Shown here: positions 1 to 64,000 of the stretch, in pieces
Layout: the number at the start of each line of letters is the position of its first letter
Position numbering within the stretch: position 1 is the stretch's first letter
NCBI GenBank assembly: GCA_017559445.1
Contig: JAFYSJ010000026.1
Location: forward strand, 1-64,000
Direction: 5' to 3'
DNA: 64,000 nt
Source of the DNA: Clostridia bacterium
GTDB lineage: Bacteria; Bacillota; Clostridia; RGIG7378
Translations under genes and position numbers: made by a program
Notes under the pieces: generated by a model
What the model saw: the letters and a program-made list of their open reading frames with translations, nothing else
Database searches by the model: none
Told to the model about the DNA's origin: nothing

Positions 1-150
1 ACCCATATCGTTTCCGACATCGAGCATATTGCCGATGAGGTGCTGATGATGAAAGACGGAAATCTGATTTATCACGGCCCATGGGACGAGCAGATGGGCG
101 ATTTGGAGCGCTTCTACCTTTCCCAATTCGAGGAGGACGGCCATGAATAA
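1..150 (+). CDS. ABC transporter ATP-binding protein, C-terminal end (partial)
   Basis: The frame is open from the first base and ends in TAA at 148-150. The visible 49 residues begin THIVSDIEHIADEVLMMKDG, which matches the stretch after the Walker B/H-loop of ABC ATPases: the H-loop histidine, then a 'status of the pump' segment ending in a Lys-Asp-Gly turn. The gene overlaps the following permease by 8 bases, so the two are translationally coupled and form an ATPase-permease pair, probably an exporter. The substrate cannot be told from this fragment. The N-terminal part lies outside the window. Confidence 0.85.
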   Translation, partial: THIVSDIEHIADEVLMMKDGNLIYHGPWDEQMGDLERFYLSQFEEDGHE

Positions 151-1348
151 TCTGTTTACCCTGTATGGTTATGAACTGAAAAAGCTGATGCAGAAGAAGC
201 TAGTTTGGATCGCTCTTTTTGTTTGTATGGCGGTCATTGCCTTTTCGATACTTTTTCCTTTAATGGGCAGTTATTCGGTAAACGGCACGTATGTAGGTAC
301 AAACTATGAAGAGCATCTAATCAATCAAGAATACCGCAAAGCACTTAGCGGCAAATCCATAGACCAAGCTCTACTGGAGGAAACCATTGCCGCCTACAAG
401 GATTTGCCCATAGACACCAACTATGTTTTAACTGAAGAATACCAGACCTATGCCCGTCCGTACAGCGATATCTTCAATTTGATCAGGTCATGGACCGGTA
501 TGGACAAAGGGACCGCCCAGCAGTGGTCTCCTGATGAAGCTGCGTTATATGCTGCCATGAGAGAACGCTTTGAAGAATGGGCTGTTAAAAACTATCTGAC
601 TGAGGCTGAGATTTCATATTGGCAAAGTCATGCAGATAGTCTTAAAACTCCTATTGTATATCAGTTCCACGAAGGATACGGATGCATCTTAGAAACCTTT
701 CTCACCGTAGGCTTTATGATGCTGATTTATGTCGCTATCACCCTTTCAAGTAGCTTTCCCGATGAGCATACTCACCGAACTGATCAGCTTGTTTTATGCA
801 CCTCGAACGGTAAAAAACGGCTCTATTGGGTCAAGCTGCTTTCAGGAATCACAGTTGGCTGTGTGGGTGCATTGCTTATGGCATTGCTGACCTGGGTGCT
901 GAGTCTGCGGGTATACGGTTCGGAGGGTTTTGATGCCGCAATACAGCTATTTTATACCGGCTACGCTGGCAATATCACTATAGGACAAGCATGTCTTGTT
1001 GCATACGGATGTCTGATTGTGACTGCGATTTTTATCAGCGTATTCGTCATGCTTTTGTCCGAGCTTTTTAGTAGCAGTATTGCCGCAATGTCAGTTACCA
1101 CCGGCATGATCCTTGCAGGAATGATTATTCAGATACCGGCACAGTATCGCATATTGGGACAGTTATGGGATTATCTTCCTACCTGTTTTCTGTCTATGTG
1201 GAACACCTTTGATAGCCGTTTGATTTCTATGTTTGGAATGCACTTCACCTCATATCAAATCGTTCCTTTGATCTACGTTGTCGTCGCATCGCTGCTGGCA
1301 TTCCTCGGAAGCCGTATCTATTGCCGCTGTCAGATCAGCGGAAGATAA
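143..1348 (+). CDS. ABC-2 type transporter permease
   Basis: A 401-residue membrane protein. The first transmembrane helix lies at about residues 20-42, a hydrophilic extracellular region follows at about 45-180, and there are five or more helices from about 185 to 395. This is the layout of ABC-2/DUF-type exporter permeases partnered with a separate ATPase. The start ATG lies inside the end of the ATPase gene behind a GAGGAGG Shine-Dalgarno. Codon use (GCC, CTG, GGC) is richer in G+C than in the genes after 2077. The likely role is export of a peptide, drug or lipid; nothing in the sequence identifies the substrate. Confidence 0.8.
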   Translation: MNNLFTLYGYELKKLMQKKLVWIALFVCMAVIAFSILFPLMGSYSVNGTYVGTNYEEHLINQEYRKALSGKSIDQALLEETIAAYKDLPIDTNYVLTEEYQTYARPYSDIFNLIRSWTGMDKGTAQQWSPDEAALYAAMRERFEEWAVKNYLTEAEISYWQSHADSLKTPIVYQFHEGYGCILETFLTVGFMMLIYVAITLSSSFPDEHTHRTDQLVLCTSNGKKRLYWVKLLSGITVGCVGALLMALLTWVLSLRVYGSEGFDAAIQLFYTGYAGNITIGQACLVAYGCLIVTAIFISVFVMLLSELFSSSIAAMSVTTGMILAGMIIQIPAQYRILGQLWDYLPTCFLSMWNTFDSRLISMFGMHFTSYQIVPLIYVVVASLLAFLGSRIYCRCQISGR

Positions 1349-1579
1349 ACGCATACCTGTTATAACAAGCAGTTGCATCACAACCACCTGACACAATTCC
1401 GCAGGCGATTTTGCAACATTTTCTGCAACAAAAATTTTGATAAATGAAATAATGGGTGGAAAACAGGTTCAAAATTGCCTTTTGGAATACAATATGGGGT
1501 ATAAATAAGCCAAAGAAGATTCCCGAAAAAGAGTGGGAATAGTAAATAGGCGAAATAGCCACAATTAACTAGTAATTAT

Positions 1580-1616
1580 AAGGCATTACTGATCAGATGG
1601 TCGGTAATGCCTTTTG
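1580..1616 (+). terminator. Intrinsic terminator
   Basis: AAGGCATTACTGA at 1580-1592 pairs with TCGGTAATGCCTT at 1601-1613, giving a 13-bp stem with one wobble and an 8-base loop, followed by TTT and a T-rich stretch. It may end transcripts arriving from the ABC permease side. Confidence 0.7.
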
Positions 1617-2010
1617 TGCTTTATTGGGGGTTTGTCGATTATTGTTGAAAAATCAGCAGAATCAGCAGAAAAATGGCATGCCAACAAATATACGCAAAAT
1701 GGAAGTGAAATCTATGAATGAATTGCTCGGTAGTCGCATTAAGGAGTCGCGATATGCTACGTTTTACCCTTGTTTGGCACTTGTCGCTACTAGTAACTTT
1801 TATTTCACTCCCACAAATTATTTAGAGAATTCAAAGTCCCCTTTTCAATGGAGAAGGGACTAAAAATGATATTACTTTATCCGCTCGTAAGCGTGTTAAT
1901 ATAAAAAGTCAGAAGGGAGATGATGAGACAGAAACTCAGGGCGAAAATTAAATAGAATAAACTCCAAGAGCCTGTGGCTATTTTATGTAGCTGCAGGCCC
2001 TTGCTTTTGG

Positions 2011-2039
2011 TTGCTTTTGTGCCCCAAAAACCTTATAAT
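2011..2039 (+). promoter_or_regulatory. Sigma-A-type promoter of the purine permease
   Basis: TTGCTT at 2011-2016, a 17-base spacer, and a perfect TATAAT at 2034-2039. The start codon of the permease lies about 38 bases downstream of the -10. No purine-riboswitch core was recognised between promoter and start. Confidence 0.6.
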
Positions 2040-2076
2040 ATCGACAACTTTTACTTAAAAAACAGGAGAGTTTTCA

Positions 2077-3492
2077 ATGAAGTTGGATCGCTTTTTTAAG
2101 CTGTCGGAGCGCGGAACTACAGTTAAGATTGAGTTCATCGCAGGCATGACCACATTCTTCTCAATGGTTTACATCCTAATGATCAACGCAAACATGTTTG
2201 CAGATCCATTTAGCGATGGTTCTAACCCCTTGGGTGTTTCCTACGGAGCTATTTACATTGCCACTGCTATTTCCGCTGTATTGGGAACGACATTGGCAGG
2301 CCTTTTGTCCAACATGCCTTTGGCCATGGCTAGCGGTATGGGACTTAACGCCTTCTTTGTTTACACAGTATGCTTGGGCTTTGGCCTTTCATACGCTAAT
2401 GCTCTGGTTCTCATTTTCTTTGAGGGATTGTTCTTCATCCTTTTGACAGCAACAGGCCTTCGCAAAAAGATTTTTGAAGCTTTGCCAGAGGCTGTTTTGT
2501 CAGCTATGCCTTCTGGAATCGGTTTGTTCATCGCATTCTTGGGCCTCCAAAATGCAGGTATCGTTATTAACAACCCTTCCACATGCGTAGACCTTGCTTC
2601 CTTTAACTTGTTGGTTAAGGACTGGAGCGACATCATGCCAATGGTTGTTACTATTTGTACTCTCCTTGCTATTGCAATCATGTCCCACAAGAAGGTTCGT
2701 GGTTCCGTTCTCATCGGTATTATCGGCGGTATGGCTATGTACTACCTCTTGGGACTTACAGTGGATGGTTTCTATGCAAACATGAGCTTGAACCTTATTA
2801 GCCCTGTGGAGGCTTTCCAGGAGTTCGGCCAGGAGTCATTCCTTGCAGTTTTCCTTAAGGGTTTTGATTTCTCAGAGTTCATCGCAAAGCACGGCATTGG
2901 AAACTTGGCTCTCACAATTGCTACAACAGCCTTGGCTTTCTGCATGGTAGACATGTTCGACACACTTGGCACTTTGTATGCAGCATGTGAAAGAGCAGAC
3001 CTTTTGGACGAAAAGGGCGAGCCAATTAACATGAACAAGGGTATGTTGTCTGACGCTATTGCAACTACAATTGGTGCAGTTTGTGGTACATCTACAGTTA
3101 CAACATTCAGTGAAGTTAACGCAGGTGTTGCAGCAGGTGGTCGCTCTGGTTTGACATCTGTTTTCTGCGGAGCATTCTTCTTTGTGGCTATGTTCTTGAG
3201 CCCCATCGCTCAGTTGGTTCCAAGCTGTACAACAGCAGCTGCTCTTATCTATGTAGGTATCCTCATGATGGGTTCTATCCGCAAGGTAAACTGGGACAAC
3301 CTTAAGGTGGCAGTTCCTGCATTCCTCACTTTGGCAGCTATGCCATTTACATACAACATTTCATACGGTATTGCATTTGGTATGATCTCCTATGTTGTAA
3401 TTAGCTGCTTCTGTGGCGACTTTAAGAAGATCAAGGGCGGTACATGGATTATCACAATTCTGTTCATCGCAATGCTTCTTTTGACACACTAA
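2077..3492 (+). CDS. NCS2/AzgA-family purine (hypoxanthine/guanine/adenine) permease
   Basis: 471 residues, the usual length of AzgA/PbuG-type permeases. The N-terminus has the family pattern of a charged segment followed by FIAGMTTFFSMVYILMINAN, then the conserved MASGMGLNAFFVYT segment at about residues 85-98. A later motif with VDMFDTLGTL (about 291-300) and the STVTTFSEVNAGVAAGGRSG region are also typical. There are around 12-14 hydrophobic helices. It should import purine bases by proton symport. It is monocistronic, with an AGGAGAG RBS, its own promoter and a strong terminator at 3513. Codon use is that of the resident genome, in contrast with the defence island that follows. Confidence 0.92.
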   Translation: MKLDRFFKLSERGTTVKIEFIAGMTTFFSMVYILMINANMFADPFSDGSNPLGVSYGAIYIATAISAVLGTTLAGLLSNMPLAMASGMGLNAFFVYTVCLGFGLSYANALVLIFFEGLFFILLTATGLRKKIFEALPEAVLSAMPSGIGLFIAFLGLQNAGIVINNPSTCVDLASFNLLVKDWSDIMPMVVTICTLLAIAIMSHKKVRGSVLIGIIGGMAMYYLLGLTVDGFYANMSLNLISPVEAFQEFGQESFLAVFLKGFDFSEFIAKHGIGNLALTIATTALAFCMVDMFDTLGTLYAACERADLLDEKGEPINMNKGMLSDAIATTIGAVCGTSTVTTFSEVNAGVAAGGRSGLTSVFCGAFFFVAMFLSPIAQLVPSCTTAAALIYVGILMMGSIRKVNWDNLKVAVPAFLTLAAMPFTYNISYGIAFGMISYVVISCFCGDFKKIKGGTWIITILFIAMLLLTH

Positions 3493-3512
3493 AATAGAAA
3501 AAGGCAAAAGAT

Positions 3513-3547
3513 AAAGGGCTATCCTGGTTGGGGTAGTCCTTTTTTAG
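3513..3547 (+). terminator. Intrinsic terminator after the purine permease
   Basis: AAGGGCTATCC at 3514-3524 pairs with GGGGTAGTCCTT (about 3530-3541), followed by TTTTTAG. It marks the left border of the accessory region that contains the restriction island. Confidence 0.8.
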
Positions 3548-3769
3548 TGGTGTGGTGTCTTAATTCTCGTAAATTTTAGGCGAGCTAAAAAATCTGTTAG
3601 ATGAGGTTCATTATTTCCACTGATGTAATCAAAGATAACCGGTGGGATAAATATTTTAGAAGTTCTCGATTCAAACACTTTTCTGCACTATTCTGCAATA
3701 ACACTCGATTATTGTCGATTTTTGTTCTATAATAAAAATGTATTGTTATATCTATCAGGAGTCATAAAA

Positions 3770-3964
3770 ATGCAAGAAATAAATCAGATCCCCGAACGTT
3801 GGTATTCCACTAAAGAAATGTGCGCCTACCTCGGTGTAACGCGTGATACTCTGCTTACATGGATAAACGAAAAAGGTATGCCTGCCCATAAGGTTGGCCG
3901 TGGATGGAAGTATAAGCCCAGCGAGGTCGATGAATGGATTAAAAGTGGAAAGGCTGCCGAATAA
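3770..3964 (+). CDS. Small excisionase-like/MerR-type helix-turn-helix protein
   Basis: 64 residues. The start is the ATG at 3770 behind AGGAG at 3757-3761; a longer reading from a TTG at 3722 has no RBS. The pattern ERWYSTKEMCAYLGVTRDTL, then WINEKGMPAHKVGRGWKY and KPSEVDEWI, is the helix-turn-helix and wing of the excisionase/HTH_17 family used by phage excisionases and small regulators. A TATAAT lies at 3728-3733. It sits just upstream of the restriction operon and may regulate it or be a leftover of the element that brought it in. No integrase gene is nearby. Confidence 0.75.
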   Translation: MQEINQIPERWYSTKEMCAYLGVTRDTLLTWINEKGMPAHKVGRGWKYKPSEVDEWIKSGKAAE

Positions 3965-3967
3965 TAT

Positions 3968-4546
3968 ATGGGAAAACAAATTATAGATTTAATCGGTGAA
4001 TTCGTTTCCATATCTGGTAATTCGACTGTTGATAGCATTATTTTTGCAATCATAGGAACAATATCGTTTTTGGTTGCTTTCGGAATTGTGGGGTGGTTGT
4101 TTGATGCCATTGGAAGATACGATTCCGACTTGATGAGCGACGCTCATTGGATTATCCGAGTTTTGGTCTTTGCTGGATTGACTTGGCTTGGCGTAAAAAT
4201 TGCTCACCTTATAAAATGGCTGTTCAGTTTTCAATGGTGGATATATGTGATAACCGGCGTTGTTTTTGTTGGAATAATCATTTTGATTTATTACATTAAA
4301 TCACGCGTGTCGAAAAATAATACCTATTCTGCCCCAACTATTGAAGCTTCCAAGATTGGAACCACAGCACAATCCGAAGAAAAAGAAGAACCGCAGGTAG
4401 TGATGACAATTAATAAAGCAGACGATAGATATTACTGTCCACGTTGTCACTCAAAATTAGTCAAACGACACGGTCCATACGGCGACTTCTACGGATGTGA
4501 ATCGTATGGCAAAACCGGATGCAGATATACCCGCAAGTTTTTATGA
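3968..4546 (+). CDS. Membrane protein with C-terminal topoisomerase-type C4 zinc ribbon
   Basis: 192 residues. Three hydrophobic segments lie at about 17-45, 57-80 and 85-110. A polar linker follows, and the protein ends in a zinc ribbon from about residue 155 to the C-terminus (YYCPRCHSKLVKRHGPYG... C...GC), with four cysteines spaced as in the C4 zinc fingers that topoisomerases use to hold DNA. Its start is 3 bases after the HTH gene's stop, and hsdM follows 21 bases later, so it is probably co-transcribed with the restriction system. A membrane-tethered nucleic-acid-binding protein is a recurrent neighbour of defence genes, but its role here is unknown. Confidence 0.6.
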   Translation: MGKQIIDLIGEFVSISGNSTVDSIIFAIIGTISFLVAFGIVGWLFDAIGRYDSDLMSDAHWIIRVLVFAGLTWLGVKIAHLIKWLFSFQWWIYVITGVVFVGIIILIYYIKSRVSKNNTYSAPTIEASKIGTTAQSEEKEEPQVVMTINKADDRYYCPRCHSKLVKRHGPYGDFYGCESYGKTGCRYTRKFL

Positions 4547-4567
4547 GAGAAAAAGGAACTAACCACC

Positions 4568-6175
4568 ATGGCAAAAGCAAAAAAAACAGAAGAAAAAATA
4601 AATCTTGATTCGATATTGTTCAAGTGTCGTGATATACTGCGCGCGGCTCGTAATTCGGGCTCATTCTTTGAGAAACGCGATATGATGCTTACGCTTGTCT
4701 TTTTGCGCTTTATTGGCGAGAAGTTCGAGGACGGCGTTAAAAAACTCCGTCAGAATCTTATTGCACAGGGACTTGACCCCGACGATGAAGAAATCTTCGC
4801 AGCGTTCTTTGATGACGCTACTTTTACCGACGGTACATATAACCTTCCCGTTGAAGCTCGTTGGTCTACTATCATCAATACGCCTGCGCCCGGGCTCAAC
4901 GTTGCCCTTGATACCGCCCTTCACAGCATTGCTACTAGCAGTAAGCAGCTCAAGGGATGCTTTGTAGAGGGCACTTTCACCACGCGCAATCTTGCCGCAA
5001 ACGATATCAAAAAGATCGTTGATGAGGTTAACAAGATTAGCCACAAAGCATTTGGAGAAGAAAAGGATCTCATTGGACGTGTATATGAGTATTTTCTCAA
5101 GGAATTTGCTGTCAATGCAACCAAGGAGGAAGGAGAGTTCTATACACCTCACGATGTGGTACAGTTGATTGCGGCTATGATTGAGCCTTTCGATGGCACA
5201 CTCTATGACCCTTGCTGCGGTTCAGGCGGTATGTTCGTTCAGAGTGCCGACCTTATTAAAGAAAAGAAAGGCGACATCAGCCGTATCAACATTTACGGTC
5301 AGGAAAAAGAGCCTGCAACCTACCGTCTTGCAAAAATGAACCTCGCCCTGCGCGGTATTAGCCACAACCTTGGTGAAGAAGCTGACTCGACCTTTACACA
5401 CGACTTACACAAGGGCATTTACTTCGATTACATTATGGCAAATCCTCCCTTCAACCTTAAAGGTTGGTATGACGAGAACCTCAAAAATGACTCTCGTTGG
5501 CAGGACTATACAACACCTCCCGAAAGCAACGCAAACTATGCGTGGATTCTTCATATGCTATCACACTTGAGAGCGAACAAGGGCGTAGCAGGATTTCTTC
5601 TTGCCAACGGTGCTCTCGGTGATAGTGATACTGTTGAAATTCGCAAAAAGCTTATCGAGAAAGATAAGGTTGAAGCCATCATTATTCTTCCTCGTGAGTT
5701 ATTCATTACCACAGATATTAGCGTTACCCTTTGGATTCTAAATGAGAACAAAGAGGGCGGCGAGTACCACGGCAGAAAACTTCGCAATCGCGAGGATGAA
5801 ATTCTCTTTATGGATCTTCGTACATGGACAGAAAATCCTGTAAAGAATGCAAATAAAAAGAAAGTAGAGTTAATCGATACACAGATTAAAAAAGCAGCAG
5901 ATATCTATCATGCTTGGCAAAGTGAAGGAACTGATGGGGCTAATTATGCTGTTCCAGAACTATATCGCAGTGTAAATAAAGATACTATTAAAGGCCAGAA
6001 CTGGAGCCTTGTTCCCAGTAAATATATTGAATTCATAGATCACGACTTGGATATAGATTTCAATGTGGAAATGAGCCGTATTCAGGCAGAAATGCGCAAC
6101 GTTCTTGCACAGGAGAAGCAGTCTCAAAAGATGCTTGAAGATGCTTTCAGGGGGATTGGATATGGCATTGAATAA
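4568..6175 (+). CDS. hsdM: Type I restriction-modification methyltransferase subunit (HsdM)
   Basis: 535 residues, a normal HsdM length. An N-terminal helical HsdM_N domain spans about 10-150. The N6-adenine methyltransferase domain follows, with AdoMet motif I DPCCGSGGM at 214-222 and catalytic motif IV NPPF at 292-295. It would methylate adenine within the sequence chosen by HsdS, protecting host DNA, and with HsdS and HsdR it forms the type I complex. The start ATG follows GAAAAAGGAAC. The gene overlaps hsdS by 14 bases. Both catalytic motifs are intact, so the modification half should be active. Confidence 0.96.
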   Translation: MAKAKKTEEKINLDSILFKCRDILRAARNSGSFFEKRDMMLTLVFLRFIGEKFEDGVKKLRQNLIAQGLDPDDEEIFAAFFDDATFTDGTYNLPVEARWSTIINTPAPGLNVALDTALHSIATSSKQLKGCFVEGTFTTRNLAANDIKKIVDEVNKISHKAFGEEKDLIGRVYEYFLKEFAVNATKEEGEFYTPHDVVQLIAAMIEPFDGTLYDPCCGSGGMFVQSADLIKEKKGDISRINIYGQEKEPATYRLAKMNLALRGISHNLGEEADSTFTHDLHKGIYFDYIMANPPFNLKGWYDENLKNDSRWQDYTTPPESNANYAWILHMLSHLRANKGVAGFLLANGALGDSDTVEIRKKLIEKDKVEAIIILPRELFITTDISVTLWILNENKEGGEYHGRKLRNREDEILFMDLRTWTENPVKNANKKKVELIDTQIKKAADIYHAWQSEGTDGANYAVPELYRSVNKDTIKGQNWSLVPSKYIEFIDHDLDIDFNVEMSRIQAEMRNVLAQEKQSQKMLEDAFRGIGYGIE

Positions 6176-7289
6176 GTGTACACTGGGTGAGCATATTGAA
6201 CTGCGAGAGATTGTAAATTCAGATTTATCATTCGGTATCAATTCGGTTCGCGGTGTTAATAATTTGAAATTTCTGATGTCCACCAAAGCAGATTTGAACG
6301 GCAGAGATTTGTCAAAGTTTCAAATTGTATATCCGGGGGAATTTGTATTTAATCATAGAACATCGAGAAATGGAAGTAAATTCAGTATTGCCCGTAATAA
6401 TGAAGATTCGCCCATAATATGCACCGAGGATTATGTTGTTTTTCGAGTCAAGGAATGTTCTCGTACAATTCTTATGGCAGAATGGTTGTATATGTTTCTC
6501 AACCGTTCTGAATTTGATCGCTATGTAATAACCAATTCTTGGGGAAGCTCAACGGAGTTCTATAACTGGGAAGATCTCTGTGCTGTTGAACTGGAATTGC
6601 CTTCGTTATCAATACAGCAGAAGTATGTTGATATCTATAACGCAATGGTTGCAAATCAGCAAAGCTACGAGCGCGGATTAGAAGATTTAAAGCTCGTCTG
6701 TGATGGATATATAGAGGATTTGCGCAGAAAGATGCCTTGCGAAAAAATAGGACAGTATATTCAGCAAAAAAATGAGAGAAACAGTGATAAATGTATTGAT
6801 TTTGTTATGGGTTTAAGTACAAAGAAAGAGTTTAGGGAAGCCCAAAGTCGTGTTAACCGTGATGAGTTGGGTAATTACAAAATTGTAAATCCGTATGATA
6901 TAGCTTTTGTGCCAACAACAGACACTTGGAAAGTGCTTGCTTTTGCTGTTAATAGATTTGATAGATCATTGGTTGTATCTCCGATATATGAAGTTTTTTC
7001 TGTTGATCAAACGAAATTATTGTCCCAATATCTTGCTATTTGGCTTTCGAGAAAAGAGTTTGATAGATATGCAAGATTCAATTCTTGGGGTTCTGCAAGA
7101 GAAAACTTTTCTTTTGAAGATATGCGAGATGTTAAAATTCCCATTCCTGATATAGAGGTACAAAAATCTATTGTAGATATATACAATGCATACATTATGA
7201 GGAAAGAAATCAACGAGCAACTAAAAATTCAAATCAAAGACATCTGCCCGATACTGATTCAGGGTTCATTGGAGGAAGATAAAGCATAA
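6162..7289 (+). CDS. hsdS: Type I restriction-modification specificity subunit (HsdS)
   Basis: 375 residues from the ATG at 6162, inside the end of hsdM; an upstream in-frame start at 6105 would add residues read from hsdM coding sequence. There are two target-recognition domains of similar design (about 1-185 and 205-355). Each carries a conserved tail: SEFDRYVITNSWGSSTEFYN in the first and KEFDRYARFNSWGSARENFS in the second, each followed by a short helical spacer (YVDIYNAM and IVDIYNAY). The internal symmetry is typical of an HsdS that recognises a bipartite site. Codon use turns more A+T-rich from here to 9660 than in hsdM and hsdR, as often seen when specificity genes are exchanged. Confidence 0.93.
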   Translation: MALNKCTLGEHIELREIVNSDLSFGINSVRGVNNLKFLMSTKADLNGRDLSKFQIVYPGEFVFNHRTSRNGSKFSIARNNEDSPIICTEDYVVFRVKECSRTILMAEWLYMFLNRSEFDRYVITNSWGSSTEFYNWEDLCAVELELPSLSIQQKYVDIYNAMVANQQSYERGLEDLKLVCDGYIEDLRRKMPCEKIGQYIQQKNERNSDKCIDFVMGLSTKKEFREAQSRVNRDELGNYKIVNPYDIAFVPTTDTWKVLAFAVNRFDRSLVVSPIYEVFSVDQTKLLSQYLAIWLSRKEFDRYARFNSWGSARENFSFEDMRDVKIPIPDIEVQKSIVDIYNAYIMRKEINEQLKIQIKDICPILIQGSLEEDKA

Positions 7290-8059
7290 TGACAGATTGC
7301 GAAAAATTAAAAGACATAATTGGCGAAATAGATGTTTTGATATCTAAGGAAGTAACATCTTCCGATTCCAATTTTCAAGCATGGAAAACAAAGGCAGAGC
7401 GTTTTTTAATAAAGAAGTATGGAAAAAACGGATTAGAATACGAAAAATTTGTAAAAACACACTTTTCATTGATGATTTTTGTTGGTGGAACACCACATTC
7501 AGAGTTTGTAGAAGCCTGCAGAAAGGGATTGAGAACTACTAAGGCGGTTTTTCTCACATATTTATCGGAATTGGAAGAAGATACCGTTACACAACAGCCT
7601 CAGATTGCTTCTAATGTTAATTTAACTTATAGCAAGGTGTTTGTTGTTCACGGACATGACGGTGAATTAAAACAATCCGTTGCAAGAATTATTGAAAAAC
7701 AAGGAATTGAAGCAATTATCTTGTCCGAGCAAGCCAACAAAGGACGTACAATCATTGAAAAGTTTGAAGACTATAGTGATGTAAGCGGAGCAATCTGTCT
7801 GTTTACTGCTGATGATTATGGCAGAGCCAAAAAGGACGAGACATATAATACCCGTGCAAGACAGAACGTGGTTTTGGAAACAGGTTACTTTATGGGCAAA
7901 CTCGGCAGAGATCACGTTGTTCTTTTGGCAGACAAAGATATCGAAATGCCTTCTGATTTGTCGGGTTTTGTATATACTGACACAAATAATTGGGAAATTG
8001 ATTTGTTAAAGGAACTCAAGGCAATGGGATATGATGTTGATTTTAACAAGTTCTTTTAA
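7289..8059 (+). CDS. TIR-like nucleotide-binding protein (CAP12/Pycsar-type TIR domain)
   Basis: 256 residues. The N-terminal ~110 residues are helical and unassigned. Residues 115-250 match the prokaryotic TIR-like family: KVFVVHGHDGE (116-126), an ANKGRTIIEKFE segment (149-160), RARQNVVLETGYFMGKLGR (189-207) and a C-terminal PSDLSGFVY. Glu197 within VLETGYF is a candidate catalytic glutamate for NAD+ cleavage. Such domains act as NADase effectors that deplete NAD+ in infected cells (family knowledge; activity here is inferred). The ATG overlaps the hsdS stop by one base (TAATG), so it is translated with the restriction operon. No cyclic-nucleotide synthase is seen, so its trigger may be the restriction complex itself. 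Confidence 0.85.
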   Translation: MTDCEKLKDIIGEIDVLISKEVTSSDSNFQAWKTKAERFLIKKYGKNGLEYEKFVKTHFSLMIFVGGTPHSEFVEACRKGLRTTKAVFLTYLSELEEDTVTQQPQIASNVNLTYSKVFVVHGHDGELKQSVARIIEKQGIEAIILSEQANKGRTIIEKFEDYSDVSGAICLFTADDYGRAKKDETYNTRARQNVVLETGYFMGKLGRDHVVLLADKDIEMPSDLSGFVYTDTNNWEIDLLKELKAMGYDVDFNKFF

Positions 8060-8121
8060 GTATATAGCATAAAAAATGCTGCATAAAAGACCCGTAATTT
8101 ACAATAATTGGAGGCAAATAA

Positions 8122-9660
8122 ATGATTTTAGATGTTATGCAATCAATAAGTCAACGTTGCAAATATCCTATTAGTTCTAAGATGGATGGATATATCGATC
8201 ATGTTTTGGAAGCGTTTCCCGACAGATGTTGTTTTGTAACTACAGATGCAATTTTTGCACAATGTTTTCGAAAAAGTGAATATGCGAGTAGTTATTATAT
8301 TACGGCTGTTTTTGATTTATCACAGGTTTTTTTGCTATATACAACCGTAAGAATGTCTCTTTACGTTCTCTCTAAGAAAGAATCAAAAATTGTAAAAACT
8401 GGAGTGTATACTGGAAAGTTAGTCTCGAATAAGAAAAAAGCAGATGTAACGGGTAAAGAAATTTGTATTGAGGTACTCGATAATATTCCTGGAGAATATA
8501 AAGAATATTGTAATTTAATTAATCAATGGGTTAATAAGGGTGGGTTCACTCCTTGTGACTCAGATTATTATGAATTTAATGCGATAGAACGTGGTGATTT
8601 TGATGTTGAAAAGGCTACGGCCCAAAGATATACAAAACAAGTATTTGAAGTTTTTGATTTGTTAAAAACAGAGAAAACAGTGACGTTATCCGATATTGCC
8701 GAGATTATTGTTCCTCAAAGAAAGCAAATAGATAAAGGATATTCCTTAAATATAAAGTGTCTAAAATACCCTTTTAGTCGTAATGATTTGCAAAAAGGTG
8801 CAAAAACGGATTTGTTAGTTAAAAAGGGAGACATTATTTATTGTTCAAATGATTTGTTGTATCTTGTTAACTCGAATCTTGAGAATGTGTATGTTTCTCC
8901 TTCGATGAAAATAATAAGACCTTTTGATGGTGCCTTGGCAGAATATCTATATGTTTATTTGAATAGTGATACAGCAAAAATCATTAGAGATGCATTAAGT
9001 GTTGGAACAGTATTACATTATTTGCCTTTAAGAGATTTGTCAACTTTTCCAGTTATTGAACCACCTAAAGACGTGAGTGAATATAAACAAATTTTTGAGA
9101 CGATATATTCGGAATCTGAAGAAAAAAATGTAAACGAGTTGGTTAGATTGGTTTCTAACATTACAGGTGGGCGTACAACATTAGAAGGAACTTTACTAAA
9201 AGAACAAGCAAAAAAAATAAGACTTATCAAGGATCCCCAAGTAAGGCAAATTATTACGGATGATATTGATGAATTAAAGATTTGTTATGAAAATGGCGCG
9301 TATAAGGCAACTTTAGTACTTGCAGGTTCAATATTAGAAGCGTTTCTAATTGATTGGCTCGGTAATGTTCATAATAGGGATTACTACAATCAAGATTACT
9401 ATGTATTAGATCGTAGAGACCCTTCAAAAACCAAAAAAGCTGATCTGTTAGATTTTATTGATGCAATTGCAGAGATAAAAAAACCGGATTGGATGGAAGA
9501 ACAAAGTAAAGCCCACCATATTCGCGACAAACGCAATTTAGTCCATGCAAAATTATGCATGAAAAGAAATCAGCAAATAAATGAAACAACCTGTAAAATG
9601 GTTATTGATTATCTAATTGAGATTATTTCAACAAGATATAAAAATTTCGCACAAAGATAA
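8122..9660 (+). CDS. Fusion: truncated N6-methyltransferase piece, HsdS-like TRD, and HEPN-like C-terminus
   Basis: 512 residues, RBS GGAGG. Residues ~30-88 resemble the part of N6-adenine methyltransferases after the catalytic motif (FPDRCCFVTTDAIFAQCFRK, then YYITAVFDL and TTVRMSLYVLSKKE), but the AdoMet motif and NPPF box are absent. Residues ~180-330 look like one specificity-subunit recognition domain: it opens VTLSDIAEIIVPQR and ends LPLRDLSTFPVIEPP. Residues ~385-505 are a helical domain with LVLAGSILEAFLIDWL and RNLVH at 471-475, the R...H pattern of HEPN-type RNases. It could be a DNA-recognition protein carrying an RNase-like effector, or a decayed methyltransferase-specificity fusion. 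The gene is A+T-rich and lies between the TIR-like gene and hsdR. Confidence 0.6.
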   Translation: MILDVMQSISQRCKYPISSKMDGYIDHVLEAFPDRCCFVTTDAIFAQCFRKSEYASSYYITAVFDLSQVFLLYTTVRMSLYVLSKKESKIVKTGVYTGKLVSNKKKADVTGKEICIEVLDNIPGEYKEYCNLINQWVNKGGFTPCDSDYYEFNAIERGDFDVEKATAQRYTKQVFEVFDLLKTEKTVTLSDIAEIIVPQRKQIDKGYSLNIKCLKYPFSRNDLQKGAKTDLLVKKGDIIYCSNDLLYLVNSNLENVYVSPSMKIIRPFDGALAEYLYVYLNSDTAKIIRDALSVGTVLHYLPLRDLSTFPVIEPPKDVSEYKQIFETIYSESEEKNVNELVRLVSNITGGRTTLEGTLLKEQAKKIRLIKDPQVRQIITDDIDELKICYENGAYKATLVLAGSILEAFLIDWLGNVHNRDYYNQDYYVLDRRDPSKTKKADLLDFIDAIAEIKKPDWMEEQSKAHHIRDKRNLVHAKLCMKRNQQINETTCKMVIDYLIEIISTRYKNFAQR

Positions 9661-9699
9661 CTGCACATTTTTTAGAAGAAGTTGCATACGGAGGTAGAA

Positions 9700-12600
9700 A
9701 TGGCAAACTTACAAAACTACAATGGACGCTATTGCGAATCGCAATTTGAATATGCATTTCTTTCCTTTTTAGAAGCAGAGGGATGGCACTATTTGCATGG
9801 TAATAGCATTCCACGCGAAAATAAAACTGCAGTTTTGTATGCGGATGATATGGAACAGTTTTTGAGCAAAACCAATGCGGATCTGACAGCTGACGAAATC
9901 CATCAGATTATGGACAAAGTGCGCCTTGTGGGTGCAGAGAGCGAGTTCTCTACGCTTCATACGGTGTACGGATGGATGGTTGACGGCGTGCAGTTTGTTC
10001 CTCAAAGCGGACTTGCTCGTATGGTTGCGCTCATTGACTTTGAGCACCCCGAAAACAATATCTTCCGTGCCGTGAATCAGTTTACTGTCGAATATATCAA
10101 CAACGGACAGAAGGAGAACCGCCGTCCCGATATTCTTCTGTATGTCAACGGTATGCCTCTGTGTATCATCGAGCTCAAGAACCCTGCTGATGCCAATGCG
10201 ACGATTTTTGATGCCTATGAGCAGATCACCATTCGTTATTGGCGCGATATTCCTCATCTTCTGCATTACTGTCCTTTGGCGTGTATTTCCGACGGTGTGA
10301 AGACGCGCCTCGGTACTGTTCGTACTCCTTACGAGCATTTCTATGCTTGGCGTCGTGTCAATGATGGGGACAAGGTATCCACACTTCCTTTCGACGAGCT
10401 TGAAACGATGATCAAGGGTGTTTACGCACCTGCAAGATTCCTTGAAATCTTCCGTGACTATATTTATTTCCAAGATCGCGAATACGACAGCGATGAAAAA
10501 GAAATCGTATGTCGTTATCCGCAGTTCTTTGCCGCACGTTTGCTCAAGCAAAGTATCGTAAAATCCGTTATGGAAAAGAGCGGCAAGGGTGGTACATATT
10601 TTGGCGCAACAGGATGCGGTAAGACCTACACGATGGCTTTCCTTGCCCGTCAGCTCGCATTGCGTTGTACCGACGTTCCCGAGATAGGTTCTCCCACCAT
10701 TGTTATGATCGTTGACCGAGAGGAACTGCAAAAGCAGGGTGCTAAGCTCTTCACCAAGAGCAAGGAATTCTTGAACCTCGGTGAAGTAAGCATTGTGCCT
10801 ACTCGTAAAAAGCTCCGTGAGGAACTTGGCGCACGTGAAAGCGGTGGTTTCTATATTTGTACTATTCAGAAGTTCTGCGACCGCGAGGATGACAAAATCG
10901 GTCTGATCAATGACCGTGCAAACATTATATGCTTCTCCGATGAGGCGCACAGAACACAGCTTGAACACGCTAAAACGCTCAAGTTCAGCAAGGACACCGA
11001 TGAAAATATGAAAGCTATGGTGTCAAAACCTTATGCAAAGGTTTTGAAGGAGGCTCTTCCCAATGCTACGTTCGTTGGCTTTACGGGTACGCCTATTTCC
11101 GAAACCTATCAGACCTTCGGTGATGAGATTGACCGCTATACGATGGATCAGGCGGTTGCCGACGGATTGACTGTATCGATCAAATATCATCCTCGTATTG
11201 CCAAGGTGCTTTTGGATCAGCAGAAGGTTCAGGAGATCGAAGCATACTACAAGAAATGCTTCGACGAGGGCGCCACCGAAGAAGACGTTGAAGCAAGTAA
11301 GAAGGCAATGAGCTCAATGGAAGTTATCCTCGGCGAGCCTTCTCGATTGGAGCGTCTTGCGACGGACATCCACGATCACTACGTGGCCGCTTGTGATAAC
11401 GATCCCAATAGAGTGCAAAAAGCAATGGTGGTTTGTTCAAGCAGACCGATTGCATACGCACTTTTAAAGAAATTCCAAGAAAAATATCCCGAATGGTTCA
11501 TTGAAAAGAAAACTCCCGACGGCGTGAACGTATCCACCGAGGAATTGAATAAGCTGAAGCCGATGCCGTTTATGGCTATGGTTGCGAGTGTTGGCAAAAA
11601 CGATGAGCCGGATTTATATAACTATCTTGGCGGTGTCAAGAATGGCTCTCGCTCCGAGGAGCTTGATGCGGCGTTCAAGCAGGAACATTCTAACCTCCGT
11701 ATCGTAATTGTTGTAGATATGTGGATTACAGGATTTGATGTGCCTTCTCTGACTTATATGTATAACGACAAGCCTCTGAAGAAACACTTGTTGATTCAGA
11801 CGATCAGCCGTGTTAACCGAAAGTATCCCGGCAAGGATTATGGTATTATCGTTGATTATATCGGAATTCGTGACAATATGCGCGAGGCGATAAAGGTATA
11901 TGGTGGTGGTAGTTCCGTGGCACCTACTGTTGACGATATTGAACAGGCAACCGAGGTATTCAGAGAACATATGGAGGTTCTCAAGGATTTGTTTAAGGGA
12001 TATGACCTTGCACCGTTCCTTGATCCCGAAGGAGATCCTGCTCTGCGTTACAGACTCTTGGCAAAAGCGGCCGAATACGTGTTTATCTCGACACAGGAGC
12101 TGAATACGCAAAATAACAGCGGAAAGAATGTTCAAAAGGTATCGTTCAAGACATATTTTCTTAAAACCGTTAAGAGAATGCGTACTGCATATGATATTTG
12201 CCAGCCTTCGGGTGAACTTGGTGAGGAAGAATCTGCGCTTGCGCAGTGCTTTATGGCAATAGCTGGATTTGTCCGCAAGATGAGTGGCACAAGCGAAGTT
12301 GACGCAGATACTATGAACCGTTATGTTTCCAAAATGGTTGAAGAAGCCTTGAAATATAACGAGGTCGAAAGCGTCCTTGAAGATGGTGAACAAGAGGATA
12401 TCTTCAGCCCTGAATATTTTGAGAAGCTTTCTGATGTTAAAATGCCGGCGTCCAAACTCGAAATACTCGTAAAGATGCTTCGCAAGCAGATTAAGGAATA
12501 TGGCAAGACCAATCAAATGGCAGCGAAGAAATTCCAAGAGATGCTAGAAGAAACCATTAAACAGTATCACGAAAGAAGAAAGCACCTTACTGCAGAAGAA

Positions 12601-13029
12601 GCGGGAGTGGCTCAGGAACAGGCTACCGAGGATATTATTAAATATGCTACTGAACAGGCGCTTCGTATTTTGAAGGATATGAATGCCGACCGAGAAAGCT
12701 TCCGCAAAATTGGGCTTACGTTCGAAGAAAAGGCGTTTTATGATATTCTTATGGCGCTCCGCGATGAGTACAACTTTGTTTACGGTGAAAGCAAAAATCT
12801 TGGCGGCGTTGTTATTAACGACAAGTGCAAAAACCTTGCTAAAAAGATTAAGGAGATTATTGATACCAAATCCTCTTTTGCGGATTGGCTTAACAATCAG
12901 ATTGTACGCGATCAACTTAAGTTTGATATTAAGGTTTGCTTGATTAAGAATGGTTACCCTCCTCAGTATAGTCCTGAAGTGTTCCGTAAGGTTATGGAGC
13001 AAGTCGAGAATTTTGAGGAAAATAATTAA
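9700..13029 (+). CDS. hsdR: Type I restriction endonuclease subunit (HsdR)
   Basis: 1109 residues from the ATG at 9700, which follows GGAGG at 9690-9694; an in-frame TTG at 9682 lies upstream of that RBS. The N-terminal PD-(D/E)xK nuclease has RPD at 142-144 and ELK at 158-160. The SF2 translocase carries Walker A GATGCGKT at 302-309, DEAH at 414-417, a TGTPIS motif and SRVNR of motif VI. The C-terminal ~330 residues are the helical HsdM-contacting domain. It translocates and cleaves unmodified DNA. All catalytic motifs are intact. It is the last gene of the operon and is followed by a strong terminator. Confidence 0.96.
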   Translation: MANLQNYNGRYCESQFEYAFLSFLEAEGWHYLHGNSIPRENKTAVLYADDMEQFLSKTNADLTADEIHQIMDKVRLVGAESEFSTLHTVYGWMVDGVQFVPQSGLARMVALIDFEHPENNIFRAVNQFTVEYINNGQKENRRPDILLYVNGMPLCIIELKNPADANATIFDAYEQITIRYWRDIPHLLHYCPLACISDGVKTRLGTVRTPYEHFYAWRRVNDGDKVSTLPFDELETMIKGVYAPARFLEIFRDYIYFQDREYDSDEKEIVCRYPQFFAARLLKQSIVKSVMEKSGKGGTYFGATGCGKTYTMAFLARQLALRCTDVPEIGSPTIVMIVDREELQKQGAKLFTKSKEFLNLGEVSIVPTRKKLREELGARESGGFYICTIQKFCDREDDKIGLINDRANIICFSDEAHRTQLEHAKTLKFSKDTDENMKAMVSKPYAKVLKEALPNATFVGFTGTPISETYQTFGDEIDRYTMDQAVADGLTVSIKYHPRIAKVLLDQQKVQEIEAYYKKCFDEGATEEDVEASKKAMSSMEVILGEPSRLERLATDIHDHYVAACDNDPNRVQKAMVVCSSRPIAYALLKKFQEKYPEWFIEKKTPDGVNVSTEELNKLKPMPFMAMVASVGKNDEPDLYNYLGGVKNGSRSEELDAAFKQEHSNLRIVIVVDMWITGFDVPSLTYMYNDKPLKKHLLIQTISRVNRKYPGKDYGIIVDYIGIRDNMREAIKVYGGGSSVAPTVDDIEQATEVFREHMEVLKDLFKGYDLAPFLDPEGDPALRYRLLAKAAEYVFISTQELNTQNNSGKNVQKVSFKTYFLKTVKRMRTAYDICQPSGELGEEESALAQCFMAIAGFVRKMSGTSEVDADTMNRYVSKMVEEALKYNEVESVLEDGEQEDIFSPEYFEKLSDVKMPASKLEILVKMLRKQIKEYGKTNQMAAKKFQEMLEETIKQYHERRKHLTAEEAGVAQEQATEDIIKYATEQALRILKDMNADRESFRKIGLTFEEKAFYDILMALRDEYNFVYGESKNLGGVVINDKCKNLAKKIKEIIDTKSSFADWLNNQIVRDQLKFDIKVCLIKNGYPPQYSPEVFRKVMEQVENFEENN

Positions 13030-13049
13030 TCTGATGGGTTAGCACAAAA

Positions 13050-13076
13050 GGATGGTTCTCGCGAGCCATCTTTTTT
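13050..13076 (+). terminator. Intrinsic terminator of the restriction operon
   Basis: GATGGTTC (13051-13058) and GAGCCATC (13063-13070) form an 8-bp stem with the loop TCGC, directly followed by TTTTTT. Confidence 0.9.
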
Positions 13077-13166
13077 CTTCTGCCGATTAGTCCATCTAAT
13101 TTTTACAAAAGACACTTTTATGACATAGAAAAGATATGGCGCTTTTTCACACCCTGTAAACAATAT

Positions 13167-13219
13167 TTTACACGGATTTTACATCCATTAGATTTCAGAT
13201 TTTACACGGCTCATATAAA
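13167..13219 (+). promoter_or_regulatory. Pho-box-like repeats and promoter of the phosphate operon
   Basis: TTTACA occurs at 13167-13172 and 13178-13183, exactly 11 bp apart, and again at 13201-13206, 23 bp on. A TATAAA -10 lies at 13214-13219 with no good -35. Firmicute PhoP binds TT(A/C/T)ACA direct repeats at 11-bp spacing upstream of weak-35 promoters, so this fits an activator-dependent Pho promoter, likely controlled by the response regulator encoded at 15089. Confidence 0.6.
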
Positions 13220-13255
13220 ATGCACATGCATAATTAAAAAGAAAAGGATTTGTAT

Positions 13256-15004
13256 ATGAGCATTTTTAACGTTCTTACATTGATTGGCGGTCTTAGTTTG
13301 TTCCTCTTTGGTATGAACCTCATGGGCGATGCTTTGGAGAGAAGTGCAGGTAGCAGACTTGAATCCATGATTGGCAAGCTGACTACAGGTAAGTTGGCAG
13401 GTCTTTTGACTGGTCTTGGAGTTACAGCTATTATTCAGAGCTCCTCTGCTACAACAGTTATGGTAGTAGGCTTTGTTAACTCTGGCCTTATGAGCTTAAA
13501 GCAGGCTATCCATGTAATCATGGGTGCTAACGTTGGTACAACAATTACAGCTTGGATCTTGAGCCTTAGTGGTATTTCTGGTAGCAACCTTGTGCTCAAG
13601 TTGCTTAAGCCATCTTCTTTCACTCCTGTTCTCGCTCTTATTGGTGTAATTCTCTTTATGTTCACCAAGAGCACTAAGAAAAAGGATATTGGCGTTGTTC
13701 TCCTTGGATTTGCAACCTTGATGTTCGGCATGGAGACAATGACAGGTGCTGTAGCAGGACTTAAGAATATCCCTGCATTCCAGGAAATGTTCCTCATGTT
13801 CACAAATCCTATTTTGGGTGTAATCGTTGGTGCTGTTTTGACAGCTATTATTCAGAGCTCTTCTGCTTCTGTTGGTATTTTGCAGGCATTGGCTGCAACA
13901 GGCGCAGTATCTTATGCAGCTGCTATCCCGATCATCATGGGTCAGAACATTGGTACTTGCGTAACAGCTATGATCTCTTCTGTAGGTGCAACTAGAAATG
14001 CTAAGAGAGCAGCTCTTGTTCACTTGTCCTTTAACGTAATCGGAACCGTTGTTTGCTTGATTGTGTTTGTAGCAGTTAAGGCTCTTTTGGCACCAGTGCT
14101 TTTGACAGAGTCTGCCACATACGCAGGTATTGCAACTGCTCACTCCATCTTCAACATCGCATGTACATTCCTCTTGTTGCCAATGGCTGGCCTTTTGGAG
14201 AAGCTTGCATACAGACTTGTTCCAGAGTCTGCTCAGAAGGATGCTATTTCCGAGTTGGACGACAGATTGCTTGTTACTCCTGCAATCGCTCTTGAGCGTG
14301 CGCACCACCTCACTTTCGAAATGGCAAAGACAGCTACAGATGCCCTTAAGAACAGTGTTAGTTGCCTTGTAAATTACGACAAGGAAAAGGCCCAGTCTGT
14401 TAAGGATGCAGAGGATAAGACTGACCACATGGAGGATATTATCGGAAGCTATTTGGTTAAGCTCAGCACCAAGAGACTTAACGAAACAGAAGGTGCTACA
14501 GCATCCATGCTTCTTAAGGCTATCGGTGATTTGGAACGTATTTCAGACCATGCAGTTAACATCTTGGAGTCTGCAGAGGAAATGAGAGAAAAGGGCATTG
14601 TTTTCTCCGACCAGGCAAAGGTAGAGATGGATTCTCTCTGCTCAGCAACTCTTGAGATCGTAGACCTTTCTTACACAGCATTTGTTAACGGTAGCTCCGA
14701 GCAGGCCACATTGGTTGAGCCACTTGAGCAGGTTATCGACAGAATGAAGGGTCTCTTGAGATCTAGACATATCGACAGACTCAGAACAGGTAGCTGCGGT
14801 ATCGAGGCAGGCTTTGTATGGAACGATCTCATTACTAATATGGAGAGAGTTTCTGACCACTGCTCCAACATCGCAGGTGAGGTTATTGACTCCAACGACC
14901 GCAACTTGAACATTCACGAATCCCTCAAGGTTATGAGAAGCGATAGTGAATTCTATAGAGAAAGATATACTGAGTACACTAAGAAATATCTTTCTTTTGT
15001 ATAA
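13256..15004 (+). CDS. Na+/phosphate cotransporter with C-terminal PhoU domain
   Basis: 582 residues, choosing the ATG at 13256 behind AAAAGG over a TTG two codons upstream. There are two homologous Na_Pi_cotrans repeats, each with the signature IIQSSSA: QSSSATT at about residue 62 and QSSSASVG at about 201. About eight to ten membrane helices span 1-310. The soluble C-terminal part (about 335-560) is helical with PhoU-like features (DRLLVTPAIALERA, DLERISDHAVNI, NMERVSDHCSNI). It imports phosphate with sodium, and the PhoU part probably signals to the adjacent kinase. It heads a phosphate operon with the two-component genes at 15089 and 15760. Confidence 0.92.
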   Translation: MSIFNVLTLIGGLSLFLFGMNLMGDALERSAGSRLESMIGKLTTGKLAGLLTGLGVTAIIQSSSATTVMVVGFVNSGLMSLKQAIHVIMGANVGTTITAWILSLSGISGSNLVLKLLKPSSFTPVLALIGVILFMFTKSTKKKDIGVVLLGFATLMFGMETMTGAVAGLKNIPAFQEMFLMFTNPILGVIVGAVLTAIIQSSSASVGILQALAATGAVSYAAAIPIIMGQNIGTCVTAMISSVGATRNAKRAALVHLSFNVIGTVVCLIVFVAVKALLAPVLLTESATYAGIATAHSIFNIACTFLLLPMAGLLEKLAYRLVPESAQKDAISELDDRLLVTPAIALERAHHLTFEMAKTATDALKNSVSCLVNYDKEKAQSVKDAEDKTDHMEDIIGSYLVKLSTKRLNETEGATASMLLKAIGDLERISDHAVNILESAEEMREKGIVFSDQAKVEMDSLCSATLEIVDLSYTAFVNGSSEQATLVEPLEQVIDRMKGLLRSRHIDRLRTGSCGIEAGFVWNDLITNMERVSDHCSNIAGEVIDSNDRNLNIHESLKVMRSDSEFYRERYTEYTKKYLSFV

Positions 15005-15027
15005 CAAAACTTAAAACTAGTAAGTAA

Positions 15028-15066
15028 AGCTCAGCCGTGATATTCTGTGAATGATGCGACTGAGCT
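15028..15066 (+). other. Hairpin between phosphate transporter and response regulator
   Basis: AGCTCAG (15028-15034) pairs with CTGAGCT (15060-15066); AACTTTTTA follows, then the RBS. It is a weak stem with a long loop, so it may partially reduce read-through into the regulator genes rather than terminate. Confidence 0.35.
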
Positions 15067-15088
15067 AACTTTTTATAAGGAGAAAATT

Positions 15089-15763
15089 ATGATTTGGTGT
15101 GTAGATGACGACAACACTATTCGTGACATAGAGGTCTATACTTTGGAGCAGACAGGATTTGAGGCCCGTGGTTTTGCCGACGGCATGTCCATGCTTAATG
15201 CTCTCAAAACAGAGACTCCCGACCTTATTATCCTTGACGTTATGATGCCAGGCATGGACGGCATGGAGGTCCTGCGAAAGATTAGATCAGACGAAAACAA
15301 CAAGGACATTCCCGTCATTATGGCAACTGCCAAGGGAACAGAAATGGACAAGATAACTGGACTTAACTTGGGAGCTGACGATTATCTCGTTAAGCCCTTT
15401 GGCGTTATGGAAATGGTGGCCAGAGTTAAGGCTATTTTGCGCAGAACATCTAAGGCAGTTTCCGTAGAGGAGTACAAGGTGGGCAGCATCACCTTGCGTG
15501 AAAACGAGCACAAGGTGTATGTGGATGGAGTTAAGGTAGAACTCACACATAAGGAGTTCGATTTGCTCAAGCTTTTCATGAAGAACCCACATAAGGTTTT
15601 CTCAAGAGATAAGATAATGAGCGCCATTTGGGACACAGAATACGTGGGCGAAACTCGTACAGTGGATATGCATATTAAGACCCTCCGCCAGAAGTTAGGC
15701 GTTTCTGGTTCCCAGATTAAGACTGTAATTGGTGTTGGATATAGGCTGGAGAGCGAAAGATGA
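15089..15763 (+). CDS. PhoB/PhoP-type response regulator
   Basis: 224 residues. The start is the ATG at 15089 after AAGGAG; an upstream GTG at 15047 has no RBS and lies in the hairpin region. Receiver domain 1-118: acidic DDD near the N-terminus, phosphoacceptor Asp in IILDVMMPGMDG (about 49), and Lys in DYLVKPFG. OmpR-type winged helix about 130-224 (ELTHKEFDLLKLF, VFSRDKIMSAIWD, VDMHIKTLRQKLG). The gene overlaps the kinase by 4 bases. Its position after a Na+/Pi cotransporter-PhoU gene and behind Pho-box-like repeats argues for phosphate control, though the family is broad. Confidence 0.9.
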   Translation: MIWCVDDDNTIRDIEVYTLEQTGFEARGFADGMSMLNALKTETPDLIILDVMMPGMDGMEVLRKIRSDENNKDIPVIMATAKGTEMDKITGLNLGADDYLVKPFGVMEMVARVKAILRRTSKAVSVEEYKVGSITLRENEHKVYVDGVKVELTHKEFDLLKLFMKNPHKVFSRDKIMSAIWDTEYVGETRTVDMHIKTLRQKLGVSGSQIKTVIGVGYRLESER

Positions 15764-17409
15764 CCAAAAAGATATTCAAATCCATATTCATAGTAGTGCT
15801 GGTAGTGCTTTTGGCCAGCATTAGCTTGGCAACATCCTTTATTTATGACTCCTTTAACAGGTCTCAGGTTGACCAGCTTAAGGAGGAGCTTGCCCTTGTT
15901 GCCAATGGTGTTAACTTATCTGGCACCAAGTATTTCGACAATTTCCATAGCAATAGCGTTTTCCGTTTTACTGTGGTGGATGCTAATGGAGAAGTTGTTT
16001 TTGACACTAAGGTAGACCCCTCTTCCTTGGAAAATCACAAGGACAGAGAAGAGATTAAGGAGGCCTTAGAAACAGGTGCAGGAAGCAGTGCCAGAAGGTC
16101 CGATACATTTACCGAAAAGACATACTACGAGGCAGTCCTCCTTGAGGATGGCAACGTATTGAGAGTATCTGTTAGCCAGCAGACTGTGTGGTCCTTGTTG
16201 GTGGACATGTCCCCCTATATTATCGTTACACTTTTGGTGGCCGCTGCAGTTACATCTGTGCTTTCCCATGGAATGGCAAGCAAAATTACCGAGCCCCTTA
16301 TGCAGTTGAACTTAGACAACCCGACACAAAACGACACATACGAGGAATTGACTCCCATCCTCGTAAAGATCCATAAGCAGCACAAGCAGATTAAGAATCA
16401 GATGGAGACTCTGCGTCACAAGACTGAGGAGTTCGAGCAGGTTGTTTCAGCCATGACAGAAGGACTTGTTCTGTTGGATGAGCACGGCATGGTTATCAAG
16501 ATGAACGCCTCTGCAAGGCAGATTTTCGCAGTTAAAAATTTTGCTGAGGGTAGCGATTTCCTCATGGTGGACAGAACTAGCAAAATGAGCAAGTCCATTT
16601 GGGAGGCATTGGAAGGTCAGCGCAGCGAGTACGTGGAGCAGCGCAACGGACTGGAGTACCAGTTTACGATTAACCCCATTTGGTCAGGGGACAAGGTTTT
16701 GGGCGTGGTAATTCTTGCCTTTGATATTACCGAGAGGGTATTTGCGGAGCGCAATCGCAAGGAGTTTACAGCCAACGTAACTCACGAGCTCAAGACACCT
16801 CTCCAGACTATTATCGGAAGCGCAGAACTTCTGGAGACAGGTCTTGTTAAGCTAGAGGACACACCTAGATTCGTAGGTAATATCCGTAAGGAAGCCAAGA
16901 GACTGGTGCACCTTATTAACGACATAATCCGACTTTCACAGCTGGATGAAAACCAAAGCCCTGCCATGGAGAGTGTTGACCTGGTTGAGGTTACCAACGA
17001 GGTGCTGGATGTTCTGACAGATACAGCAGAACAAAAGAAGGTGACCTTGGAAGTTCAGGGCAATGCAGAGCCTATTATGGGCGTTCGCAGATATGTGTAT
17101 GAGATCATGTACAATCTGTGTGAAAATGCCATTAGGTATAACAAGGAAGGCGGCTCTGTGACCGTAGGACTTGCCATGAAAGATGGCCATTCCGTCGTTA
17201 CTGTAAAGGATACAGGAATAGGAATCCCAGTGGAGGATCAGCCCAGAATCTTTGAGAGATTTTACCGCGTGGACAAGAGTCATTCTAAGGAAACAGGCGG
17301 CACAGGCTTGGGATTGTCCATTGTAAAGCACGCCTTATTGTTCCATAAGGCAACTGTTTCTCTGGATAGCGAAGTAGGAAAGGGTACAACTTTCACAATA
17401 AAATTTTGA
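15760..17409 (+). CDS. PhoR-type sensor histidine kinase
   Basis: 549 residues. TM1 lies at about 7-27, an extracellular sensor at about 28-145 and TM2 at about 148-168, followed by a HAMP-like linker and a PAS domain (about 225-325). The HisKA H-box is HELKTPLQ at about 343. The ATPase domain carries N-box NLCENAIRYN, G1 DTGIGIP and G2 GTGLGLSIV. It phosphorylates the regulator encoded just upstream; ATGA overlap couples their translation. The PhoU domain of the cotransporter is a plausible input. All catalytic boxes are intact. Confidence 0.92.
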   Translation: MTKKIFKSIFIVVLVVLLASISLATSFIYDSFNRSQVDQLKEELALVANGVNLSGTKYFDNFHSNSVFRFTVVDANGEVVFDTKVDPSSLENHKDREEIKEALETGAGSSARRSDTFTEKTYYEAVLLEDGNVLRVSVSQQTVWSLLVDMSPYIIVTLLVAAAVTSVLSHGMASKITEPLMQLNLDNPTQNDTYEELTPILVKIHKQHKQIKNQMETLRHKTEEFEQVVSAMTEGLVLLDEHGMVIKMNASARQIFAVKNFAEGSDFLMVDRTSKMSKSIWEALEGQRSEYVEQRNGLEYQFTINPIWSGDKVLGVVILAFDITERVFAERNRKEFTANVTHELKTPLQTIIGSAELLETGLVKLEDTPRFVGNIRKEAKRLVHLINDIIRLSQLDENQSPAMESVDLVEVTNEVLDVLTDTAEQKKVTLEVQGNAEPIMGVRRYVYEIMYNLCENAIRYNKEGGSVTVGLAMKDGHSVVTVKDTGIGIPVEDQPRIFERFYRVDKSHSKETGGTGLGLSIVKHALLFHKATVSLDSEVGKGTTFTIKF

Positions 17410-17417
17410 AAAACCTC

Positions 17418-17446
17418 TTTACCGTACCAAAATGGTAGTGTATAAT
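17418..17446 (+). promoter_or_regulatory. Promoter with palindromic operator candidate
   Basis: TTTACC (17418-17423), 17-base spacer, TATAAT (17441-17446). In the spacer is a perfect inverted repeat TACCA-AAA-TGGTA at 17425-17437, where a repressor would block RNA polymerase. The downstream gene detoxifies superoxide, so a redox- or metal-sensing repressor is plausible; the regulator is not identified. Confidence 0.5.
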
Positions 17447-17479
17447 AGAACCATACTCAGGAGAGGGGATTAAAATCGT

Positions 17480-18097
17480 ATGGATCAGAGATTTTATATT
17501 TGTGAGCATTGTGGCAAGATGGTAGCTCTCGTTAAGGAGAGCGGAGTTCCAGTTATGTGCTGTGGACAGAAGATGAATGAGATTATTCCAGGCACAACAG
17601 AGGCAAGCCTTGAGAAACATTTGCCTGTATATTTTGTAGATGGCAACATGGTACACGTTTCAGTTGGTGAGGTAGAGCACCCCATGACTCCTGAACACTA
17701 CATTGAGTGGGTATCCATTCAGACAAATGCTGGCAACCAGCGCAAGATGCTTAAGCCTGGGGATAAGCCACAGGTATCCTTTGCACTCTGCGAGGGCGAG
17801 AAGTTGGAGGCTGTATATGCTTACTGCAATCTCCACAGCCTTTGGAAGACAGATTACCAGGAGGAGCTTGTATGCGACCTTCAGCCAGTAGATACCAAGA
17901 CATTGGAGAACTATGTAGTTTGCAAGTGCAACAACGTTAGCTATTTCGATATTTTGGATGCAATTCAGGGCAACAGCAATATCACTGATTTACTTGCAGT
18001 ATTCGACAAGGTTAAGGAGACAACTAAGTGCTCCACAGGCTGTGGCGGCTGCTATGATAAGGTAATTAAGATTATCTCTGAAACAATGAATAGATAA
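17480..18097 (+). CDS. Desulfoferrodoxin-type superoxide reductase fused to BFD-like [2Fe-2S] domain
   Basis: 205 residues in three parts. Residues 8-32 form a desulforedoxin-like Fe(Cys)4 site (CEHCGK and VMCCGQKM). Residues ~38-128 are the superoxide reductase fold, with histidines in EKHLP, EHPMTPEHYIEW and the Cys-His pair in YCNLHSLWKT that ligate the catalytic iron. Residues ~142-203 (VVCKCNNVSYFDILDAI, later CSTGCGGC) are a BFD-like domain with four cysteines for a [2Fe-2S] cluster. It would reduce superoxide to peroxide without making O2. The fused BFD-like domain, not part of standard desulfoferrodoxin, may deliver electrons to the active site. It is monocistronic. Confidence 0.88.
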   Translation: MDQRFYICEHCGKMVALVKESGVPVMCCGQKMNEIIPGTTEASLEKHLPVYFVDGNMVHVSVGEVEHPMTPEHYIEWVSIQTNAGNQRKMLKPGDKPQVSFALCEGEKLEAVYAYCNLHSLWKTDYQEELVCDLQPVDTKTLENYVVCKCNNVSYFDILDAIQGNSNITDLLAVFDKVKETTKCSTGCGGCYDKVIKIISETMNR

Positions 18098-18111
18098 ATA
18101 AGACTTTTAGT

Positions 18112-18153
18112 CAAGAACAAGAATGGGGTGTAAAAACACCCTTTTCTTGTTTC
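18112..18153 (+). terminator. Intrinsic terminator after the superoxide reductase gene
   Basis: GGGTGT-AAAA-ACACCC forms the core (18126-18141), extended by AACAAGAA/TTCTTGTT flanks, with T-rich sequence downstream. Confidence 0.85.
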
Positions 18154-18201
18154 TGTTAGTAACTAGGCTGTTTGCTTTTCAACAAAAATGGGAAGAATCC
18201 C

Positions 18202-18232
18202 AAAAAGCCGATAGGAATATTCCTATCGGCTA
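18202..18232 (-). terminator. Intrinsic terminator of the toxin-antitoxin operon (minus strand)
   Basis: AGCCGATAGGA-ATAT-TCCTATCGGCT is a perfect 11-bp stem (18207-18232). Read on the minus strand it is followed by TTTTTGGG, so it ends transcripts from 19640 to 18269. Confidence 0.85.
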
Positions 18233-18268
18233 AATGCAGTTATTTGGTATTATCTTACAAGGCCATGT

Positions 18269-18988
18269 TTATTTCGGAAGAACGTCTTTTATATATGCAT
18301 TAACGCTATGGTATACTTCTTCAAAGTTAGGTTTATTAACACCGCCGGCAAAACGGAATTTTTCGTAGGAATGCTTTAAATCTTCAGACCTGTGGAGAAA
18401 ACCATTGAAATCTTCTAAGGCTCTTTCGCTATTTTTCAAAGTTTGAAGAACTTCGGTGACGTTAAATTCAAATACTTTTGAGATATAATATAAATCTATA
18501 ACATCCTTAATACGACGAAATACCTTATCAGTGGAGATTGCCGCAACCTTATCTGCAATCATTTGAGAAGGAGATACACCACAAAAGCGAAGACCTTCTA
18601 CTTCGTAGATTTTTGTAGGAGCTATCGGTCGGTTTACATCCACATCCATAGTGAAAAGAGTTTCCTCAGTTTCACGGTTAATTAGCTCGAGACCGGCAGA
18701 ACGTTTTTCACCATACATTCTGTAAATCTTAACTTCAAGATTAACACCACTTTTGTCGATTGCTTTTTGCAAAGAATCTTCCATCTGTTTCGAAGTAGGG
18801 GGAGTATCAGAGTTCCAGTTGGCATCAATATCTACGGTGTGGCGGGTATCATCATTATACCCCGCTTCAAGCAAACAAGCCTTTAAAACCATGGAGCCCT
18901 TAAAACTGATAGGGATTCCACTGTCATAGATGGCTTTCATAACCTTATACATTATTTTTTCTTCTACTGTTAAATTCAAAAGAATCAC
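18269..18988 (-). CDS. AbiEii/AbiGii-family nucleotidyltransferase toxin
   Basis: 239 residues from a GTG at 18988; an ATG 12 codons in is an alternative. The fold signature is that of the AbiEii nucleotidyltransferase family: FKGSMVLKACL (about 29-39, the GG/GS...L substrate loop), then RHTVDIDANW with the metal-binding DxD (about 49-58), FTMDVDVNR with a third acidic strand, and a ...MIADKVAAIST... helix near the C-terminal half. Such toxins modify nucleotide or tRNA targets and cause growth arrest. The antitoxin gene lies one base upstream. Family assignment is strong; the target is unknown. Confidence 0.87.
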   Translation of the reverse strand: MILLNLTVEEKIMYKVMKAIYDSGIPISFKGSMVLKACLLEAGYNDDTRHTVDIDANWNSDTPPTSKQMEDSLQKAIDKSGVNLEVKIYRMYGEKRSAGLELINRETEETLFTMDVDVNRPIAPTKIYEVEGLRFCGVSPSQMIADKVAAISTDKVFRRIKDVIDLYYISKVFEFNVTEVLQTLKNSERALEDFNGFLHRSEDLKHSYEKFRFAGGVNKPNFEEVYHSVNAYIKDVLPK

Positions 18989-18989
18989 C

Positions 18990-19640
18990 TCAACTTCCGT
19001 AATATTCTATTGCTTCATTTGCTAACATTTCGAATCTATCTTGATATTCAGGAGAGATAAAAATACCGTCGAAACTATCACCATTTGCATAATAATAGCG
19101 GCTTAAGGCTTCGGTTATTCCTTGCATATCTAAAATAGCCTCGTTAGTAAAAGCGTCAAATACCGTTCGGTTGAAGTCGGTATAGAGCAACCCATTTCGA
19201 CTCTTAATATGGCGAGAACCAATGTGATTTCCCAATACAACCACACCATTAAACTGTGTAACACTGTCTTCGCCATAAACCCAAACAACGTATTCATCGT
19301 TACGACCACCGAAACTACCTTGACACATAAGTGCTTCGTCTAAAGCGAATACTACCGATTCTCCTAAACAGTCTCTCACAGCCTTGAGCCAAGAGAGCGC
19401 GCCTACGTAATCACTACGCTTAGGAAGATTGCGCTTTTGTGGATCATACTTGGGTAGTGTTGTAGTTTTGTGGTTAATCAAGTCGTTCTTTATGCGTTGC
19501 TCCAATAAGGTAATAATATATTCAGGTGGAGTGCGCTTACCTGTTTCCCAATTTTGAACAGTACGAAAGGGAATGCTATATCGTGCAGCAAATTCACTTT
19601 GAGTAACTCCTAGCTTTGTTCTCATTTCACGAATGTTCAT
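18990..19640 (-). CDS. XRE-family antitoxin/regulator with C-terminal domain
   Basis: 216 residues. Residues 1-60 are a helix-turn-helix of XRE type (EMRTKLGVTQSEFAARYSIP, then FRTVQNWETGKRTPPEYI). The remainder (about 75-216) is a separate domain without a family I recognise. It is co-transcribed with the nucleotidyltransferase toxin, one base apart, and the palindrome over its own -10 box indicates autoregulation. It replaces the winged-helix AbiEi antitoxin usually paired with AbiEii. RBS GGTGAGGTGAGG just before the ATG. Confidence 0.8.
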   Translation of the reverse strand: MNIREMRTKLGVTQSEFAARYSIPFRTVQNWETGKRTPPEYIITLLEQRIKNDLINHKTTTLPKYDPQKRNLPKRSDYVGALSWLKAVRDCLGESVVFALDEALMCQGSFGGRNDEYVVWVYGEDSVTQFNGVVVLGNHIGSRHIKSRNGLLYTDFNRTVFDAFTNEAILDMQGITEALSRYYYANGDSFDGIFISPEYQDRFEMLANEAIEYYGS

Positions 19641-19657
19641 ATCCTCACCTCACCATG

Positions 19658-19686
19658 ATTATACACCCAATGGGTGTATAAGTCGA
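19658..19686 (-). promoter_or_regulatory. Autoregulatory operator/promoter of the toxin-antitoxin pair
   Basis: TTATACACCCA-A-TGGGTGTATAA (19659-19681) is a perfect 11-bp inverted repeat with one central base. On the minus strand TATAAT (19658-19663) overlaps one arm, so a dimeric XRE protein bound here would block its own promoter. The -35 (TCGACT at 19681-19686) is weak. Confidence 0.7.
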
Positions 19687-19780
19687 TAGTTTTTACAAAA
19701 CAAATAAAAATATACATTTTTATTGAAACGCTTTGCAGAAATGAAGTTCCATTGCTTATTTGTTTAGAAGTTGGGTTAAA

Positions 19781-19811
19781 AGAAACTCGTGCTACATTTT
19801 TAACACGAGTT
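19781..19811 (-). terminator. Intrinsic terminator of the MATE gene (minus strand)
   Basis: AACTCGTG (19784-19791) and CACGAGTT (19804-19811) form an 8-bp stem. On the minus strand TTCTTTTAA follows, ending the transcript of the MATE gene. Confidence 0.7.
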
Positions 19812-19838
19812 CATGGAAAGGAGTGTTTCCTTTTTTAT

Positions 19839-21209
19839 TTATAGCTGATCTGCTAGAACTTTTCGCTTTTCCCATTTTCCACTTAAGAAGTAGATACAGC
19901 TTGGGATGGCAGTTCCGTATGTGGCCAATGCGTATCCAAGAACGAATCCGTAGAAGCCCCAACCAAGCGCGATACCAAATAGCCAGCTAAGTCCAATTCT
20001 AAGCACTACGCCGTCCAACATCGCAAGGACTAATCCTAAGTAGGCGTTACCAATACCCTGTATAAAGGCGAATGTGCCTCTCATAATGGTAAGGGCCGGC
20101 ATCATCCACAGGATAGCCTGAATAAATGTGTGTGACATCTCGTGAACCAGTGGGTCGTCAGAGAACATCATAAAGAGTTGCTTGCCCATTGTGAGGTAGA
20201 TTGTCATGCAGATAACTGTCAATGCGCCTGCGAAAATCCAGGAGCAGTAAACAGTTTTCTTAGCTCTGTCATTCTTGCCAGCGGCAATATTCTGGGCAAC
20301 GATTGGCATAGCAGCAAATTGGATGCCCTGAGAAATTTTGCTAAAAATATCGTCGATACGCACGCCAACTCCAAATGTGGCAGATGCAACAACGCTAATG
20401 CTGTTAACAAGGGAGTTAACGAACATCATGGAAATGTTAATGCATCCAGCCTGAATAGCCATGGGCAATCCCTGATTAAAAATAAGGCGAACGTAGTTGA
20501 ACTTAGGAATAAAGCTGGACAACTTAAAGTCAAAGCCAAATGCTTCTCTGTGCTTGAACAAGTAGTACAAGGAGAACAGGAAGGAAACACCCTGACCGAT
20601 GATTGTAGCCCATGCAGCGCCTGCAACCTTCATATCCAAGAATCCTGTGAAGATAATGTCCAATACAAGGTTAACAACAGTTGCAATACCAATAAAGAGA
20701 AGAGGTCTCTTGGAATCTCCCATTCCACGAAGAACAGCAGAAACCATGTTGTATCCAGCAGTGAAGAAAAGTCCGCATCCGCAGATGATCAAATAATCCA
20801 TGGACATGGCATAGGACTCTGTAGGCATGTTCATTACATCCAAAATCCATGTTCTAGCGAAAAGGATTACGACGGAAAGTACAATTCCCATTGCAGAGAT
20901 TAGGGAGAAAAGTGTTCCGATGATCTGGTTAAGCTCCTTGCGTTTTTGGGAACCAATAGCATGGGCAACGAGAATCTGTCCTGCGTTGGAAAAGCCAAGG
21001 CACATCATGGTGGCAAAGTTTAGAATAAGACTGCTCTGGTAAACGGCAGAAAGTCCTGCTGTACCAACGAATTTGCCAACGATAACCATATCGATGGTGC
21101 TGTATAGAACCTGAAGTGCGTTTGCTGCCATGAATGGAATAGACATGGTTATGAGGAAACGCCATATGCTACCTTGTGTAAAATCTTTGGATAAGTGTTT
21201 TTTGGACAT
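19839..21209 (-). CDS. MATE-family efflux transporter
   Basis: 456 residues with about 12 hydrophobic helices in two halves, the length and layout of NorM/DinF-type MATE pumps. The N-terminus (GSIWRFLITMSIPFMAANALQ, then YSTIDMVIVGKFVG) and the middle GYNMVSAVLRGMGDSKRPL are hallmark stretches. It exports cationic drugs or metabolites using Na+ or H+. AGAGG precedes the ATG by about 7 bases. A CTAG-hairpin array (21224-21460) lies directly upstream of the RBS, so it would be within the leader or promoter region of this gene. Confidence 0.93.
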   Translation of the reverse strand: MSKKHLSKDFTQGSIWRFLITMSIPFMAANALQVLYSTIDMVIVGKFVGTAGLSAVYQSSLILNFATMMCLGFSNAGQILVAHAIGSQKRKELNQIIGTLFSLISAMGIVLSVVILFARTWILDVMNMPTESYAMSMDYLIICGCGLFFTAGYNMVSAVLRGMGDSKRPLLFIGIATVVNLVLDIIFTGFLDMKVAGAAWATIIGQGVSFLFSLYYLFKHREAFGFDFKLSSFIPKFNYVRLIFNQGLPMAIQAGCINISMMFVNSLVNSISVVASATFGVGVRIDDIFSKISQGIQFAAMPIVAQNIAAGKNDRAKKTVYCSWIFAGALTVICMTIYLTMGKQLFMMFSDDPLVHEMSHTFIQAILWMMPALTIMRGTFAFIQGIGNAYLGLVLAMLDGVVLRIGLSWLFGIALGWGFYGFVLGYALATYGTAIPSCIYFLSGKWEKRKVLADQL

Positions 21210-21223
21210 TTATTATACCTCTG

Positions 21224-21460
21224 GGTTAGTGAGCCGCTGCGCTAGTAGCCGCCTTCGGCTAGTGAGCCGCTACGCTAGTAGTCGCACCGTTGGTGCTAGT
21301 GAGCCGCTACGCTAGTAGTCGCTGCGCTAGTGAACCGCAACTGCGTTGCTAGTAGGCCGCCTTCGGCTAGTGAGCCACGAGCAAAGCTCGTTAGTGAGCC
21401 GCTGCGCTAGTAGTCGCTGCGCTAGTGAGCCGCTACGCTAGTAGTCGCTGCGCTAGTTAA
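21224..21460. repeat. CTAG-linked hairpin-module array A
   Basis: About 13 consecutive units, each made of a linker CTAGTGAGCCG or CTAGTAGTCG (the two types roughly alternate) plus one short self-complementary module. Modules seen: CGCTGCG/CGCTACG, GCCTTCGGC, CACCGTTGGTG, CAACTGCGTTG and CGAGCAAAGCTCG. The order is variable. It ends with CTAGTTAA and a GC palindrome near 21461-21474. The orientation is opposite to array B at 24031. It is not a CRISPR: units are 15-25 bases and the inserts are recurring palindromes. Confidence 0.9.
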
Positions 21461-21553
21461 TGCGCGTGCGCGCAGTATTATATTGCAGATTTTACGAAAA
21501 ATCCAACATTTTGACATGTTTTTATGGCATTTCGTCGCGATATTTAATAAAAC

Positions 21554-22639
21554 CTATTTAGACGACAAAACTTCGATGTGTGACAAGGGAGCCTGCATAA
21601 TATTCCAAGAAAGAGCCGCTCCAGTGCAACCATTTTTGCCAATTACATCGAGACATTCCCTCACATACTGGGGAGAAGTCTTAACTAGCTCTGGATGGTG
21701 GTTGATCTCTATGCCAGCGTATACGTGGCAGGGAAGATTGCTAAGTGCCTTAAGCTGGTCATCTAAGAAATTTGCATCCATTTGGATGGCTTCGTAGCCC
21801 TGTGCCTTTGGAGCGGAACTTTTAAGCAAGTAGTACTCATAACCTAATCCGGCGGGGGCAAGGGTTCTTCGGTACAGCATGGGCTTAACAAAATCTGCAT
21901 GCTGGGCAAGGAGGTTATAGTCCTGTCCCACGAATCTGGACATAAGGGGCGCAAATGTGTCTAAACCAACTTCTAGACCAAGATCCTTAAAATGCTTGCA
22001 AAGTTCGCCTACACCCTGGTCAATAATCTTGCATTTTGAATTAAAGAAATTTTCGGTGATTTCGTGGGCAAAGGAGCCGTTTGGCAACTTATCAAAGAAG
22101 TTATCTTCTAATGTTTCGTATGCCTTTCTCACATCATCTAAGGAAACGCCATTTTCAAAATGCTTTTCTGCGCATCTTGGGCAACCACAGCTTAACACGC
22201 CAGAAACACCTCCACCAAAGGAGTGGGTTCTGATTCTGTCCATAAAGACTCCATCAAAACCAGAGGTGGAGAAGTATTTGTGGTACATCTCTTTAACTAA
22301 ATCAATGTTGTCTGGAGAGGAAGGGCAGCAGAAATCGAATGTTTCGCCGCTTTGCACTAGGGAAGGAGCGATATCTTTTCCCCAAAGGGCAACAGCCTTG
22401 TGGATTGAACCAAATTCTGCAGTATCTGAGAAAACAGGGAGCCAAAGGACCATTTTGGTGCCGTACTTTGACAAGAACTCCTTGAGTCTAAGGTACATAT
22501 CCTCATTGGGGTACCAGCCCAGCATGAGCTTGTCCACGGAAATGAGCTCAAAAACTTGGCTTAGTCTGGCGATTATATCTTGTGCCTCGTACTCCTGGTG
22601 GAAACGACTGCCTGTAGATAATTGCACTGTGTACTGCAT
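21554..22639 (-). CDS. Hypothetical TIM-barrel protein, glycoside-hydrolase-like
   Basis: 361 residues, cytoplasmic (no signal peptide). A repeating strand-helix pattern with acidic residues at strand ends suggests a TIM barrel of the glycoside-hydrolase/alpha-amylase-like type: YGTKMVLWLPVFSD, GFDGVFMDRIRTHSF (about 127-141), GLEVGLDTFAPL and HADFVKPMLYRR. A paired cysteine patch, CGCPRCAEKHF (about 152-162), resembles the CxCxxC seen in some uncharacterised barrel families. I cannot name a family or substrate. It has its own minus-strand promoter, and together with the TIR-HAD gene it lies between the inverted arrays A and B. Confidence 0.55.
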   Translation of the reverse strand: MQYTVQLSTGSRFHQEYEAQDIIARLSQVFELISVDKLMLGWYPNEDMYLRLKEFLSKYGTKMVLWLPVFSDTAEFGSIHKAVALWGKDIAPSLVQSGETFDFCCPSSPDNIDLVKEMYHKYFSTSGFDGVFMDRIRTHSFGGGVSGVLSCGCPRCAEKHFENGVSLDDVRKAYETLEDNFFDKLPNGSFAHEITENFFNSKCKIIDQGVGELCKHFKDLGLEVGLDTFAPLMSRFVGQDYNLLAQHADFVKPMLYRRTLAPAGLGYEYYLLKSSAPKAQGYEAIQMDANFLDDQLKALSNLPCHVYAGIEINHHPELVKTSPQYVRECLDVIGKNGCTGAALSWNIMQAPLSHIEVLSSK

Positions 22640-22669
22640 ATATCCTCCCGAAGAATAGGTGATACGAAC

Positions 22670-22698
22670 ATGGTAAAACTATAGCGATGGGATGTCAA
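22670..22698 (-). promoter_or_regulatory. Promoter of the TIM-barrel gene (minus strand)
   Basis: On the minus strand TTGACA (22698-22693), 17-base spacer, TACCAT (22675-22670), about 30 bases before the ATG and its GGGAGGA RBS. Confidence 0.6.
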
Positions 22699-22728
22699 AT
22701 GTTAAGTGGAACGCCTAAGGCGGGTGAG

Positions 22729-22756
22729 TTGATTAAAAGTTTATATGTAATATAAT
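22729..22756 (+). promoter_or_regulatory. Promoter of the TIR-HAD fusion gene
   Basis: TTGATT (22729-22734), 16-base spacer, perfect TATAAT (22751-22756), 32 bases before the start codon. Confidence 0.6.
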
Positions 22757-22788
22757 GAAAAAAAGACCGGCGTTCGGGGGAACAAGCT

Positions 22789-23964
22789 ATGTATAGAAAT
22801 TTCATTTGCTACAGAGGCGGATCTTCTGCAGGAATACATTATGCTAACGATATATATGTACACTTAAATCAAATCAAGGATAAAGTTGGGGTTACATATT
22901 ATTCTCCAGAAAAGGAGTTTGCAGGAGAAGTTCGAAATTTTTTGTTAGATCCAGCAAAATATCTTGGAAATGTAGAAAACTTCATTATGTTATTAACAAG
23001 AGATTTCTTTGATGGATTCATTGTGGATGGCAGGCCCAATCCAGAGTCGGTTACGAGAATAGAGATAGATGAAATTCTAAAAAATGATAACGTAAAAATT
23101 ATACCTGTTGTATTTCCAGATTTCTCATGGGCAGACACCACCAAGGGTAAATCAAATCAAGACATATTGACAGAGCTTTGGGGTGAGGAAGCCATGAATA
23201 GAATTGTTGGTTCGCCTCCAATTCCCTATGTTTTTCAATATAGAAATCAAGTAACGCAGCTGGTAGCAGATGAATTGACAGCTAAGAGTAGTAGCAAAAG
23301 GGTTGTAGTATTCGATTTTGATGGCACATTAACTAAACCAAGAGTAGATGCGAATACATGGGAGTTGTTATGGGAGAGCCTTGGATATGATGTATCGGAG
23401 TGTGAAAAGTATCACAGGCAGTTTAGTAGAGGCGAAATTTCTCATGAGGAATGGTGTGAAATAACAGAAAAGAAATTTAAGGAAGCAGGCTGTAGCAAGA
23501 AGAATCTTAAGGAAACAGCATTTAAAGCAGAACTTGTGGATGACGTGTTTGAAGTCATTAGGGAGCTTAGGTCAAAGGGAATATTATTGTATATATTGTC
23601 CGGTTCCATTAAGCAGTACATAGAACTTGTATTGGGCAAGGAGATGAGCTCGTGTTTTGTGGAGATAAAGGCCAACAGGATGACCTTTGATGATCAGGGA
23701 ATGTTAGATGGAATTATTGGTACGCCCTATGATTTTGAGGGGAAGGCCAAATTTGTAAATAAAATAATTGGCGAAAAACAGGTGTCTCCCAAGGATATCA
23801 TCTACGTTGGCAATTCCTTTAATGATGAGTTCGTATATACTACTGGAGTTGAAACCTTGTGCATCAATCCAAGGGGCACAGATTACTATAACAACAAGGT
23901 TTGGCATAATTATATACGAAGATTAACAAGCTTGAAGGAAATTCTGCCTTATATTTATTCATAA
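22789..23964 (+). CDS. TIR domain fused to HAD-IB-type phosphatase
   Basis: 391 residues in two domains. Residues 1-160 are a TIR domain of the FxxYRGG type (NFICYRGGSSAGIHYANDIY, later YSPEKEF and a KIIPVVFPDFSW strand). Glu92 in SVTRIEIDEIL sits where TIR NADases carry the catalytic glutamate. Residues 171-391 are a HAD phosphatase like phosphoserine phosphatase: motif I DFDGT at 176-180, motif II in YILSGS, a lysine in FEGKAKFV, and motif IV YVGNSFNDEF. All HAD residues are present. A TIR head could make NAD-derived signals or deplete NAD; a phosphatase tail could process a phosphorylated product. Both ideas are inference. The gene has its own promoter and terminator. Confidence 0.8.
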   Translation: MYRNFICYRGGSSAGIHYANDIYVHLNQIKDKVGVTYYSPEKEFAGEVRNFLLDPAKYLGNVENFIMLLTRDFFDGFIVDGRPNPESVTRIEIDEILKNDNVKIIPVVFPDFSWADTTKGKSNQDILTELWGEEAMNRIVGSPPIPYVFQYRNQVTQLVADELTAKSSSKRVVVFDFDGTLTKPRVDANTWELLWESLGYDVSECEKYHRQFSRGEISHEEWCEITEKKFKEAGCSKKNLKETAFKAELVDDVFEVIRELRSKGILLYILSGSIKQYIELVLGKEMSSCFVEIKANRMTFDDQGMLDGIIGTPYDFEGKAKFVNKIIGEKQVSPKDIIYVGNSFNDEFVYTTGVETLCINPRGTDYYNNKVWHNYIRRLTSLKEILPYIYS

Positions 23965-23966
23965 AG

Positions 23967-23998
23967 AAGGGTACCCTATGATGGGTGCCTTTTATGTT
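23967..23998 (+). terminator. Intrinsic terminator after the TIR-HAD gene
   Basis: AAGGGTACCC pairs with GGGTGCCTT across TATGAT, with one bulge, followed by TTATGTTTT. Confidence 0.75.
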
Positions 23999-24030
23999 TT
24001 GTACAGAATGATAAAAGAATAACTTAAACT

Positions 24031-24350
24031 GGCGCAACAGCGTGGTTCACTAGCGCAGCGGCCACTAGCACCAACGGTGCGGCTCACTAACGAGCTTTGC
24101 TCGTGGTTCACTAGCGTAGCGGCCACTAGCAACGCAGTTGCGGCTCACTAACGAGCTTTGCTCGTGGTTCACTAGCCGAAGGCGGCCTACTAGCGCGATA
24201 GCGCGGCCACTAGCACCAACGGTGCGGTTCACTAGGCGCAGCCGGTTCACTAGCGTAGCGACCACTAGCAACGCAGTTGCGGCTCACTAACGAGCTTTGC
24301 TCGTGGTTCACTAGCGCAGCGGCCACTAGCACCAACGGTGCGGCTCACTA
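24031..24350. repeat. CTAG-linked hairpin-module array B (inverted relative to array A)
   Basis: About 16 units of the same kind as array A, but on the opposite strand: read on the minus strand they are CTAGTGGCCG, CTAGTGAACC(G) or TTAGTGAGCCG linkers followed by modules CACCGTTGGTG, CTGCG, ACGAGCAAAGCTCG, CAACTGCGTTG, CTACG, CCTTCGG and CGCTATCGCG. The block of ACGAGCAAAGCTCG then CAACTGCGTTG occurs twice. It fills almost all of the interval between the TIR-HAD gene and the flavoenzyme operon. Confidence 0.9.
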
Positions 24351-24360
24351 AATTAACTCC

Positions 24361-24389
24361 TTAACTAAGTCGAACTAATTTGATATAAT
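24361..24389 (+). promoter_or_regulatory. Promoter of the ene-reductase/aconitase X operon
   Basis: TTAACT (24361-24366), 17-base spacer, TATAAT (24384-24389), 34 bases before the start codon and immediately after array B. Confidence 0.6.
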
Positions 24390-24423
24390 CCCTTACATAT
24401 AAACAGAAAGGAACAAAATACAC

Positions 24424-26493
24424 ATGAGTGACATGAACAAAAAGTATGAGGCTCTGTTTACACCCTGGAAGGTTGGCAATGTGGAGATTAAGAACCGCAT
24501 TGTTATGTGCCCCATGGGAGGAACATCCCTTTTTGGTTGGTTTGAGCTTGGTGGCTGTCATTTTGACAAGGAGGCTGCTAAGCTGTTTTTGGAGAGAGCT
24601 AACAACAACGTTGGCCTTATTATTCCTGGTATCGCTCCACTTAGAGACACATTCTGGGGCAAGTGGCTTTGGCAGAACCCTAAGATGTTCGATGAGCTCA
24701 AGGAGTTCATGGACGAGATTCACAAGACAGGAGCTAAGCTCTTTGTTCAGCTGACAGCTGGTATGGGTCGTTCTTGGGCTATTACAGAGCTTGTTGCACC
24801 ACTTCACAAGAACAAGGTTACACGTGCACTTCTCAAGCCTATTTTGGATACAAACCATGAGCTTGCTTGTCCAAGTCCACAGCCTTCTCGTTGGGCACAT
24901 GACATTATCTGTCCAGAGATGACAGTAGAGCAGATTCACGAGATTATCGAGGCATTTGCTAAGACAGCTAAGCTTTGTATGGATGCTGGTGTAGATGGCG
25001 TTGAGGTTCACGCTGTTCACGAGGGCTATTTGCTTGACCAGTTTGCCATCGAATTCTTTAACAAGAGACAGGACGAGTATGGCGGATCCTTCGAAAACCG
25101 CTACCGCTTTGCAGCAGAGGTTGTAAAGGCTATTAAGGCAGAGTGTGGTCAGGATTATCCCGTTTCCCTTAGATATTCCGTAGAGTCCAAGATGAAGGGC
25201 TTCTGCGAGGGCGCAATGCCAGGTGAGGACTACGTAGAAGTAGGCCGTAACATGGAGGAGTCCGAAAAGGCAGCTAAGTACTTGCAGGATGCAGGTTACG
25301 ATATGCTCAACGCAGATAACGGAACATATGACTCCTGGTACTGGGCACATCCACCGATGTATATGCCAGAGAACTGCAACTTGGACGATGTTGCACACAT
25401 TAAGAAGTTCGTAGATATTCCTGTAGTTTGTGCAGGTAGAATGGACGCAGAGGTAGGCGCTCAGGCAGTTGCTGAGGGCAGAATCGACGGCGTTGGTGTT
25501 GCTCGTCAGTTCTTGGTAGATCCAGAGTGGATTACTAAGCTTATCGAGGACAGAATCGAAGATATTAAGCCATGTATTTGCTGCCACAGCGGATGCTTTA
25601 ACTTCTCTTCCTCCAGAGGACATGCTAATACTCAGGATTTGACAGATACAATGGGTCTTGCACGTTGTGCTCTTAACCCCAAGACAATGCAGTCCAAGAA
25701 GTACAACCTTAAGCCTGCTAAGAAGGTTAAGAAGGTTGCTATCGTTGGCGGTGGTATTGGTGGTATGGAGGCAGCACTTGTTTGTGCACAGAGAGGCCAT
25801 ACAGTTACACTTTACGAAAAGTCTGGTGAGCTTGGTGGCGTTTTCGTAGCAGCTGCAGCACCTTCCTTCAAGGAAAAGGATAGAGCCCTTATTGCATGGT
25901 ATATCCGTCAGCTTTCCTTGTACCCAATCGAGGTAAAACTTAATACAGAAGTTACAGATATTAACGCTTTGGATGCAGATGAAATCATCATCGCAACAGG
26001 CGCAAAGGCAAGGAGAATTCCAGTTAAGGGCGCAGAGACAGCTATTGAGGCTGTAGATTACTTGCTTGGAAAGGCTCCAGTAGGAGATAAGGTTACAATT
26101 ATCGGCGGTGGTCTTACAGGTTGTGAGATTGCTTATGACTTGTTCTTGCAGGGCAAGCATCCTTCCATCGTAGAAATGCAGGATGACCTTATTACAACTC
26201 CCGGTATTTGTTTGGCTAACACAAGCTACTTGAGAGATTGCTTTAAGACAAACAATGTTCCAGTTCACCTTGAGACAGCTTTGGTTGAAATTTGCGACGG
26301 TTACGTAACAGTTAGAAACAAGGATGGAGAGACATTCCAGATTCCTTCCGACAACGTAATCCTTTCCGTTGGTTACAACCCAGCACCTTTGGCACCTAAG
26401 GCTAAGAACGTTCACGTAATCGGCGACGCTAACAAGGTTGGCAACCTCAGAACAGTTATTTGGGGCGCTTGGGACGTTTGCATGAAGATCTAG
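24424..26493 (+). CDS. NADH:flavin oxidoreductase, 2-enoate reductase / 2,4-dienoyl-CoA reductase type
   Basis: 689 residues. An FMN TIM barrel of the old-yellow-enzyme family spans about 8-365 (PWKVGNVEIKNRIVMCPMGG, GVDGVEVHAVHEGYLLDQF, EYGGSFENRYRFA). The [4Fe-4S] cysteines are CICCHSGC at about 384-391 plus the cysteine in ARCALNP. The C-terminal FAD/NAD(P) half has VAIVGGGIGGMEAA at about 439-452 and TIIGGGLTGCEIA. This is the layout of enoate reductase, FadH and the Bai proteins, which reduce activated C=C bonds. It is the first gene of an operon with two aconitase X genes, so it may reduce the double bond they create. The substrate is unknown. Confidence 0.9.
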   Translation: MSDMNKKYEALFTPWKVGNVEIKNRIVMCPMGGTSLFGWFELGGCHFDKEAAKLFLERANNNVGLIIPGIAPLRDTFWGKWLWQNPKMFDELKEFMDEIHKTGAKLFVQLTAGMGRSWAITELVAPLHKNKVTRALLKPILDTNHELACPSPQPSRWAHDIICPEMTVEQIHEIIEAFAKTAKLCMDAGVDGVEVHAVHEGYLLDQFAIEFFNKRQDEYGGSFENRYRFAAEVVKAIKAECGQDYPVSLRYSVESKMKGFCEGAMPGEDYVEVGRNMEESEKAAKYLQDAGYDMLNADNGTYDSWYWAHPPMYMPENCNLDDVAHIKKFVDIPVVCAGRMDAEVGAQAVAEGRIDGVGVARQFLVDPEWITKLIEDRIEDIKPCICCHSGCFNFSSSRGHANTQDLTDTMGLARCALNPKTMQSKKYNLKPAKKVKKVAIVGGGIGGMEAALVCAQRGHTVTLYEKSGELGGVFVAAAAPSFKEKDRALIAWYIRQLSLYPIEVKLNTEVTDINALDADEIIIATGAKARRIPVKGAETAIEAVDYLLGKAPVGDKVTIIGGGLTGCEIAYDLFLQGKHPSIVEMQDDLITTPGICLANTSYLRDCFKTNNVPVHLETALVEICDGYVTVRNKDGETFQIPSDNVILSVGYNPAPLAPKAKNVHVIGDANKVGNLRTVIWGAWDVCMKI

Positions 26494-26504
26494 GAGGAAA
26501 GCGT

Positions 26505-27779
26505 ATGATTCTTACTAAGGAACAGGAAGCCATCTTAAATGGTCAGCAGGGAGAAACAATGGCCAAGGTTATGAAGACTTTGGTTATGTACGGCGATGCC
26601 TTTGAGGCAGAAAAGCTGGTTCCCATTACATCTAAGTACAATCACTTGGTTACATCCTTTGGACTTAAGGTTATGTCTCCAGTTTATGACCTTATGCAGC
26701 AGCTCCTTGAGGCAGGCGTTGCATCTGGCCAGAAGTTCTCTGTAGACCCAAGACCTGTGGACAAGAATGTGCCAGCAAACTTCTTGCAGAGATTCGTATT
26801 TAACAATTTCATGTACACAAAGCAGGATTTCTATGAGGAGCAGCTCAAAAAGTTGGGCCTTATGAACGACCAGGCTTTCACATGTACATGTTACATGGAT
26901 CAGGTAGGTAACAAGCCTCAGAAGGGCGAGTACCTCTCCTGGGCAGAGTCCAGTGCTGTTGTATATGCTAACTCAGTTTTGGGTGCAAGATGTAACAGAA
27001 ACTCTGGAATCATCGACATTATGGGCTCCATTGTGGGCTACGTTCCATACTTTGGACTTTTGACAGACGAGGGTCGTAAGGCTACTTGGATTGTTAAGGT
27101 TGAGACAACCAAAAAGCCTGAGGCTCAGCTCCTTGGTTCTGCCATCGGAATGAAGGTTATGGAGGATGTTCCATACGTTGTTGGTTTGGACAAGTGGATT
27201 GGCACAGAGCTTAACGACAGCGCATGTTCTTACCTTAAGGACTTTGGTGCAGCCACAGCATCTAACGGTGCAGTTGGTCTTTACCACATTGCAAACTTGA
27301 CTCCAGAGGCAGTTGAGCAGGGTGAGTCCATTATTGCAGAGGGTGCTAAGGTTTACGTTATCGACGACGCAGAGCTTGAGAGAGTTCAGAATGAGTACCC
27401 AGTAATGTGGAAGAATCCCGATGCTCAGCCTAAGCTTTGCTTTGTTGGATGCCCACACCTTTCTTTGGAGCAGCTTAAGGATTGGACAGTTAAGCTTGAG
27501 GAAAGCCTTAAGGCTAACGGCGTTTCCAAGGTAACTATCCCCACAGTATTTACTGCAGCTCCTAAGGTTTTGGAGGCATTTAATGCCACAGAATATGCAG
27601 AGAGACTTAAGGCAACAGGTGTTATTACATCCTATATTTGCCCACTTATGTACATGAACAACCCACTTTGCAAGGGCATGCCTGTAATCACATCCTCTAA
27701 CAAGCTCCGCACATATACCACAGCTAGGTATTATACAGACGGAGAATTGTTGGCCATGATCACAAAGGGAGGTAAGTAA
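26505..27779 (+). CDS. Aconitase X catalytic (large) subunit
   Basis: 424 residues from the ATG at 26505 behind AGGAGGAAA. The sequence has the aconitase-X/DUF521 pattern: MILTKEQEAILNGQQGETMAK at the N-terminus, TSKYNHLVTSFG with the substrate-binding serine region, a cysteine-bearing TCTCYMDQVGNKPQKGEYLSW segment, and FVGCPHLSLEQL (about 318-329). Characterised aconitase X enzymes are Fe-S dehydratases, for instance cis-3-hydroxy-L-proline dehydratase and archaeal mevalonate-5-phosphate dehydratase (family knowledge). The large and small parts are separate genes here, one base apart, as in archaeal enzymes. The reaction in this organism is unknown. Confidence 0.85.
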   Translation: MILTKEQEAILNGQQGETMAKVMKTLVMYGDAFEAEKLVPITSKYNHLVTSFGLKVMSPVYDLMQQLLEAGVASGQKFSVDPRPVDKNVPANFLQRFVFNNFMYTKQDFYEEQLKKLGLMNDQAFTCTCYMDQVGNKPQKGEYLSWAESSAVVYANSVLGARCNRNSGIIDIMGSIVGYVPYFGLLTDEGRKATWIVKVETTKKPEAQLLGSAIGMKVMEDVPYVVGLDKWIGTELNDSACSYLKDFGAATASNGAVGLYHIANLTPEAVEQGESIIAEGAKVYVIDDAELERVQNEYPVMWKNPDAQPKLCFVGCPHLSLEQLKDWTVKLEESLKANGVSKVTIPTVFTAAPKVLEAFNATEYAERLKATGVITSYICPLMYMNNPLCKGMPVITSSNKLRTYTTARYYTDGELLAMITKGGK

Positions 27780-27780
27780 G

Positions 27781-28227
27781 ATGAAACAGTTTCAGGGTAG
27801 AGTTGTTACTCCAGGTACAGTGACTGCAGAGGCAGTAGTTTCCACTGAGGGTTTCAATACATTGGCTTCCTTCCAGATGGCACTTCAGTTTGGTGACAAG
27901 GAAGTTAAGTGTGGTGACCAGAACAACAAGGATCTCCACGGTAAGCCCATGATCGGCAAGGCACTTTGTTTGCCACAGACCATCGGTTCCACCACAGGAG
28001 GTTTGGTTCTTTATTGCGCATGTGCAATGGAGAAAAATCCAGCATGTATGCTCTTTGCAAACCATATCGACTCCTTGGCTGCAGCAGGTGCAATCCTGGC
28101 AGACGTTTGGGTAGATGGCGTGTCCATGCCAGTAGTTGATTCTCTTGGCGATGAGTTCTTGGCATATGTTAAGGATGGCATGAAGATCACAGTTGGAGAA
28201 AATGGATTAGTCACAGTTGAGGACTAA
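27781..28227 (+). CDS. Aconitase X swivel-domain (small) subunit
   Basis: 148 residues, the usual size of the stand-alone DUF126 swivel domain. Motifs are FQGRVVTPGTVTAEAVVSTE at the N-terminus, GKPMIGKALCLPQTIGSTTGG (about 54-74, the loop that closes over the active site) and a D-x-W-V-DG patch near residue 120. It pairs with the large subunit encoded one base upstream to complete the dehydratase. RBS GGGAGGTAAG. It is the last gene of the operon before a strong terminator. Confidence 0.87.
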   Translation: MKQFQGRVVTPGTVTAEAVVSTEGFNTLASFQMALQFGDKEVKCGDQNNKDLHGKPMIGKALCLPQTIGSTTGGLVLYCACAMEKNPACMLFANHIDSLAAAGAILADVWVDGVSMPVVDSLGDEFLAYVKDGMKITVGENGLVTVED

Positions 28228-28245
28228 AAGTTAAGGTTAAATTTA

Positions 28246-28277
28246 GAGGCTTGTCGTGAATGACGGGCCTCTTTTTT
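28246..28277 (+). terminator. Intrinsic terminator of the aconitase X operon
   Basis: GAGGCTTGTC pairs with GACGGGCCTC (two G-U pairs) across GTGAAT, followed by TTTTTTG. Confidence 0.85.
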
Positions 28278-28383
28278 GATGTAGAAAATGGTGATTTTTC
28301 CTTGATAAGTATATTTATTAAGATTAACCAAAAAGTTTTTTTATAAAAATACAATTTTGGAAGAAATTTTTTGTAAAAAACAC

Positions 28384-28412
28384 TTGAAAAAATCCCGTAA
28401 AAAGTAGACAAT
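28384..28412 (+). promoter_or_regulatory. Promoter of the CofE-like ligase gene
   Basis: TTGAAA (28384-28389), 17-base spacer, GACAAT (28407-28412), with the ATG about 58 bases downstream. Confidence 0.5.
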
Positions 28413-28470
28413 GTAGCGTGAAGAAATTTGTTTATTAGACAAAAATTCTAAGGAAAGAAGCGCTATAAAT

Positions 28471-29670
28471 ATGGCAAACAATGAAAGAAGAGTCGGTACA
28501 GTATCTAGAGGTATTCGTTGCCCCATTATTAGAGAGGGAGACGATCTCGCAACAATAGTTTCTAACAGCGTGTTAGAGGCTGCATCCTATGAGGGTTTTG
28601 AGCTTAGAGACAGAGATGTTATTTCTGTAACAGAGTCTATCGTAGCTAGAGCCCAGGGCAACTACGCATCTGTTGATGATATTGCAAATGATGTTAGAGC
28701 CAAGCTTGGTGGTGGCACAGTTGGTGTTATCTTCCCAATCCTTTCTCGTAACCGTTTCGCAATTTGTCTTCGCGGTATTGCTAAGGGAGTGGACAAGGTT
28801 GTCCTCATGTTGAATTATCCTTCTGACGAAGTAGGTAATGAGCTTGTTAGCTTGGATAAGTTGGACGCAGCTGGTGTTAACCCATATTCTGACGTTCTTT
28901 CAGAGGCAAAGTACAGAGAGCTCTTTGGTGTAAATAAGCACGAGTTCACAGGCGTAGATTACGTTGAGTACTATGGTAACCTCATTCGTGAGGCAGGCGC
29001 AGACGTAGAGATCGTTTTCGCTAACCAGCCTAAGGCTATTTTGCAGTATACAGATAAGGTAATTAACTGCTCTATCCACACAAGAGTACGTACTAAGCGT
29101 ATCCTTATGGATAACGGAGCTAAGATTGTACTTAACTTGGACGAGATTCTTAACCAGCCAGTTAACGGCAGCGGTTGCAACGAGAAGTATGGTCTCCTTG
29201 GTTCCAACAAGGCTACAGAGGACACAGTTAAGTTGTTCCCTAGAGAGTGCAAGCCATTGGTATTGGACATTCAGGCACAGATTCTTGCTGCTACAGGCAA
29301 GCACGTTGAGGTTATGGTATACGGCGACGGTGCTTTCAAGGATCCTCAGGGTAAGATTTGGGAGCTTGCAGACCCAGTTGTTTCTCCAGCATTTACAGAC
29401 GGTCTTGTAGGTACACCTAACGAGCTTAAGCTCAAGTATTTGGCAGACAACGATTTCAAGGATCTCTCCGGTGAGGAGCTCAAGGCAGCTATTTCCAAGA
29501 GCATCAAGGAGAAGGAGGGTAACCTCGTAGGTAACATGGCTTCTCAGGGTACAACACCTCGTCAGCTTACAGATCTTATCGGTTCTCTCTGCGATCTTAC
29601 ATCTGGTTCTGGAGACAAGGGTACTCCTGTTGTTCTCGTTCAGGGTTACTTCGATAACTACACAAACTGA
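28471..29670 (+). CDS. Coenzyme F420-0:L-glutamate ligase family protein (CofE-like)
   Basis: 399 residues. The family pattern of CofE/FbiB ligases is visible: GTVSRGIRCPIIREGDDLATIV at the N-terminus, RDRDVISVTESIVARAQGNY (about 47-66) with the conserved SxVSxxEG-like segment, and ILSRNRFAICLRGIA. A longer C-terminal half includes MVYGDGAFKDPQGKIWELADP. True CofE adds glutamates to F420-0. No other F420 gene is in the window, and most Firmicutes of this kind do not make F420, so it may ligate glutamate to another acceptor. It is monocistronic, with its own terminator. Confidence 0.8.
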   Translation: MANNERRVGTVSRGIRCPIIREGDDLATIVSNSVLEAASYEGFELRDRDVISVTESIVARAQGNYASVDDIANDVRAKLGGGTVGVIFPILSRNRFAICLRGIAKGVDKVVLMLNYPSDEVGNELVSLDKLDAAGVNPYSDVLSEAKYRELFGVNKHEFTGVDYVEYYGNLIREAGADVEIVFANQPKAILQYTDKVINCSIHTRVRTKRILMDNGAKIVLNLDEILNQPVNGSGCNEKYGLLGSNKATEDTVKLFPRECKPLVLDIQAQILAATGKHVEVMVYGDGAFKDPQGKIWELADPVVSPAFTDGLVGTPNELKLKYLADNDFKDLSGEELKAAISKSIKEKEGNLVGNMASQGTTPRQLTDLIGSLCDLTSGSGDKGTPVVLVQGYFDNYTN

Positions 29671-29683
29671 TTTTGATTTAACT

Positions 29684-29715
29684 AAGACCTGGATAAATGT
29701 CAGGTCTTTTTATTT
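29684..29715 (+). terminator. Intrinsic terminator after the CofE-like gene
   Basis: AAGACCTG pairs with CAGGTCTT across a 9-base loop, followed by TTTATTTT. Its right half is the left copy of the 37-bp direct repeat. Confidence 0.85.
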
Positions 29716-29730
29716 TGCTTAGAAACCTAT
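29694..29730 (+). repeat. 37-bp direct repeat, left copy
   Basis: From TAAATGTCAGGTC to AAACCTAT. It matches 31388-31424 at 35 of 37 positions, in the same orientation. The two copies bracket the minus-strand ATPase gene. Confidence 0.9.
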
Positions 29731-29779
29731 GGCTGTATAAAAAAGGAGAGACATCATATGATATCTCTCTTTAGATAAG

Positions 29780-31213
29780 TTATTTTATTGCCTTGTTTTT
29801 TTGACTTTTGCCAAGCAAGTATAAAAAGGCAAAAGCTGGTATGCGGTATAAAGTAGAACCATTGCGCTCAGTAAGCCCAAAATCCGTTGCGTTTTTTGAA
29901 ATTACATATCCAGGCGTGTTAGATAGACCGTATATAACGATACCATCGTCGTCCTTAATGCTAGAGTTGTTGCGCATTTTGGCTTCAATATACTGGATAG
30001 GTTGGCCCGCATATTGTACTGCAACGTCTACCTCAGCACCATTTGCGTCTCGTATATATCCTACTTGATATAGCTTGTTTATGGCTAGGAAATAGTCCTT
30101 CACATGTTTGAATACGGTTGTTTCGATGGCGTATCCCAACTCTGTTGATTTTGTGTAGATGTCAGCGCCTAGCACAACGGCTCCTCTGATGCAATTGTCA
30201 GAAATATAAATTTTATTTCGTTTCTTTAATATGTTCTTTCCTTGGATATTAAGCTGTTCACTAATGTTAATTAGATTGGCGTCGGCAAGGTACTGAATAT
30301 ATTTTTGAATAGTGGGTTTAGAAACTCCATTGGATTCCTTACACATTGCGTCAATATTTATTATGCTGGAACTGTTATAACAGAGGTAAACAAAGACTTT
30401 TTCTAATTCATCAATATTACGTATCTCATGAATATTAGGCAAATCCTGTTTAATTGCTCGATCCATTACATCTTCTCGAATTAGAGATTGGGCATAGACA
30501 GTGTCTTCTGCTTTAACCAATTCAGGAAAACCACCAATTTGTAAATAATGCATTAGATGTACTTGTAAATCAGCTAAACCCATGATAAGGCGAGTTTGCT
30601 CCTGAATAGGTAAGGTGTGGATTTTGAACACATCTTCACAATCAAAAAACTTGGAGACTCCTTTAATCTCGCAATATTCATAGAAGGAGAGTGTGGGGAT
30701 GTGTATAATAGTCCATCTTCCAGCGCCACTTTCTCTAACGCCATCTTCTACAGCTGCGCTAGCAGAACCAGTAGCAACGGCTCTCATTTCTGGATTCATA
30801 TCGTAAGCCATCTTTAAGTAATGGGTCCAATTTTTATCAAACTGTATTTCATCCACAAAAAGATAAAATTCATCGTCATTGCAAATGTTGTTTTTATAAA
30901 CGGATAAAACCTGATCTATACCTGCAGCTCTAATTACAGGGTGGTCAAAAGTAAAGAACAGAATATTTTGAGGTTTTATTCCTTGGGTTAATAAGTCAGA
31001 GATTATTTGGTAAATAATAGTTGTTTTACCAGTTCGTCTAGCTCCGCTCATTACAACAATGCGACGAAGGTCGCTGTTGAGTGCTTTATGACAAGTGTAA
31101 TATCCGCAGCGTTTGAAATCCTTATGAAAGGATTTGGGTACAAGTCCATTTTGCCACCATGGATTATAATTTGTAAGAATTGAAAGTATATTTTCAGTAT
31201 TAACAAGTGCCAT
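29780..31213 (-). CDS. AAA_14/DUF4143-type ATPase
   Basis: 477 residues. Walker A GARRTGKTT at 57-65 and Walker B FYLFVDEIQ at about 114-122 are followed by an RxxSFYEYCEI-type segment and the DUF4143 part: DRAIKQDLPNIHEIRN, a winged-helix-like region about 285-320, and a nuclease-like C-terminal fold with GAEVDVAVQYAGQPIQYIEAK. The last part resembles a PD-(D/E)xK core (E...D...E-A-K). These proteins are common in anaerobes, often horizontally spread, with unknown function. RBS GGAGG on the minus strand. The gene is opposite in direction to its neighbours, A+T-rich, and lies between 37-bp direct repeats. Confidence 0.85.
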   Translation of the reverse strand: MALVNTENILSILTNYNPWWQNGLVPKSFHKDFKRCGYYTCHKALNSDLRRIVVMSGARRTGKTTIIYQIISDLLTQGIKPQNILFFTFDHPVIRAAGIDQVLSVYKNNICNDDEFYLFVDEIQFDKNWTHYLKMAYDMNPEMRAVATGSASAAVEDGVRESGAGRWTIIHIPTLSFYEYCEIKGVSKFFDCEDVFKIHTLPIQEQTRLIMGLADLQVHLMHYLQIGGFPELVKAEDTVYAQSLIREDVMDRAIKQDLPNIHEIRNIDELEKVFVYLCYNSSSIINIDAMCKESNGVSKPTIQKYIQYLADANLINISEQLNIQGKNILKKRNKIYISDNCIRGAVVLGADIYTKSTELGYAIETTVFKHVKDYFLAINKLYQVGYIRDANGAEVDVAVQYAGQPIQYIEAKMRNNSSIKDDDGIVIYGLSNTPGYVISKNATDFGLTERNGSTLYRIPAFAFLYLLGKSQKNKAIK

Positions 31214-31272
31214 AAGTTTTCCTCCTTGTTCAGTGTATTTATATTGTAATAGAAAAATAGACGAAAATCTAG

Positions 31273-31334
31273 AATAATTTAAAGTATACTTTCAATTATT
31301 CCCAAGAAAAATATAAACTATACTTTAAATTATT
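31273..31334 (-). promoter_or_regulatory. Palindromic operator candidates upstream of the ATPase gene
   Basis: At 31273-31300 is a 28-bp near-perfect palindrome centred on AAGTATACTT with AATAATT/AATTATT arms (one mismatched pair). A second, related half, TATACTTTAAATTATT, lies at about 31319-31334. Sites like this fit a dimeric regulator; none is encoded next to it. Confidence 0.5.
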
Positions 31335-31387
31335 GTCGGATTTTGTCGAAAAAGGTTAGAACAGAGATGTATTTTCTAGGATACAGC

Positions 31388-31424
31388 TAAATGTCAGGTC
31401 TTTTTATTTTGCTCAAAAACCTAT
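31388..31424 (+). repeat. 37-bp direct repeat, right copy
   Basis: Second copy of the repeat at 29694-29730 (two mismatches). It carries the right half of the CofE terminator without the pairing left half, as expected of a duplicated fragment. Confidence 0.9.
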
Positions 31425-31485
31425 ACAATGTAGTAAGGTTTCTGGACCTGCATATTAGTTGAGGGATTGGCAATATTTTTAAGGT

Positions 31486-32808
31486 ATGAGCACATCTAAG
31501 GATAAGACACAAAAGAATACTCAGGGCAGAAAGCTTCATTGGATGCAGTTGGATAATGCAGCCAAGATTTACCCTGCCGCTAGAACTCGCAATTGGAGTA
31601 ACGTATTCCGTTTGTCCGCCACTTTGACAGAGAAGGTGGATGTGGAAGTGCTTCAGTCCGCCCTTAATGTTACAGTTCGCAGATTCCCATCTATTGCAGC
31701 CAGACTTCGCAAGGGCTTGTTCTGGTATTACATCCAGGAGGTTGAGGAAGCTCCTAAGATTATGGAGGAGAGTAGCTACCCCCTTGTTAAGATGCATAAG
31801 CCGGAGGTCCGCAGATGCGCCTTTAGAGTCATCGTATATGACAAGCGAATCGCAGTTGAAATATTCCATTCTTTGACAGATGGAAATGGTGGCCTTGTGT
31901 TCCTTAAGACTTTAATCGCAGAATATTTGGAGCAAAAGTATGGTGTAGAAATCCCTGCGGAACAAGGAGTTTTGGACAGGAGAGAGCCTCCGCGCAAAGA
32001 GGAAATGGAGGACTATTTCCACAAGGTTGCAGGACGAGTTCCAGCCAGCCGTAAGGAGACAGATGCCTACAAAATAACAGGCACAGTAGAGGATAGGGAG
32101 AGGATGCATCTTGTATGTCTCAAGCTGCCAGCAGACAAGGTTAAGGCAATGGCCAAGCAGTACGATGTTACAGTTTCAGGCTTGTTTGCAGCTATTTTGA
32201 CCAAGGCCATGATGGACATGCAAAGACATGAGGTAATTAACTTCATGAAGCAAAAGCCCATTAAGATTTTGATCCCTGTGGACCTTCGCAGAATGTATGG
32301 CATGGACAGCTTGCGCAACTTTGTTCTCTATATGATCACAGAGATTGACCCAAGACTTGGCGAATACGATTTCAAAGAAATTTGTTACATCATAAAGCAT
32401 CAGATGGCCCTTGGTGTAACAGCTAAGAATATGAGTTCCATGATCGCAACTAACGTGGCTCCTGACCAAAAGTTCATTTTGAGATTGGCACCACTGCCCC
32501 TTAAGAACTTGGTTATGAAGGCTATTTTCAACGCAGTTGGAGAGAGAAAGTCATGCCTTAGCTTGTCAAACTTAGGCAAGGTTACAGTGCCAAAGTCCAT
32601 GGAACAGTATGTGGAGAGAATGGACTTTTTCTTAAGCCCACCAGCCACTTTGCCATATAACTGTGGCATTTTGTCCTACGGAGATACTGTGTATGTAAAC
32701 TTTCTCAGGGACATTAAGGAGCCTAGACTTGAGTTGGCTATGCATGAGGTTATGAGGGACATGGGAATAGTAGCCACGGTTGAGAGCAATCGCGGCAATA
32801 AGGAGTAA
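31486..32808 (+). CDS. Condensation/alcohol-acetyltransferase-like acyltransferase
   Basis: 440 residues without membrane helices. It has the two-lobed CoA-dependent acyltransferase pattern: LQSALNVTVRRFPSIAARLR near residue 60, then EIFHSLTDGNGG (about 126-137), which corresponds to the catalytic HHxxxDG motif with Phe in place of the first His, and a C-terminal SLSNLGKVTVP (about 347-357), the DFGxG-like region. It probably transfers an acyl group between carriers. The next gene (zinc-ribbon DUF6320-like membrane protein) starts 3 bases after its stop, so the two form a unit. The substrate is unknown. Confidence 0.75.
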   Translation: MSTSKDKTQKNTQGRKLHWMQLDNAAKIYPAARTRNWSNVFRLSATLTEKVDVEVLQSALNVTVRRFPSIAARLRKGLFWYYIQEVEEAPKIMEESSYPLVKMHKPEVRRCAFRVIVYDKRIAVEIFHSLTDGNGGLVFLKTLIAEYLEQKYGVEIPAEQGVLDRREPPRKEEMEDYFHKVAGRVPASRKETDAYKITGTVEDRERMHLVCLKLPADKVKAMAKQYDVTVSGLFAAILTKAMMDMQRHEVINFMKQKPIKILIPVDLRRMYGMDSLRNFVLYMITEIDPRLGEYDFKEICYIIKHQMALGVTAKNMSSMIATNVAPDQKFILRLAPLPLKNLVMKAIFNAVGERKSCLSLSNLGKVTVPKSMEQYVERMDFFLSPPATLPYNCGILSYGDTVYVNFLRDIKEPRLELAMHEVMRDMGIVATVESNRGNKE

Positions 32809-32810
32809 GT

Positions 32811-33500
32811 ATGTATTGCGTAAAATGTGGAGTTAAATTAGAAGATACAGAGAAGCTGTGCCCCCTTTGCGGTACTAGAGTTTACCACCCAGATGTGGAA
32901 AGAGGTGAGGCTAGCCCTTTGTATCCTGCTAGAAAATATCCAGTAATGTTGCACCCCAAGACTGTGCAGATAGTTGTGACAACAATTTTCTTGATCGGTT
33001 GCCTTGTAACACTCTTGTGTAACTTAGAGACATCCGGCACAGTCACATGGTCAGGATACGTTATTGGCGCCGCCTTAATGACATATGTAATGGCTGTGTT
33101 GCCCACATGGTTTAGACGACCTAATCCAGTTATATTCGTGCCAAGCGGAGGCGCTGCGATTTGTCTGTACTTGCTATATATAAGCATAGCAACAGAAGGC
33201 AGATGGTTTATGAGCTTTGCGTTCCCTGTGGTTGGAATTTTGACACTTATTGTGACCACAGTAGTGACTCTTTGCAGATATTTGGAAAATGGCAGATTGT
33301 ACATCTTTGGCGGAGCTTTTATGGCAGCTGGGCTGTCCACAATTTTGGTAGAATTTCTGTTGAACATTACATTTAATAGACCATACGCAGGATGGTTCAT
33401 TTATCCCATGGTTCCATCTGTTTTGATTGGCGGTATGCTGATTTATTTGGCAATTTGCAGACCTGCAAGAGAGACCATGGAGAGAAAGTTCTTTGTATAG
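32811..33500 (+). CDS. Zinc-ribbon membrane protein, DUF6320-like
   Basis: 229 residues. An N-terminal rubredoxin-like zinc ribbon (CVKCGVKLEDTEKLCPLCG, residues 3-21) precedes six or so membrane helices from about 48 to 215. It is translated 3 bases after the acyltransferase-like gene, a pairing I recall from other Clostridia. It may modulate or anchor that enzyme at the membrane; this is inferred from context only. Confidence 0.6.
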   Translation: MYCVKCGVKLEDTEKLCPLCGTRVYHPDVERGEASPLYPARKYPVMLHPKTVQIVVTTIFLIGCLVTLLCNLETSGTVTWSGYVIGAALMTYVMAVLPTWFRRPNPVIFVPSGGAAICLYLLYISIATEGRWFMSFAFPVVGILTLIVTTVVTLCRYLENGRLYIFGGAFMAAGLSTILVEFLLNITFNRPYAGWFIYPMVPSVLIGGMLIYLAICRPARETMERKFFV

Positions 33501-33509
33501 GGGTGGAGC

Positions 33510-34076
33510 ATGAAAAAGAAGGTTTTGTTAGTTTGCCCTGGTATTAGCATAGTGGCATTTGGTGTGATAGTTGTAACTTTGGTTGTTTCGATCATCACAC
33601 ACGCTCTAATGATTGCAGCATTTGCAACTTTAATGCTTATTTTGCTCCCGACAATTTTCGGCATCGCATATGGCAGAGAATTTGTAAATGCAAAGGGAGA
33701 AAAAGCAAAGGAGAGCATAGGCACTAGGGTTTTTGACATAGTGATTTTGGATGAAGAAGGAATCCGAAATAGCAAAAGGAAAATCCCATGGGATAAGGTG
33801 TTTTTGGCAAAGGCTAAAACATACGAGTTTTATGGCTTGCGCAAGATTGATAGAGCATGGCAACAGGCAGTCCATACATATAAGGATATAGAACTTGCAT
33901 GTTTCTACGCAGGTAGAGAAGTAAATGGCAAGGTATATGCAGATGCAGATACTGAGATTGTACTACATATGAACAAGAAAACTCGTAAGTTATTGCTCCA
34001 GTATGCAGAGGGTAAGTCTCAGGTTGTGGACAAGTTCTTAAACTCTGCTGTAGACTGGTACAAGTACATGGAGTAA
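33510..34076 (+). CDS. Membrane-anchored protein with YcxB-like cytoplasmic domain
   Basis: 188 residues. Two hydrophobic helices lie at about 5-27 and 30-52, then a soluble domain of about 120 residues with DIVILDEEGIRNSKRKIPWDKV and a C-terminal helix ending near VDWYKYME. The strand-rich middle with the IPWDKV turn resembles the YcxB/PH-like membrane-associated fold. Function unknown. It lies 9 bases after the DUF6320-like gene and 10 before the RDD gene, so the four genes 31486-34500 are probably one transcript. Confidence 0.5.
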   Translation: MKKKVLLVCPGISIVAFGVIVVTLVVSIITHALMIAAFATLMLILLPTIFGIAYGREFVNAKGEKAKESIGTRVFDIVILDEEGIRNSKRKIPWDKVFLAKAKTYEFYGLRKIDRAWQQAVHTYKDIELACFYAGREVNGKVYADADTEIVLHMNKKTRKLLLQYAEGKSQVVDKFLNSAVDWYKYME

Positions 34077-34086
34077 GGAGGTACAT

Positions 34087-34500
34087 ATGAATTTCACCAT
34101 GATAATAAGGAGATTTTTGGCATTCTGGATTGATTGGATTGTGCTATGGGGTGGAGCATATGGAGTTTTGGCCCTGGGACTTGGCAAGAATACAGATTTG
34201 TTAATGTATCCAAGTTTTGAGCTATTTGCATCACCAGCCCTATATTTATTCCTTATTTGGATATTAGTTTTTATCTTGTTTAAGGATTGTTTGTTTAAGG
34301 GAAGAAGTCTCGGAAAAATGATCTGCAAACTAGTTATTGTAAATGCTCAAAATCCAGAACAAAAGGCCTCCTTTAAGGCTCTTGTGATTAGAAACCTCAC
34401 ATTTATAATCCTACAGATTGAGCTGATTATTGTTTTGGTAAACAAGGGCGTTAGAGTGGGAGATATGCTTGCAAATACAAGAGTTGTAAGTGCCAAATAA
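34087..34500 (+). CDS. RDD-family membrane protein
   Basis: 137 residues, RBS AAGGAGG. Three hydrophobic segments carry the family signature: RRFLAFWIDWIVLWG with R, D at the start of helix 1, then CLFKGRSLGKMICKLVIVNAQ after helix 2, and a final helix. RDD proteins are small integral membrane proteins of mostly unknown role. Last gene of the transcript before the terminator at 34536. Confidence 0.8.
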   Translation: MNFTMIIRRFLAFWIDWIVLWGGAYGVLALGLGKNTDLLMYPSFELFASPALYLFLIWILVFILFKDCLFKGRSLGKMICKLVIVNAQNPEQKASFKALVIRNLTFIILQIELIIVLVNKGVRVGDMLANTRVVSAK

Positions 34501-34535
34501 CTTACTTATTTTCCCCAAAATATTATAAATTATTC

Positions 34536-34566
34536 AACACTTGGTTTTGTGCCAAGTGTTTTTGCT
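34536..34566 (+). terminator. Intrinsic terminator after the RDD gene
   Basis: AACACTTGG (34536-34544) pairs with CCAAGTGTT (34552-34560), followed by TTTTGCTTTT. Confidence 0.85.
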
Positions 34567-34604
34567 TTTCTTGCAAAAATACTTGAAAAACTTGTCTAAA
34601 TCAC

Positions 34605-34633
34605 TTGATTTTTTCGTCGAAAAAAGTGATACT
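34605..34633 (+). promoter_or_regulatory. Promoter of the hydrogenase-like operon
   Basis: TTGATT (34605-34610), 17-base spacer, GATACT (34628-34633). The transcript should start near 34640, just at the structured leader. Confidence 0.5.
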
Positions 34634-34638
34634 TCAAT

Positions 34639-34675
34639 AGGGTGGGTAACTGCGCTCTAAAGAGCCTTCCACCTA
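34639..34675 (+). other. Structured leader hairpin of the hydrogenase-like operon
   Basis: GGTGG near 34641 and CCACC near 34669 form an outer stem around an inner GCTCT-AA-AGAGC hairpin (34653-34664). There is no run of T after it, so it is not a terminator. It could stabilise or regulate the leader; I do not recognise a known riboswitch. Confidence 0.35.
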
Positions 34676-34709
34676 TATATAAACATACTTCTATGAGGAG
34701 ACAAACAAT

Positions 34710-34949
34710 ATGAAGATTACAGTTTGCATCGGCAGCTCATGCCATATTAAGGGTTCCCGTCAGGTTGTGGAGCAGCTTCAGAAGCTCATTGCACAGCACA
34801 ACGTAGGTGACAAGGTTGAGATGGCAGGCACATTCTGCTTGGGCAAGTGCCAGCAGGGCGTATGCGTTAACGTGGACGATGAGTTCCACTCTGTATCCCC
34901 AGACACAGTAGATGCCTTCTTCCAGGAGCAGGTATTGGCTAAGATCTAA
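34710..34949 (+). CDS. Thioredoxin-fold [2Fe-2S] ferredoxin (NuoE/HydC-like)
   Basis: 79 residues. The four-cysteine pattern of thioredoxin-like ferredoxins is complete: CIGSSC at 6-11 and FCLGKC (C43, C47) in TFCLGKCQQGVCV. It corresponds to the ferredoxin domain of the 24-kDa subunit of NADH dehydrogenases and electron-bifurcating hydrogenases, without the helical extension. RBS GAGGAG. It probably hands electrons to the PAS-hydrogenase-like protein 38 bases downstream. Confidence 0.85.
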   Translation: MKITVCIGSSCHIKGSRQVVEQLQKLIAQHNVGDKVEMAGTFCLGKCQQGVCVNVDDEFHSVSPDTVDAFFQEQVLAKI

Positions 34950-34987
34950 ATCTAAATCCGTTTATTTTCGAAAGGAGGTAGGTTTAA

Positions 34988-36664
34988 GTGGCCAATGTTT
35001 TAACACTTAAGAAGTCTAATTGTAAGAACTGTTACAAGTGCATTCGCCATTGTCCAGTTAAGGCCATTCGCTTTTCTGGTAACCAGGCACACATTATCGG
35101 CAACGAGTGTATTCTCTGTGGCCAGTGTTTTGTTGTGTGTCCACAGAATGCTAAGGAGATTGTTGGCGAGATCGAAAAGGTTAAGGTTCTCTTGCAGAGT
35201 GGAGAACCTGTTATTGTCAGCTTAGCACCTTCCTTTATTGCTAATTATGAGGGTTCTGGCATCAACGCCATGCGTAAGGCCCTCAAGCAGCTTGGCTTCC
35301 ACGATGTGGAGGAGACTGCTATTGGTGCCACTATTGTTAAGAACGAGTACCAGCGCATGCTGGACGAGGAGTTCAGAGATATTATTATCACTTCTTGCTG
35401 TCACTCCATTAACCTGCTTATTCAGAAGTATTTCCCTAGGCAGTTGGAGTATTTGGCAGACGTGGTTTCTCCCATGCAGGCACATTGCCAGGATATTAAG
35501 AGGAGATACCCCAATGCTAAGACAGTATTTGTAGGACCATGTGTTGCTAAGAAGGATGAGGCAGCTCACTACGAGGGTATTGTAGATGCTGTACTTACAT
35601 TCGAGGAGCTTACTAAGTGGCTTGTAAGTGAGAATATTGTTCTGGACAAGGAGATGGATCAGGACGACAACAGCCGTGCTAGATTCTTCCCAACCACAGG
35701 TGGTGTCCTTAAGACCATGCTTAATGCCAGACCAGATTATACATATTTGGCCATTGACGGCGTTGAGAACTGCATTGCAGCCATGGAGGATATCGAGAGC
35801 GGCAAGATTCATAAGTGCTTTATCGAGATGTCTGCTTGCGTAGGTTCCTGCGTTGGTGGTCCTACTATGGAGAAGTATCACAAGTCCACAGTTAAGGATT
35901 ACATGGCAGTTTCTAAGTACGCAGGTACTAAGGACTTTGAGGTAGACCAGCCCAAGTCTGTAGAGCTTCGTAAGACATTTGAGTTTATCGAGCACAAGAT
36001 TCCACTTCCCACAGAGGAAGAGATTGCCGCAGTAATGCGCCAGATGGGCAAGACTAGGAGCGGTAGCGAGCTTAATTGTGGTTCCTGTGGATACAACACA
36101 TGTAGAGAAAAGGCTATTGCCGTATGCCAGGGCAAGGCAGAGCTTTCTATGTGCTTGCCTTTCCTTAAGGACAAGGCTGAGAGTTTCTCAGATACCATCG
36201 TTAAGAATACACACAATGGACTTATTGTTCTCAATGAGAACTTAGAGGTTCAGCAGATTAACGGTGCCGCACGCAGGATCATGAACATTAGAGCCGCTTC
36301 CGACGTTATGGGAGATCAGGTTATCCGTATTTTGGATCCTACACCTTTCTACAATGTACTTAAGTCCGGTAGAGATATCCGCGACAACAGAACATATTTG
36401 GCAGAGTACAACAGGTATGTGGACATGACAGTTATCCACGACAGAGAGTCCCACGTTTTGATTTGCATGATGAGGGATGTAACTGACGAAGAGGCTCAGA
36501 GAGAGCGCAAGGAGAACATCAGCCGTCATACAATTGAGGTTGCTGACAAGGTTGTAGAAAAGCAGATGCGTATCGTTCAGGAGATTGCTTCTCTGTTGGG
36601 CGAAACTGCTGCTGAGACCAAGATCGCACTTACAAAGTTAAAGGAGTCTATTACAGATGAATGA
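34988..36664 (+). CDS. Sensory [FeFe]-hydrogenase-like protein with Fe-S and PAS domains
   Basis: 558 residues from a GTG after AAAGGAGG. Two [4Fe-4S] ferredoxin motifs at 12-51 precede a hydrogenase large-subunit domain with all H-cluster signatures: TSCC at 135-138, C185 in GPCVAKKDE, and C284/C288 in MSACVGSC. An Fe-S domain (CGSCGYNTC... C, about 364-389) and a PAS domain (about 400-500) follow. This is the layout of putative sensory hydrogenases (group C/D), which bind H2 or sense electron flow rather than turn over quickly. It overlaps the PP2C gene by 8 bases, so the phosphatase is the likely output. Confidence 0.88.
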   Translation: MANVLTLKKSNCKNCYKCIRHCPVKAIRFSGNQAHIIGNECILCGQCFVVCPQNAKEIVGEIEKVKVLLQSGEPVIVSLAPSFIANYEGSGINAMRKALKQLGFHDVEETAIGATIVKNEYQRMLDEEFRDIIITSCCHSINLLIQKYFPRQLEYLADVVSPMQAHCQDIKRRYPNAKTVFVGPCVAKKDEAAHYEGIVDAVLTFEELTKWLVSENIVLDKEMDQDDNSRARFFPTTGGVLKTMLNARPDYTYLAIDGVENCIAAMEDIESGKIHKCFIEMSACVGSCVGGPTMEKYHKSTVKDYMAVSKYAGTKDFEVDQPKSVELRKTFEFIEHKIPLPTEEEIAAVMRQMGKTRSGSELNCGSCGYNTCREKAIAVCQGKAELSMCLPFLKDKAESFSDTIVKNTHNGLIVLNENLEVQQINGAARRIMNIRAASDVMGDQVIRILDPTPFYNVLKSGRDIRDNRTYLAEYNRYVDMTVIHDRESHVLICMMRDVTDEEAQRERKENISRHTIEVADKVVEKQMRIVQEIASLLGETAAETKIALTKLKESITDE

Positions 36665-37829
36665 TTTGTGTGCCGATATTGGTTACAAAAGCATAAATCA
36701 CTACGGCGAGGAGCTGTGCGGTGACCATGTGGATATTATAGAACAGAGCAATGATTCCACAGTTATCGTTTTGGCCGATGGACTTGGTAGTGGCGTAAAG
36801 GCCAGTATTTTGTCCACATTGACCTCTAAGATTATCTCCACCATGATGGCAGAGGGATTGCCTTTGGAGGAATGTGTAGCAACTATTGCGGCTACACTGC
36901 CCGTTTGCTCCCTTAGGGGCGTGGCATATTCCACATTTACCATTATCCATTTGATTAATAATCAGATGGCAGAGATTATTCAGTACGATAACCCTAAGGT
37001 TGTTCTCATTAGAGACGATGTTAACTACGACTATCCAACTACTGAGATGACAATCGAGGGCAAAAAGATTCTCAAGTCCGTTATTCCTCTTAAGGAGAAT
37101 GATATTTTCCTTGCCATGAGCGACGGATGCCCCCACGCAGGTATAGGTACTGCCTATAACTTCGGTTGGAGGAGAGATGACATCATAAGCTTTATTGAAA
37201 CTATCGCACCAGCAGGATATACTGCTAAGACTTTGTCCACCATGCTGGTAGATGAGTGCAACAGGCTTTATGATAATAAGCCAGGAGACGATGCCACAGC
37301 TTGTATCGTTAAGATCCGTAAGAGAGTTCCTATGAACATGCTCTTCGGACCTCCATATAACAGAGATGATAGCGACCGTATGATGTCCTTGTTCTTTTCC
37401 AAAGAGGGCAAGCACATTATCTGCGGAGGTACAACTTCCTCCATTGCAGCTAAGTATCTTGGTAAGCCTCTTAAGGCCACATTGAGCTTCGAACAGTCAG
37501 ATGTGCCACCTATTGCAGAGATTGAGGGTGTTGACCTAGTTACAGAGGGTGTTATTACAGTTAACAAGGTGCTTGAATATGCTAAGGATTATTTGGCAGA
37601 CAACCAGATGTACGAGCATTGGAGCATTAAGCGAGATGGAGCTTCATTGATTTGCAGATTGCTTTTCGAAGAGGCCACAGATATTAATTTCTACGTGGGA
37701 CGAGCCATTAACCCTGCCCACCAGAACCCAGATTTGCCAATCAACTTTAACATTAAGATGAATCTGGTATCGGAATTGTCCAATTGCCTTAAGCAAATGG
37801 GTAAAAGGATCAAAGTAAGTTATTTTTAG
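36657..37829 (+). CDS. SpoIIE/PP2C-type serine phosphatase
   Basis: 390 residues. PP2C core about 20-225: ADGLGSGVKA (metal-binding Asp-Gly), MSDGCPHAG and the terminal DDATACIV acidic pair. The C-terminal ~160 residues are an extra domain without a known name. Such phosphatases typically dephosphorylate anti-anti-sigma factors. Translational coupling to the PAS-hydrogenase-like protein suggests that redox state or H2 sets its activity. No partner switch (anti-sigma kinase, STAS protein) is encoded in the window. Confidence 0.87.
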   Translation: MNDLCADIGYKSINHYGEELCGDHVDIIEQSNDSTVIVLADGLGSGVKASILSTLTSKIISTMMAEGLPLEECVATIAATLPVCSLRGVAYSTFTIIHLINNQMAEIIQYDNPKVVLIRDDVNYDYPTTEMTIEGKKILKSVIPLKENDIFLAMSDGCPHAGIGTAYNFGWRRDDIISFIETIAPAGYTAKTLSTMLVDECNRLYDNKPGDDATACIVKIRKRVPMNMLFGPPYNRDDSDRMMSLFFSKEGKHIICGGTTSSIAAKYLGKPLKATLSFEQSDVPPIAEIEGVDLVTEGVITVNKVLEYAKDYLADNQMYEHWSIKRDGASLICRLLFEEATDINFYVGRAINPAHQNPDLPINFNIKMNLVSELSNCLKQMGKRIKVSYF

Positions 37830-37843
37830 GAGATATAAAGTAA

Positions 37844-39265
37844 ATGAGAAAGTTTGACACAAAAGTTCAGCACTTGAAGTACAAGGTTTTGAGAGAAGTT
37901 GCAAAGCATGCTTGGAACGATACTCTTCTTGAGAATATTTTAGAGATTCCTAAGACAATTTCTCCTGGACCAAAGGCAACAATGCGTTGCTGCGTATACA
38001 AGGAAAGAGCTATTTTGGCAGAGCGTATTAAGCTCGCTATGGGTGGCGATACTACTAACCCAAATGTTATCGAGGTTATCGAGATTGCTTGTGACGAGTG
38101 TCCAGCAGCTGGTTACGAGGTAACAGATTCCTGCAGAGGTTGTTTGGCTCACAGATGTGAGGACGTATGTAAGAGAGGCGCTATTTCCTTCGACAGCAAC
38201 CACGTTGCACACATTGACAAGACAAAGTGCGTAGAGTGCGGACAGTGCGCTAAGGTATGTCCTTATGCAGCTATCGTAAACCGTAAGCGTCCTTGCCAGA
38301 ACGCATGTAAGGTTAAGGCTATTAACATTAAGGAGAACAACGCAGCTGAGATTGACAATTCTAAGTGTATCTCTTGCGGCGCATGTGTTTACCAGTGCCC
38401 ATTCGGTGCTATTTCCGATAAGTCCTATATTGTTCACACAATCGACCTTATTAAGAAGAGCGAGAACAACACAAAGTACAAGGTATACGCATTGGTTGCA
38501 CCTTCTATTTCCAGCCAGTTCAAGTATGCTAAGCTTGGTCAGGTAATTACAGGTCTTAAGGCTCTCGGCATGTACACAGTAGTTGAGGCTGCTCTCGGTG
38601 CAGATATGGTTGCTCTTGAGGAGTCCAAGGAGTTGGTAGAAAAGGGATTCCTTACAAGCTCTTGCTGCCCTGCATTCGTTGCATATATCAACAAGTCCTT
38701 CCCTCAGCTTCTTCCTCTCGTATCCCACAATCCTTCTCCAATGGTAGCATTGGCAAAGTATGTTAAGGAGACAGACCCAACAGCTAAGGTTGTATTCATT
38801 GGACCTTGCACAGCTAAGAAGGGCGAGGCACAGCTTGAGCATGCTAAGGACTATGTAGACGCAGTTCTTACATTCGAGGAGCTTCAGGCACTCTTTGACA
38901 GCAAGTACTTGGATATTACAGAGATGGAAGAGGATGTATTGGACAATGCTTCCTACTTCGGTAGAATCTTTGCTAGATCTGGTGGTCTTACAGATGCAGT
39001 TGTACAGGCTCTTAAGGAGCAGAACATCCAGTTCGAGGTTAAGGCAACAACATGTAACGGTATTGAGGAGTGCAGAATGGCATTACTCAAGAAGTCCAAG
39101 AACGTATTGGATGCTAACTTCATCGAAGGTATGGCATGTATCGGCGGATGTATCGGTGGTGCTGGCTGCTTGACTCACGGTGAGAAGAACAAGGCTGAGG
39201 TTGATGCATACGGCAGAGAAGCCATGGAAAAGAACATCAAGGATGCAGTTTCTGTATTGAAGTAA
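37844..39265 (+). CDS. Monomeric [FeFe]-hydrogenase-like protein with multiple Fe-S motifs
   Basis: 473 residues, RBS TAGGAG. An N-terminal region precedes cysteine clusters (CRGC...C...C about 97-109, CVECGQCAKVC about 129-139, CQNAC, CISCGACVYQC about 175-185). The hydrogenase large-subunit domain has TSSCCPAF (271-278), GPCTAKKGE (320-328) and GMACIGGCIGG with C432 and C436. All four H-cluster ligand cysteines are present. It resembles group B monomeric hydrogenases of Clostridia. Hydrogenase maturases HydE, HydF and HydG are not in the window and would have to be elsewhere. Confidence 0.87.
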   Translation: MRKFDTKVQHLKYKVLREVAKHAWNDTLLENILEIPKTISPGPKATMRCCVYKERAILAERIKLAMGGDTTNPNVIEVIEIACDECPAAGYEVTDSCRGCLAHRCEDVCKRGAISFDSNHVAHIDKTKCVECGQCAKVCPYAAIVNRKRPCQNACKVKAINIKENNAAEIDNSKCISCGACVYQCPFGAISDKSYIVHTIDLIKKSENNTKYKVYALVAPSISSQFKYAKLGQVITGLKALGMYTVVEAALGADMVALEESKELVEKGFLTSSCCPAFVAYINKSFPQLLPLVSHNPSPMVALAKYVKETDPTAKVVFIGPCTAKKGEAQLEHAKDYVDAVLTFEELQALFDSKYLDITEMEEDVLDNASYFGRIFARSGGLTDAVVQALKEQNIQFEVKATTCNGIEECRMALLKKSKNVLDANFIEGMACIGGCIGGAGCLTHGEKNKAEVDAYGREAMEKNIKDAVSVLK

Positions 39266-39285
39266 TTAAATTAAATTTGCCACTG

Positions 39286-39312
39286 ACGGGGCGCTCTTAT
39301 GCGTCCCGTTTC
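39286..39312 (+). terminator. Intrinsic terminator of the hydrogenase-like operon
   Basis: ACGGGGCGC pairs with GCGTCCCGT (one wobble) across TCTTAT; the T-run is short (TTTCG), so some read-through is likely. Confidence 0.6.
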
Positions 39313-39334
39313 GTGTGTTTAGAGGAGATATTAG

Positions 39335-40591
39335 ATGTATTACGATTTCGACATAAGCGATAGAGTAAAGGAACTGGCAGCTCAGGCTGAGATTGACTGT
39401 GCCCCTTATTTTAGAGAGGCAGAGGCAAATGCCATGGAGATTAGCGCCAGAGTACTCAAGGCATTTAGAGACCAGAGAGTGTCTACAACAGACTTTTTGG
39501 AAGTTACAGGTTACGGATTTTCCGACCCAGGCAGAGAAAAGTTGGAGAGATTGTACGCACAGGTCTTTGGCGGAGAGGATGCATTGGTTAGAGCACAGCT
39601 TATGTCTGGTACACATGCATTAGCCGTCGCTTTCGGTGGACTTTTGAAATATGGCGACGTTATGCTTAGCATTTCAGGCCGTCCATACGACACAATGTGC
39701 AGTATTATTGGTCTTAACGGCAAGAGTCGCAACTCTCTCATGGCCCATGGCATCAAGTACGAGGAGATTGACTTGATCGACAGTCAGTTCGATTTGGAGG
39801 CTATTAGGGAGAGAGTATCAAAGAAGGACGTTAGAGTAGTTGCTATTCAGCGTAGCCGTGGATATGCTCACAGATATAGTTTGACAATTGACCAGATTGG
39901 TGAGGCTATTGCTGTAGTTAAGGAAGCAGACCCAGAAGCTATCGTATTGGTAGATAACTGCTACGGTGATTTCTGTGAGACTCGTGAGCCCACTCATGTT
40001 GGCGCAGACGTAATTGTAGGTTCCATGATGAAGAATCTGGGTGCAGGTGTTGCAGTTACAGGTGCTTACTGTGTAGGTAGAACAGACTGCATTAACGACA
40101 TTGCAGAGAGATTTACAGCACCTTGCGTAGGTAAGGATTTGGGAGCTAACATGAATCAGCTCACCAGCTTCTATAAGGGTATTTTCTTGGCACCAGCTAC
40201 AGTATGTGCATCCTTAAAGACTCAGATTTTTGCAGCACGTATGCTTGAGCTTGCAGGCTTCAAGGGAATTAGTCCAAGATATGACGAAAAGAGAACAGAC
40301 ATTGTACAGACAATGGACTTGGAGACACCAGAGAATTTGGTTAAGTTCTGCTGTGGTATTCAGCACAGCTCTCCAATTGACTCATACGTAACACCTGAGG
40401 CAGGTCCAATGCCAGGTTACCCCCATGACGAGGTAATGGCCAGCGGTACATTTGTTACAGGCGCTACAAGTGAGCTTTCTTGTGATGGACCAATTTGCCC
40501 ACCATACACAGCATATATGCAGGGCGGATTGACATACGAGTATGGTAAGCTTGGAATCATGCTTGCCATCGACGAAATGCTGAGAGGATAA
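39335..40591 (+). CDS. Methionine gamma-lyase family PLP protein (YnbB/aluminium-resistance type)
   Basis: 418 residues, RBS GAGGAG. Fold-type-I PLP enzyme: MSGTHALAVAFGGLLKYGD (cofactor phosphate region), VLVDNCYGDFCE with the PLP Asp, and GSMMKNLGAGVAVTG (about 230-244) with the Schiff-base lysine. The whole pattern is that of the family annotated as methionine gamma-lyase or aluminium-resistance protein, often beside miaA or hfq. The true substrate is uncertain. An SDR gene follows after 5 bases. Confidence 0.88.
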   Translation: MYYDFDISDRVKELAAQAEIDCAPYFREAEANAMEISARVLKAFRDQRVSTTDFLEVTGYGFSDPGREKLERLYAQVFGGEDALVRAQLMSGTHALAVAFGGLLKYGDVMLSISGRPYDTMCSIIGLNGKSRNSLMAHGIKYEEIDLIDSQFDLEAIRERVSKKDVRVVAIQRSRGYAHRYSLTIDQIGEAIAVVKEADPEAIVLVDNCYGDFCETREPTHVGADVIVGSMMKNLGAGVAVTGAYCVGRTDCINDIAERFTAPCVGKDLGANMNQLTSFYKGIFLAPATVCASLKTQIFAARMLELAGFKGISPRYDEKRTDIVQTMDLETPENLVKFCCGIQHSSPIDSYVTPEAGPMPGYPHDEVMASGTFVTGATSELSCDGPICPPYTAYMQGGLTYEYGKLGIMLAIDEMLRG

Positions 40592-40596
40592 AAATT

Positions 40597-41331
40597 ATGA
40601 CCAAGGCTGTTCTAATTACAGGTGCATCTAGGGGAATAGGCGCTGCCATAGCAGAGACTTTTGCTAAGGCTGGATATGCTGTAGGTATCAACTACAATAG
40701 CAGTCAGGAGAGAGCAGAGCAGTTGGCAAGCAGGCTGACTGAGCAGTATGGTGTAAAGGCAACTATTCACAAGTGCAACGTGGCAAATCCTAAGGAAGTA
40801 GAGGAAATGGTTCAGGACTTTGTTAAGAGTCATGGAAATATTTCCACATTGGTCTGCAATGCAGGTGTTGCACACATGGGACTTTTGTCAGATATGACAG
40901 ATGGTGAATGGGATAAGGTCTTGGGTACAAATCTTAGCGGAACTTTCTATGCTTGCAGACAGGTTATTCCGTACATGGTACGCCAGCAGGAAGGTAGCAT
41001 AGTAACAGTGTCCTCCATGTGGGGACAGGAGGGAGCATCCTGTGAGGCAGCATATTCTGCAACAAAGGCAGGTATTATTGGTCTCACTAAGGCTTTGGCC
41101 AAGGAGTTGGGTCCCTCGAACATTAGAGTTAATTGCGTAGCTCCAGGCATGATCGCCACAGAGATGAATAGCTGTCTCTCTGAAGAAGATGTGCAGGCCA
41201 TTGCAGATGAGACACCACTTTGTCGCGTTGGCCAGCCTGAGGAGGTTGCAAAGGTAGTGTTGTTCTTGGCATCCCAGGAGGCTAGCTTTGTGACAGGCCA
41301 GGTTGTGGGCGTTAATGGAGGAATGTTTTAG
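40597..41331 (+). CDS. SDR-family oxidoreductase, FabG-like
   Basis: 244 residues, normal for a 3-oxoacyl-ACP reductase-like enzyme. NAD(P)-binding GASRGIGA at 7-14; NAG at 88-90; catalytic Ser in SSMWGQEG, and YSATK with Tyr and Lys at about 151-155. It reduces a carbonyl using NADPH, possibly in fatty-acid synthesis, but no other fab genes are near. Its TAG stop is the first TAG of the CTAG-hairpin array C. Confidence 0.88.
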   Translation: MTKAVLITGASRGIGAAIAETFAKAGYAVGINYNSSQERAEQLASRLTEQYGVKATIHKCNVANPKEVEEMVQDFVKSHGNISTLVCNAGVAHMGLLSDMTDGEWDKVLGTNLSGTFYACRQVIPYMVRQQEGSIVTVSSMWGQEGASCEAAYSATKAGIIGLTKALAKELGPSNIRVNCVAPGMIATEMNSCLSEEDVQAIADETPLCRVGQPEEVAKVVLFLASQEASFVTGQVVGVNGGMF

Positions 41332-41435
41332 TGATCCGCACCGTTGGTGCTAGTGAACCACGAGCAAAGCTCGTTAGTGAGCCGCTGCGCTAGTAGGTCG
41401 CACCGTTGGTGCTAGTAGCCGCCTTCGGCTAGTGT
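41329..41435. repeat. CTAG-linked hairpin-module array C
   Basis: Five units in the same orientation as array A: modules CACCGTTGGTG, ACGAGCAAAGCTCG, CTGCG, CACCGTTGGTG and CCTTCGG, joined by CTAGTGAACC, TTAGTGAGCCG, CTAGTAGGTCG and CTAGTAGCCG. The first TAG doubles as the stop codon of the SDR gene, and the last CTAG merges into the 7-bp repeat tract of the inverted repeat. Confidence 0.88.
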
Positions 41436-41466
41436 TTAGTGTTTGGTGTTGAGTGTTTAGTGAATG
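41432..41466. repeat. 7-bp tandem repeat tract, left
   Basis: GTGTTTA, GTGTTTG, GTGTTGA, GTGTTTA, GTGAATG: about five 7-bp units. The reverse complement of the same unit is repeated at 43613-43668. Confidence 0.75.
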
Positions 41467-41627
41467 TCCCTTTGTTCCTATGGTCTTTTATATATGAACT
41501 TACTTCATTCGTTAAACACTAATCACTAATAACTAAACACTGCAAACAAAGTTTGTGAACCGTGCCTCCCGCGCTTCGGAAGTAGCGGGCGACTTTTGAT
41601 TACTTTTGGTCGTTCAAAAGTAATGAA
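41452..41627. repeat. Long inverted repeat, left arm
   Basis: About 176 bp that pair with 43459-43623 at high identity. The left arm has a short insertion (about 10 bases near 41521-41540). Inside are smaller palindromes: CCCGC...GCGGG near 41569-41589 and ACTTTTG...CAAAAGT near 41592-41620. The remaining DNA to 41651 holds AACACTAATACGGAGG, the RBS of the macrodomain gene. This is the only content of the 320-base gap apart from array C. Confidence 0.88.
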
Positions 41628-41651
41628 TAAACACTAATACGGAGGATTTAT

Positions 41652-42635
41652 ATGTCTTTACATATCATCAGACACGACATCACAAAAATGAAGATAGATG
41701 CCATTGTAAATGCGGCCAATTCCTCTTTGTTAGGTGGCGGTGGAGTAGATGGCGCCATTCATCACGCAGCAGGTCCTGGACTTCTCAAGGAGTGCATGAC
41801 CTTAGGTGGTTGTGACACAGGTGACGCCAAGATTACAGGCGCATATAACTTGCCATGTAAGTACGTTATCCATACAGTTGGACCCGTTTGGCATGGCGGA
41901 CAGTATGGCGAAAAGGAGCTTCTTAGATCCTGTTACATCAAATCCTTGGAGCTAGCCAAGGCAAATGGATGCGAATCTGTTGCATTTCCTTTGATTTCTT
42001 CTGGTGTGTACGGATACCCCAAGGACCAGGCACTTAGAGTTGCCATGGACGCAATATCAGACTTTTTGCTTACATGGGACATGACAGTTTACATGGTCAT
42101 TTTTGACAAGGCTGCAGTTACAATTAGTCAAAAGCTTTTCTCAGACATTAAGCAGTACATCGACCAGGCTTATGTTGAGGAGAGTGAGGTTAAGTATAGC
42201 CGCAACAGAATCCTTGCTGAAATGAGTACCAGTGCTCCAGTTCAGTACTGTAAGGCTATTAAACCTGAGAAATCTTTGGAAGACATAATTGGTGAAATAG
42301 ACGAGAGCTTTTCTCAGATGCTCCTTCGTAAGATTGACGAGCTTGGCATGACAGATGCGGAGTGCTACAAAAAGGCTAACATTGACCGTAAGTTGTTTTC
42401 TAAGATTCGCGGAGATGTGAACTACAAGCCAAGCAAGCCCACAGCAATTGCCTTTGCAGTGGCATTGCAGCTTAACTTAAAAGAGACAGAGGAGTTGCTC
42501 AAAAAGGCAGGGTTTGCCCTTTCTCGTAGCAACAAGTTTGACCTTATTATTCGATACTTTATTTCCAATGGAAATTACAATATCCATGAGATTAACGAGG
42601 CATTGTTTGCCTTTGACCAGAACTTGCTTGGATAA
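41652..42635 (+). CDS. Macrodomain (ADP-ribose-binding) protein with C-terminal helix-turn-helix-like region
   Basis: 327 residues. Macrodomain 1-170: [20 protein letters not shown] (8-27), [13 protein letters not shown] (28-40), a [10 protein letters not shown] strand and [13 protein letters not shown] (about 115-127), the phosphate-binding loop of ADP-ribose-processing macrodomains. Residues ~220-327 are helical with a helix-turn-helix look ([29 protein letters not shown]). It may remove or sense ADP-ribose or its derivatives and bind DNA or a partner. The gene starts right after the left inverted-repeat arm, with RBS GGAGG; a VWA gene follows. Confidence 0.87.
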
Positions 42636-42637
42636 AA

Positions 42638-42654
42638 TGTCGCATGCCATGCGA
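42638..42654 (+). other. 17-bp perfect palindrome between macrodomain and VWA genes
   Basis: GTCGCATG-C-CATGCGAC, a perfect 8-bp inverted repeat with one central base, just after the macrodomain stop. It could be an operator or the stem of a short hairpin. Confidence 0.5.
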
Positions 42655-42682
42655 CCACATACAATTCGAAATTCTTTATTAT

Positions 42683-42716
42683 GAGATTGTAGCGAAGAAC
42701 TGCAATCTTATTTTTT
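42683..42716 (+). terminator. Terminator-like hairpin ending in the RBS of the VWA gene
   Basis: GAGATTGTAG (42683-42692) pairs with CTGCAATCTT (42700-42709), then ATTTTTTGG. The T-run abuts the GGAGG RBS of the VWA gene, so formation of the hairpin would both stop transcription and sit next to the ribosome site. Confidence 0.6.
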
Positions 42717-42726
42717 GGAGGAATTT

Positions 42727-43374
42727 ATGAATAATATTACAGAGTTGGTTTTTATTTTGGATAGGAGCGGTTCCATGTGTGGATTGGAGGCTGACACAAT
42801 CGGTGGATTCAATTCCATGGTCGAAAAGCAGAAGGCTTTGGAAGGAAAGTGTTATGTGTCCACAGTGCTTTTTGACGATAAGTCAGACGTGATTCACGAT
42901 AGACTTGATTTGCAACAGGTGCCAGCTTTGACAGACAAGGAGTATTTTGTTCGTGGATGCACAGCTCTTTTGGACGCGGTGGGCGGAGCAATTCACCACA
43001 TTGGAAACGTGCATAAGTATGCAAGGCCAGAGGATGTGCCAAGTAAGACTTTGTTTGTAATTACAACAGATGGAATGGAAAATGCCAGCAGAAAGTATAG
43101 CTTGGAGAAGGTCAAGAATATGATCACAAGACAGAAGGAAAAGTACAACTGGGAGTTCTTGTTCTTGGGCGCAAATATCGATGCAGTCGAGACAGCTCGT
43201 AGCTTTGGAATTTCTGAGGATAGGGCAGTAACATATTTGAGTGACAAGGAAGGCACAAGTCTTAACTTCAAGGTAATGGATAGCGCAATTCAGTGTTACC
43301 GCAAGAGCTCTGTTATTAACAAGGACTGGAAGGACGACATTGAGAAGGACGCTAAGAAGAGAAAGCGAAAGTAA
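42727..43374 (+). CDS. von Willebrand factor A-domain protein
   Basis: 215 residues from the ATG at 42727 behind GGAGG; a TTG 12 bases upstream overlaps the RBS and is rejected. It is a single VWA domain: ELVFILDRSGSMCGL with the MIDAS DxSxS motif (about 12-16), a Thr in GCTALLDAVGG, and VITTDGMENAS with the third metal-site Asp. There is no signal peptide, so it is cytoplasmic, unlike adhesive VWA proteins. Cytoplasmic VWA proteins often pair with ATPases or stress systems; here the partner is the macrodomain gene, 91 bases upstream, inside the same inverted repeat. Confidence 0.87.
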   Translation: MNNITELVFILDRSGSMCGLEADTIGGFNSMVEKQKALEGKCYVSTVLFDDKSDVIHDRLDLQQVPALTDKEYFVRGCTALLDAVGGAIHHIGNVHKYARPEDVPSKTLFVITTDGMENASRKYSLEKVKNMITRQKEKYNWEFLFLGANIDAVETARSFGISEDRAVTYLSDKEGTSLNFKVMDSAIQCYRKSSVINKDWKDDIEKDAKKRKRK

Positions 43375-43415
43375 AGTGTTTCGTGCGTGAAATGTGCTGT
43401 TGCGCGTGATATACT

Positions 43416-43421
43416 TATAAT
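43416..43421 (+). promoter_or_regulatory. -10 element after the VWA gene
   Basis: TATAAT at 43416-43421 with no convincing -35. Transcription from here would cross the right inverted-repeat arm into the cysteine hydrolase gene. Confidence 0.35.
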
Positions 43422-43458
43422 AGAAGGTTGAATTTGTTAACGCAGTGATTAGTGTATA

Positions 43459-43623
43459 TTCATTACTTTGGAGCGACCCAAAGTAATCAAAGGTCGCCCG
43501 CTACTTCCGAATGCGCGGGAGGCACAGTTCGCAAAGCACAGCTTTGCAGTGGTTAGTGTTTAACGGATGAAGTAAGTTCCTATATAAAAGACCATAGGAA
43601 CATAGGGACATTCACTAAACACT
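43459..43623. repeat. Long inverted repeat, right arm
   Basis: The reverse complement of 41452-41627, with scattered mismatches. It includes the same CCCGC...GCGGG palindrome. The distance between the arms is about 1.83 kb and contains exactly the macrodomain and VWA genes. The gap 43375-43683 holds only this arm, the 7-bp tract and the next RBS. Confidence 0.88.
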
Positions 43624-43668
43624 GAACACCCAACACCCAACACTCAACACTCAACACCAAACACTAAT
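43613..43668. repeat. 7-bp tandem repeat tract, right
   Basis: About seven units of AACACYN (AACACTG, AACACCC twice, AACACTC twice, AACACCA, AACACTA). It ends in AACACTAATACGGAGG, the same sequence that precedes the macrodomain gene. Confidence 0.8.
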
Positions 43669-43683
43669 ACGGAGGTCTTCGAG

Positions 43684-44190
43684 ATGAAGGTTTTAGTTGT
43701 AGTAGATATGCAAAAGGATTTCATAGATGGGGCTCTAGGTAGTCCAGAGGCCCAGGCCATTGTACCCTATGTTAAAGATACAATTGCTTCTTTTGATGGT
43801 GTAGTTCTCTTTACTAGAGACACCCATTTTGATGGATATATGGACACTCAGGAGGGCCGCAACCTTCCAGTACCCCATTGTATCAAGGGGACAGACGGAT
43901 GGCAGATTCACCCAGAATTGGATGCTTTACGCAAGACAGATGCCATAGACAAGGTAACCTTTGGTTCCAAGGATTTGATTAAGGTTTTGGAAGGCATTAA
44001 GGATATAGAGAACATCACATTCCTTGGCCTTTGCACAGATATTTGCGTTATTTCCAACGTAATGGTGACAAAAGCTTTCTTCCCAGAAATTCCATTAATT
44101 GTGGATAGCAAGGGATGCGCAGGTGTTTCAGTAGAGTCACACAATAATGCCTTGGAGGCCATGAAGATGTGCCAGGTAAAGGTTGTTTAA
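43684..44190 (+). CDS. Isochorismatase/nicotinamidase-type cysteine hydrolase
   Basis: 168 residues. Catalytic Asp in VVVDMQKDF (8), a lysine in the KVTFGSKD region, and the nucleophilic Cys in LGLCTDICVISN (about 116-123) with the preceding cis-peptide pattern. The size and motif match PncA-like nicotinamidases and isochorismatase-family hydrolases. If a nicotinamidase, it would recycle nicotinamide to nicotinate for NAD synthesis, which would connect with the ADP-ribose-binding macrodomain upstream; this link is inference. RBS GGAGG, in the sequence shared with the macrodomain gene. Confidence 0.82.
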   Translation: MKVLVVVDMQKDFIDGALGSPEAQAIVPYVKDTIASFDGVVLFTRDTHFDGYMDTQEGRNLPVPHCIKGTDGWQIHPELDALRKTDAIDKVTFGSKDLIKVLEGIKDIENITFLGLCTDICVISNVMVTKAFFPEIPLIVDSKGCAGVSVESHNNALEAMKMCQVKVV

Positions 44191-44253
44191 TAGGTTAAAT
44201 TAGTAACAACCAATTCAAGAGCTCATGAGAGAAAATGTTACGTATATAAAACG

Positions 44254-44287
44254 CAAAAATCCACCCAATTTCTTGGGTGGATTTTTA
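44254..44287. terminator. Bidirectional intrinsic terminator
   Basis: AAAAATCCACCCAA and TTGGGTGGATTTTT form a near-perfect 14-bp stem. It has a T-run on each strand, so it ends the hydrolase gene (+) and pepF (-). Confidence 0.92.
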
Positions 44288-44307
44288 ATTATCTTGTTTT
44301 AGCTATA

Positions 44308-46110
44308 TTACAGGTCAGCAACCAACTCTTCCAACATATCAAGCATTTCTGCGAACTTGTCACAAGTTGCCTGAATTGGAGCAGGTGTTGTCATGTCTAC
44401 GCCAGCATTCTTGAGGATTTCCAATGGATAGTCAGAGCAACCGCTGCTAAGGAAACCAAAGTACTTATCCAATGCAGGCTGACCTTCCTTGAGAATGCCA
44501 CTTGCCAATGCGTTTGCAGCAGAGAAGCCTGTTGCATACTTGTAAACGTAGAAGTTGCGGTAGAAGTGAGGAATTCTGGACCACTCATACTTAATCTTTT
44601 CGTCTACGATCATGTCATCACCGAAGTAAAGCTTGTTAAGGTCGTAGTACATCTTGTTGAGTGCCACAGCAGTCAAAGGCTGACCAGCTTCTGCCATCTG
44701 GTGAGCGTTGCGCTCGAACTCAGCAAACATTGTCTGACGGAAGAGAGTACCTCTGCACTCCTCGAGGAAGTGGTTAATGAGGAATGCCTTTTCCTTCTTG
44801 TCAGTTGTCTTAGAAATCATATCTGTAAGGAGGAGAACCTCGTTAACAGTAGATGCAACCTCAGCAACAAAGAGTGTGTAGTGAGAATATACATAATGCT
44901 GAGCCTTGTTTGTCTTGTAGGAGTGCATTGCGTGACCAAGCTCGTGAGCAATGGTGCAAACATCGTTAATAGAACCCTGGTAGTTAAGACATACAAATGG
45001 GTGTGTATCATAAGCACCCCAAGAGTATGCTCCAGAACGCTTACCTACGTTCTCGTATACGTCAATCCAACCCTCGTTGTAAGCCTTCTTAAGGAGCTCC
45101 TGATAATCGTCACCAAGAACGGAGAGACCCTCGAGAACCATGTCCTGAGCATTTTCGTAAGGAATGTTCTTAATATCACACTCAACCAATGGAGTATAGA
45201 GGTCATACATGTGAAGATCCTCTACGCCCAAAAGCTTCTTGCGCAAAGCAATGTATCTGTGGAATGTGGGCAAGTTGTTGTGGATTGTCTCAATCAAGTT
45301 GTTGTAAACATCTGTGGAGATGTTGTCATCAAAGAGAGCAGACTCAAGAGCACTGCCATAGCCACGAACCTTTGCATCGTTGATATGGTTCTTGCACTCG
45401 TAACCAAAGAGAGTTGCAAATGTATTGTTGTACTGGCCGTATGTGTCGTACATCTTATTAAATGCATCCTCACGAACGCTTCTGTTCTCGTTCTCCAAGA
45501 AGTTAATATATCTACCCTGAGAAAGCTGAACCTGCTGTCCGTTCTCATCTGTAACAGTTGGGAAAGGCATATTTGTGTTTGTGAAAACTGTGAAAACCTC
45601 AGATGGAGCCTGCTTTGCCTCTGCAACTGCAGCCAAAACTGTCTCCTGATCCTTAGAAAGTACGTGTGCCTTGGATCTTACGATGTACTCCATGTACTTA
45701 TCGAACATAACCAGTGGCTCGTATTTCATGAACTCAGTAAGCTTTTCCTCTGGGATCTCGAGAATCTCTGGTGTGAAGAAAGCAAGCTTAGACATGGCGT
45801 CGTTAACTGTAGTCATGCACTTAGAACTCATTGCCTGATACTTAGTTACGGAACCATCCTCGTCTCTGTGCATACGAGCATAGCAGTAAACCTTGCCAAT
45901 TGTCTGGGACATATCTTCTACAAGAGTGATTGCATTGAAGAGAGTCTCAGCACTATCTGCCAAGTGACCCTTAAACTCAGCAACCTTGTTAGCCATCTCT
46001 GTAATCTTGGCAATCTCTGCCTCAGCCAACTCATCTGTAGCAAAGAGATGGTCTAATCTCCATTTATACTTATCGTCAATTTCAGAACGCTTTAATACCT
46101 CGCGTGCCAT
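44308..46110 (-). CDS. pepF: Oligoendopeptidase F
   Basis: 600 residues, the normal size of PepF. M3 zinc-peptidase signature HELGH at 389-393 inside CTIAHELGHAMHS, with the third ligand Glu in the following helix (FVAEVASTVNEVLL). N-terminal helical PepF domain 1-180 (RSEIDDKYKWRLDHLFATDE). It degrades 7-17-residue peptides in the cytosol. RBS AGGAGG on the minus strand; the terminator at 44254 ends it. Confidence 0.96.
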   Translation of the reverse strand: MAREVLKRSEIDDKYKWRLDHLFATDELAEAEIAKITEMANKVAEFKGHLADSAETLFNAITLVEDMSQTIGKVYCYARMHRDEDGSVTKYQAMSSKCMTTVNDAMSKLAFFTPEILEIPEEKLTEFMKYEPLVMFDKYMEYIVRSKAHVLSKDQETVLAAVAEAKQAPSEVFTVFTNTNMPFPTVTDENGQQVQLSQGRYINFLENENRSVREDAFNKMYDTYGQYNNTFATLFGYECKNHINDAKVRGYGSALESALFDDNISTDVYNNLIETIHNNLPTFHRYIALRKKLLGVEDLHMYDLYTPLVECDIKNIPYENAQDMVLEGLSVLGDDYQELLKKAYNEGWIDVYENVGKRSGAYSWGAYDTHPFVCLNYQGSINDVCTIAHELGHAMHSYKTNKAQHYVYSHYTLFVAEVASTVNEVLLLTDMISKTTDKKEKAFLINHFLEECRGTLFRQTMFAEFERNAHQMAEAGQPLTAVALNKMYYDLNKLYFGDDMIVDEKIKYEWSRIPHFYRNFYVYKYATGFSAANALASGILKEGQPALDKYFGFLSSGCSDYPLEILKNAGVDMTTPAPIQATCDKFAEMLDMLEELVADL

Positions 46111-46179
46111 ATTGTTCCTCCTGAATATGTGATTGTTTGATTATATTGCATATCTTATAATGCGTAAACCCTAATAAAA

Positions 46180-46881
46180 TTAATGCGTAACTGTGCCACT
46201 GCCATTTAGGTCAATTGGGTCACCTAAGAAGGTTGGTTCTGGCCAGAAAATACATCCTAAAAAGTCCTTAATACGTGCAGCGAACTCTCTAGCGTCATAG
46301 TAGTTTTGACCAGCGTATTCGCGCGTTTCGGCTGGCACGCCATACACCTCTAAGCCTAACATATCTCCAATATATATTGCTCTATACAGATGGTAAGTCT
46401 GAGTGCAAATAATGACGGATTCCGCTCCGTAAATGTACTTGGCCCTATATAGGGATTCGTATGTGGAAAAGCCTGCATGGTCTAAGAAAATGTTTTCGGC
46501 AGGGACTCCATTTTCAACAGCATAGCTAAGCATAACGCCCACTTCGTTGTAATTGAGATCTCCGTGATCTCCACTCATCAGCATGGTGCATGAAGTGCCT
46601 TGCTCGTAAAGTTTAATGCCGCAATCTAATCTGTCCTGTAGCATGGGACTGGGGGTATCTCCATTCCAAATAGCAGCGCCTAAAACAAGAATAACATCTA
46701 CTTCTAAGTCCTGGGCCTCCTCGTAAGTGATGATCCTACGAGACTCCTTTGCACACATAAAAATGTTAACTGCGCAGAGCAAAACAGACGCAATCAAACC
46801 ACAAACTACGATAATCTGAGCAGTGGCAATGAGGACGTGAAGAATGCGACGCCATATGGAATTGTATTTCTTTTTGGCCAT
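46180..46881 (-). CDS. SanA/YdcF-like DUF218 membrane protein
   Basis: 233 residues. One N-terminal membrane helix at about 15-40, then the DUF218 domain: VDVILVLGAAIWNGDTPSPML (61-81), LMSGDHGD, a NIFLDHAGFSTYESLYRAK segment and VIICTQTYHLYRAIYIG. It resembles SanA (vancomycin exclusion) and YdcF. The domain faces outside; its molecular role in envelope integrity is unknown. It lies 69 bases upstream of pepF on the same strand and may be cotranscribed with it. Confidence 0.87.
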   Translation of the reverse strand: MAKKKYNSIWRRILHVLIATAQIIVVCGLIASVLLCAVNIFMCAKESRRIITYEEAQDLEVDVILVLGAAIWNGDTPSPMLQDRLDCGIKLYEQGTSCTMLMSGDHGDLNYNEVGVMLSYAVENGVPAENIFLDHAGFSTYESLYRAKYIYGAESVIICTQTYHLYRAIYIGDMLGLEVYGVPAETREYAGQNYYDAREFAARIKDFLGCIFWPEPTFLGDPIDLNGSGTVTH

Positions 46882-47114
46882 TTTTACCTCCGTATATGAC
46901 TACTATATCACGGAAAATTGCCCTGTGAAAAGGCCGAATTTTACGATAATTTCCGACAAGAAACGAGTCAAAATCGATGTTCATAACTTTGTCGGAAAAA
47001 TTTTTTCACCCAGTATTTTCAAGGTTTTGCGGCGTTCGACAAAAAATATTCCTATTGCAAATGTTTTACAATCTTTCTCGCATCGATCGATTAGCTTTCG
47101 AAAGGAGAACTACA

Positions 47115-48101
47115 GTGTTAAATGTTTTGACGGCATTTGGAAATCAGCAGATACAAAACAGCCTAAAGGCGGAGGTCATGAATAAGGAAATTGCATTTCC
47201 GGAGCAGGATTATGGATGGCAGGGCGAGGTTATTACAGCGGCTTACACAGTTCCTGATGTGGATGTGGTGATGGCTTATTCAGGCATTAACGGCAATATG
47301 GAAACAGAAGCCTTTGTGAGAAGTTTGGTTTCTAATACAACAGGCCAAATTATTTTGATTGACGACGAGGCAAGCCCAGAGTTTGTGGAATATTGCAAAC
47401 AGTTTGGCATTGAGCGAGTGTTTGAAAATGGCAAAGTAACTATTAGCGCATTGGCCAGCGAACTAAGCAAGATGTGCAAGAACGTGAAATATCCAACGAC
47501 TAATTCTGCTAAGTCTGTGTTGAGAGTGGCTGAGTCCGATAGATTCACGAAGTTGACTAAGACAGTGGGTGTCATGGGAGTAAGAACTGGATCTGGAGCG
47601 ACGGCAGCAGTTAGAGACATGGTTGTTGTCATTAAGGAGATGGGCTTTGAGAGTATTGCAGTCGTAAGCATGGATAAGACTGGGGATTTGCAGAATGCAG
47701 ATTTACCTGAAGATGTGGCTGTCTTTTCGGCAGGGGATATGACAACAGTTATTGCTTCTAGAGATTATGAGTTCGTAATAGTGGACTTTGGAGGGTACGC
47801 GGAGTTTTTGAAGGGTGTGCCAAAGAGAGACGCTGGGGCAGAAGCTCGAGAGATTTTGGGAGAGTATCTGAGGTCAGACCTTTGTTTGCTGGTGTCTGGT
47901 GGAGAACCTTGGGAAATTGAAAATTTAAGGACTTTACTGAGGATGGATACAGTGGCGGATACATTTAGAAATGTGAAGGTTTTGGTCAAGCAAGTAGATG
48001 GAAAGGCAAGGTCATTAAGGGGGCTTGGAACTAAAACTGCAGCAGAAGTGTATAGCATGGATAGCTTAGGTAGGGTAATTAAGGAATCTTTTGGAGGGTA
48101 G
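47115..48101 (+). CDS. Tad pilus TadZ/CpaE-like protein
   Basis: 328 residues from a GTG at 47115 with RBS AAAGGAG 8 bases away. I chose it over the ATG at 47178 because the extra residues LNVLTAFGNQQIQNSL look like the receiver-like start of TadZ proteins. The N-terminal receiver-like domain is about 1-130. The C-terminal MinD/ParA-like ATPase has a degenerate Walker A (VRTGSGAT, about 200-207), an FVIVDFGGY strand and late helices. TadZ marks the pole and recruits the secretion ATPase. First gene of the Tad locus, 3 bases before cpaB. Confidence 0.72.
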   Translation: MLNVLTAFGNQQIQNSLKAEVMNKEIAFPEQDYGWQGEVITAAYTVPDVDVVMAYSGINGNMETEAFVRSLVSNTTGQIILIDDEASPEFVEYCKQFGIERVFENGKVTISALASELSKMCKNVKYPTTNSAKSVLRVAESDRFTKLTKTVGVMGVRTGSGATAAVRDMVVVIKEMGFESIAVVSMDKTGDLQNADLPEDVAVFSAGDMTTVIASRDYEFVIVDFGGYAEFLKGVPKRDAGAEAREILGEYLRSDLCLLVSGGEPWEIENLRTLLRMDTVADTFRNVKVLVKQVDGKARSLRGLGTKTAAEVYSMDSLGRVIKESFGG

Positions 48102-48103
48102 AA

Positions 48104-48814
48104 ATGAGACTAAAGCGAAGAGCAAAGTTGGCAATCGGAGCGGTTTGTGTTCTGGTTTCCGTGGTATTGGCAGTGGGACTTTTGGTTATTAGACCGGAGA
48201 AGCAGGAAATGTTGTCCGTTGTAGTCCTTTGTAGAGATGTGGATGCAGGAGAATTGTTGTCTTTGGATGATGTGGTTTTGGTGGAGTTGCCTAGGGCATA
48301 TGTGGAGTCATTGGAAGGAACCTTTAGTAGTGTAGAGAGTTGTTTGCAAGGTGATTCTAGGGCTGTAAGAGACATGGTGTCTGGGCAGGTGGTTATGGCT
48401 TCTCTTTTAATGGGGAACGATGAACCCATGCACAATTTCGTACATCAGGGGAAGAGACTGGTTTCTGTATGTGCGGATTCTACGGCTACGGCTGTGTCAG
48501 GCCAGCTAAAGGCGGGAGACATTGTTTCGGTGGCTAGTGTTGACCCAGATACGGGAGGGTATTATGTGGACCAACTTATGAGGTATTTGCAGGTGTATAG
48601 CCTGTCAGATTCTGAGGGAAATGTGGTGGACTCCTTGGGAACCTTAAGTGATGTTGAAAAAGTGGAAGAACATGGAGCTGTTAGGGTTTTTACTCTCATT
48701 TGTACAGAGGAACAGGCTGTCTTGTTGGCAGAGATTCAGCAGAGGAATCCACACCTAATTTTTGTAGGTAGGGGTCCTATGGCAGAGTCCTTGCTGGAGG
48801 GAGAAATACCATGA
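48104..48814 (+). CDS. CpaB/RcpC-like Flp pilus protein with SAF domain
   Basis: 236 residues. An N-terminal membrane helix at about 10-30 precedes an SAF domain (about 39-100, VVVLCRDVDAGELLSLDDV, then MVSGQVVMASLL) and a RcpC-like C-terminus with LKAGDIVSVASV. It is a structural or assembly factor of the Flp pilus that in Gram-positives lies outside the membrane. RBS GGAGGG, 3 bases after the TadZ-like gene; ATGA overlap with the ATPase gene. Confidence 0.8.
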   Translation: MRLKRRAKLAIGAVCVLVSVVLAVGLLVIRPEKQEMLSVVVLCRDVDAGELLSLDDVVLVELPRAYVESLEGTFSSVESCLQGDSRAVRDMVSGQVVMASLLMGNDEPMHNFVHQGKRLVSVCADSTATAVSGQLKAGDIVSVASVDPDTGGYYVDQLMRYLQVYSLSDSEGNVVDSLGTLSDVEKVEEHGAVRVFTLICTEEQAVLLAEIQQRNPHLIFVGRGPMAESLLEGEIP

Positions 48815-50133
48815 TGGACTATGGGGCTATTTTGACTTCGGTTAGAGATAGCATTAACAGAAGTGGATCCGAAAAGCTTAGCGAAAAGGAAGACAAAAGA
48901 GAGGTTGAGGTAATTCTAAAAGCCTTGATTCGAAAGTCCTTGCTGAGATTGGAACTTGACTCATATGACAAGGAATATTTGGAAAAGTTGGAGCAACGAT
49001 TATATGACGATATGGCAGGATTTGGATGTATTACTAAGTACATTTCAGACGATTCTGTGGAGGAGATTAACTGTAACAGCTGGGACAATATTTACATTGT
49101 GAGGAATGGTTCTGTGGAGAACCTGGATGTTCACTTTTTGACACCTGGCCAGTGCGGAGACATTACGCGACGCATGGTTAGGAGGGGAGGACAGATTATA
49201 GATGGAACGATGCCCATTTGTGACAGCTACATAGACAAGGGTGTGCGTATTTCAGCCATGGCGCCACCTGTAATCGAAGAGAGCAAGGGAGCGGCATTTT
49301 CCATACGTAGACAGCGCCTCCTCAAACTGACTAAAGAAGACATGGTTCAAAATGGTGTGGCCTTGGGAGAACAGCTTGACCTGATGATAATGTGCATTAA
49401 TCACGGAGTGTCTGTGGGAATTGCAGGTAGTACAGGTTCAGGTAAAACATCGGACATTAACTTTTTGCTAAATAGGGTGGATCCAAACAAAAGAATCTAT
49501 GCCATTGAGGATACTAGAGAATTGGATTTGGACCCATTGGGAGGCAAGAGGCAGATAGTTTACACCAAGACGAGGGATGGTGGCAGTGATAAGTTCAACA
49601 TCACGGCAGACAAGCTTTTGAGGACAGCCCTTAGATTCCATCCGGACATAATAGTTCCGGCTGAGATGAGAGGGGCCGAGGCAATGACTGCACAGGAGGC
49701 AGGTAGAACTGGACATACCATTGTTACAGGCTTTCATGCTGACAATGCCATAGACGCCTACACCAGAATTATGACCATGTGCAAAATGTCTGGTACAGAT
49801 CTGACAGAGGAGACTTTGATGAAGAACATTGTTAGGGCATACCCGATTATGTGCTACAAGGCTCAGTTGCCAGATGGATCTCGTAAGTGTATGCAGTTAA
49901 TAGAGGCAGTAGATTTTGTGAATGGTGAGATTAAGTACAACCAAATATACAGGTTTGTAATTAGTAGCATGAAGTACGACGAAAACGGGAAGGCCATTAT
50001 TTCTGGATATCACAAAAGGATGGGGCACATATCTAACAAGTTAGCATTGAGACTTTTGGAAAATGGAGCTCTTCCTGAGGAGATTAGAAGATTTGCTGGG
50101 GAGAATTGGTCATCGGAGGAAGCTTATGGTTAA
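48811..50133 (+). CDS. tadA: Flp pilus assembly ATPase (CpaF/TadA)
   Basis: 440 residues, VirB11/PulE family. Walker A GSTGSGKT at 206-213, a Walker B acidic box in RIYAIEDTREL, the Asp-box His region (FHPDIIVPAEMRGAEA), and a His-box in TGHTIVTGFHADNA. The N-terminal helical domain has the CpaF pattern. It powers pilin polymerisation. It overlaps the next gene by 8 bases, and all Tad genes are tightly linked, showing a single operon. Confidence 0.93.
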   Translation: MMDYGAILTSVRDSINRSGSEKLSEKEDKREVEVILKALIRKSLLRLELDSYDKEYLEKLEQRLYDDMAGFGCITKYISDDSVEEINCNSWDNIYIVRNGSVENLDVHFLTPGQCGDITRRMVRRGGQIIDGTMPICDSYIDKGVRISAMAPPVIEESKGAAFSIRRQRLLKLTKEDMVQNGVALGEQLDLMIMCINHGVSVGIAGSTGSGKTSDINFLLNRVDPNKRIYAIEDTRELDLDPLGGKRQIVYTKTRDGGSDKFNITADKLLRTALRFHPDIIVPAEMRGAEAMTAQEAGRTGHTIVTGFHADNAIDAYTRIMTMCKMSGTDLTEETLMKNIVRAYPIMCYKAQLPDGSRKCMQLIEAVDFVNGEIKYNQIYRFVISSMKYDENGKAIISGYHKRMGHISNKLALRLLENGALPEEIRRFAGENWSSEEAYG

Positions 50134-51019
50134 GACATATATTTTGGCTGCATCCTTTGTGGTGGCATGTTCTGTAGGGATGTTTTTGATCTTAACTTCC
50201 GAAAGGACTGGAGACAAAAGACTTAAGACCTGGGACAGGAGATTTGTTAAGACTCGTGAGATTTTGGCCATGTGGGCCGTTGAATCTGGTAGGACTGTGA
50301 AGTCCTGGGAACTATGGGTTTGGTTGGCTGTGTCCGTTGCCCTTATGGTAGTTGGTTTTTTAGTTCCAGGTCTTGGGTTTGGGAATATCCCAATGGCCAT
50401 GGTTATTTCACCAATATTAGGAGCGGTTCCTTGGTTTGTCATAAGTGCAATTGGCAAAAGGACACAAAAGAACTTGCAATCCCATATGGAACACGCCATG
50501 GGACTGGTGACTAATAGCTATTTAAGGGTACAGGACATAATTGGGGCAATATCTGACAACATGAGTGAGTTTAGGGGATACACAGAAGTTCTGTTTAAGG
50601 AGTTTCTGACTCAGGTATCTCTTACAGATTCTAGCATTGCAGCATCTCTAGAAACCATGAGGGATAAGTCTACGAACACATATTTTAAGCAGTGGTGCAC
50701 AGTGCTTATTCAATGCATGGAGGACAGAGAACTTAGATTCATGTTGCCATCTATTGTGGCAGAAATGGCAGATAGCAGGGGAGTCATTATGGAGGCAGAT
50801 ACCATGATCAAAAAGGCTCAGAGAGACTACATAGTGATCTTGATAATTGCCTGTATGCAGCTACCTATTATTAGCCAGATCAATCCAGATTGGTACAGAA
50901 TTCTGACTACCACTACAGTAGGTCAGATATTAACTGCAGTTGTGTTTGGCGTCATGGCCATATGCACAGTGCAGGTATTTATGGTGGCAAGTAAGGTTCA
51001 AGGAGGTAGGAGCAAATGA
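50126..51019 (+). CDS. Tad pilus inner-membrane protein TadB-like (GspF family)
   Basis: 297 residues from the ATG at 50126 (RBS GGAGG), overlapping the end of the ATPase gene. An N-terminal helix at about 4-25, a helix pair at about 65-110 and one or more C-terminal helices near 225-295 flank a helical cytoplasmic T2SSF domain. It works with TadC as the membrane platform of the pilus. A longer in-frame reading from 50063 runs inside tadA and is rejected. Confidence 0.85.
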   Translation: MVKTYILAASFVVACSVGMFLILTSERTGDKRLKTWDRRFVKTREILAMWAVESGRTVKSWELWVWLAVSVALMVVGFLVPGLGFGNIPMAMVISPILGAVPWFVISAIGKRTQKNLQSHMEHAMGLVTNSYLRVQDIIGAISDNMSEFRGYTEVLFKEFLTQVSLTDSSIAASLETMRDKSTNTYFKQWCTVLIQCMEDRELRFMLPSIVAEMADSRGVIMEADTMIKKAQRDYIVILIIACMQLPIISQINPDWYRILTTTTVGQILTAVVFGVMAICTVQVFMVASKVQGGRSK

Positions 51020-51846
51020 TGGGAATTAAGTTGTTAGGGTTTGCGTTGTTATGTTCTGGTGGACTGTATTTGTTGGCCATAGGTATTAGAGAGGTGTACT
51101 TAGACAAGGTTAGATTGAATAACAGGGGCTTGTCTAGGTTCAAAGGAGCCCTACTGGGATTGGTCCTCCCAGATAGAGAGGGCAGAGAACACATGCAGCT
51201 CCAGCTTATGAGGCTTGGCATGGGTGAGTCCGTGGAGGAGTACTACTCATCTGTTTTAGCCAAGGTGGGGTTGTTGGGATTTGGAGCCTTGGCGGTTAGC
51301 TTTCTTTCGCCCGTACTGGGCTGTGTGATGTTGGTAGCTACCATTTTGCAGTGGTACGCCTCCATGGACAGGCTGCCCCAGTTGGTGAGGAGGAGAAACG
51401 AGGAGATCATGGCGGAGCTACCTCGTTTCATGAGGACTTTTGCTTATGGAATGCAATACGAAAAGGATATTTTGGCAATGTTGGAAACTTATTGCGATGT
51501 GGCAGGAGATGCCCTAAGGGGTGACTTGAAGCTGCTTATACAGAGCATGGGTAACAGTAATTATGAGGAGGCTTTGAGACAGTTTGACAAGGCCATTTCC
51601 ATTCCACAGCTTAGCAGATTTGTAAGTGCTCTGATCAGCATCCATAGAGGAGAGGATCAAACTTCAGTTTTGCTAGATATTACAGATGAGATTACCGCAA
51701 TGGAAAGGGAAAGGTTACGAGGTCAGATGATTAAGGTCCCAGACAAAATTCAGGCATTATCCATACCTGTGGTAATAGGAATCCTGGCACTGTATCTGTT
51801 CGTTATTGGAAGTAGCTTTATTGAAAGCATGAATATTTTATTTTAG
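51016..51846 (+). CDS. Tad pilus inner-membrane protein TadC-like (GspF family)
   Basis: 276 residues, overlapping TadB by 4 bases. A membrane helix at the N-terminus, helices at about 78-115 and a C-terminal pair near 245-272; the T2SSF core between (MAELPRFMRTFAYGMQYEKD, then GDLKLLIQSMGNSNYEEALRQ) matches TadC. Partner of TadB in the pilus platform. Confidence 0.85.
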   Translation: MMGIKLLGFALLCSGGLYLLAIGIREVYLDKVRLNNRGLSRFKGALLGLVLPDREGREHMQLQLMRLGMGESVEEYYSSVLAKVGLLGFGALAVSFLSPVLGCVMLVATILQWYASMDRLPQLVRRRNEEIMAELPRFMRTFAYGMQYEKDILAMLETYCDVAGDALRGDLKLLIQSMGNSNYEEALRQFDKAISIPQLSRFVSALISIHRGEDQTSVLLDITDEITAMERERLRGQMIKVPDKIQALSIPVVIGILALYLFVIGSSFIESMNILF

Positions 51847-51858
51847 GAGGCTTTGTTT

Positions 51859-52029
51859 ATGATGAATTATTTGCTTAAGAACGAGGACGGTAATGAGATT
51901 TTGGGCTTTGTTATTGTGGCCCTTATTACAACAGTTGTTGGTGGCGTTTTGCTTACAACATTTAGTGATGGAGCAAAGGGTATCTTTGATTCCTTGATCG
52001 CTAAGATTCAGGCAAAGATCGCATTCTAA
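51859..52029 (+). CDS. Putative Flp-type pilin (short)
   Basis: 56 residues: ATG at 51859 with RBS AGGAGG (a second ATG follows at once), TAA at 52027. A short charged leader MMNYLLKNEDG is followed by NEILGFVIVALITTVV, a hydrophobic helix, and ends IFDSLIAKIQAKIAF. The Gly before a Glu-containing hydrophobic stretch resembles class III prepilins, although the Glu is at +2 rather than +5 after the possible cleavage. It sits where flp is expected, right after tadC. Confidence 0.65.
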   Translation: MMNYLLKNEDGNEILGFVIVALITTVVGGVLLTTFSDGAKGIFDSLIAKIQAKIAF

Positions 52030-52046
52030 GTTAAAGGAGGCAGGGT

Positions 52047-52460
52047 ATGAGAGCAGTATTGGGAGACCAGAACGGAAGCGTGTATTTGGAATTAGCAGTA
52101 TGCATAGTGATTTTGTTTTCTGTGTTTGCAATGCTGCTCACTATCCCTCCTATATTTGTTTACAAGCAGAATATGGATAACGCTTGTAGACAAATTGCCA
52201 CCATGGCAGCTGAAACAGGAAGTGTGGGGACAACGGTTACTACGTATGCAAAGGATGTTTGTCGAGAATACAACATAGTTGGTGATGTAAGCTTTTCGGG
52301 ACAAATAGATGGCGAGAAGATTCAACTCAGAAACAAATTTACTACAGAACTTACATCTACGTACAGAATTAGAATAGGTAACCTTTTGGGTAAGGAAATA
52401 TCTATAGAGGTGCCATTAACTTCTAGAGTACACTCCATGGGCAGGAGGTATCTAAAGTGA
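52047..52460 (+). CDS. TadE-like pseudopilin, DUF4320-like
   Basis: 137 residues, RBS AAAGGAGG. Leader ...GDQNGSVYLE with Gly before a hydrophobic helix (LAVCIVILFSVFAMLLTI), then a soluble C-terminal part. The G-x-x-x-x-E pattern (GSVYLE) suits processing by the Tad prepilin peptidase encoded at 55812. Minor pseudopilin of the Flp system. The next gene overlaps by 4 bases. Confidence 0.72.
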   Translation: MRAVLGDQNGSVYLELAVCIVILFSVFAMLLTIPPIFVYKQNMDNACRQIATMAAETGSVGTTVTTYAKDVCREYNIVGDVSFSGQIDGEKIQLRNKFTTELTSTYRIRIGNLLGKEISIEVPLTSRVHSMGRRYLK

Positions 52461-52915
52461 GACGTAATGAAGATGGATCCATAACAATGTTAGCCTTGGC
52501 CATTGCATTTGGCGTAGCGCTTGTGATGGTGATTGTAATTGAGTTTTGTTACATTTTGACAGTTAGATCCCATTTGCAGGGAACCATGGATTCTACCTTG
52601 GAAACCACAGTGGAGTATTGGACCATGGACAATTACAGGCGTGATGAAGAACTGATTATTTCAGAGGAAGCGGCCATGGACAACTTTAGGGATATGCTGC
52701 AGGATGCCTTGGACATGGATAGAGATGGCTACAAGGTGGACGAAAAGGGTAACCTGGTGTGGAAATATGAAGAGGTTCAGTTTAAGTGTAGAGATAACGG
52801 TATTTGGGTAAAGGCTAAGGTAACTATTTGGCCTCTATTATTAAGAAATATATTAGGGGATATGGGTACGGAATTGGAACTTGAGACTAGAGCCTATATT
52901 AACTACAACAAGTGA
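52457..52915 (+). CDS. TadE/TadG-like pseudopilin
   Basis: 152 residues, GTG start overlapping the previous stop (GTGA). Leader MRRNEDGSITMLALAIAFG with Gly before the helix (about 8-34), then an acidic soluble part with a long helix and a C-terminal strand region. It appears to be a second pseudopilin of the pilus tip or base. No TadG-type VWA domain is seen. Confidence 0.65.
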   Translation: MRRNEDGSITMLALAIAFGVALVMVIVIEFCYILTVRSHLQGTMDSTLETTVEYWTMDNYRRDEELIISEEAAMDNFRDMLQDALDMDRDGYKVDEKGNLVWKYEEVQFKCRDNGIWVKAKVTIWPLLLRNILGDMGTELELETRAYINYNK

Positions 52916-52925
52916 GGATAAAAAG

Positions 52926-53930
52926 GTGAAGGATAGAAGATATATTGTGATAATGACGGTTCTCTTGTTGGTGACAGCTTTTGTAGGAGTTCTGGCAGTT
53001 GTGGAAGGACAAAAGGATTCTTTGACAGAGGATTTGCCGGGAACTTTAGTGCCAACTGCTACTGCAACAATTAGTGCTACGGAAGCGCCAAAAGTAGAAC
53101 CAACAGCGACTCCAACAGCTACTCCTTATGTGGAAGTTACGGCAACACCTACTGCTATGCCAATTGTTACGGAGACTCCATCTGTTACTCCTGTTGTTAT
53201 AGCGACACCTACAGCATCTCCCACGGCAACACCTAAGGCTACAACTACACCTAAACCAACGGCAACGCCTACTTCTGGGCCTACTATTACTCCAACTCCA
53301 AGACCTACAGTAGTTCCAACAGTAGCACCTACAAGTAGTCCTGAGGTGAATATTAGTAGTGTGTATGATTACGTTAAGAATTGCGGTTCCTATGGCACTC
53401 CTAGTGTATCTTCTCTTGGATATGTTGGATGTTATTTTCTCAAAAGTGCAGTCCCTAATTTGACAGATAATGGAATTTACTACGATAGCACATGGTATGT
53501 GTACATAGATCAGTATGAGGAAATGGAGGAGGGATACGATTGCTCCATTATTATGACCTCTTTTGGCAAGGAAACTAGAGATCAGGTCCTTGAACTTCTT
53601 AAGGTTGTTTACCCTACAGGATACGCAGAGGTAATGGATCTAGTTGTTAAGGCTTTGAGACAGGAAATTTGGGAGTACAGGTGGGGGTATTCAAACGAAA
53701 CACCTACTGCTGGAACCATGGGTGTTAGGTACATAGATGGTAGGGAAGTGTACATAGTCATGAGAAACGATCTGGCTAACTTAACTATCCACATTAAGGA
53801 TAAGGGAGTGGTTAATCCTGTAGTGTCCCAGTCTTGGCCACAGGAGACGGTAGATTATTGGACATCCCATGGAACAGGGAATGCTGACGATGCTTTTTCT
53901 ATATGGTTTAGAAAGGAGTACGGATTGTGA
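52926..53930 (+). CDS. Membrane-anchored surface protein with Thr/Pro-rich linker
   Basis: 334 residues from a GTG at 52926 (GAGG 8 bases before). Short cytoplasmic start KDRRY, membrane helix about 6-26, then about 100 residues dominated by TPTAT/PTA repeats (about 40-140), and a folded C-terminal domain (about 150-334) with aromatic and acidic residues. Thr/Pro-rich stalks of this kind extend domains from the cell surface and are often glycosylated. The domain is unassigned; location within the Tad operon suggests an adhesin or accessory pilus component. Confidence 0.6.
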   Translation: MKDRRYIVIMTVLLLVTAFVGVLAVVEGQKDSLTEDLPGTLVPTATATISATEAPKVEPTATPTATPYVEVTATPTAMPIVTETPSVTPVVIATPTASPTATPKATTTPKPTATPTSGPTITPTPRPTVVPTVAPTSSPEVNISSVYDYVKNCGSYGTPSVSSLGYVGCYFLKSAVPNLTDNGIYYDSTWYVYIDQYEEMEEGYDCSIIMTSFGKETRDQVLELLKVVYPTGYAEVMDLVVKALRQEIWEYRWGYSNETPTAGTMGVRYIDGREVYIVMRNDLANLTIHIKDKGVVNPVVSQSWPQETVDYWTSHGTGNADDAFSIWFRKEYGL

Positions 53931-55837
53931 AAAGTAAGTTGTGGTTGCTGATTTTCGCAGGGTTAGTGCTAGCGGCACTAGTGATTCCTAGCAAAGCTTC
54001 GGCAGAGTCTCTAACATTGTACGGACTAAGTGTTAAGGTTACAGATTCTGTAGGTGTGGTTTCGGGAGGTGGCACTTTGTCATATGCTTCTTTTCCGCAA
54101 ACTTTTTATATAACAGCATCTTCCACAGAGTTGGGATCTAAAATCACCATTGAGGTAACTAGTCCTCAAGGGAAAACGGTGACAGCTAATAAGTTTACTG
54201 TTAGCAATAGCAACGAAACAGGAACATATATAATAACTGCCAAGACAGAGGGTGGAGCCATTAAGAAAATGGCGGTCCACATTAAATACGAAGTAAAGGC
54301 GGATAGCAGTTCGGATTACAAGTACAGGACAGTAGCATTACAAATAGCGTCTATTTCTCTTAATGGCAAGACGGTTATGTCTGGACTTAGTACAAGAGTA
54401 GGCTTAATTGGTGGTGCCGCATTGGATCCCAGTGCGGAAAATACATTATCTAAGCTAATTAACAAGACAGATGGCGAAACGTATACGCTGCATGGAAGCC
54501 TGGTGGTGGAAGTTTATACATCCAAGGGTGTTGTGGGAACATATGTGGTCGATAAGGATTGGAATAGACTAGTTTCGGACTATGAGTGGATACCTAAGAC
54601 CTTAGATGCCTTCAGGACCATGAAGGAAGCAAGTACAGTTTACCAAGCTCCGAGAAAAGTTCAGACCATAATTCAGTGGAGAGATGTGACAAACGATGTT
54701 GTTATACTGGATTCCATAACCAATAACGACATAATTAAGGCCAACGAATGGGTCAAAATGTCTGCTTATATTAACGATGCAGATATAGACGACGAATATA
54801 AGCATGTTTCCACTGGTTATATCAATAAATATGCAGATGGAACTATTGAAGAGATTATTTCTGGTTCAGCAGTTAAAAAAGTTGTTTATTGCTATAGCCA
54901 TATGGATAGCGTCACAGTTGTTTTTGATTATATTAGACCGAATCAGAGGGACATGTATGTGCAAGGGCCTGGCAAACAGTCTTACCCAGAGGATGAAGAT
55001 GTGGTTACATGGGTGACGATCCATCTGCAGGGAAAAGAGATTTTACCTTCGGACAAAGTTAAGGTTGTTATTGAAATTGCAGAGCTTGGTTACAAGTATG
55101 AGACAGGCATTATTTGCACAGAAAATGGATCTGTGAAGGTTCCTTTTAAGTGGCATACGCCTACGGTTACAGCCACTAGAAATGTGAGCATTAAGGCGAC
55201 AGTTAATGAGGATAGGACTGTGATGGAGGAGAGCTATGTTAATAATACGCTTACCTTTGTGGCTGAAGTCCAAAACATGTCCTACGTAAAGCCCAAGGAG
55301 AACAAGGAGTCTTATCCAGTTGCACCTAGTAGGGATACGAATTCTACTATTACATGGACAGAACTTAGGTACGAAGATGGAAAGCTTGTAACTAAGGAGT
55401 TCTATGTAACATTGGATGTGGAAGTGAATGTGGACTATACCACTAAGACTAAGGGGTATATAAGGAGCGGTTACGGTTTCACAATGGATGTGAAATACAA
55501 TATACGAACAAATTACGATAATCCAAATCTAATTACGGATTGTCAGATAGCTAAGGTGACGCTGCCACAGTATACTTATTGGAAATTCGTATATTTAGAG
55601 CGAAAGAGTAGTTCACAGTGGCAATTTTCACGCCATGCTGATTCCCCAGAAGGGTATAGAAAGGAATACGTTCCAGTTTGGTGGGATGATGACGAGCCTT
55701 ATGAGATTCAGGTTATGTGTGGAGAACTTTATACACCTGGGGGAGTATTAAATGTTTGGCTAACTTCAAATCAGGATAGCCAGCTTAGACTAAATATAGA
55801 AGGGAGCATGTATGACGATGATCACATCGGTTTTTGA
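53927..55837 (+). CDS. Secreted Tad-locus surface protein with Ig-like domains
   Basis: 636 residues, GTG start overlapping the previous stop. A classic signal peptide at 1-26 (KSKLWLLIFAGLVLAALVIP, then SKASAE). The mature part is strand-rich, with repeated Ig- or CARDB-like segments (about 35-120, 270-360, 365-440) and a C-terminal domain with WDDDEPYEIQ. No LPXTG or membrane anchor at the end, so it may be held by the pilus or secreted. Likely an adhesin or tip protein; unnamed family. Confidence 0.6.
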   Translation: MKSKLWLLIFAGLVLAALVIPSKASAESLTLYGLSVKVTDSVGVVSGGGTLSYASFPQTFYITASSTELGSKITIEVTSPQGKTVTANKFTVSNSNETGTYIITAKTEGGAIKKMAVHIKYEVKADSSSDYKYRTVALQIASISLNGKTVMSGLSTRVGLIGGAALDPSAENTLSKLINKTDGETYTLHGSLVVEVYTSKGVVGTYVVDKDWNRLVSDYEWIPKTLDAFRTMKEASTVYQAPRKVQTIIQWRDVTNDVVILDSITNNDIIKANEWVKMSAYINDADIDDEYKHVSTGYINKYADGTIEEIISGSAVKKVVYCYSHMDSVTVVFDYIRPNQRDMYVQGPGKQSYPEDEDVVTWVTIHLQGKEILPSDKVKVVIEIAELGYKYETGIICTENGSVKVPFKWHTPTVTATRNVSIKATVNEDRTVMEESYVNNTLTFVAEVQNMSYVKPKENKESYPVAPSRDTNSTITWTELRYEDGKLVTKEFYVTLDVEVNVDYTTKTKGYIRSGYGFTMDVKYNIRTNYDNPNLITDCQIAKVTLPQYTYWKFVYLERKSSSQWQFSRHADSPEGYRKEYVPVWWDDDEPYEIQVMCGELYTPGGVLNVWLTSNQDSQLRLNIEGSMYDDDHIGF

Positions 55838-56330
55838 TTCAGTAGTAGCTACAGCAATTACAGTTGTAATGTCATGGATTACAAGGGAAGATAACAAGAC
55901 TCGCAAAATTAAGAACAACAAGGTATTGTGGATTGCAATTTTTGGAATTGTTTACAGAGTAGTTGCTCAGGTTGAGTGGATAGTGGGTAGAGACCATTCC
56001 AGTTTGATTAAAATGTTAGAACCTACTATTGAGGGCCTTTTGGGTATGATTGTTGTTGCTTTGCCCATGCTGATATTAGCAACGAAGTTTAATGTGCCTA
56101 TTGGTGGGGGAGATATTAAACTAACAGGTGCCTTGGGTATATATGTTGGATGGCAGGGAAGTGTGATTATCCTTCTAGCCTCCTGTGTTTCTGCAATTGT
56201 TGTGTACGCTGTAAAAGCAGCAAAAAATCCAGGAACAGTAGGTCTTAGGACATCTATTCCCATGGCTTTATATACTCAAATTGGTTATATCTTTGTGTTG
56301 GTGCTTAAACTTGTTGAAATACTGCTTTAA
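55812..56330 (+). CDS. Prepilin peptidase, A24/TadV-CpaA type
   Basis: 172 residues, overlapping the preceding CDS by 26 bases. Aspartate peptidase signatures: first Asp in TREDNKTRKIKNN (D27) and GGGD (98-101) in PIGGGDIKLTGALG. About five or six helices. It cleaves the leader of the Flp pilin and pseudopilins. Lacks the N-methylation domain of longer PilD enzymes, as usual for TadV. It ends 26 bases into the convergent gene at 56305. Confidence 0.9.
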   Translation: MTMITSVFDSVVATAITVVMSWITREDNKTRKIKNNKVLWIAIFGIVYRVVAQVEWIVGRDHSSLIKMLEPTIEGLLGMIVVALPMLILATKFNVPIGGGDIKLTGALGIYVGWQGSVIILLASCVSAIVVYAVKAAKNPGTVGLRTSIPMALYTQIGYIFVLVLKLVEILL

Positions 56331-57147
56331 GAGAAAGGAAGTTAAGTCCTAATAGTATAAGTATTAAAATAGCTGCAATGGGTCCCATGGTTGTTAAAGG
56401 GAATGCCATAAAGGTAAGGATTCCAAGGATGAATTGGAACAGCAAGCATCTCAAGGCTAGGCCACAGTAAAATGCATCCATGGCTTCGGTGAGGTGCCTG
56501 GCAGAATTAATATAGATTTTGCATGCTTCTGCTGCAGAGTTAAACCTTTGGTTATCGTAATAGACGCAGGCGGGTGAACCTTGAGAATCAGTGCCATTTG
56601 GCACAAGCACGCAATCTGCTTCGTCTAAAGCCTTATCTACAGGATATCTGTCAAAGGCAACAGTAACTACCTTGCCCATGGCAAGTCGGCGAAGTATATA
56701 GTTGGAGGATTGTTCCTTAGTAATATTGCAGAAGAATTCTCCAATTAACTTGGCCTCGCATTTTCCTTCTATATGATCCATGGGGAGGTAGGAAAGGTAA
56801 ATAACCCTTTGGTTAAAATCTGTGTCATCTGAGATTGTATCTACAAAGATGTTGTTTGTGTTTGCGGCAGATTCTAATGCGTACATAGAGACCTGAGAGA
56901 GTCCCTCTCTAGCAAGATAGTCATTAATTCTCTTATCTATGCCCCAAAATCTGGAATTAAGGAAGTAGAGTAGTGATACTGTAAATACGGCCGAACCTGC
57001 AATTAGCCCCTGCTTTGCGGAGAAATTAATCCAGTAATTAATACCACTATATATAGAAAGGACAAGTGAAATGAAAAAGTACACAGTAGAATATATCTTG
57101 TTTGGAGCCATATGATGTTTTCTAAATAGGTATTGAATTGTGTACAT
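56305..57147 (-). CDS. Hypothetical membrane protein (four helices)
   Basis: 280 residues on the minus strand, RBS GAAGGAAAA. Two helices near the N-terminus (about 20-40 and 48-65) and two near the C-terminus (about 232-276) flank a soluble loop of about 165 residues. The loop ends in DEADCVLVPNGTDSQG... AAEACKIYINSARH, vaguely like the end of a P-type ATPase phosphorylation domain, but the DKTG motif is absent. Not recognised. It converges with, and overlaps by 26 bases, the prepilin peptidase gene. Confidence 0.5.
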   Translation of the reverse strand: MYTIQYLFRKHHMAPNKIYSTVYFFISLVLSIYSGINYWINFSAKQGLIAGSAVFTVSLLYFLNSRFWGIDKRINDYLAREGLSQVSMYALESAANTNNIFVDTISDDTDFNQRVIYLSYLPMDHIEGKCEAKLIGEFFCNITKEQSSNYILRRLAMGKVVTVAFDRYPVDKALDEADCVLVPNGTDSQGSPACVYYDNQRFNSAAEACKIYINSARHLTEAMDAFYCGLALRCLLFQFILGILTFMAFPLTTMGPIAAILILILLGLNFLSLKAVFQQV

Positions 57148-57218
57148 AAAAAATTTTCCTTCAAATTATCTACATTCTGCATTTATGGTAGAACTGGCTT
57201 TTCTTTATGTCAAGTTTG

Positions 57219-57247
57219 TTGAATTGCAAAAAATGCGGTGATATACT
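57219..57247 (+). promoter_or_regulatory. Promoter of the PTS IIC-like gene
   Basis: TTGAAT (57219-57224), 17-base spacer, TATACT (57242-57247), 33 bases before the start codon; an ACGGAGG RBS lies between. Confidence 0.6.
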
Positions 57248-57279
57248 GACGAAAAATTAAAAACGGAGGTATTACCAAA

Positions 57280-58338
57280 ATGGCAAAAGCTAGGGGTAGC
57301 AGTAATAAAGCCGGTATTTTTGGTCGTATATTTGACAGGTATTTCGTTAAAGCAATGAGTTTTATGGCTCAGGGTTTGTTCGCATCCTTGATCATCGGAC
57401 TTATTATTAGCCAGTTAGCTAAGATCCCGTATCTTGGATTCCTTTCTTCTATTGGTGCTCATTTAGGTGCATCTTCTCCTGTAATTGGTGCAGCGATTGG
57501 TGCAGCTATTGCATATGGTTTCCAGTGCAAGGGACTTGTAGTATTTTCTTCCATTGCAGCAGGTGCCATTGGATATGCAGCAGGTGGTCCTTTGGGCGCA
57601 TACCTTGCAGGCGTAGTTGGCGCAGAGATTGGTAACTTGGTAGCAGGTAGAACTAAGTTGGATATCGTAGTTACACCTTTTGTAACTATTGTTTCCGGTG
57701 GTTTTGTTGGTATTCTGGTTGGACCTTATTTCCAGAGTTTCATGAGCTGGCTCGGCACAGTTATTGGTAACGCCACAGAGATGAATCCTTTTATCATGGG
57801 CATTACAGTTGCTGTTTTGGTAGGTCTTGCTCTTACAGCTCCTATTAGTAGCGCAGCCCTTTGTATCTCACTTTGGGGCAGTGTAAATATGACAAGTGGT
57901 ATGCTTTTGGCAGCAGGTGCAGCAGCAGTAGGATGTAGCGCACAGATGATTGGTTTCGCAGTTGCTAGCCGCAAGGATAACAGCGTAGGCGGATTCCTTT
58001 CTCAGGCACTTGGTACATCTATGCTCCAGATTGGTAACATTATGAAGCATCCCCAGATACTTATTGCTCCCACATTGGCAGGCGCAATTTTGGGACCTGT
58101 TTCTACATGCTTGCTTAAGATGACAAATACAGCTACTGGTGCTGGTATGGGTACATCTGGTCTCGTTGGTCAGTTTGGTGCCTTTGCAGCAATGAGTGCT
58201 TCTACAAATAACTGGATTGTTTTGGCAGAAATTGTTATTATGCACATTGTTGCTCCTGCAGCATTGACTCTTCTTATTGATGGAGCATTGCGTAAGGCAG
58301 GTTGGATTAAACCAGGATATATGTGTATTGAGAAGTGA
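57280..58338 (+). CDS. PTS-type membrane transporter, EIIC-2 family
   Basis: 352 residues, about nine helices very rich in Gly and Ala (GAAIGAAIAYGF, GAYLAGVVGAEIG, TAPISSAALC). The pattern fits the EIIC_2 (PTS_EIIC type) family of integral permeases lacking fused EIIA/B parts. These are annotated as PTS sugar transporter subunit IIC, with unknown substrates. It is followed at once by a QueG-like Fe-S protein gene; the functional link is unclear. Confidence 0.72.
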   Translation: MAKARGSSNKAGIFGRIFDRYFVKAMSFMAQGLFASLIIGLIISQLAKIPYLGFLSSIGAHLGASSPVIGAAIGAAIAYGFQCKGLVVFSSIAAGAIGYAAGGPLGAYLAGVVGAEIGNLVAGRTKLDIVVTPFVTIVSGGFVGILVGPYFQSFMSWLGTVIGNATEMNPFIMGITVAVLVGLALTAPISSAALCISLWGSVNMTSGMLLAAGAAAVGCSAQMIGFAVASRKDNSVGGFLSQALGTSMLQIGNIMKHPQILIAPTLAGAILGPVSTCLLKMTNTATGAGMGTSGLVGQFGAFAAMSASTNNWIVLAEIVIMHIVAPAALTLLIDGALRKAGWIKPGYMCIEK

Positions 58339-58340
58339 GT

Positions 58341-59045
58341 ATGAGTTTTACAGATAGATTGCAGAATATTGCCACAGACATGGGCGCAGACCTTTTCGCT
58401 ATTTCCTATGTTGGAAATGCTGTGGATCCAGATTTAGTTTCATTGCCTAATTGTATAACTGTTGGAGTGCATCTGTCAGACTTCCTTATTTCAGGGATTA
58501 TGGATGGTCCTACCTATACATATTTTCAGCATTACAGGACAGTAAACACACTTATCGACCAGATCACTACTAGATTGGTTATCGAACTCCAGAGAAAGGG
58601 TTACATGGCATGTGCTATTCCCGCATCTCAGTCTGTTAAGGATAGGCCTGGAGACTACAGAGGAGTGTTTCCACACAAGACTGGTGCAGTTCATGGAGGA
58701 CTTGGTTGGATTGGTAGAAATGGCTTGCTCATAACAGAGCAGTATGGTCCATCTGTTAGATTTGGTTCAGTTCTTACTAATGCGCCTTTTGAAGAAGCAG
58801 TAGACAGAAGTGATGAAATGGCCAAGTTGGCAGTTAAGAATTGTGGAGACTGTTTCTTGTGCAAGGAGAACTGCCCATCTGGTGCTATTCAGGGAGGCCT
58901 TTGGCAGCCTGGTGTGCCTAGAGATGAGCTGGTTAATGCAGACACATGTTCTACACATATGACCAAGGCATATGGTCACATTGGCAGAGGGTCCGTATGT
59001 GGTAGATGCATTGCAGTATGTCCCTTTGCTAACACAAAAGTATAG
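58341..59045 (+). CDS. Epoxyqueuosine reductase-like double-cluster Fe-S protein
   Basis: 234 residues from the ATG at 58341; a GTG at 58335 is an alternative that overlaps the upstream stop. C-terminal two [4Fe-4S] motifs: CGDCFLCKENCPSG (about 168-181) and CGRCIAVCP (about 221-229). Upstream, KTGAVHGGLGWIGRNGLLI corresponds to the conserved cobalamin-contact segment of QueG. It is much shorter than QueG (about 235 against 380), lacking the C-terminal HEAT-like repeat; such short forms are common and their role is open. Confidence 0.75.
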   Translation: MSFTDRLQNIATDMGADLFAISYVGNAVDPDLVSLPNCITVGVHLSDFLISGIMDGPTYTYFQHYRTVNTLIDQITTRLVIELQRKGYMACAIPASQSVKDRPGDYRGVFPHKTGAVHGGLGWIGRNGLLITEQYGPSVRFGSVLTNAPFEEAVDRSDEMAKLAVKNCGDCFLCKENCPSGAIQGGLWQPGVPRDELVNADTCSTHMTKAYGHIGRGSVCGRCIAVCPFANTKV

Positions 59046-59052
59046 AAAATAA

Positions 59053-59087
59053 GACAGCAGTTAAGGTTAACCTAGCTGCTGTTTAGT
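59053..59087. terminator. Bidirectional terminator-like hairpin between convergent genes
   Basis: ACAGCAG (59054-59060) pairs with CTGCTGT (59076-59082), with the palindrome AGGTTAACCT in the loop. T-rich on both sides. It serves the QueG-like gene and the convergent SDR gene. Confidence 0.7.
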
Positions 59088-59855
59088 TTATAATCCCGGT
59101 ATTATGTTTCCACCGCATACAGGCAAGTACACGCCTGTTATGTAGCTTGCCAAGTCAGATGCTAAGAAGCATACTGCGTTGGAGATGTCCTGATCTGTGC
59201 CTCTGCGTCTAAGTGGGACGTTATCGTCGTAGGAGGGGCATTTCTCAGTGCCGTTTTGTCTATCTCTATCTGTAATAGTCCATCCAGGGGCCACCTGGTT
59301 AACGGTTATGTTGTATTGACCAACTTCTTTAGCCAATACCCTAAGCATGCCATCCATTCCACGTTTGCCTGCCACATATGCGCTCTGTGTAGGGAAGGCC
59401 TGTACAGAACACTCTGTGTTAATGGCAATAAATCTACCCCAATTTAGCTTCTGCATATTTGGAATGAAGGCCTTTGCCATGCAGACGTTCTGCATAACAC
59501 ATGTGCGGAACTGACTTTCGTAATCCTTTAAGTCCTGTTCCAAAACTGTGGTCCAATCGTACTGGGCAACAGCTGCGTTTACTACAATATCTACAGTGCC
59601 CAACTTTTCTTCGATAATATCCCTCATGGCTTCTGCAGAACCAAGGTCTGAAGTATCGGCCTGGACTGCAATTGCCTGTCCACCCATGGACTTAATGTCC
59701 TCAACAACTTTGTTAGCCATTTCACTATTGCTGTGGTAGTGGACTGCCACTTTTGCGCCAGCCAGGGCAAGTGTACGTGAAATAACTCTGCCAATGTATC
59801 CAGAACCGCCAGTGACAACTGCCACGTGACCTGACAAATCAATTTTGATGGACAT
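59088..59855 (-). CDS. SDR-family oxidoreductase
   Basis: 255 residues. TGGSGYIGR at about 15-23 (glycine-rich cofactor loop; the Gly pattern fits NAD(P)H), NAA near 93-95, INTECSVQ with the Ser/Thr region, and YVAGKR with catalytic Tyr and Lys at about 164-168. An acidic/Arg-bearing start VHYHSN after strand 2 leans towards NADP. Classical SDR, substrate unknown. RBS GAGGAGG on the minus strand. Confidence 0.86.
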   Translation of the reverse strand: MSIKIDLSGHVAVVTGGSGYIGRVISRTLALAGAKVAVHYHSNSEMANKVVEDIKSMGGQAIAVQADTSDLGSAEAMRDIIEEKLGTVDIVVNAAVAQYDWTTVLEQDLKDYESQFRTCVMQNVCMAKAFIPNMQKLNWGRFIAINTECSVQAFPTQSAYVAGKRGMDGMLRVLAKEVGQYNITVNQVAPGWTITDRDRQNGTEKCPSYDDNVPLRRRGTDQDISNAVCFLASDLASYITGVYLPVCGGNIIPGL

Positions 59856-59958
59856 TTTGTCCTCCTCGCATTTTTGTAATCATTATACCAAAACTACATA
59901 TTGTAATAACAGTCTTAAGTTTCACATATATGAATGCGCAAAACGCAGGGGGGTCCAC

Positions 59959-60171
59959 ATGGATAATCTGGAGAGAGTGGTTGGTGAAGGGTATATTAGG
60001 GAGTTTGCCAAGCACAACACTACGGTGTACGGCGACATAATGCACAAGTATTACATAGACGGCATGTCTCTTAAGGAAATATCTTTGCATTTGTTACTCC
60101 CGGAAAATCAGGTAGATCAAATGCTCAAGGAAGCCAGAAGTCAAGTTGTGGTTTTTCTTATGGGCAAATAG
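59959..60171 (+). CDS. Small HTH-like protein upstream of the Clp gene
   Basis: 70 residues from the ATG at 59959 (AGGGGGG 5 bases before); a longer frame from 59845 runs across the divergent promoter and is rejected. Helical, with DGMSLKEISLHLLLPENQVDQMLKEA at about 34-59, which looks like a sigma-region-4/HTH recognition fold. It sits 31 bases before the Clp ATPase gene, where ctsR-type regulators are often found, but it is not CtsR. Function unknown. Confidence 0.5.
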   Translation: MDNLERVVGEGYIREFAKHNTTVYGDIMHKYYIDGMSLKEISLHLLLPENQVDQMLKEARSQVVVFLMGK

Positions 60172-60202
60172 AGAATAACTAATATTTAACAGGTAAAAAT
60201 AA

Positions 60203-62410
60203 ATGGGAAAGAATACTACCGAGGATTTCATGGCCAAGAGATTGTCTGCACAGGCAGCGGCAGCCATAGACGGCGCAAAGGAATGTGCAGTTTCCTTGGG
60301 ACACAGATATTTAGGCACAGAGCATTTGCTGGCTGGCATGTTGAGAATTAGGGACAGCAGGGCAGCTAAACTTCTCCGTAGGTTTAACGTGGAGGAGGAC
60401 AAAGTTATTGCTGGCATTCGCGACACAATAGGCATTGGCAATTACCAGGGGGAACTGATCGGTTACACTCCCAGAGTTAAGGACGTCTTTGATATGTCAA
60501 TGGACATGGCTCAGGAGGGCACAGGAATCATCGACACAGAGGTGCTGTTGAGTGCTATTTTGCTGGACAAAGATAGTCTTGCCACTGCATTACTCAGGCG
60601 AATGGATGTAAATGTTGGTGTCCTTTTGGTGGAGTTATCTAAGGGAGGGAAATTGGCAAAGACAGAAGAAAAACAAAGGACAGTGGTGGAGACACCTCTG
60701 CTTAACAAAATAGCTAGGGACCTTACAGCCATGGCTGCAAAAGGTGAGGTGGACCCATGTATTGGCAGGGATATTGAGCTTGCCAGGATGATTAGAGTGC
60801 TGTGCCGCAGATCCAAAAACAACCCTTGTTTAGTAGGCGAGCCTGGAGTCGGCAAGACGGCAATTGTAGAGGGTTTAGCAGATATGATCGTTAAAAATCG
60901 TGTACCAACATGCCTTATGGGATACAGGATTTATTCTCTAGACATGGCATCTGTTGTGGCTGGCTCCAAATACAGAGGCGAGTTCGAAGAAAAGATTAAG
61001 AAGATACTTGATGAGGTAAAAGCAGCCCAAAACATTATTTTGTTCATAGATGAGGTCCATACAATTTTGGGAGCAGGCGGCGCTGAGGGTGCCATTGATG
61101 CATCTAACATCATGAAACCCATAATGGCCAGAGGCGAGATAAGGATAATCGGCGCAACAACCTTTGATGAGTACAAGAAGACCATCGAAAAGGACGGAGC
61201 TTTGGATAGAAGATTTCAGAAAATCCAGGTTAGAGAACCTAGCATTTTAGAGACAATGGATATCTTGAATGGACTCAGAGACACTTACGAAAGGTATCAC
61301 GGAATTAGAATTTCAGATGAGGCCATTAAGGCTGCTGCAGAACTGTCTGCAAGATATATGACAGGACGATATTTGCCAGACAAGGCCATTGATTTGATGG
61401 ATGAATCTGCCGCAAAGGTGGCTATAGAGGGAATGGGAGTGGTAACCTGGCAGGATGTGGCAGAGATGTGCAGTAACTCCACAGGCATTCCGGTGGGGTC
61501 CTTAGACGGAAAAGAACAGCTCCATTTGATGTCCATGGAGGCTAGATTGTCCCAAAAAATATTGGGACAGGAAAAGGCTATTTCCAAGGTGTGCGCATGC
61601 ATTAGGAGAAGCAGAGCCGGAATCCGTGCTAAGGGAAGGCCCTCTGCGGTTCTTATGTTCCTAGGAACCACAGGCGTTGGCAAGACGGAACTTGCTAAGG
61701 CCTTGGCAACTGAGCTTGGGTATGGCTCTAGCCTGATCCGAGTGGACATGACAGAATACAAGGAGAAACACAGTGTTTCTAAGCTGATTGGTTCACCTCC
61801 AGGATACGTGGGCCACGAAGGAGGGGGCATGCTGGTTGAAAAGGTTAGACGTAACCCTTATTCTGTAGTGCTTTTTGACGAGGTGGATAAGGCCTGTGAC
61901 GATGTAAGAGATTTGCTACTAACCATAATGGATGAGGGACGACTTACAGATTCCCAAGGCAGGGAGGCCGACTTTACCAATACCGTAATAATAATGACGG
62001 CAAACCACTCCAAGGATACGTGCGGCTCCATAGGATTTGGCGAAGGTCAGGAGAGTAAGTATAGGCTGGGAGCGGGATTTTCCAAGGAGTTTATTGCCAG
62101 AATTGACGAGGTCATAACCTTTGAAACACCGACAGAGGCTACCCTTAGAAATATTGCCCGACTTAGGCTTTCGGAACTTAAGGCAAGATTGGCCGAAGAG
62201 GGATGCCAGGTGGAGTTTTCAGAAGAACTATCTAGCACAATTGCGATGGAAAGCTATGCGCGCCACCAAGGGGCAAGACCAGTTGCAGAAATCATGAGGA
62301 CCATGGTGGAGAATCCATTGGCTGATTTGATCCTGTCAGGCAGAAATATTGGGGAAACAATTACTTTCCCACTGCAGGAGGAAGAGGTCAAAATAGCAGT
62401 TAAAAACTAG
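60203..62410 (+). CDS. Clp protease ATP-binding subunit (ClpA/ClpC-like, no M-domain)
   Basis: 735 residues. Two Clp N repeats at about 10-145, first AAA domain with GEPGVGKT (about 217-224), second AAA domain with GTTGVGKT (about 491-498), arginine fingers and FIDEVHT/FDEVDKA Walker B boxes. The linker between the AAA domains is too short to hold the ClpC coiled-coil M (UVR) domain. IGFGEG (about 616-621) is the loop that docks on ClpP. It unfolds proteins for ClpP degradation. ClpP itself is not in the window. Confidence 0.9.
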   Translation: MGKNTTEDFMAKRLSAQAAAAIDGAKECAVSLGHRYLGTEHLLAGMLRIRDSRAAKLLRRFNVEEDKVIAGIRDTIGIGNYQGELIGYTPRVKDVFDMSMDMAQEGTGIIDTEVLLSAILLDKDSLATALLRRMDVNVGVLLVELSKGGKLAKTEEKQRTVVETPLLNKIARDLTAMAAKGEVDPCIGRDIELARMIRVLCRRSKNNPCLVGEPGVGKTAIVEGLADMIVKNRVPTCLMGYRIYSLDMASVVAGSKYRGEFEEKIKKILDEVKAAQNIILFIDEVHTILGAGGAEGAIDASNIMKPIMARGEIRIIGATTFDEYKKTIEKDGALDRRFQKIQVREPSILETMDILNGLRDTYERYHGIRISDEAIKAAAELSARYMTGRYLPDKAIDLMDESAAKVAIEGMGVVTWQDVAEMCSNSTGIPVGSLDGKEQLHLMSMEARLSQKILGQEKAISKVCACIRRSRAGIRAKGRPSAVLMFLGTTGVGKTELAKALATELGYGSSLIRVDMTEYKEKHSVSKLIGSPPGYVGHEGGGMLVEKVRRNPYSVVLFDEVDKACDDVRDLLLTIMDEGRLTDSQGREADFTNTVIIMTANHSKDTCGSIGFGEGQESKYRLGAGFSKEFIARIDEVITFETPTEATLRNIARLRLSELKARLAEEGCQVEFSEELSSTIAMESYARHQGARPVAEIMRTMVENPLADLILSGRNIGETITFPLQEEEVKIAVKN

Positions 62411-62489
62411 GATATTGACAGTGAAAACAAGGTGAGTAATAATGTTCATCGCACAGGAGAAAATTCTCCTAAAAACATCAAAAAAGTAT

Positions 62490-62518
62490 TTGACATCTTT
62501 ACCTGCATGCTATATAAT
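62490..62518 (+). promoter_or_regulatory. Consensus promoter of the infC operon
   Basis: Perfect TTGACA (62490-62495), 17-base spacer, perfect TATAAT (62513-62518): the best promoter in the window, as expected for a translation operon. The transcript should begin near 62525. Confidence 0.85.
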
Positions 62519-62524
62519 GCTTGC

Positions 62525-62698
62525 GCACGAAGTAGAAGGCTCCTTCTCACCTGCATGCATTTGAGCTTTGCGGGTATAGAATTTCAGATCATTCCATTAC
62601 GGATTACACTGATACGAGCCGACTTTGCGCGGCTCTTATTTTATTTTTCGGACAGACGTGAGCAGAAGGCCACGATCGCGAATTGGAGGTGTGTTACA
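62525..62698 (+). ncRNA. infC-rpmI-rplT leader with attenuator (L20-leader type)
   Basis: The 174-base leader between promoter and infC contains several possible stems (AGAAGG/CCTTCT near 62531-62546) and ends in an intrinsic terminator. In Firmicutes this operon is repressed by L20 binding such a leader and favouring the terminator (established for Bacillus subtilis); the arrangement here is the same. The exact fold was not computed. Confidence 0.65.
62616..62648 (+). terminator. Attenuator terminator in the infC leader
   Basis: GAGCCG (62616-62621) pairs with CGGCTC (62630-62635), followed by TTATTTTATTTTT. It lies before the coding genes, so it acts as an attenuator. Confidence 0.85.
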
Positions 62699-63214
62699 AT
62701 AGCTAACAAAGAAGTGATGTTGAACGAGGAGATTAGATTACCCGAGGTACGAGTAATTGATACTGACGGTACTCCATTGGGTTTCATGTCATCTGACGAG
62801 GCAAATGACTTGGCAGCAGACAGAGATCTGGATCTGGTGTTGATAGCGCCTAATGCTACCCCACCAGTTTGCAAGATCATGGACTACAGCAAATATCTGT
62901 TCGAACAAACAAAGAAAGAGAAAGAAGCTCGTAAGAACCAGAAGGTTGTTGAGATCAAAGAGGTTAAGCTTTCCCCAAAGATTGAGCAGCATGACTTTGA
63001 CGTAAGAGTTAAGGCAGCTACTAAGTTCCTCAAGGAGGGCAATAAGGTTAAGGCTTCTATCCGTTTCAAGGGTAGAGCTATCCAGTATACCAACATGGGC
63101 ATGGAGGTTATGAACCAGTTCTATGAGGCTTTGGCTGACATAGCAGTTCAGGACAAGAAGCCTTCTCTCGATGGCCGTAACATGTTTATGATGCTTAGCG
63201 CAAAGAAAGATTAA
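62699..63214 (+). CDS. infC: Translation initiation factor IF-3, probable AUA start
   Basis: 171 residues if translation starts at the ATA at 62699, placed 9 bases after GGAGG (62685-62689). No ATG, GTG or TTG gives a start at the right place: the GTG just after the RBS is out of frame, and the first in-frame GTG and ATG lie at codons 6 and 7 and are too far. The protein is a full IF-3: N-domain [16 protein letters not shown], linker rich in Lys and Glu, C-domain [14 protein letters not shown] and [14 protein letters not shown]-3 genes use rare AUU-like starts so IF-3 represses itself by rejecting non-AUG codons. Confidence 0.93.
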
Positions 63215-63237
63215 TCAATATCAGGAGGTGGCGTAAA

Positions 63238-63438
63238 ATGCCAAAGATGAAGACACACAGCGCTTCCAAGAAGAGATTCAAGGTTACAGGAAGCGGCAAG
63301 ATTAAGATGGGACAGGCTTTCCGTAGCCATCGTTTGTCCAGCAAGCCACGTAAGACAAAGAAGCAGCACAGATCTACTGCATATGCATCCCCTGCAGACG
63401 CAGCAAGAGTAAAGCAGTTGATTCCTTACGCAAAGTAA
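63238..63438 (+). CDS. rpmI: 50S ribosomal protein L35
   Basis: 66 residues, highly basic. Pattern [20 protein letters not shown] at the N-terminus, then [15 protein letters not shown], typical of bL35. RBS AGGAGG. Middle gene of the infC-rpmI-rplT operon, 23 bases after infC. Confidence 0.98.
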
Positions 63439-63456
63439 TCTTGGAGGTAATAAGAA

Positions 63457-63810
63457 ATGGCAAGAGTTAAGGGCGGAGTTAGAACTCACGCAAAGCATAA
63501 GAAGATTCTTAAGATGGCTAAGGGTTATTACTTGGCTAAGAGCACACAGTACAGAATTGCAAACCAGGCAGTTATGAAGTCCTTGGTTTATGCTTACAGA
63601 GACAGAAGACAAAAGAAGAGAGATTTCAGAAACCTTTGGATCGCTCGTATCAATGCAGCAGCAAGACTTAACGGTCTTAGCTACTCTAAGTTCATCTGCG
63701 GCCTCAAGAAGGCAGGCGTTGAGCTTAACAGAAAGGTTTTGGCTGACATGGCTGTTAACGATGCAGCAGGCTTCGCAAAGCTTGTTGAGATTGCTAAGGC
63801 AGCAAACTAA
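63457..63810 (+). CDS. rplT: 50S ribosomal protein L20
   Basis: 117 residues. [20 protein letters not shown] and [20 protein letters not shown], then [19 protein letters not shown], are diagnostic for bL20. It assembles the 50S subunit and, in Firmicutes, represses this operon through the leader at 62525. RBS GGAGG, 18 bases after rpmI. Confidence 0.98.
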
Positions 63811-63823
63811 TTTAATCGAGTAT

Positions 63824-64000
63824 ATGCGTATATTAGAGATTACTTCTGAGAATAACTCCATATACAAAAAGCTCAAAAGCATTAAGGACAAAAAAGGCCG
63901 CGAACAACACGGCCTTTTTTTCATTGAAGGACGAAGATTTGTAGCAGAAGCCATTCAGAGAAATGTTGGAATCGACATTTTGTGCATGGGACAGAAGTAC
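63824..64000 (+). CDS. TrmH/SpoU-family RNA methyltransferase, N-terminal part (partial)
   Basis: 59 residues before the window ends. MRILEITSENNSIYKKLKSI and then GLFFIEGRRFVAEAIQ is the substrate-binding N-domain start of 2'-O-ribose methyltransferases of the TrmH family, which commonly follow rplT in Firmicutes. The ATG at 63824 has only a weak RBS-like GAG. A terminator hairpin lies inside the coding sequence (63889-63921). The AdoMet knot domain is beyond the window. Confidence 0.8.
   Translation, partial: MRILEITSENNSIYKKLKSIKDKKGREQHGLFFIEGRRFVAEAIQRNVGIDILCMGQKY
63889..63921 (+). terminator. Intrinsic terminator inside the TrmH coding sequence
   Basis: AAAAAAGGCCG and CGGCCTTTTTT form an 11-bp stem around a 9-base loop, followed by T. 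It lies about codons 22-33 of the TrmH gene, 79 bases after the rplT stop, and probably terminates the infC-rpmI-rplT transcript. Confidence 0.8.

Follow-up and report, generated by a model that had tools for sequence, protein, structure and literature searches.

The genome of an uncultured gut Clostridia bacterium contains at least 66 arrays of very short hairpins, dispersed between its genes and built to one grammar. No transposase of the tested classes was found, and the arrays thus have the look of a new variety of selfish DNA made of very small elements. We see an even chance that their source is a very small, non-autonomous hairpin element that is mobile, starts arrays at AG|TGA or TAG|T sites and brings along the target for the next copy.

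Dispersed hairpin arrays in a single genome

The window, i.e. the whole stretch of 64,000 nt of contig JAFYSJ010000026.1 that was analysed, includes three arrays. Array A (21226..21458, plus strand) consists of 13 linker-plus-hairpin units and lies between two minus-strand genes, a MatE transporter gene on its left (19839-21209) and an ORF on its right (21554-22639). Further left, at 18269-19640 on the minus strand, AbiEii nucleotidyltransferase and HTH_3 genes are located side by side, a likely type IV toxin-antitoxin pair. Array B (about 24030..24351), with 16 units reading along the minus strand, is situated between two plus-strand genes, a HAD-family ORF (22789-23964) and an FMN/pyridine-nucleotide oxidoreductase gene (24424-26493). 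Array C (41329..41433, plus strand) has 5 units, and a plus-strand short-chain dehydrogenase gene (40597..41331) terminates at its first TAG, a stop codon that forms the left edge of the array. These counts agree with the array lengths of about 5, 13 and 16 proposed in the earlier note. The motif CTAGTGAGCC was found 20 times in the window when up to 1 mismatch was allowed, compared to 2.9 expected, and no shuffle reached 20. Genome-wide, the linker CTAGTGARCCGC had 228 exact occurrences, rising to 430 when one mismatch was tolerated (reversed-pattern control: 0 and 3), so that the modular hairpin arrays with linkers postulated in the note were borne out at both scales.

The genome is a single MAG (GCA_017559445.1; 1.68 Mb, 96% complete, 40 contigs). 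A relaxed unit pattern gave 512 matches (control: 0), and parsing of the stretches around arrays yielded at least 66 arrays and at least 672 units (about 670), including a handful of single matches due to chance. The pattern is thus not confined to the three sites first noticed. Pattern counts carry no E-values, genes were called as longest ORFs, and array/gene junctions were read by hand. The arrays are intergenic. Outside them, CTAG is under-represented (1.36 per kb compared to 3.69 expected from base composition), in agreement with the earlier description of CTAG as often rare in bacterial genomes but used here as punctuation. Contig ends are often located inside arrays (C9, C13, C19, C29, C36, C39 and others), which suggests that the arrays break short-read assembly; since several arrays are placed at contig ends, unit order within long arrays may carry assembly errors.

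The exact linker pattern had 0 matches in about 85,000 species scanned and in viral contigs, and searches of phage records and Rfam gave no match. In 390 other genomes of the class the relaxed unit pattern matched at most 3 times each, which is chance level, versus 512 times here. The sister species G001, which belongs to the same genus and was the only other genome of the order compared, is devoid of the hairpin-array pattern, and the literature searched held no account of such arrays as a known repeat family of the genus, an option the earlier note had raised. Judged by methionine gamma-lyase, the closest named relative is a sheep-colon Clostridia MAG (JAFVXO010000123.1, 89% identical).

Stems, loops and unit order

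Each unit of 15-24 bp comprises TAGT, 2-6 further nt and a hairpin core of 7-17 nt whose last letter, ahead of the following TAGT, is C or T. The cores were assigned to about 12 stem classes: GCnnnGC, GGCnnnGCC, GCCnnnGGC, GCAACnnnGTTGC, GCACCnnnGGTGC, ACGAGCnnnGCTCGT, GCAAGCnnnGCTTGC, GGACCnnnGGTCC, GCGCnnnnGCGC, GAACGCnnnGCGTTC, ACnnnGT and one imperfect class (class i), with stems down to 2 bp. The hairpin modules listed in the earlier note were correctly recognised, except that CGCTGCG is more properly taken as GC-TGC-GC, a mini-hairpin with a 2-bp stem; GCGAAGC, GCGCAGC and GCGTAGC are further mini-hairpins. A UUCG tetraloop in GCCTTCGGC was ruled out, as the stem closes on a TTC triloop. 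Most linkers conform to TAGTGARCC, TAGTGAGCC and TAGTGAACC being the commonest, and GTAG is present only in a minority of linkers of the TAGTAG type. The linker type depends on the cores at both of its sides.

Stems are near-invariant, and the per-site rate of change in loops is about 38-fold higher. In cores with 5-6-bp stems, 0.0033 substitutions per site were counted in the stem versus 0.124 in the loop (p=4e-54, a value that is overstated because hairpin copies are not independent, although the contrast is still large). In class i, GCGA...GAGC is always kept on the reverse strand (tandem G-A/A-G), and the inner pairs covary (GT/AC, AT/AT, AC/GT). Of 598 loops, 391 (65%) have the form GNA or GNNA on the reverse strand, compared to about 7% by composition, a share inflated by copy number, since only 16 of the 52 distinct core sequences carry such loops. 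The ACGAGC and GCAAGC classes have purine loops on the forward strand instead. Among the tetraloops, 30 of 36 follow GNNA, whereas the RNA rule GNRA fits only 1 of 36. As d(cGNNAg) is a stable tetraloop in DNA, we lean towards DNA, probably single-stranded, rather than RNA as the folded form of the hairpins. The mini-hairpin GCGAAGC is extraordinarily stable in DNA (PMC4686876). Folding of whole arrays with DNA parameters on both strands was no better than that of dinucleotide shuffles, and a large global structure was therefore rejected in favour of local hairpins.

The order of modules is shuffled, as had been proposed. Identical cores occur as neighbours once, compared to 31 times expected (minimum of 19 in 500 within-array shuffles), in a count that excludes the classes GCnnnGC and GCCnnnGGC, which are themselves also depleted. 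Since identical cores hardly ever adjoin, single-unit tandem duplication is not the main growth route. Multi-unit duplication does occur, as a 39-bp pair is repeated in contig C13; growth by unit duplication, as put forward in the earlier note, thus applies to longer blocks and not to single units. The same core recurs at lag 4 in 38 cases versus 19 expected. Copying mainly as multi-unit blocks was also weighed, but few n-grams are common to arrays: different arrays have 13 unit trigrams in common (0.2 by chance), and most combinations are unique. Alternation of the linkers (S to T 192, T to S 183, S to S 99 and T to T 82) hinted at a dimeric repeat unit, which was not established.

Placement at gene ends and at heptamer repeats

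Regarding their context, 22 arrays are tandem co-oriented, 15 tandem anti-oriented, 13 convergent and 7 divergent, and 9 are at edges. A co-directional upstream gene is present in 37 arrays, and in 24 of these its stop codon is the left edge of the array, as read by hand from the flanks; several other left ends come after terminator T-runs. In a mechanical test, TAG|T or AG|TGA was detected at 21 of the 37 co-directional upstream stops compared to 18/242 in the background (p=1e-11), and at only 3 of 30 right-hand stops (p=8e-5 versus upstream). The median distance in the test of stop-codon anchoring was 15 versus 101 bp, and the usual phase at the junction is NAG|TGA|RCC.

In all 9 anchored cases compared, the array-free orthologue ends at most 3 codons from the end of the protein encoded here. 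The ends coincide in five cases (window 41329, L040, L061, L074 and L078) and differ by one codon in L046 and L058, the end alignment of L058 being uncertain, while L050 and L066 are three residues shorter than their orthologues. In the relative L099, the same short-chain dehydrogenase gene has its TAG stop at the same position without an array. Because the arrays are dense in stop codons, an array running into a gene would likewise make that gene terminate at one of the array's stops. In L031, L034, L043, L059, L066 and L073, C-terminal codons apparently stem from the first array hairpin or linker, and the array appears to have entered or extended the reading frame in several of these genes.

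Array C runs straight on into a TAGTGTT-type heptamer repeat (41430..41464, plus strand), whose TAGTG register is that of the linkers. Inverted heptamer copies (AAACACTAATCACTAATAACTAAACACT), spotted by eye at 41507..41545 on the minus strand, pair with this repeat, and a second TAGTGTT-type repeat of the window is located at 43625..43666 on the minus strand (converted from reverse-strand index 20334-20376). A recurrent palindromic element, GTGCCTCCCGCGCTTCGGAAGTAGCGGGCGAC...TTACTTTKGGTCGTTC..AAAGTAA, adjoins hairpin arrays at about 41566-41630 of the window and at L034, L057, L050, L051 and L058. TAGTGTT heptamers of this genome are often preceded by a GATGC-TGC-GCATC hairpin, and often have inverted copies across a conserved GTCCCTTTGTTCCTATGGTC core (window 41429-41545, L031, L039, L050, L054, L059 and others). 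G001 has a similar core, TTTGTTCC...GGTC...GGAAC, flanked by GAGGTAA heptamers; this structure of heptamers and inverted copies is possibly a genus-wide MITE-like element.

In the 825 kb of G001 examined, 15 arrays of RRRGTRA heptamers were detected, 8 of them with a same-strand stop nearby, compared to 4.5% of random intergenic positions. Heptamer repeats of G001 are located at gene ends that bear hairpin arrays here (L040, L048 and L066, and a short one at L046), an overlap noticed after the fact that is suggestive only. At the G001 site L183, a stop-adjacent heptamer array ends in the single unit-like sequence GTGAACC-GCTGGGC-TGG; the linkers could accordingly represent heptamers between which hairpins have come to lie.

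Origin of the arrays and comparison to known repeats

If the arrays derive from a mobile element, this would consist of one hairpin of 7-17 nt and a TAGTGARCC-type linker. Copies would land at AG|TGA or TAG|T sites, which may be provided by same-strand gene stops, by terminator T-runs followed by TAGT, or by TAGTGNN heptamer repeats already present between genes. The unit end CTAG|T would serve as next target; since each unit ends in this way, arrays would form and grow by placement of further, different units, and blocks of several units would then duplicate as ordinary tandem repeats. Hairpin formation is probably kept by selection or by the copying process, because stems stay constant while loops drift and preferentially take the form GNA or GNNA. 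The copying agent might be an enzyme acting in trans or host replication or repair. In a stronger version, which appears possible to us but doubtful, single DNA hairpins of 15-24 nt would be the replicating units of a self-spreading system; they would be inserted in register at stop-codon motifs, draw on a combinatorial alphabet and obey a rule that bars identical neighbours.

As for candidate enzymes, the evidence that transposases are absent comes from family searches in a genome that is 96% complete. PF01797 (Y1_Tnp), representing RAYT, had 0 matches in this genome and matched in 5 control genomes. Reverse transcriptase (PF00078) likewise had 0 matches, with matches in 3 control genomes, and a retroelement-mobilised hairpin, which requires this enzyme, was rejected. 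The Y2 HUH transposase (PF04986) of Helitron/IS91-type rolling-circle elements, which carry a hairpin and a CTAG end, was not matched either, and here the control genomes were equally silent. Of the suggestion in the earlier note that a selfish repeat depends on a trans-acting enzyme, the selfish-repeat part was thus retained, and RAYT as the enzyme was not.

These searches also bear on a REP/BIME system mobilised by a RAYT, an IS200/IS605-like HUH transposase. Extragenic high-copy palindromes in mosaic arrays with preserved complementarity, the hallmarks of REPs, BIMEs and REPINs (PMC2817692, PMC3116915, PMC3733652), were found here, and linkers of the TAGTAG type contain GTAG. However, membership fails, as there is no RAYT gene and no constant tag, GTAG (or CGTC), at one palindrome end. 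Moreover, the arrays run head-to-tail instead of in alternating orientation, and with units of 15-24 bp their stems are much shorter, which altogether renders this origin very improbable. A passive origin would dispense with a mobile element and combine slippage and hairpin template switching at TAGTG heptamers with ectopic gene conversion between arrays. Both species have heptamer repeats, which in G001 coincide in part with gene ends that bear arrays here; template switching yields perfect palindromes and alters their loops, and block duplications were observed. Yet under slippage identical neighbours should be common, and here they are avoided. To bring one set of a dozen stems to 66 loci, copying over long distances is needed, whereas few multi-unit blocks are common to them; we regard a passive origin as unlikely.

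Alternatively, the arrays could benefit the host as RNA, being transcribed downstream of genes, where they would shield the 3' ends of mRNAs or influence read-through in the manner of operon-end BIMEs. The compact cores with conserved stems and the left array ends adjoining same-strand stop codons are consistent with this. Nevertheless, arrays showed no orientation bias towards transcription (40 of 66 follow the local gene majority, p=0.11), some come after intrinsic terminators, they have no Rfam match, and folding, albeit with DNA parameters, did not exceed shuffles. The role in RNA stability or attenuation considered in the earlier note is weakened by the lack of bias and the folding result, and we judge it decidedly unlikely. 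A host function at the DNA level, by binding a nucleoid protein or gyrase to organise the chromosome, would accord with short, dispersed intergenic palindromes in ordered mosaics, and BIMEs bind gyrase, IHF and Pol I (PMC2817692). But the arrays are restricted to one species and absent even from its sister, a dozen different stems are not what one would expect of a fixed binding site, and there was no replication-strand preference (37/66 arrays on the G-rich strand, p=0.39), so that such a function seems highly unlikely.

Two systems of small repeats resemble the proposed mobile hairpin. SDR1-8 of Nostoc punctiforme, described by Elhai et al. in 2008 (Genome Res 18:1484, as cited in PMC3116915), are reportedly 21-27-nt repeats, several with a common hairpin and compensatory change, and are said to be often embedded in tandem heptamers, nested in their own copies, confined to one clade and without an enzyme of their own. 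By that description, the 15-24-bp hairpin units and the covariation in class i are similar, and the association of units with TAGTGNN heptamers, as where array C joins its heptamer block, may be; the phylum, the alphabet of about 12 stems, the long head-to-tail arrays, the stop-codon anchoring and the avoidance of identical neighbours are not, nor apparently are the sequences. GC clusters of yeast mitochondria (M1-M4, GC42) are short GC-rich hairpins with an AG/TAG target and tandem arrays of different classes, whose loops change faster than stems, whose modules are shuffled and which lack their own enzyme (PMC4478555, PMC4464245). The arrays here likewise combine short hairpins, tandem runs of different classes, faster change in loops and shuffled modules, and their TAG/AG-type junctions at stops (21/37 versus 18/242) may correspond to the yeast target, all of it a likeness of design only. 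The arrays differ in residing on a bacterial chromosome, in units of half the size that are nearly always arrayed, and in sites that coincide with stop codons.

For both the Nostoc SDRs and the yeast GC clusters, we know of no settled account of how the smallest repeats spread without their own enzyme. With about 670 units that follow a clear grammar at 66 sites, an apparent target and a close relative that lacks the arrays, the present genome would make target choice and copying at the DNA versus the RNA level directly testable if the units are mobile. The repeats settle on stop codons, and in the compared cases protein C-termini are altered by at most a few residues. If the self-spreading reading is true, few known mobile DNAs would be as small as these units, and their host would be a bacterium without the usual Y1 transposase and reverse transcriptase.
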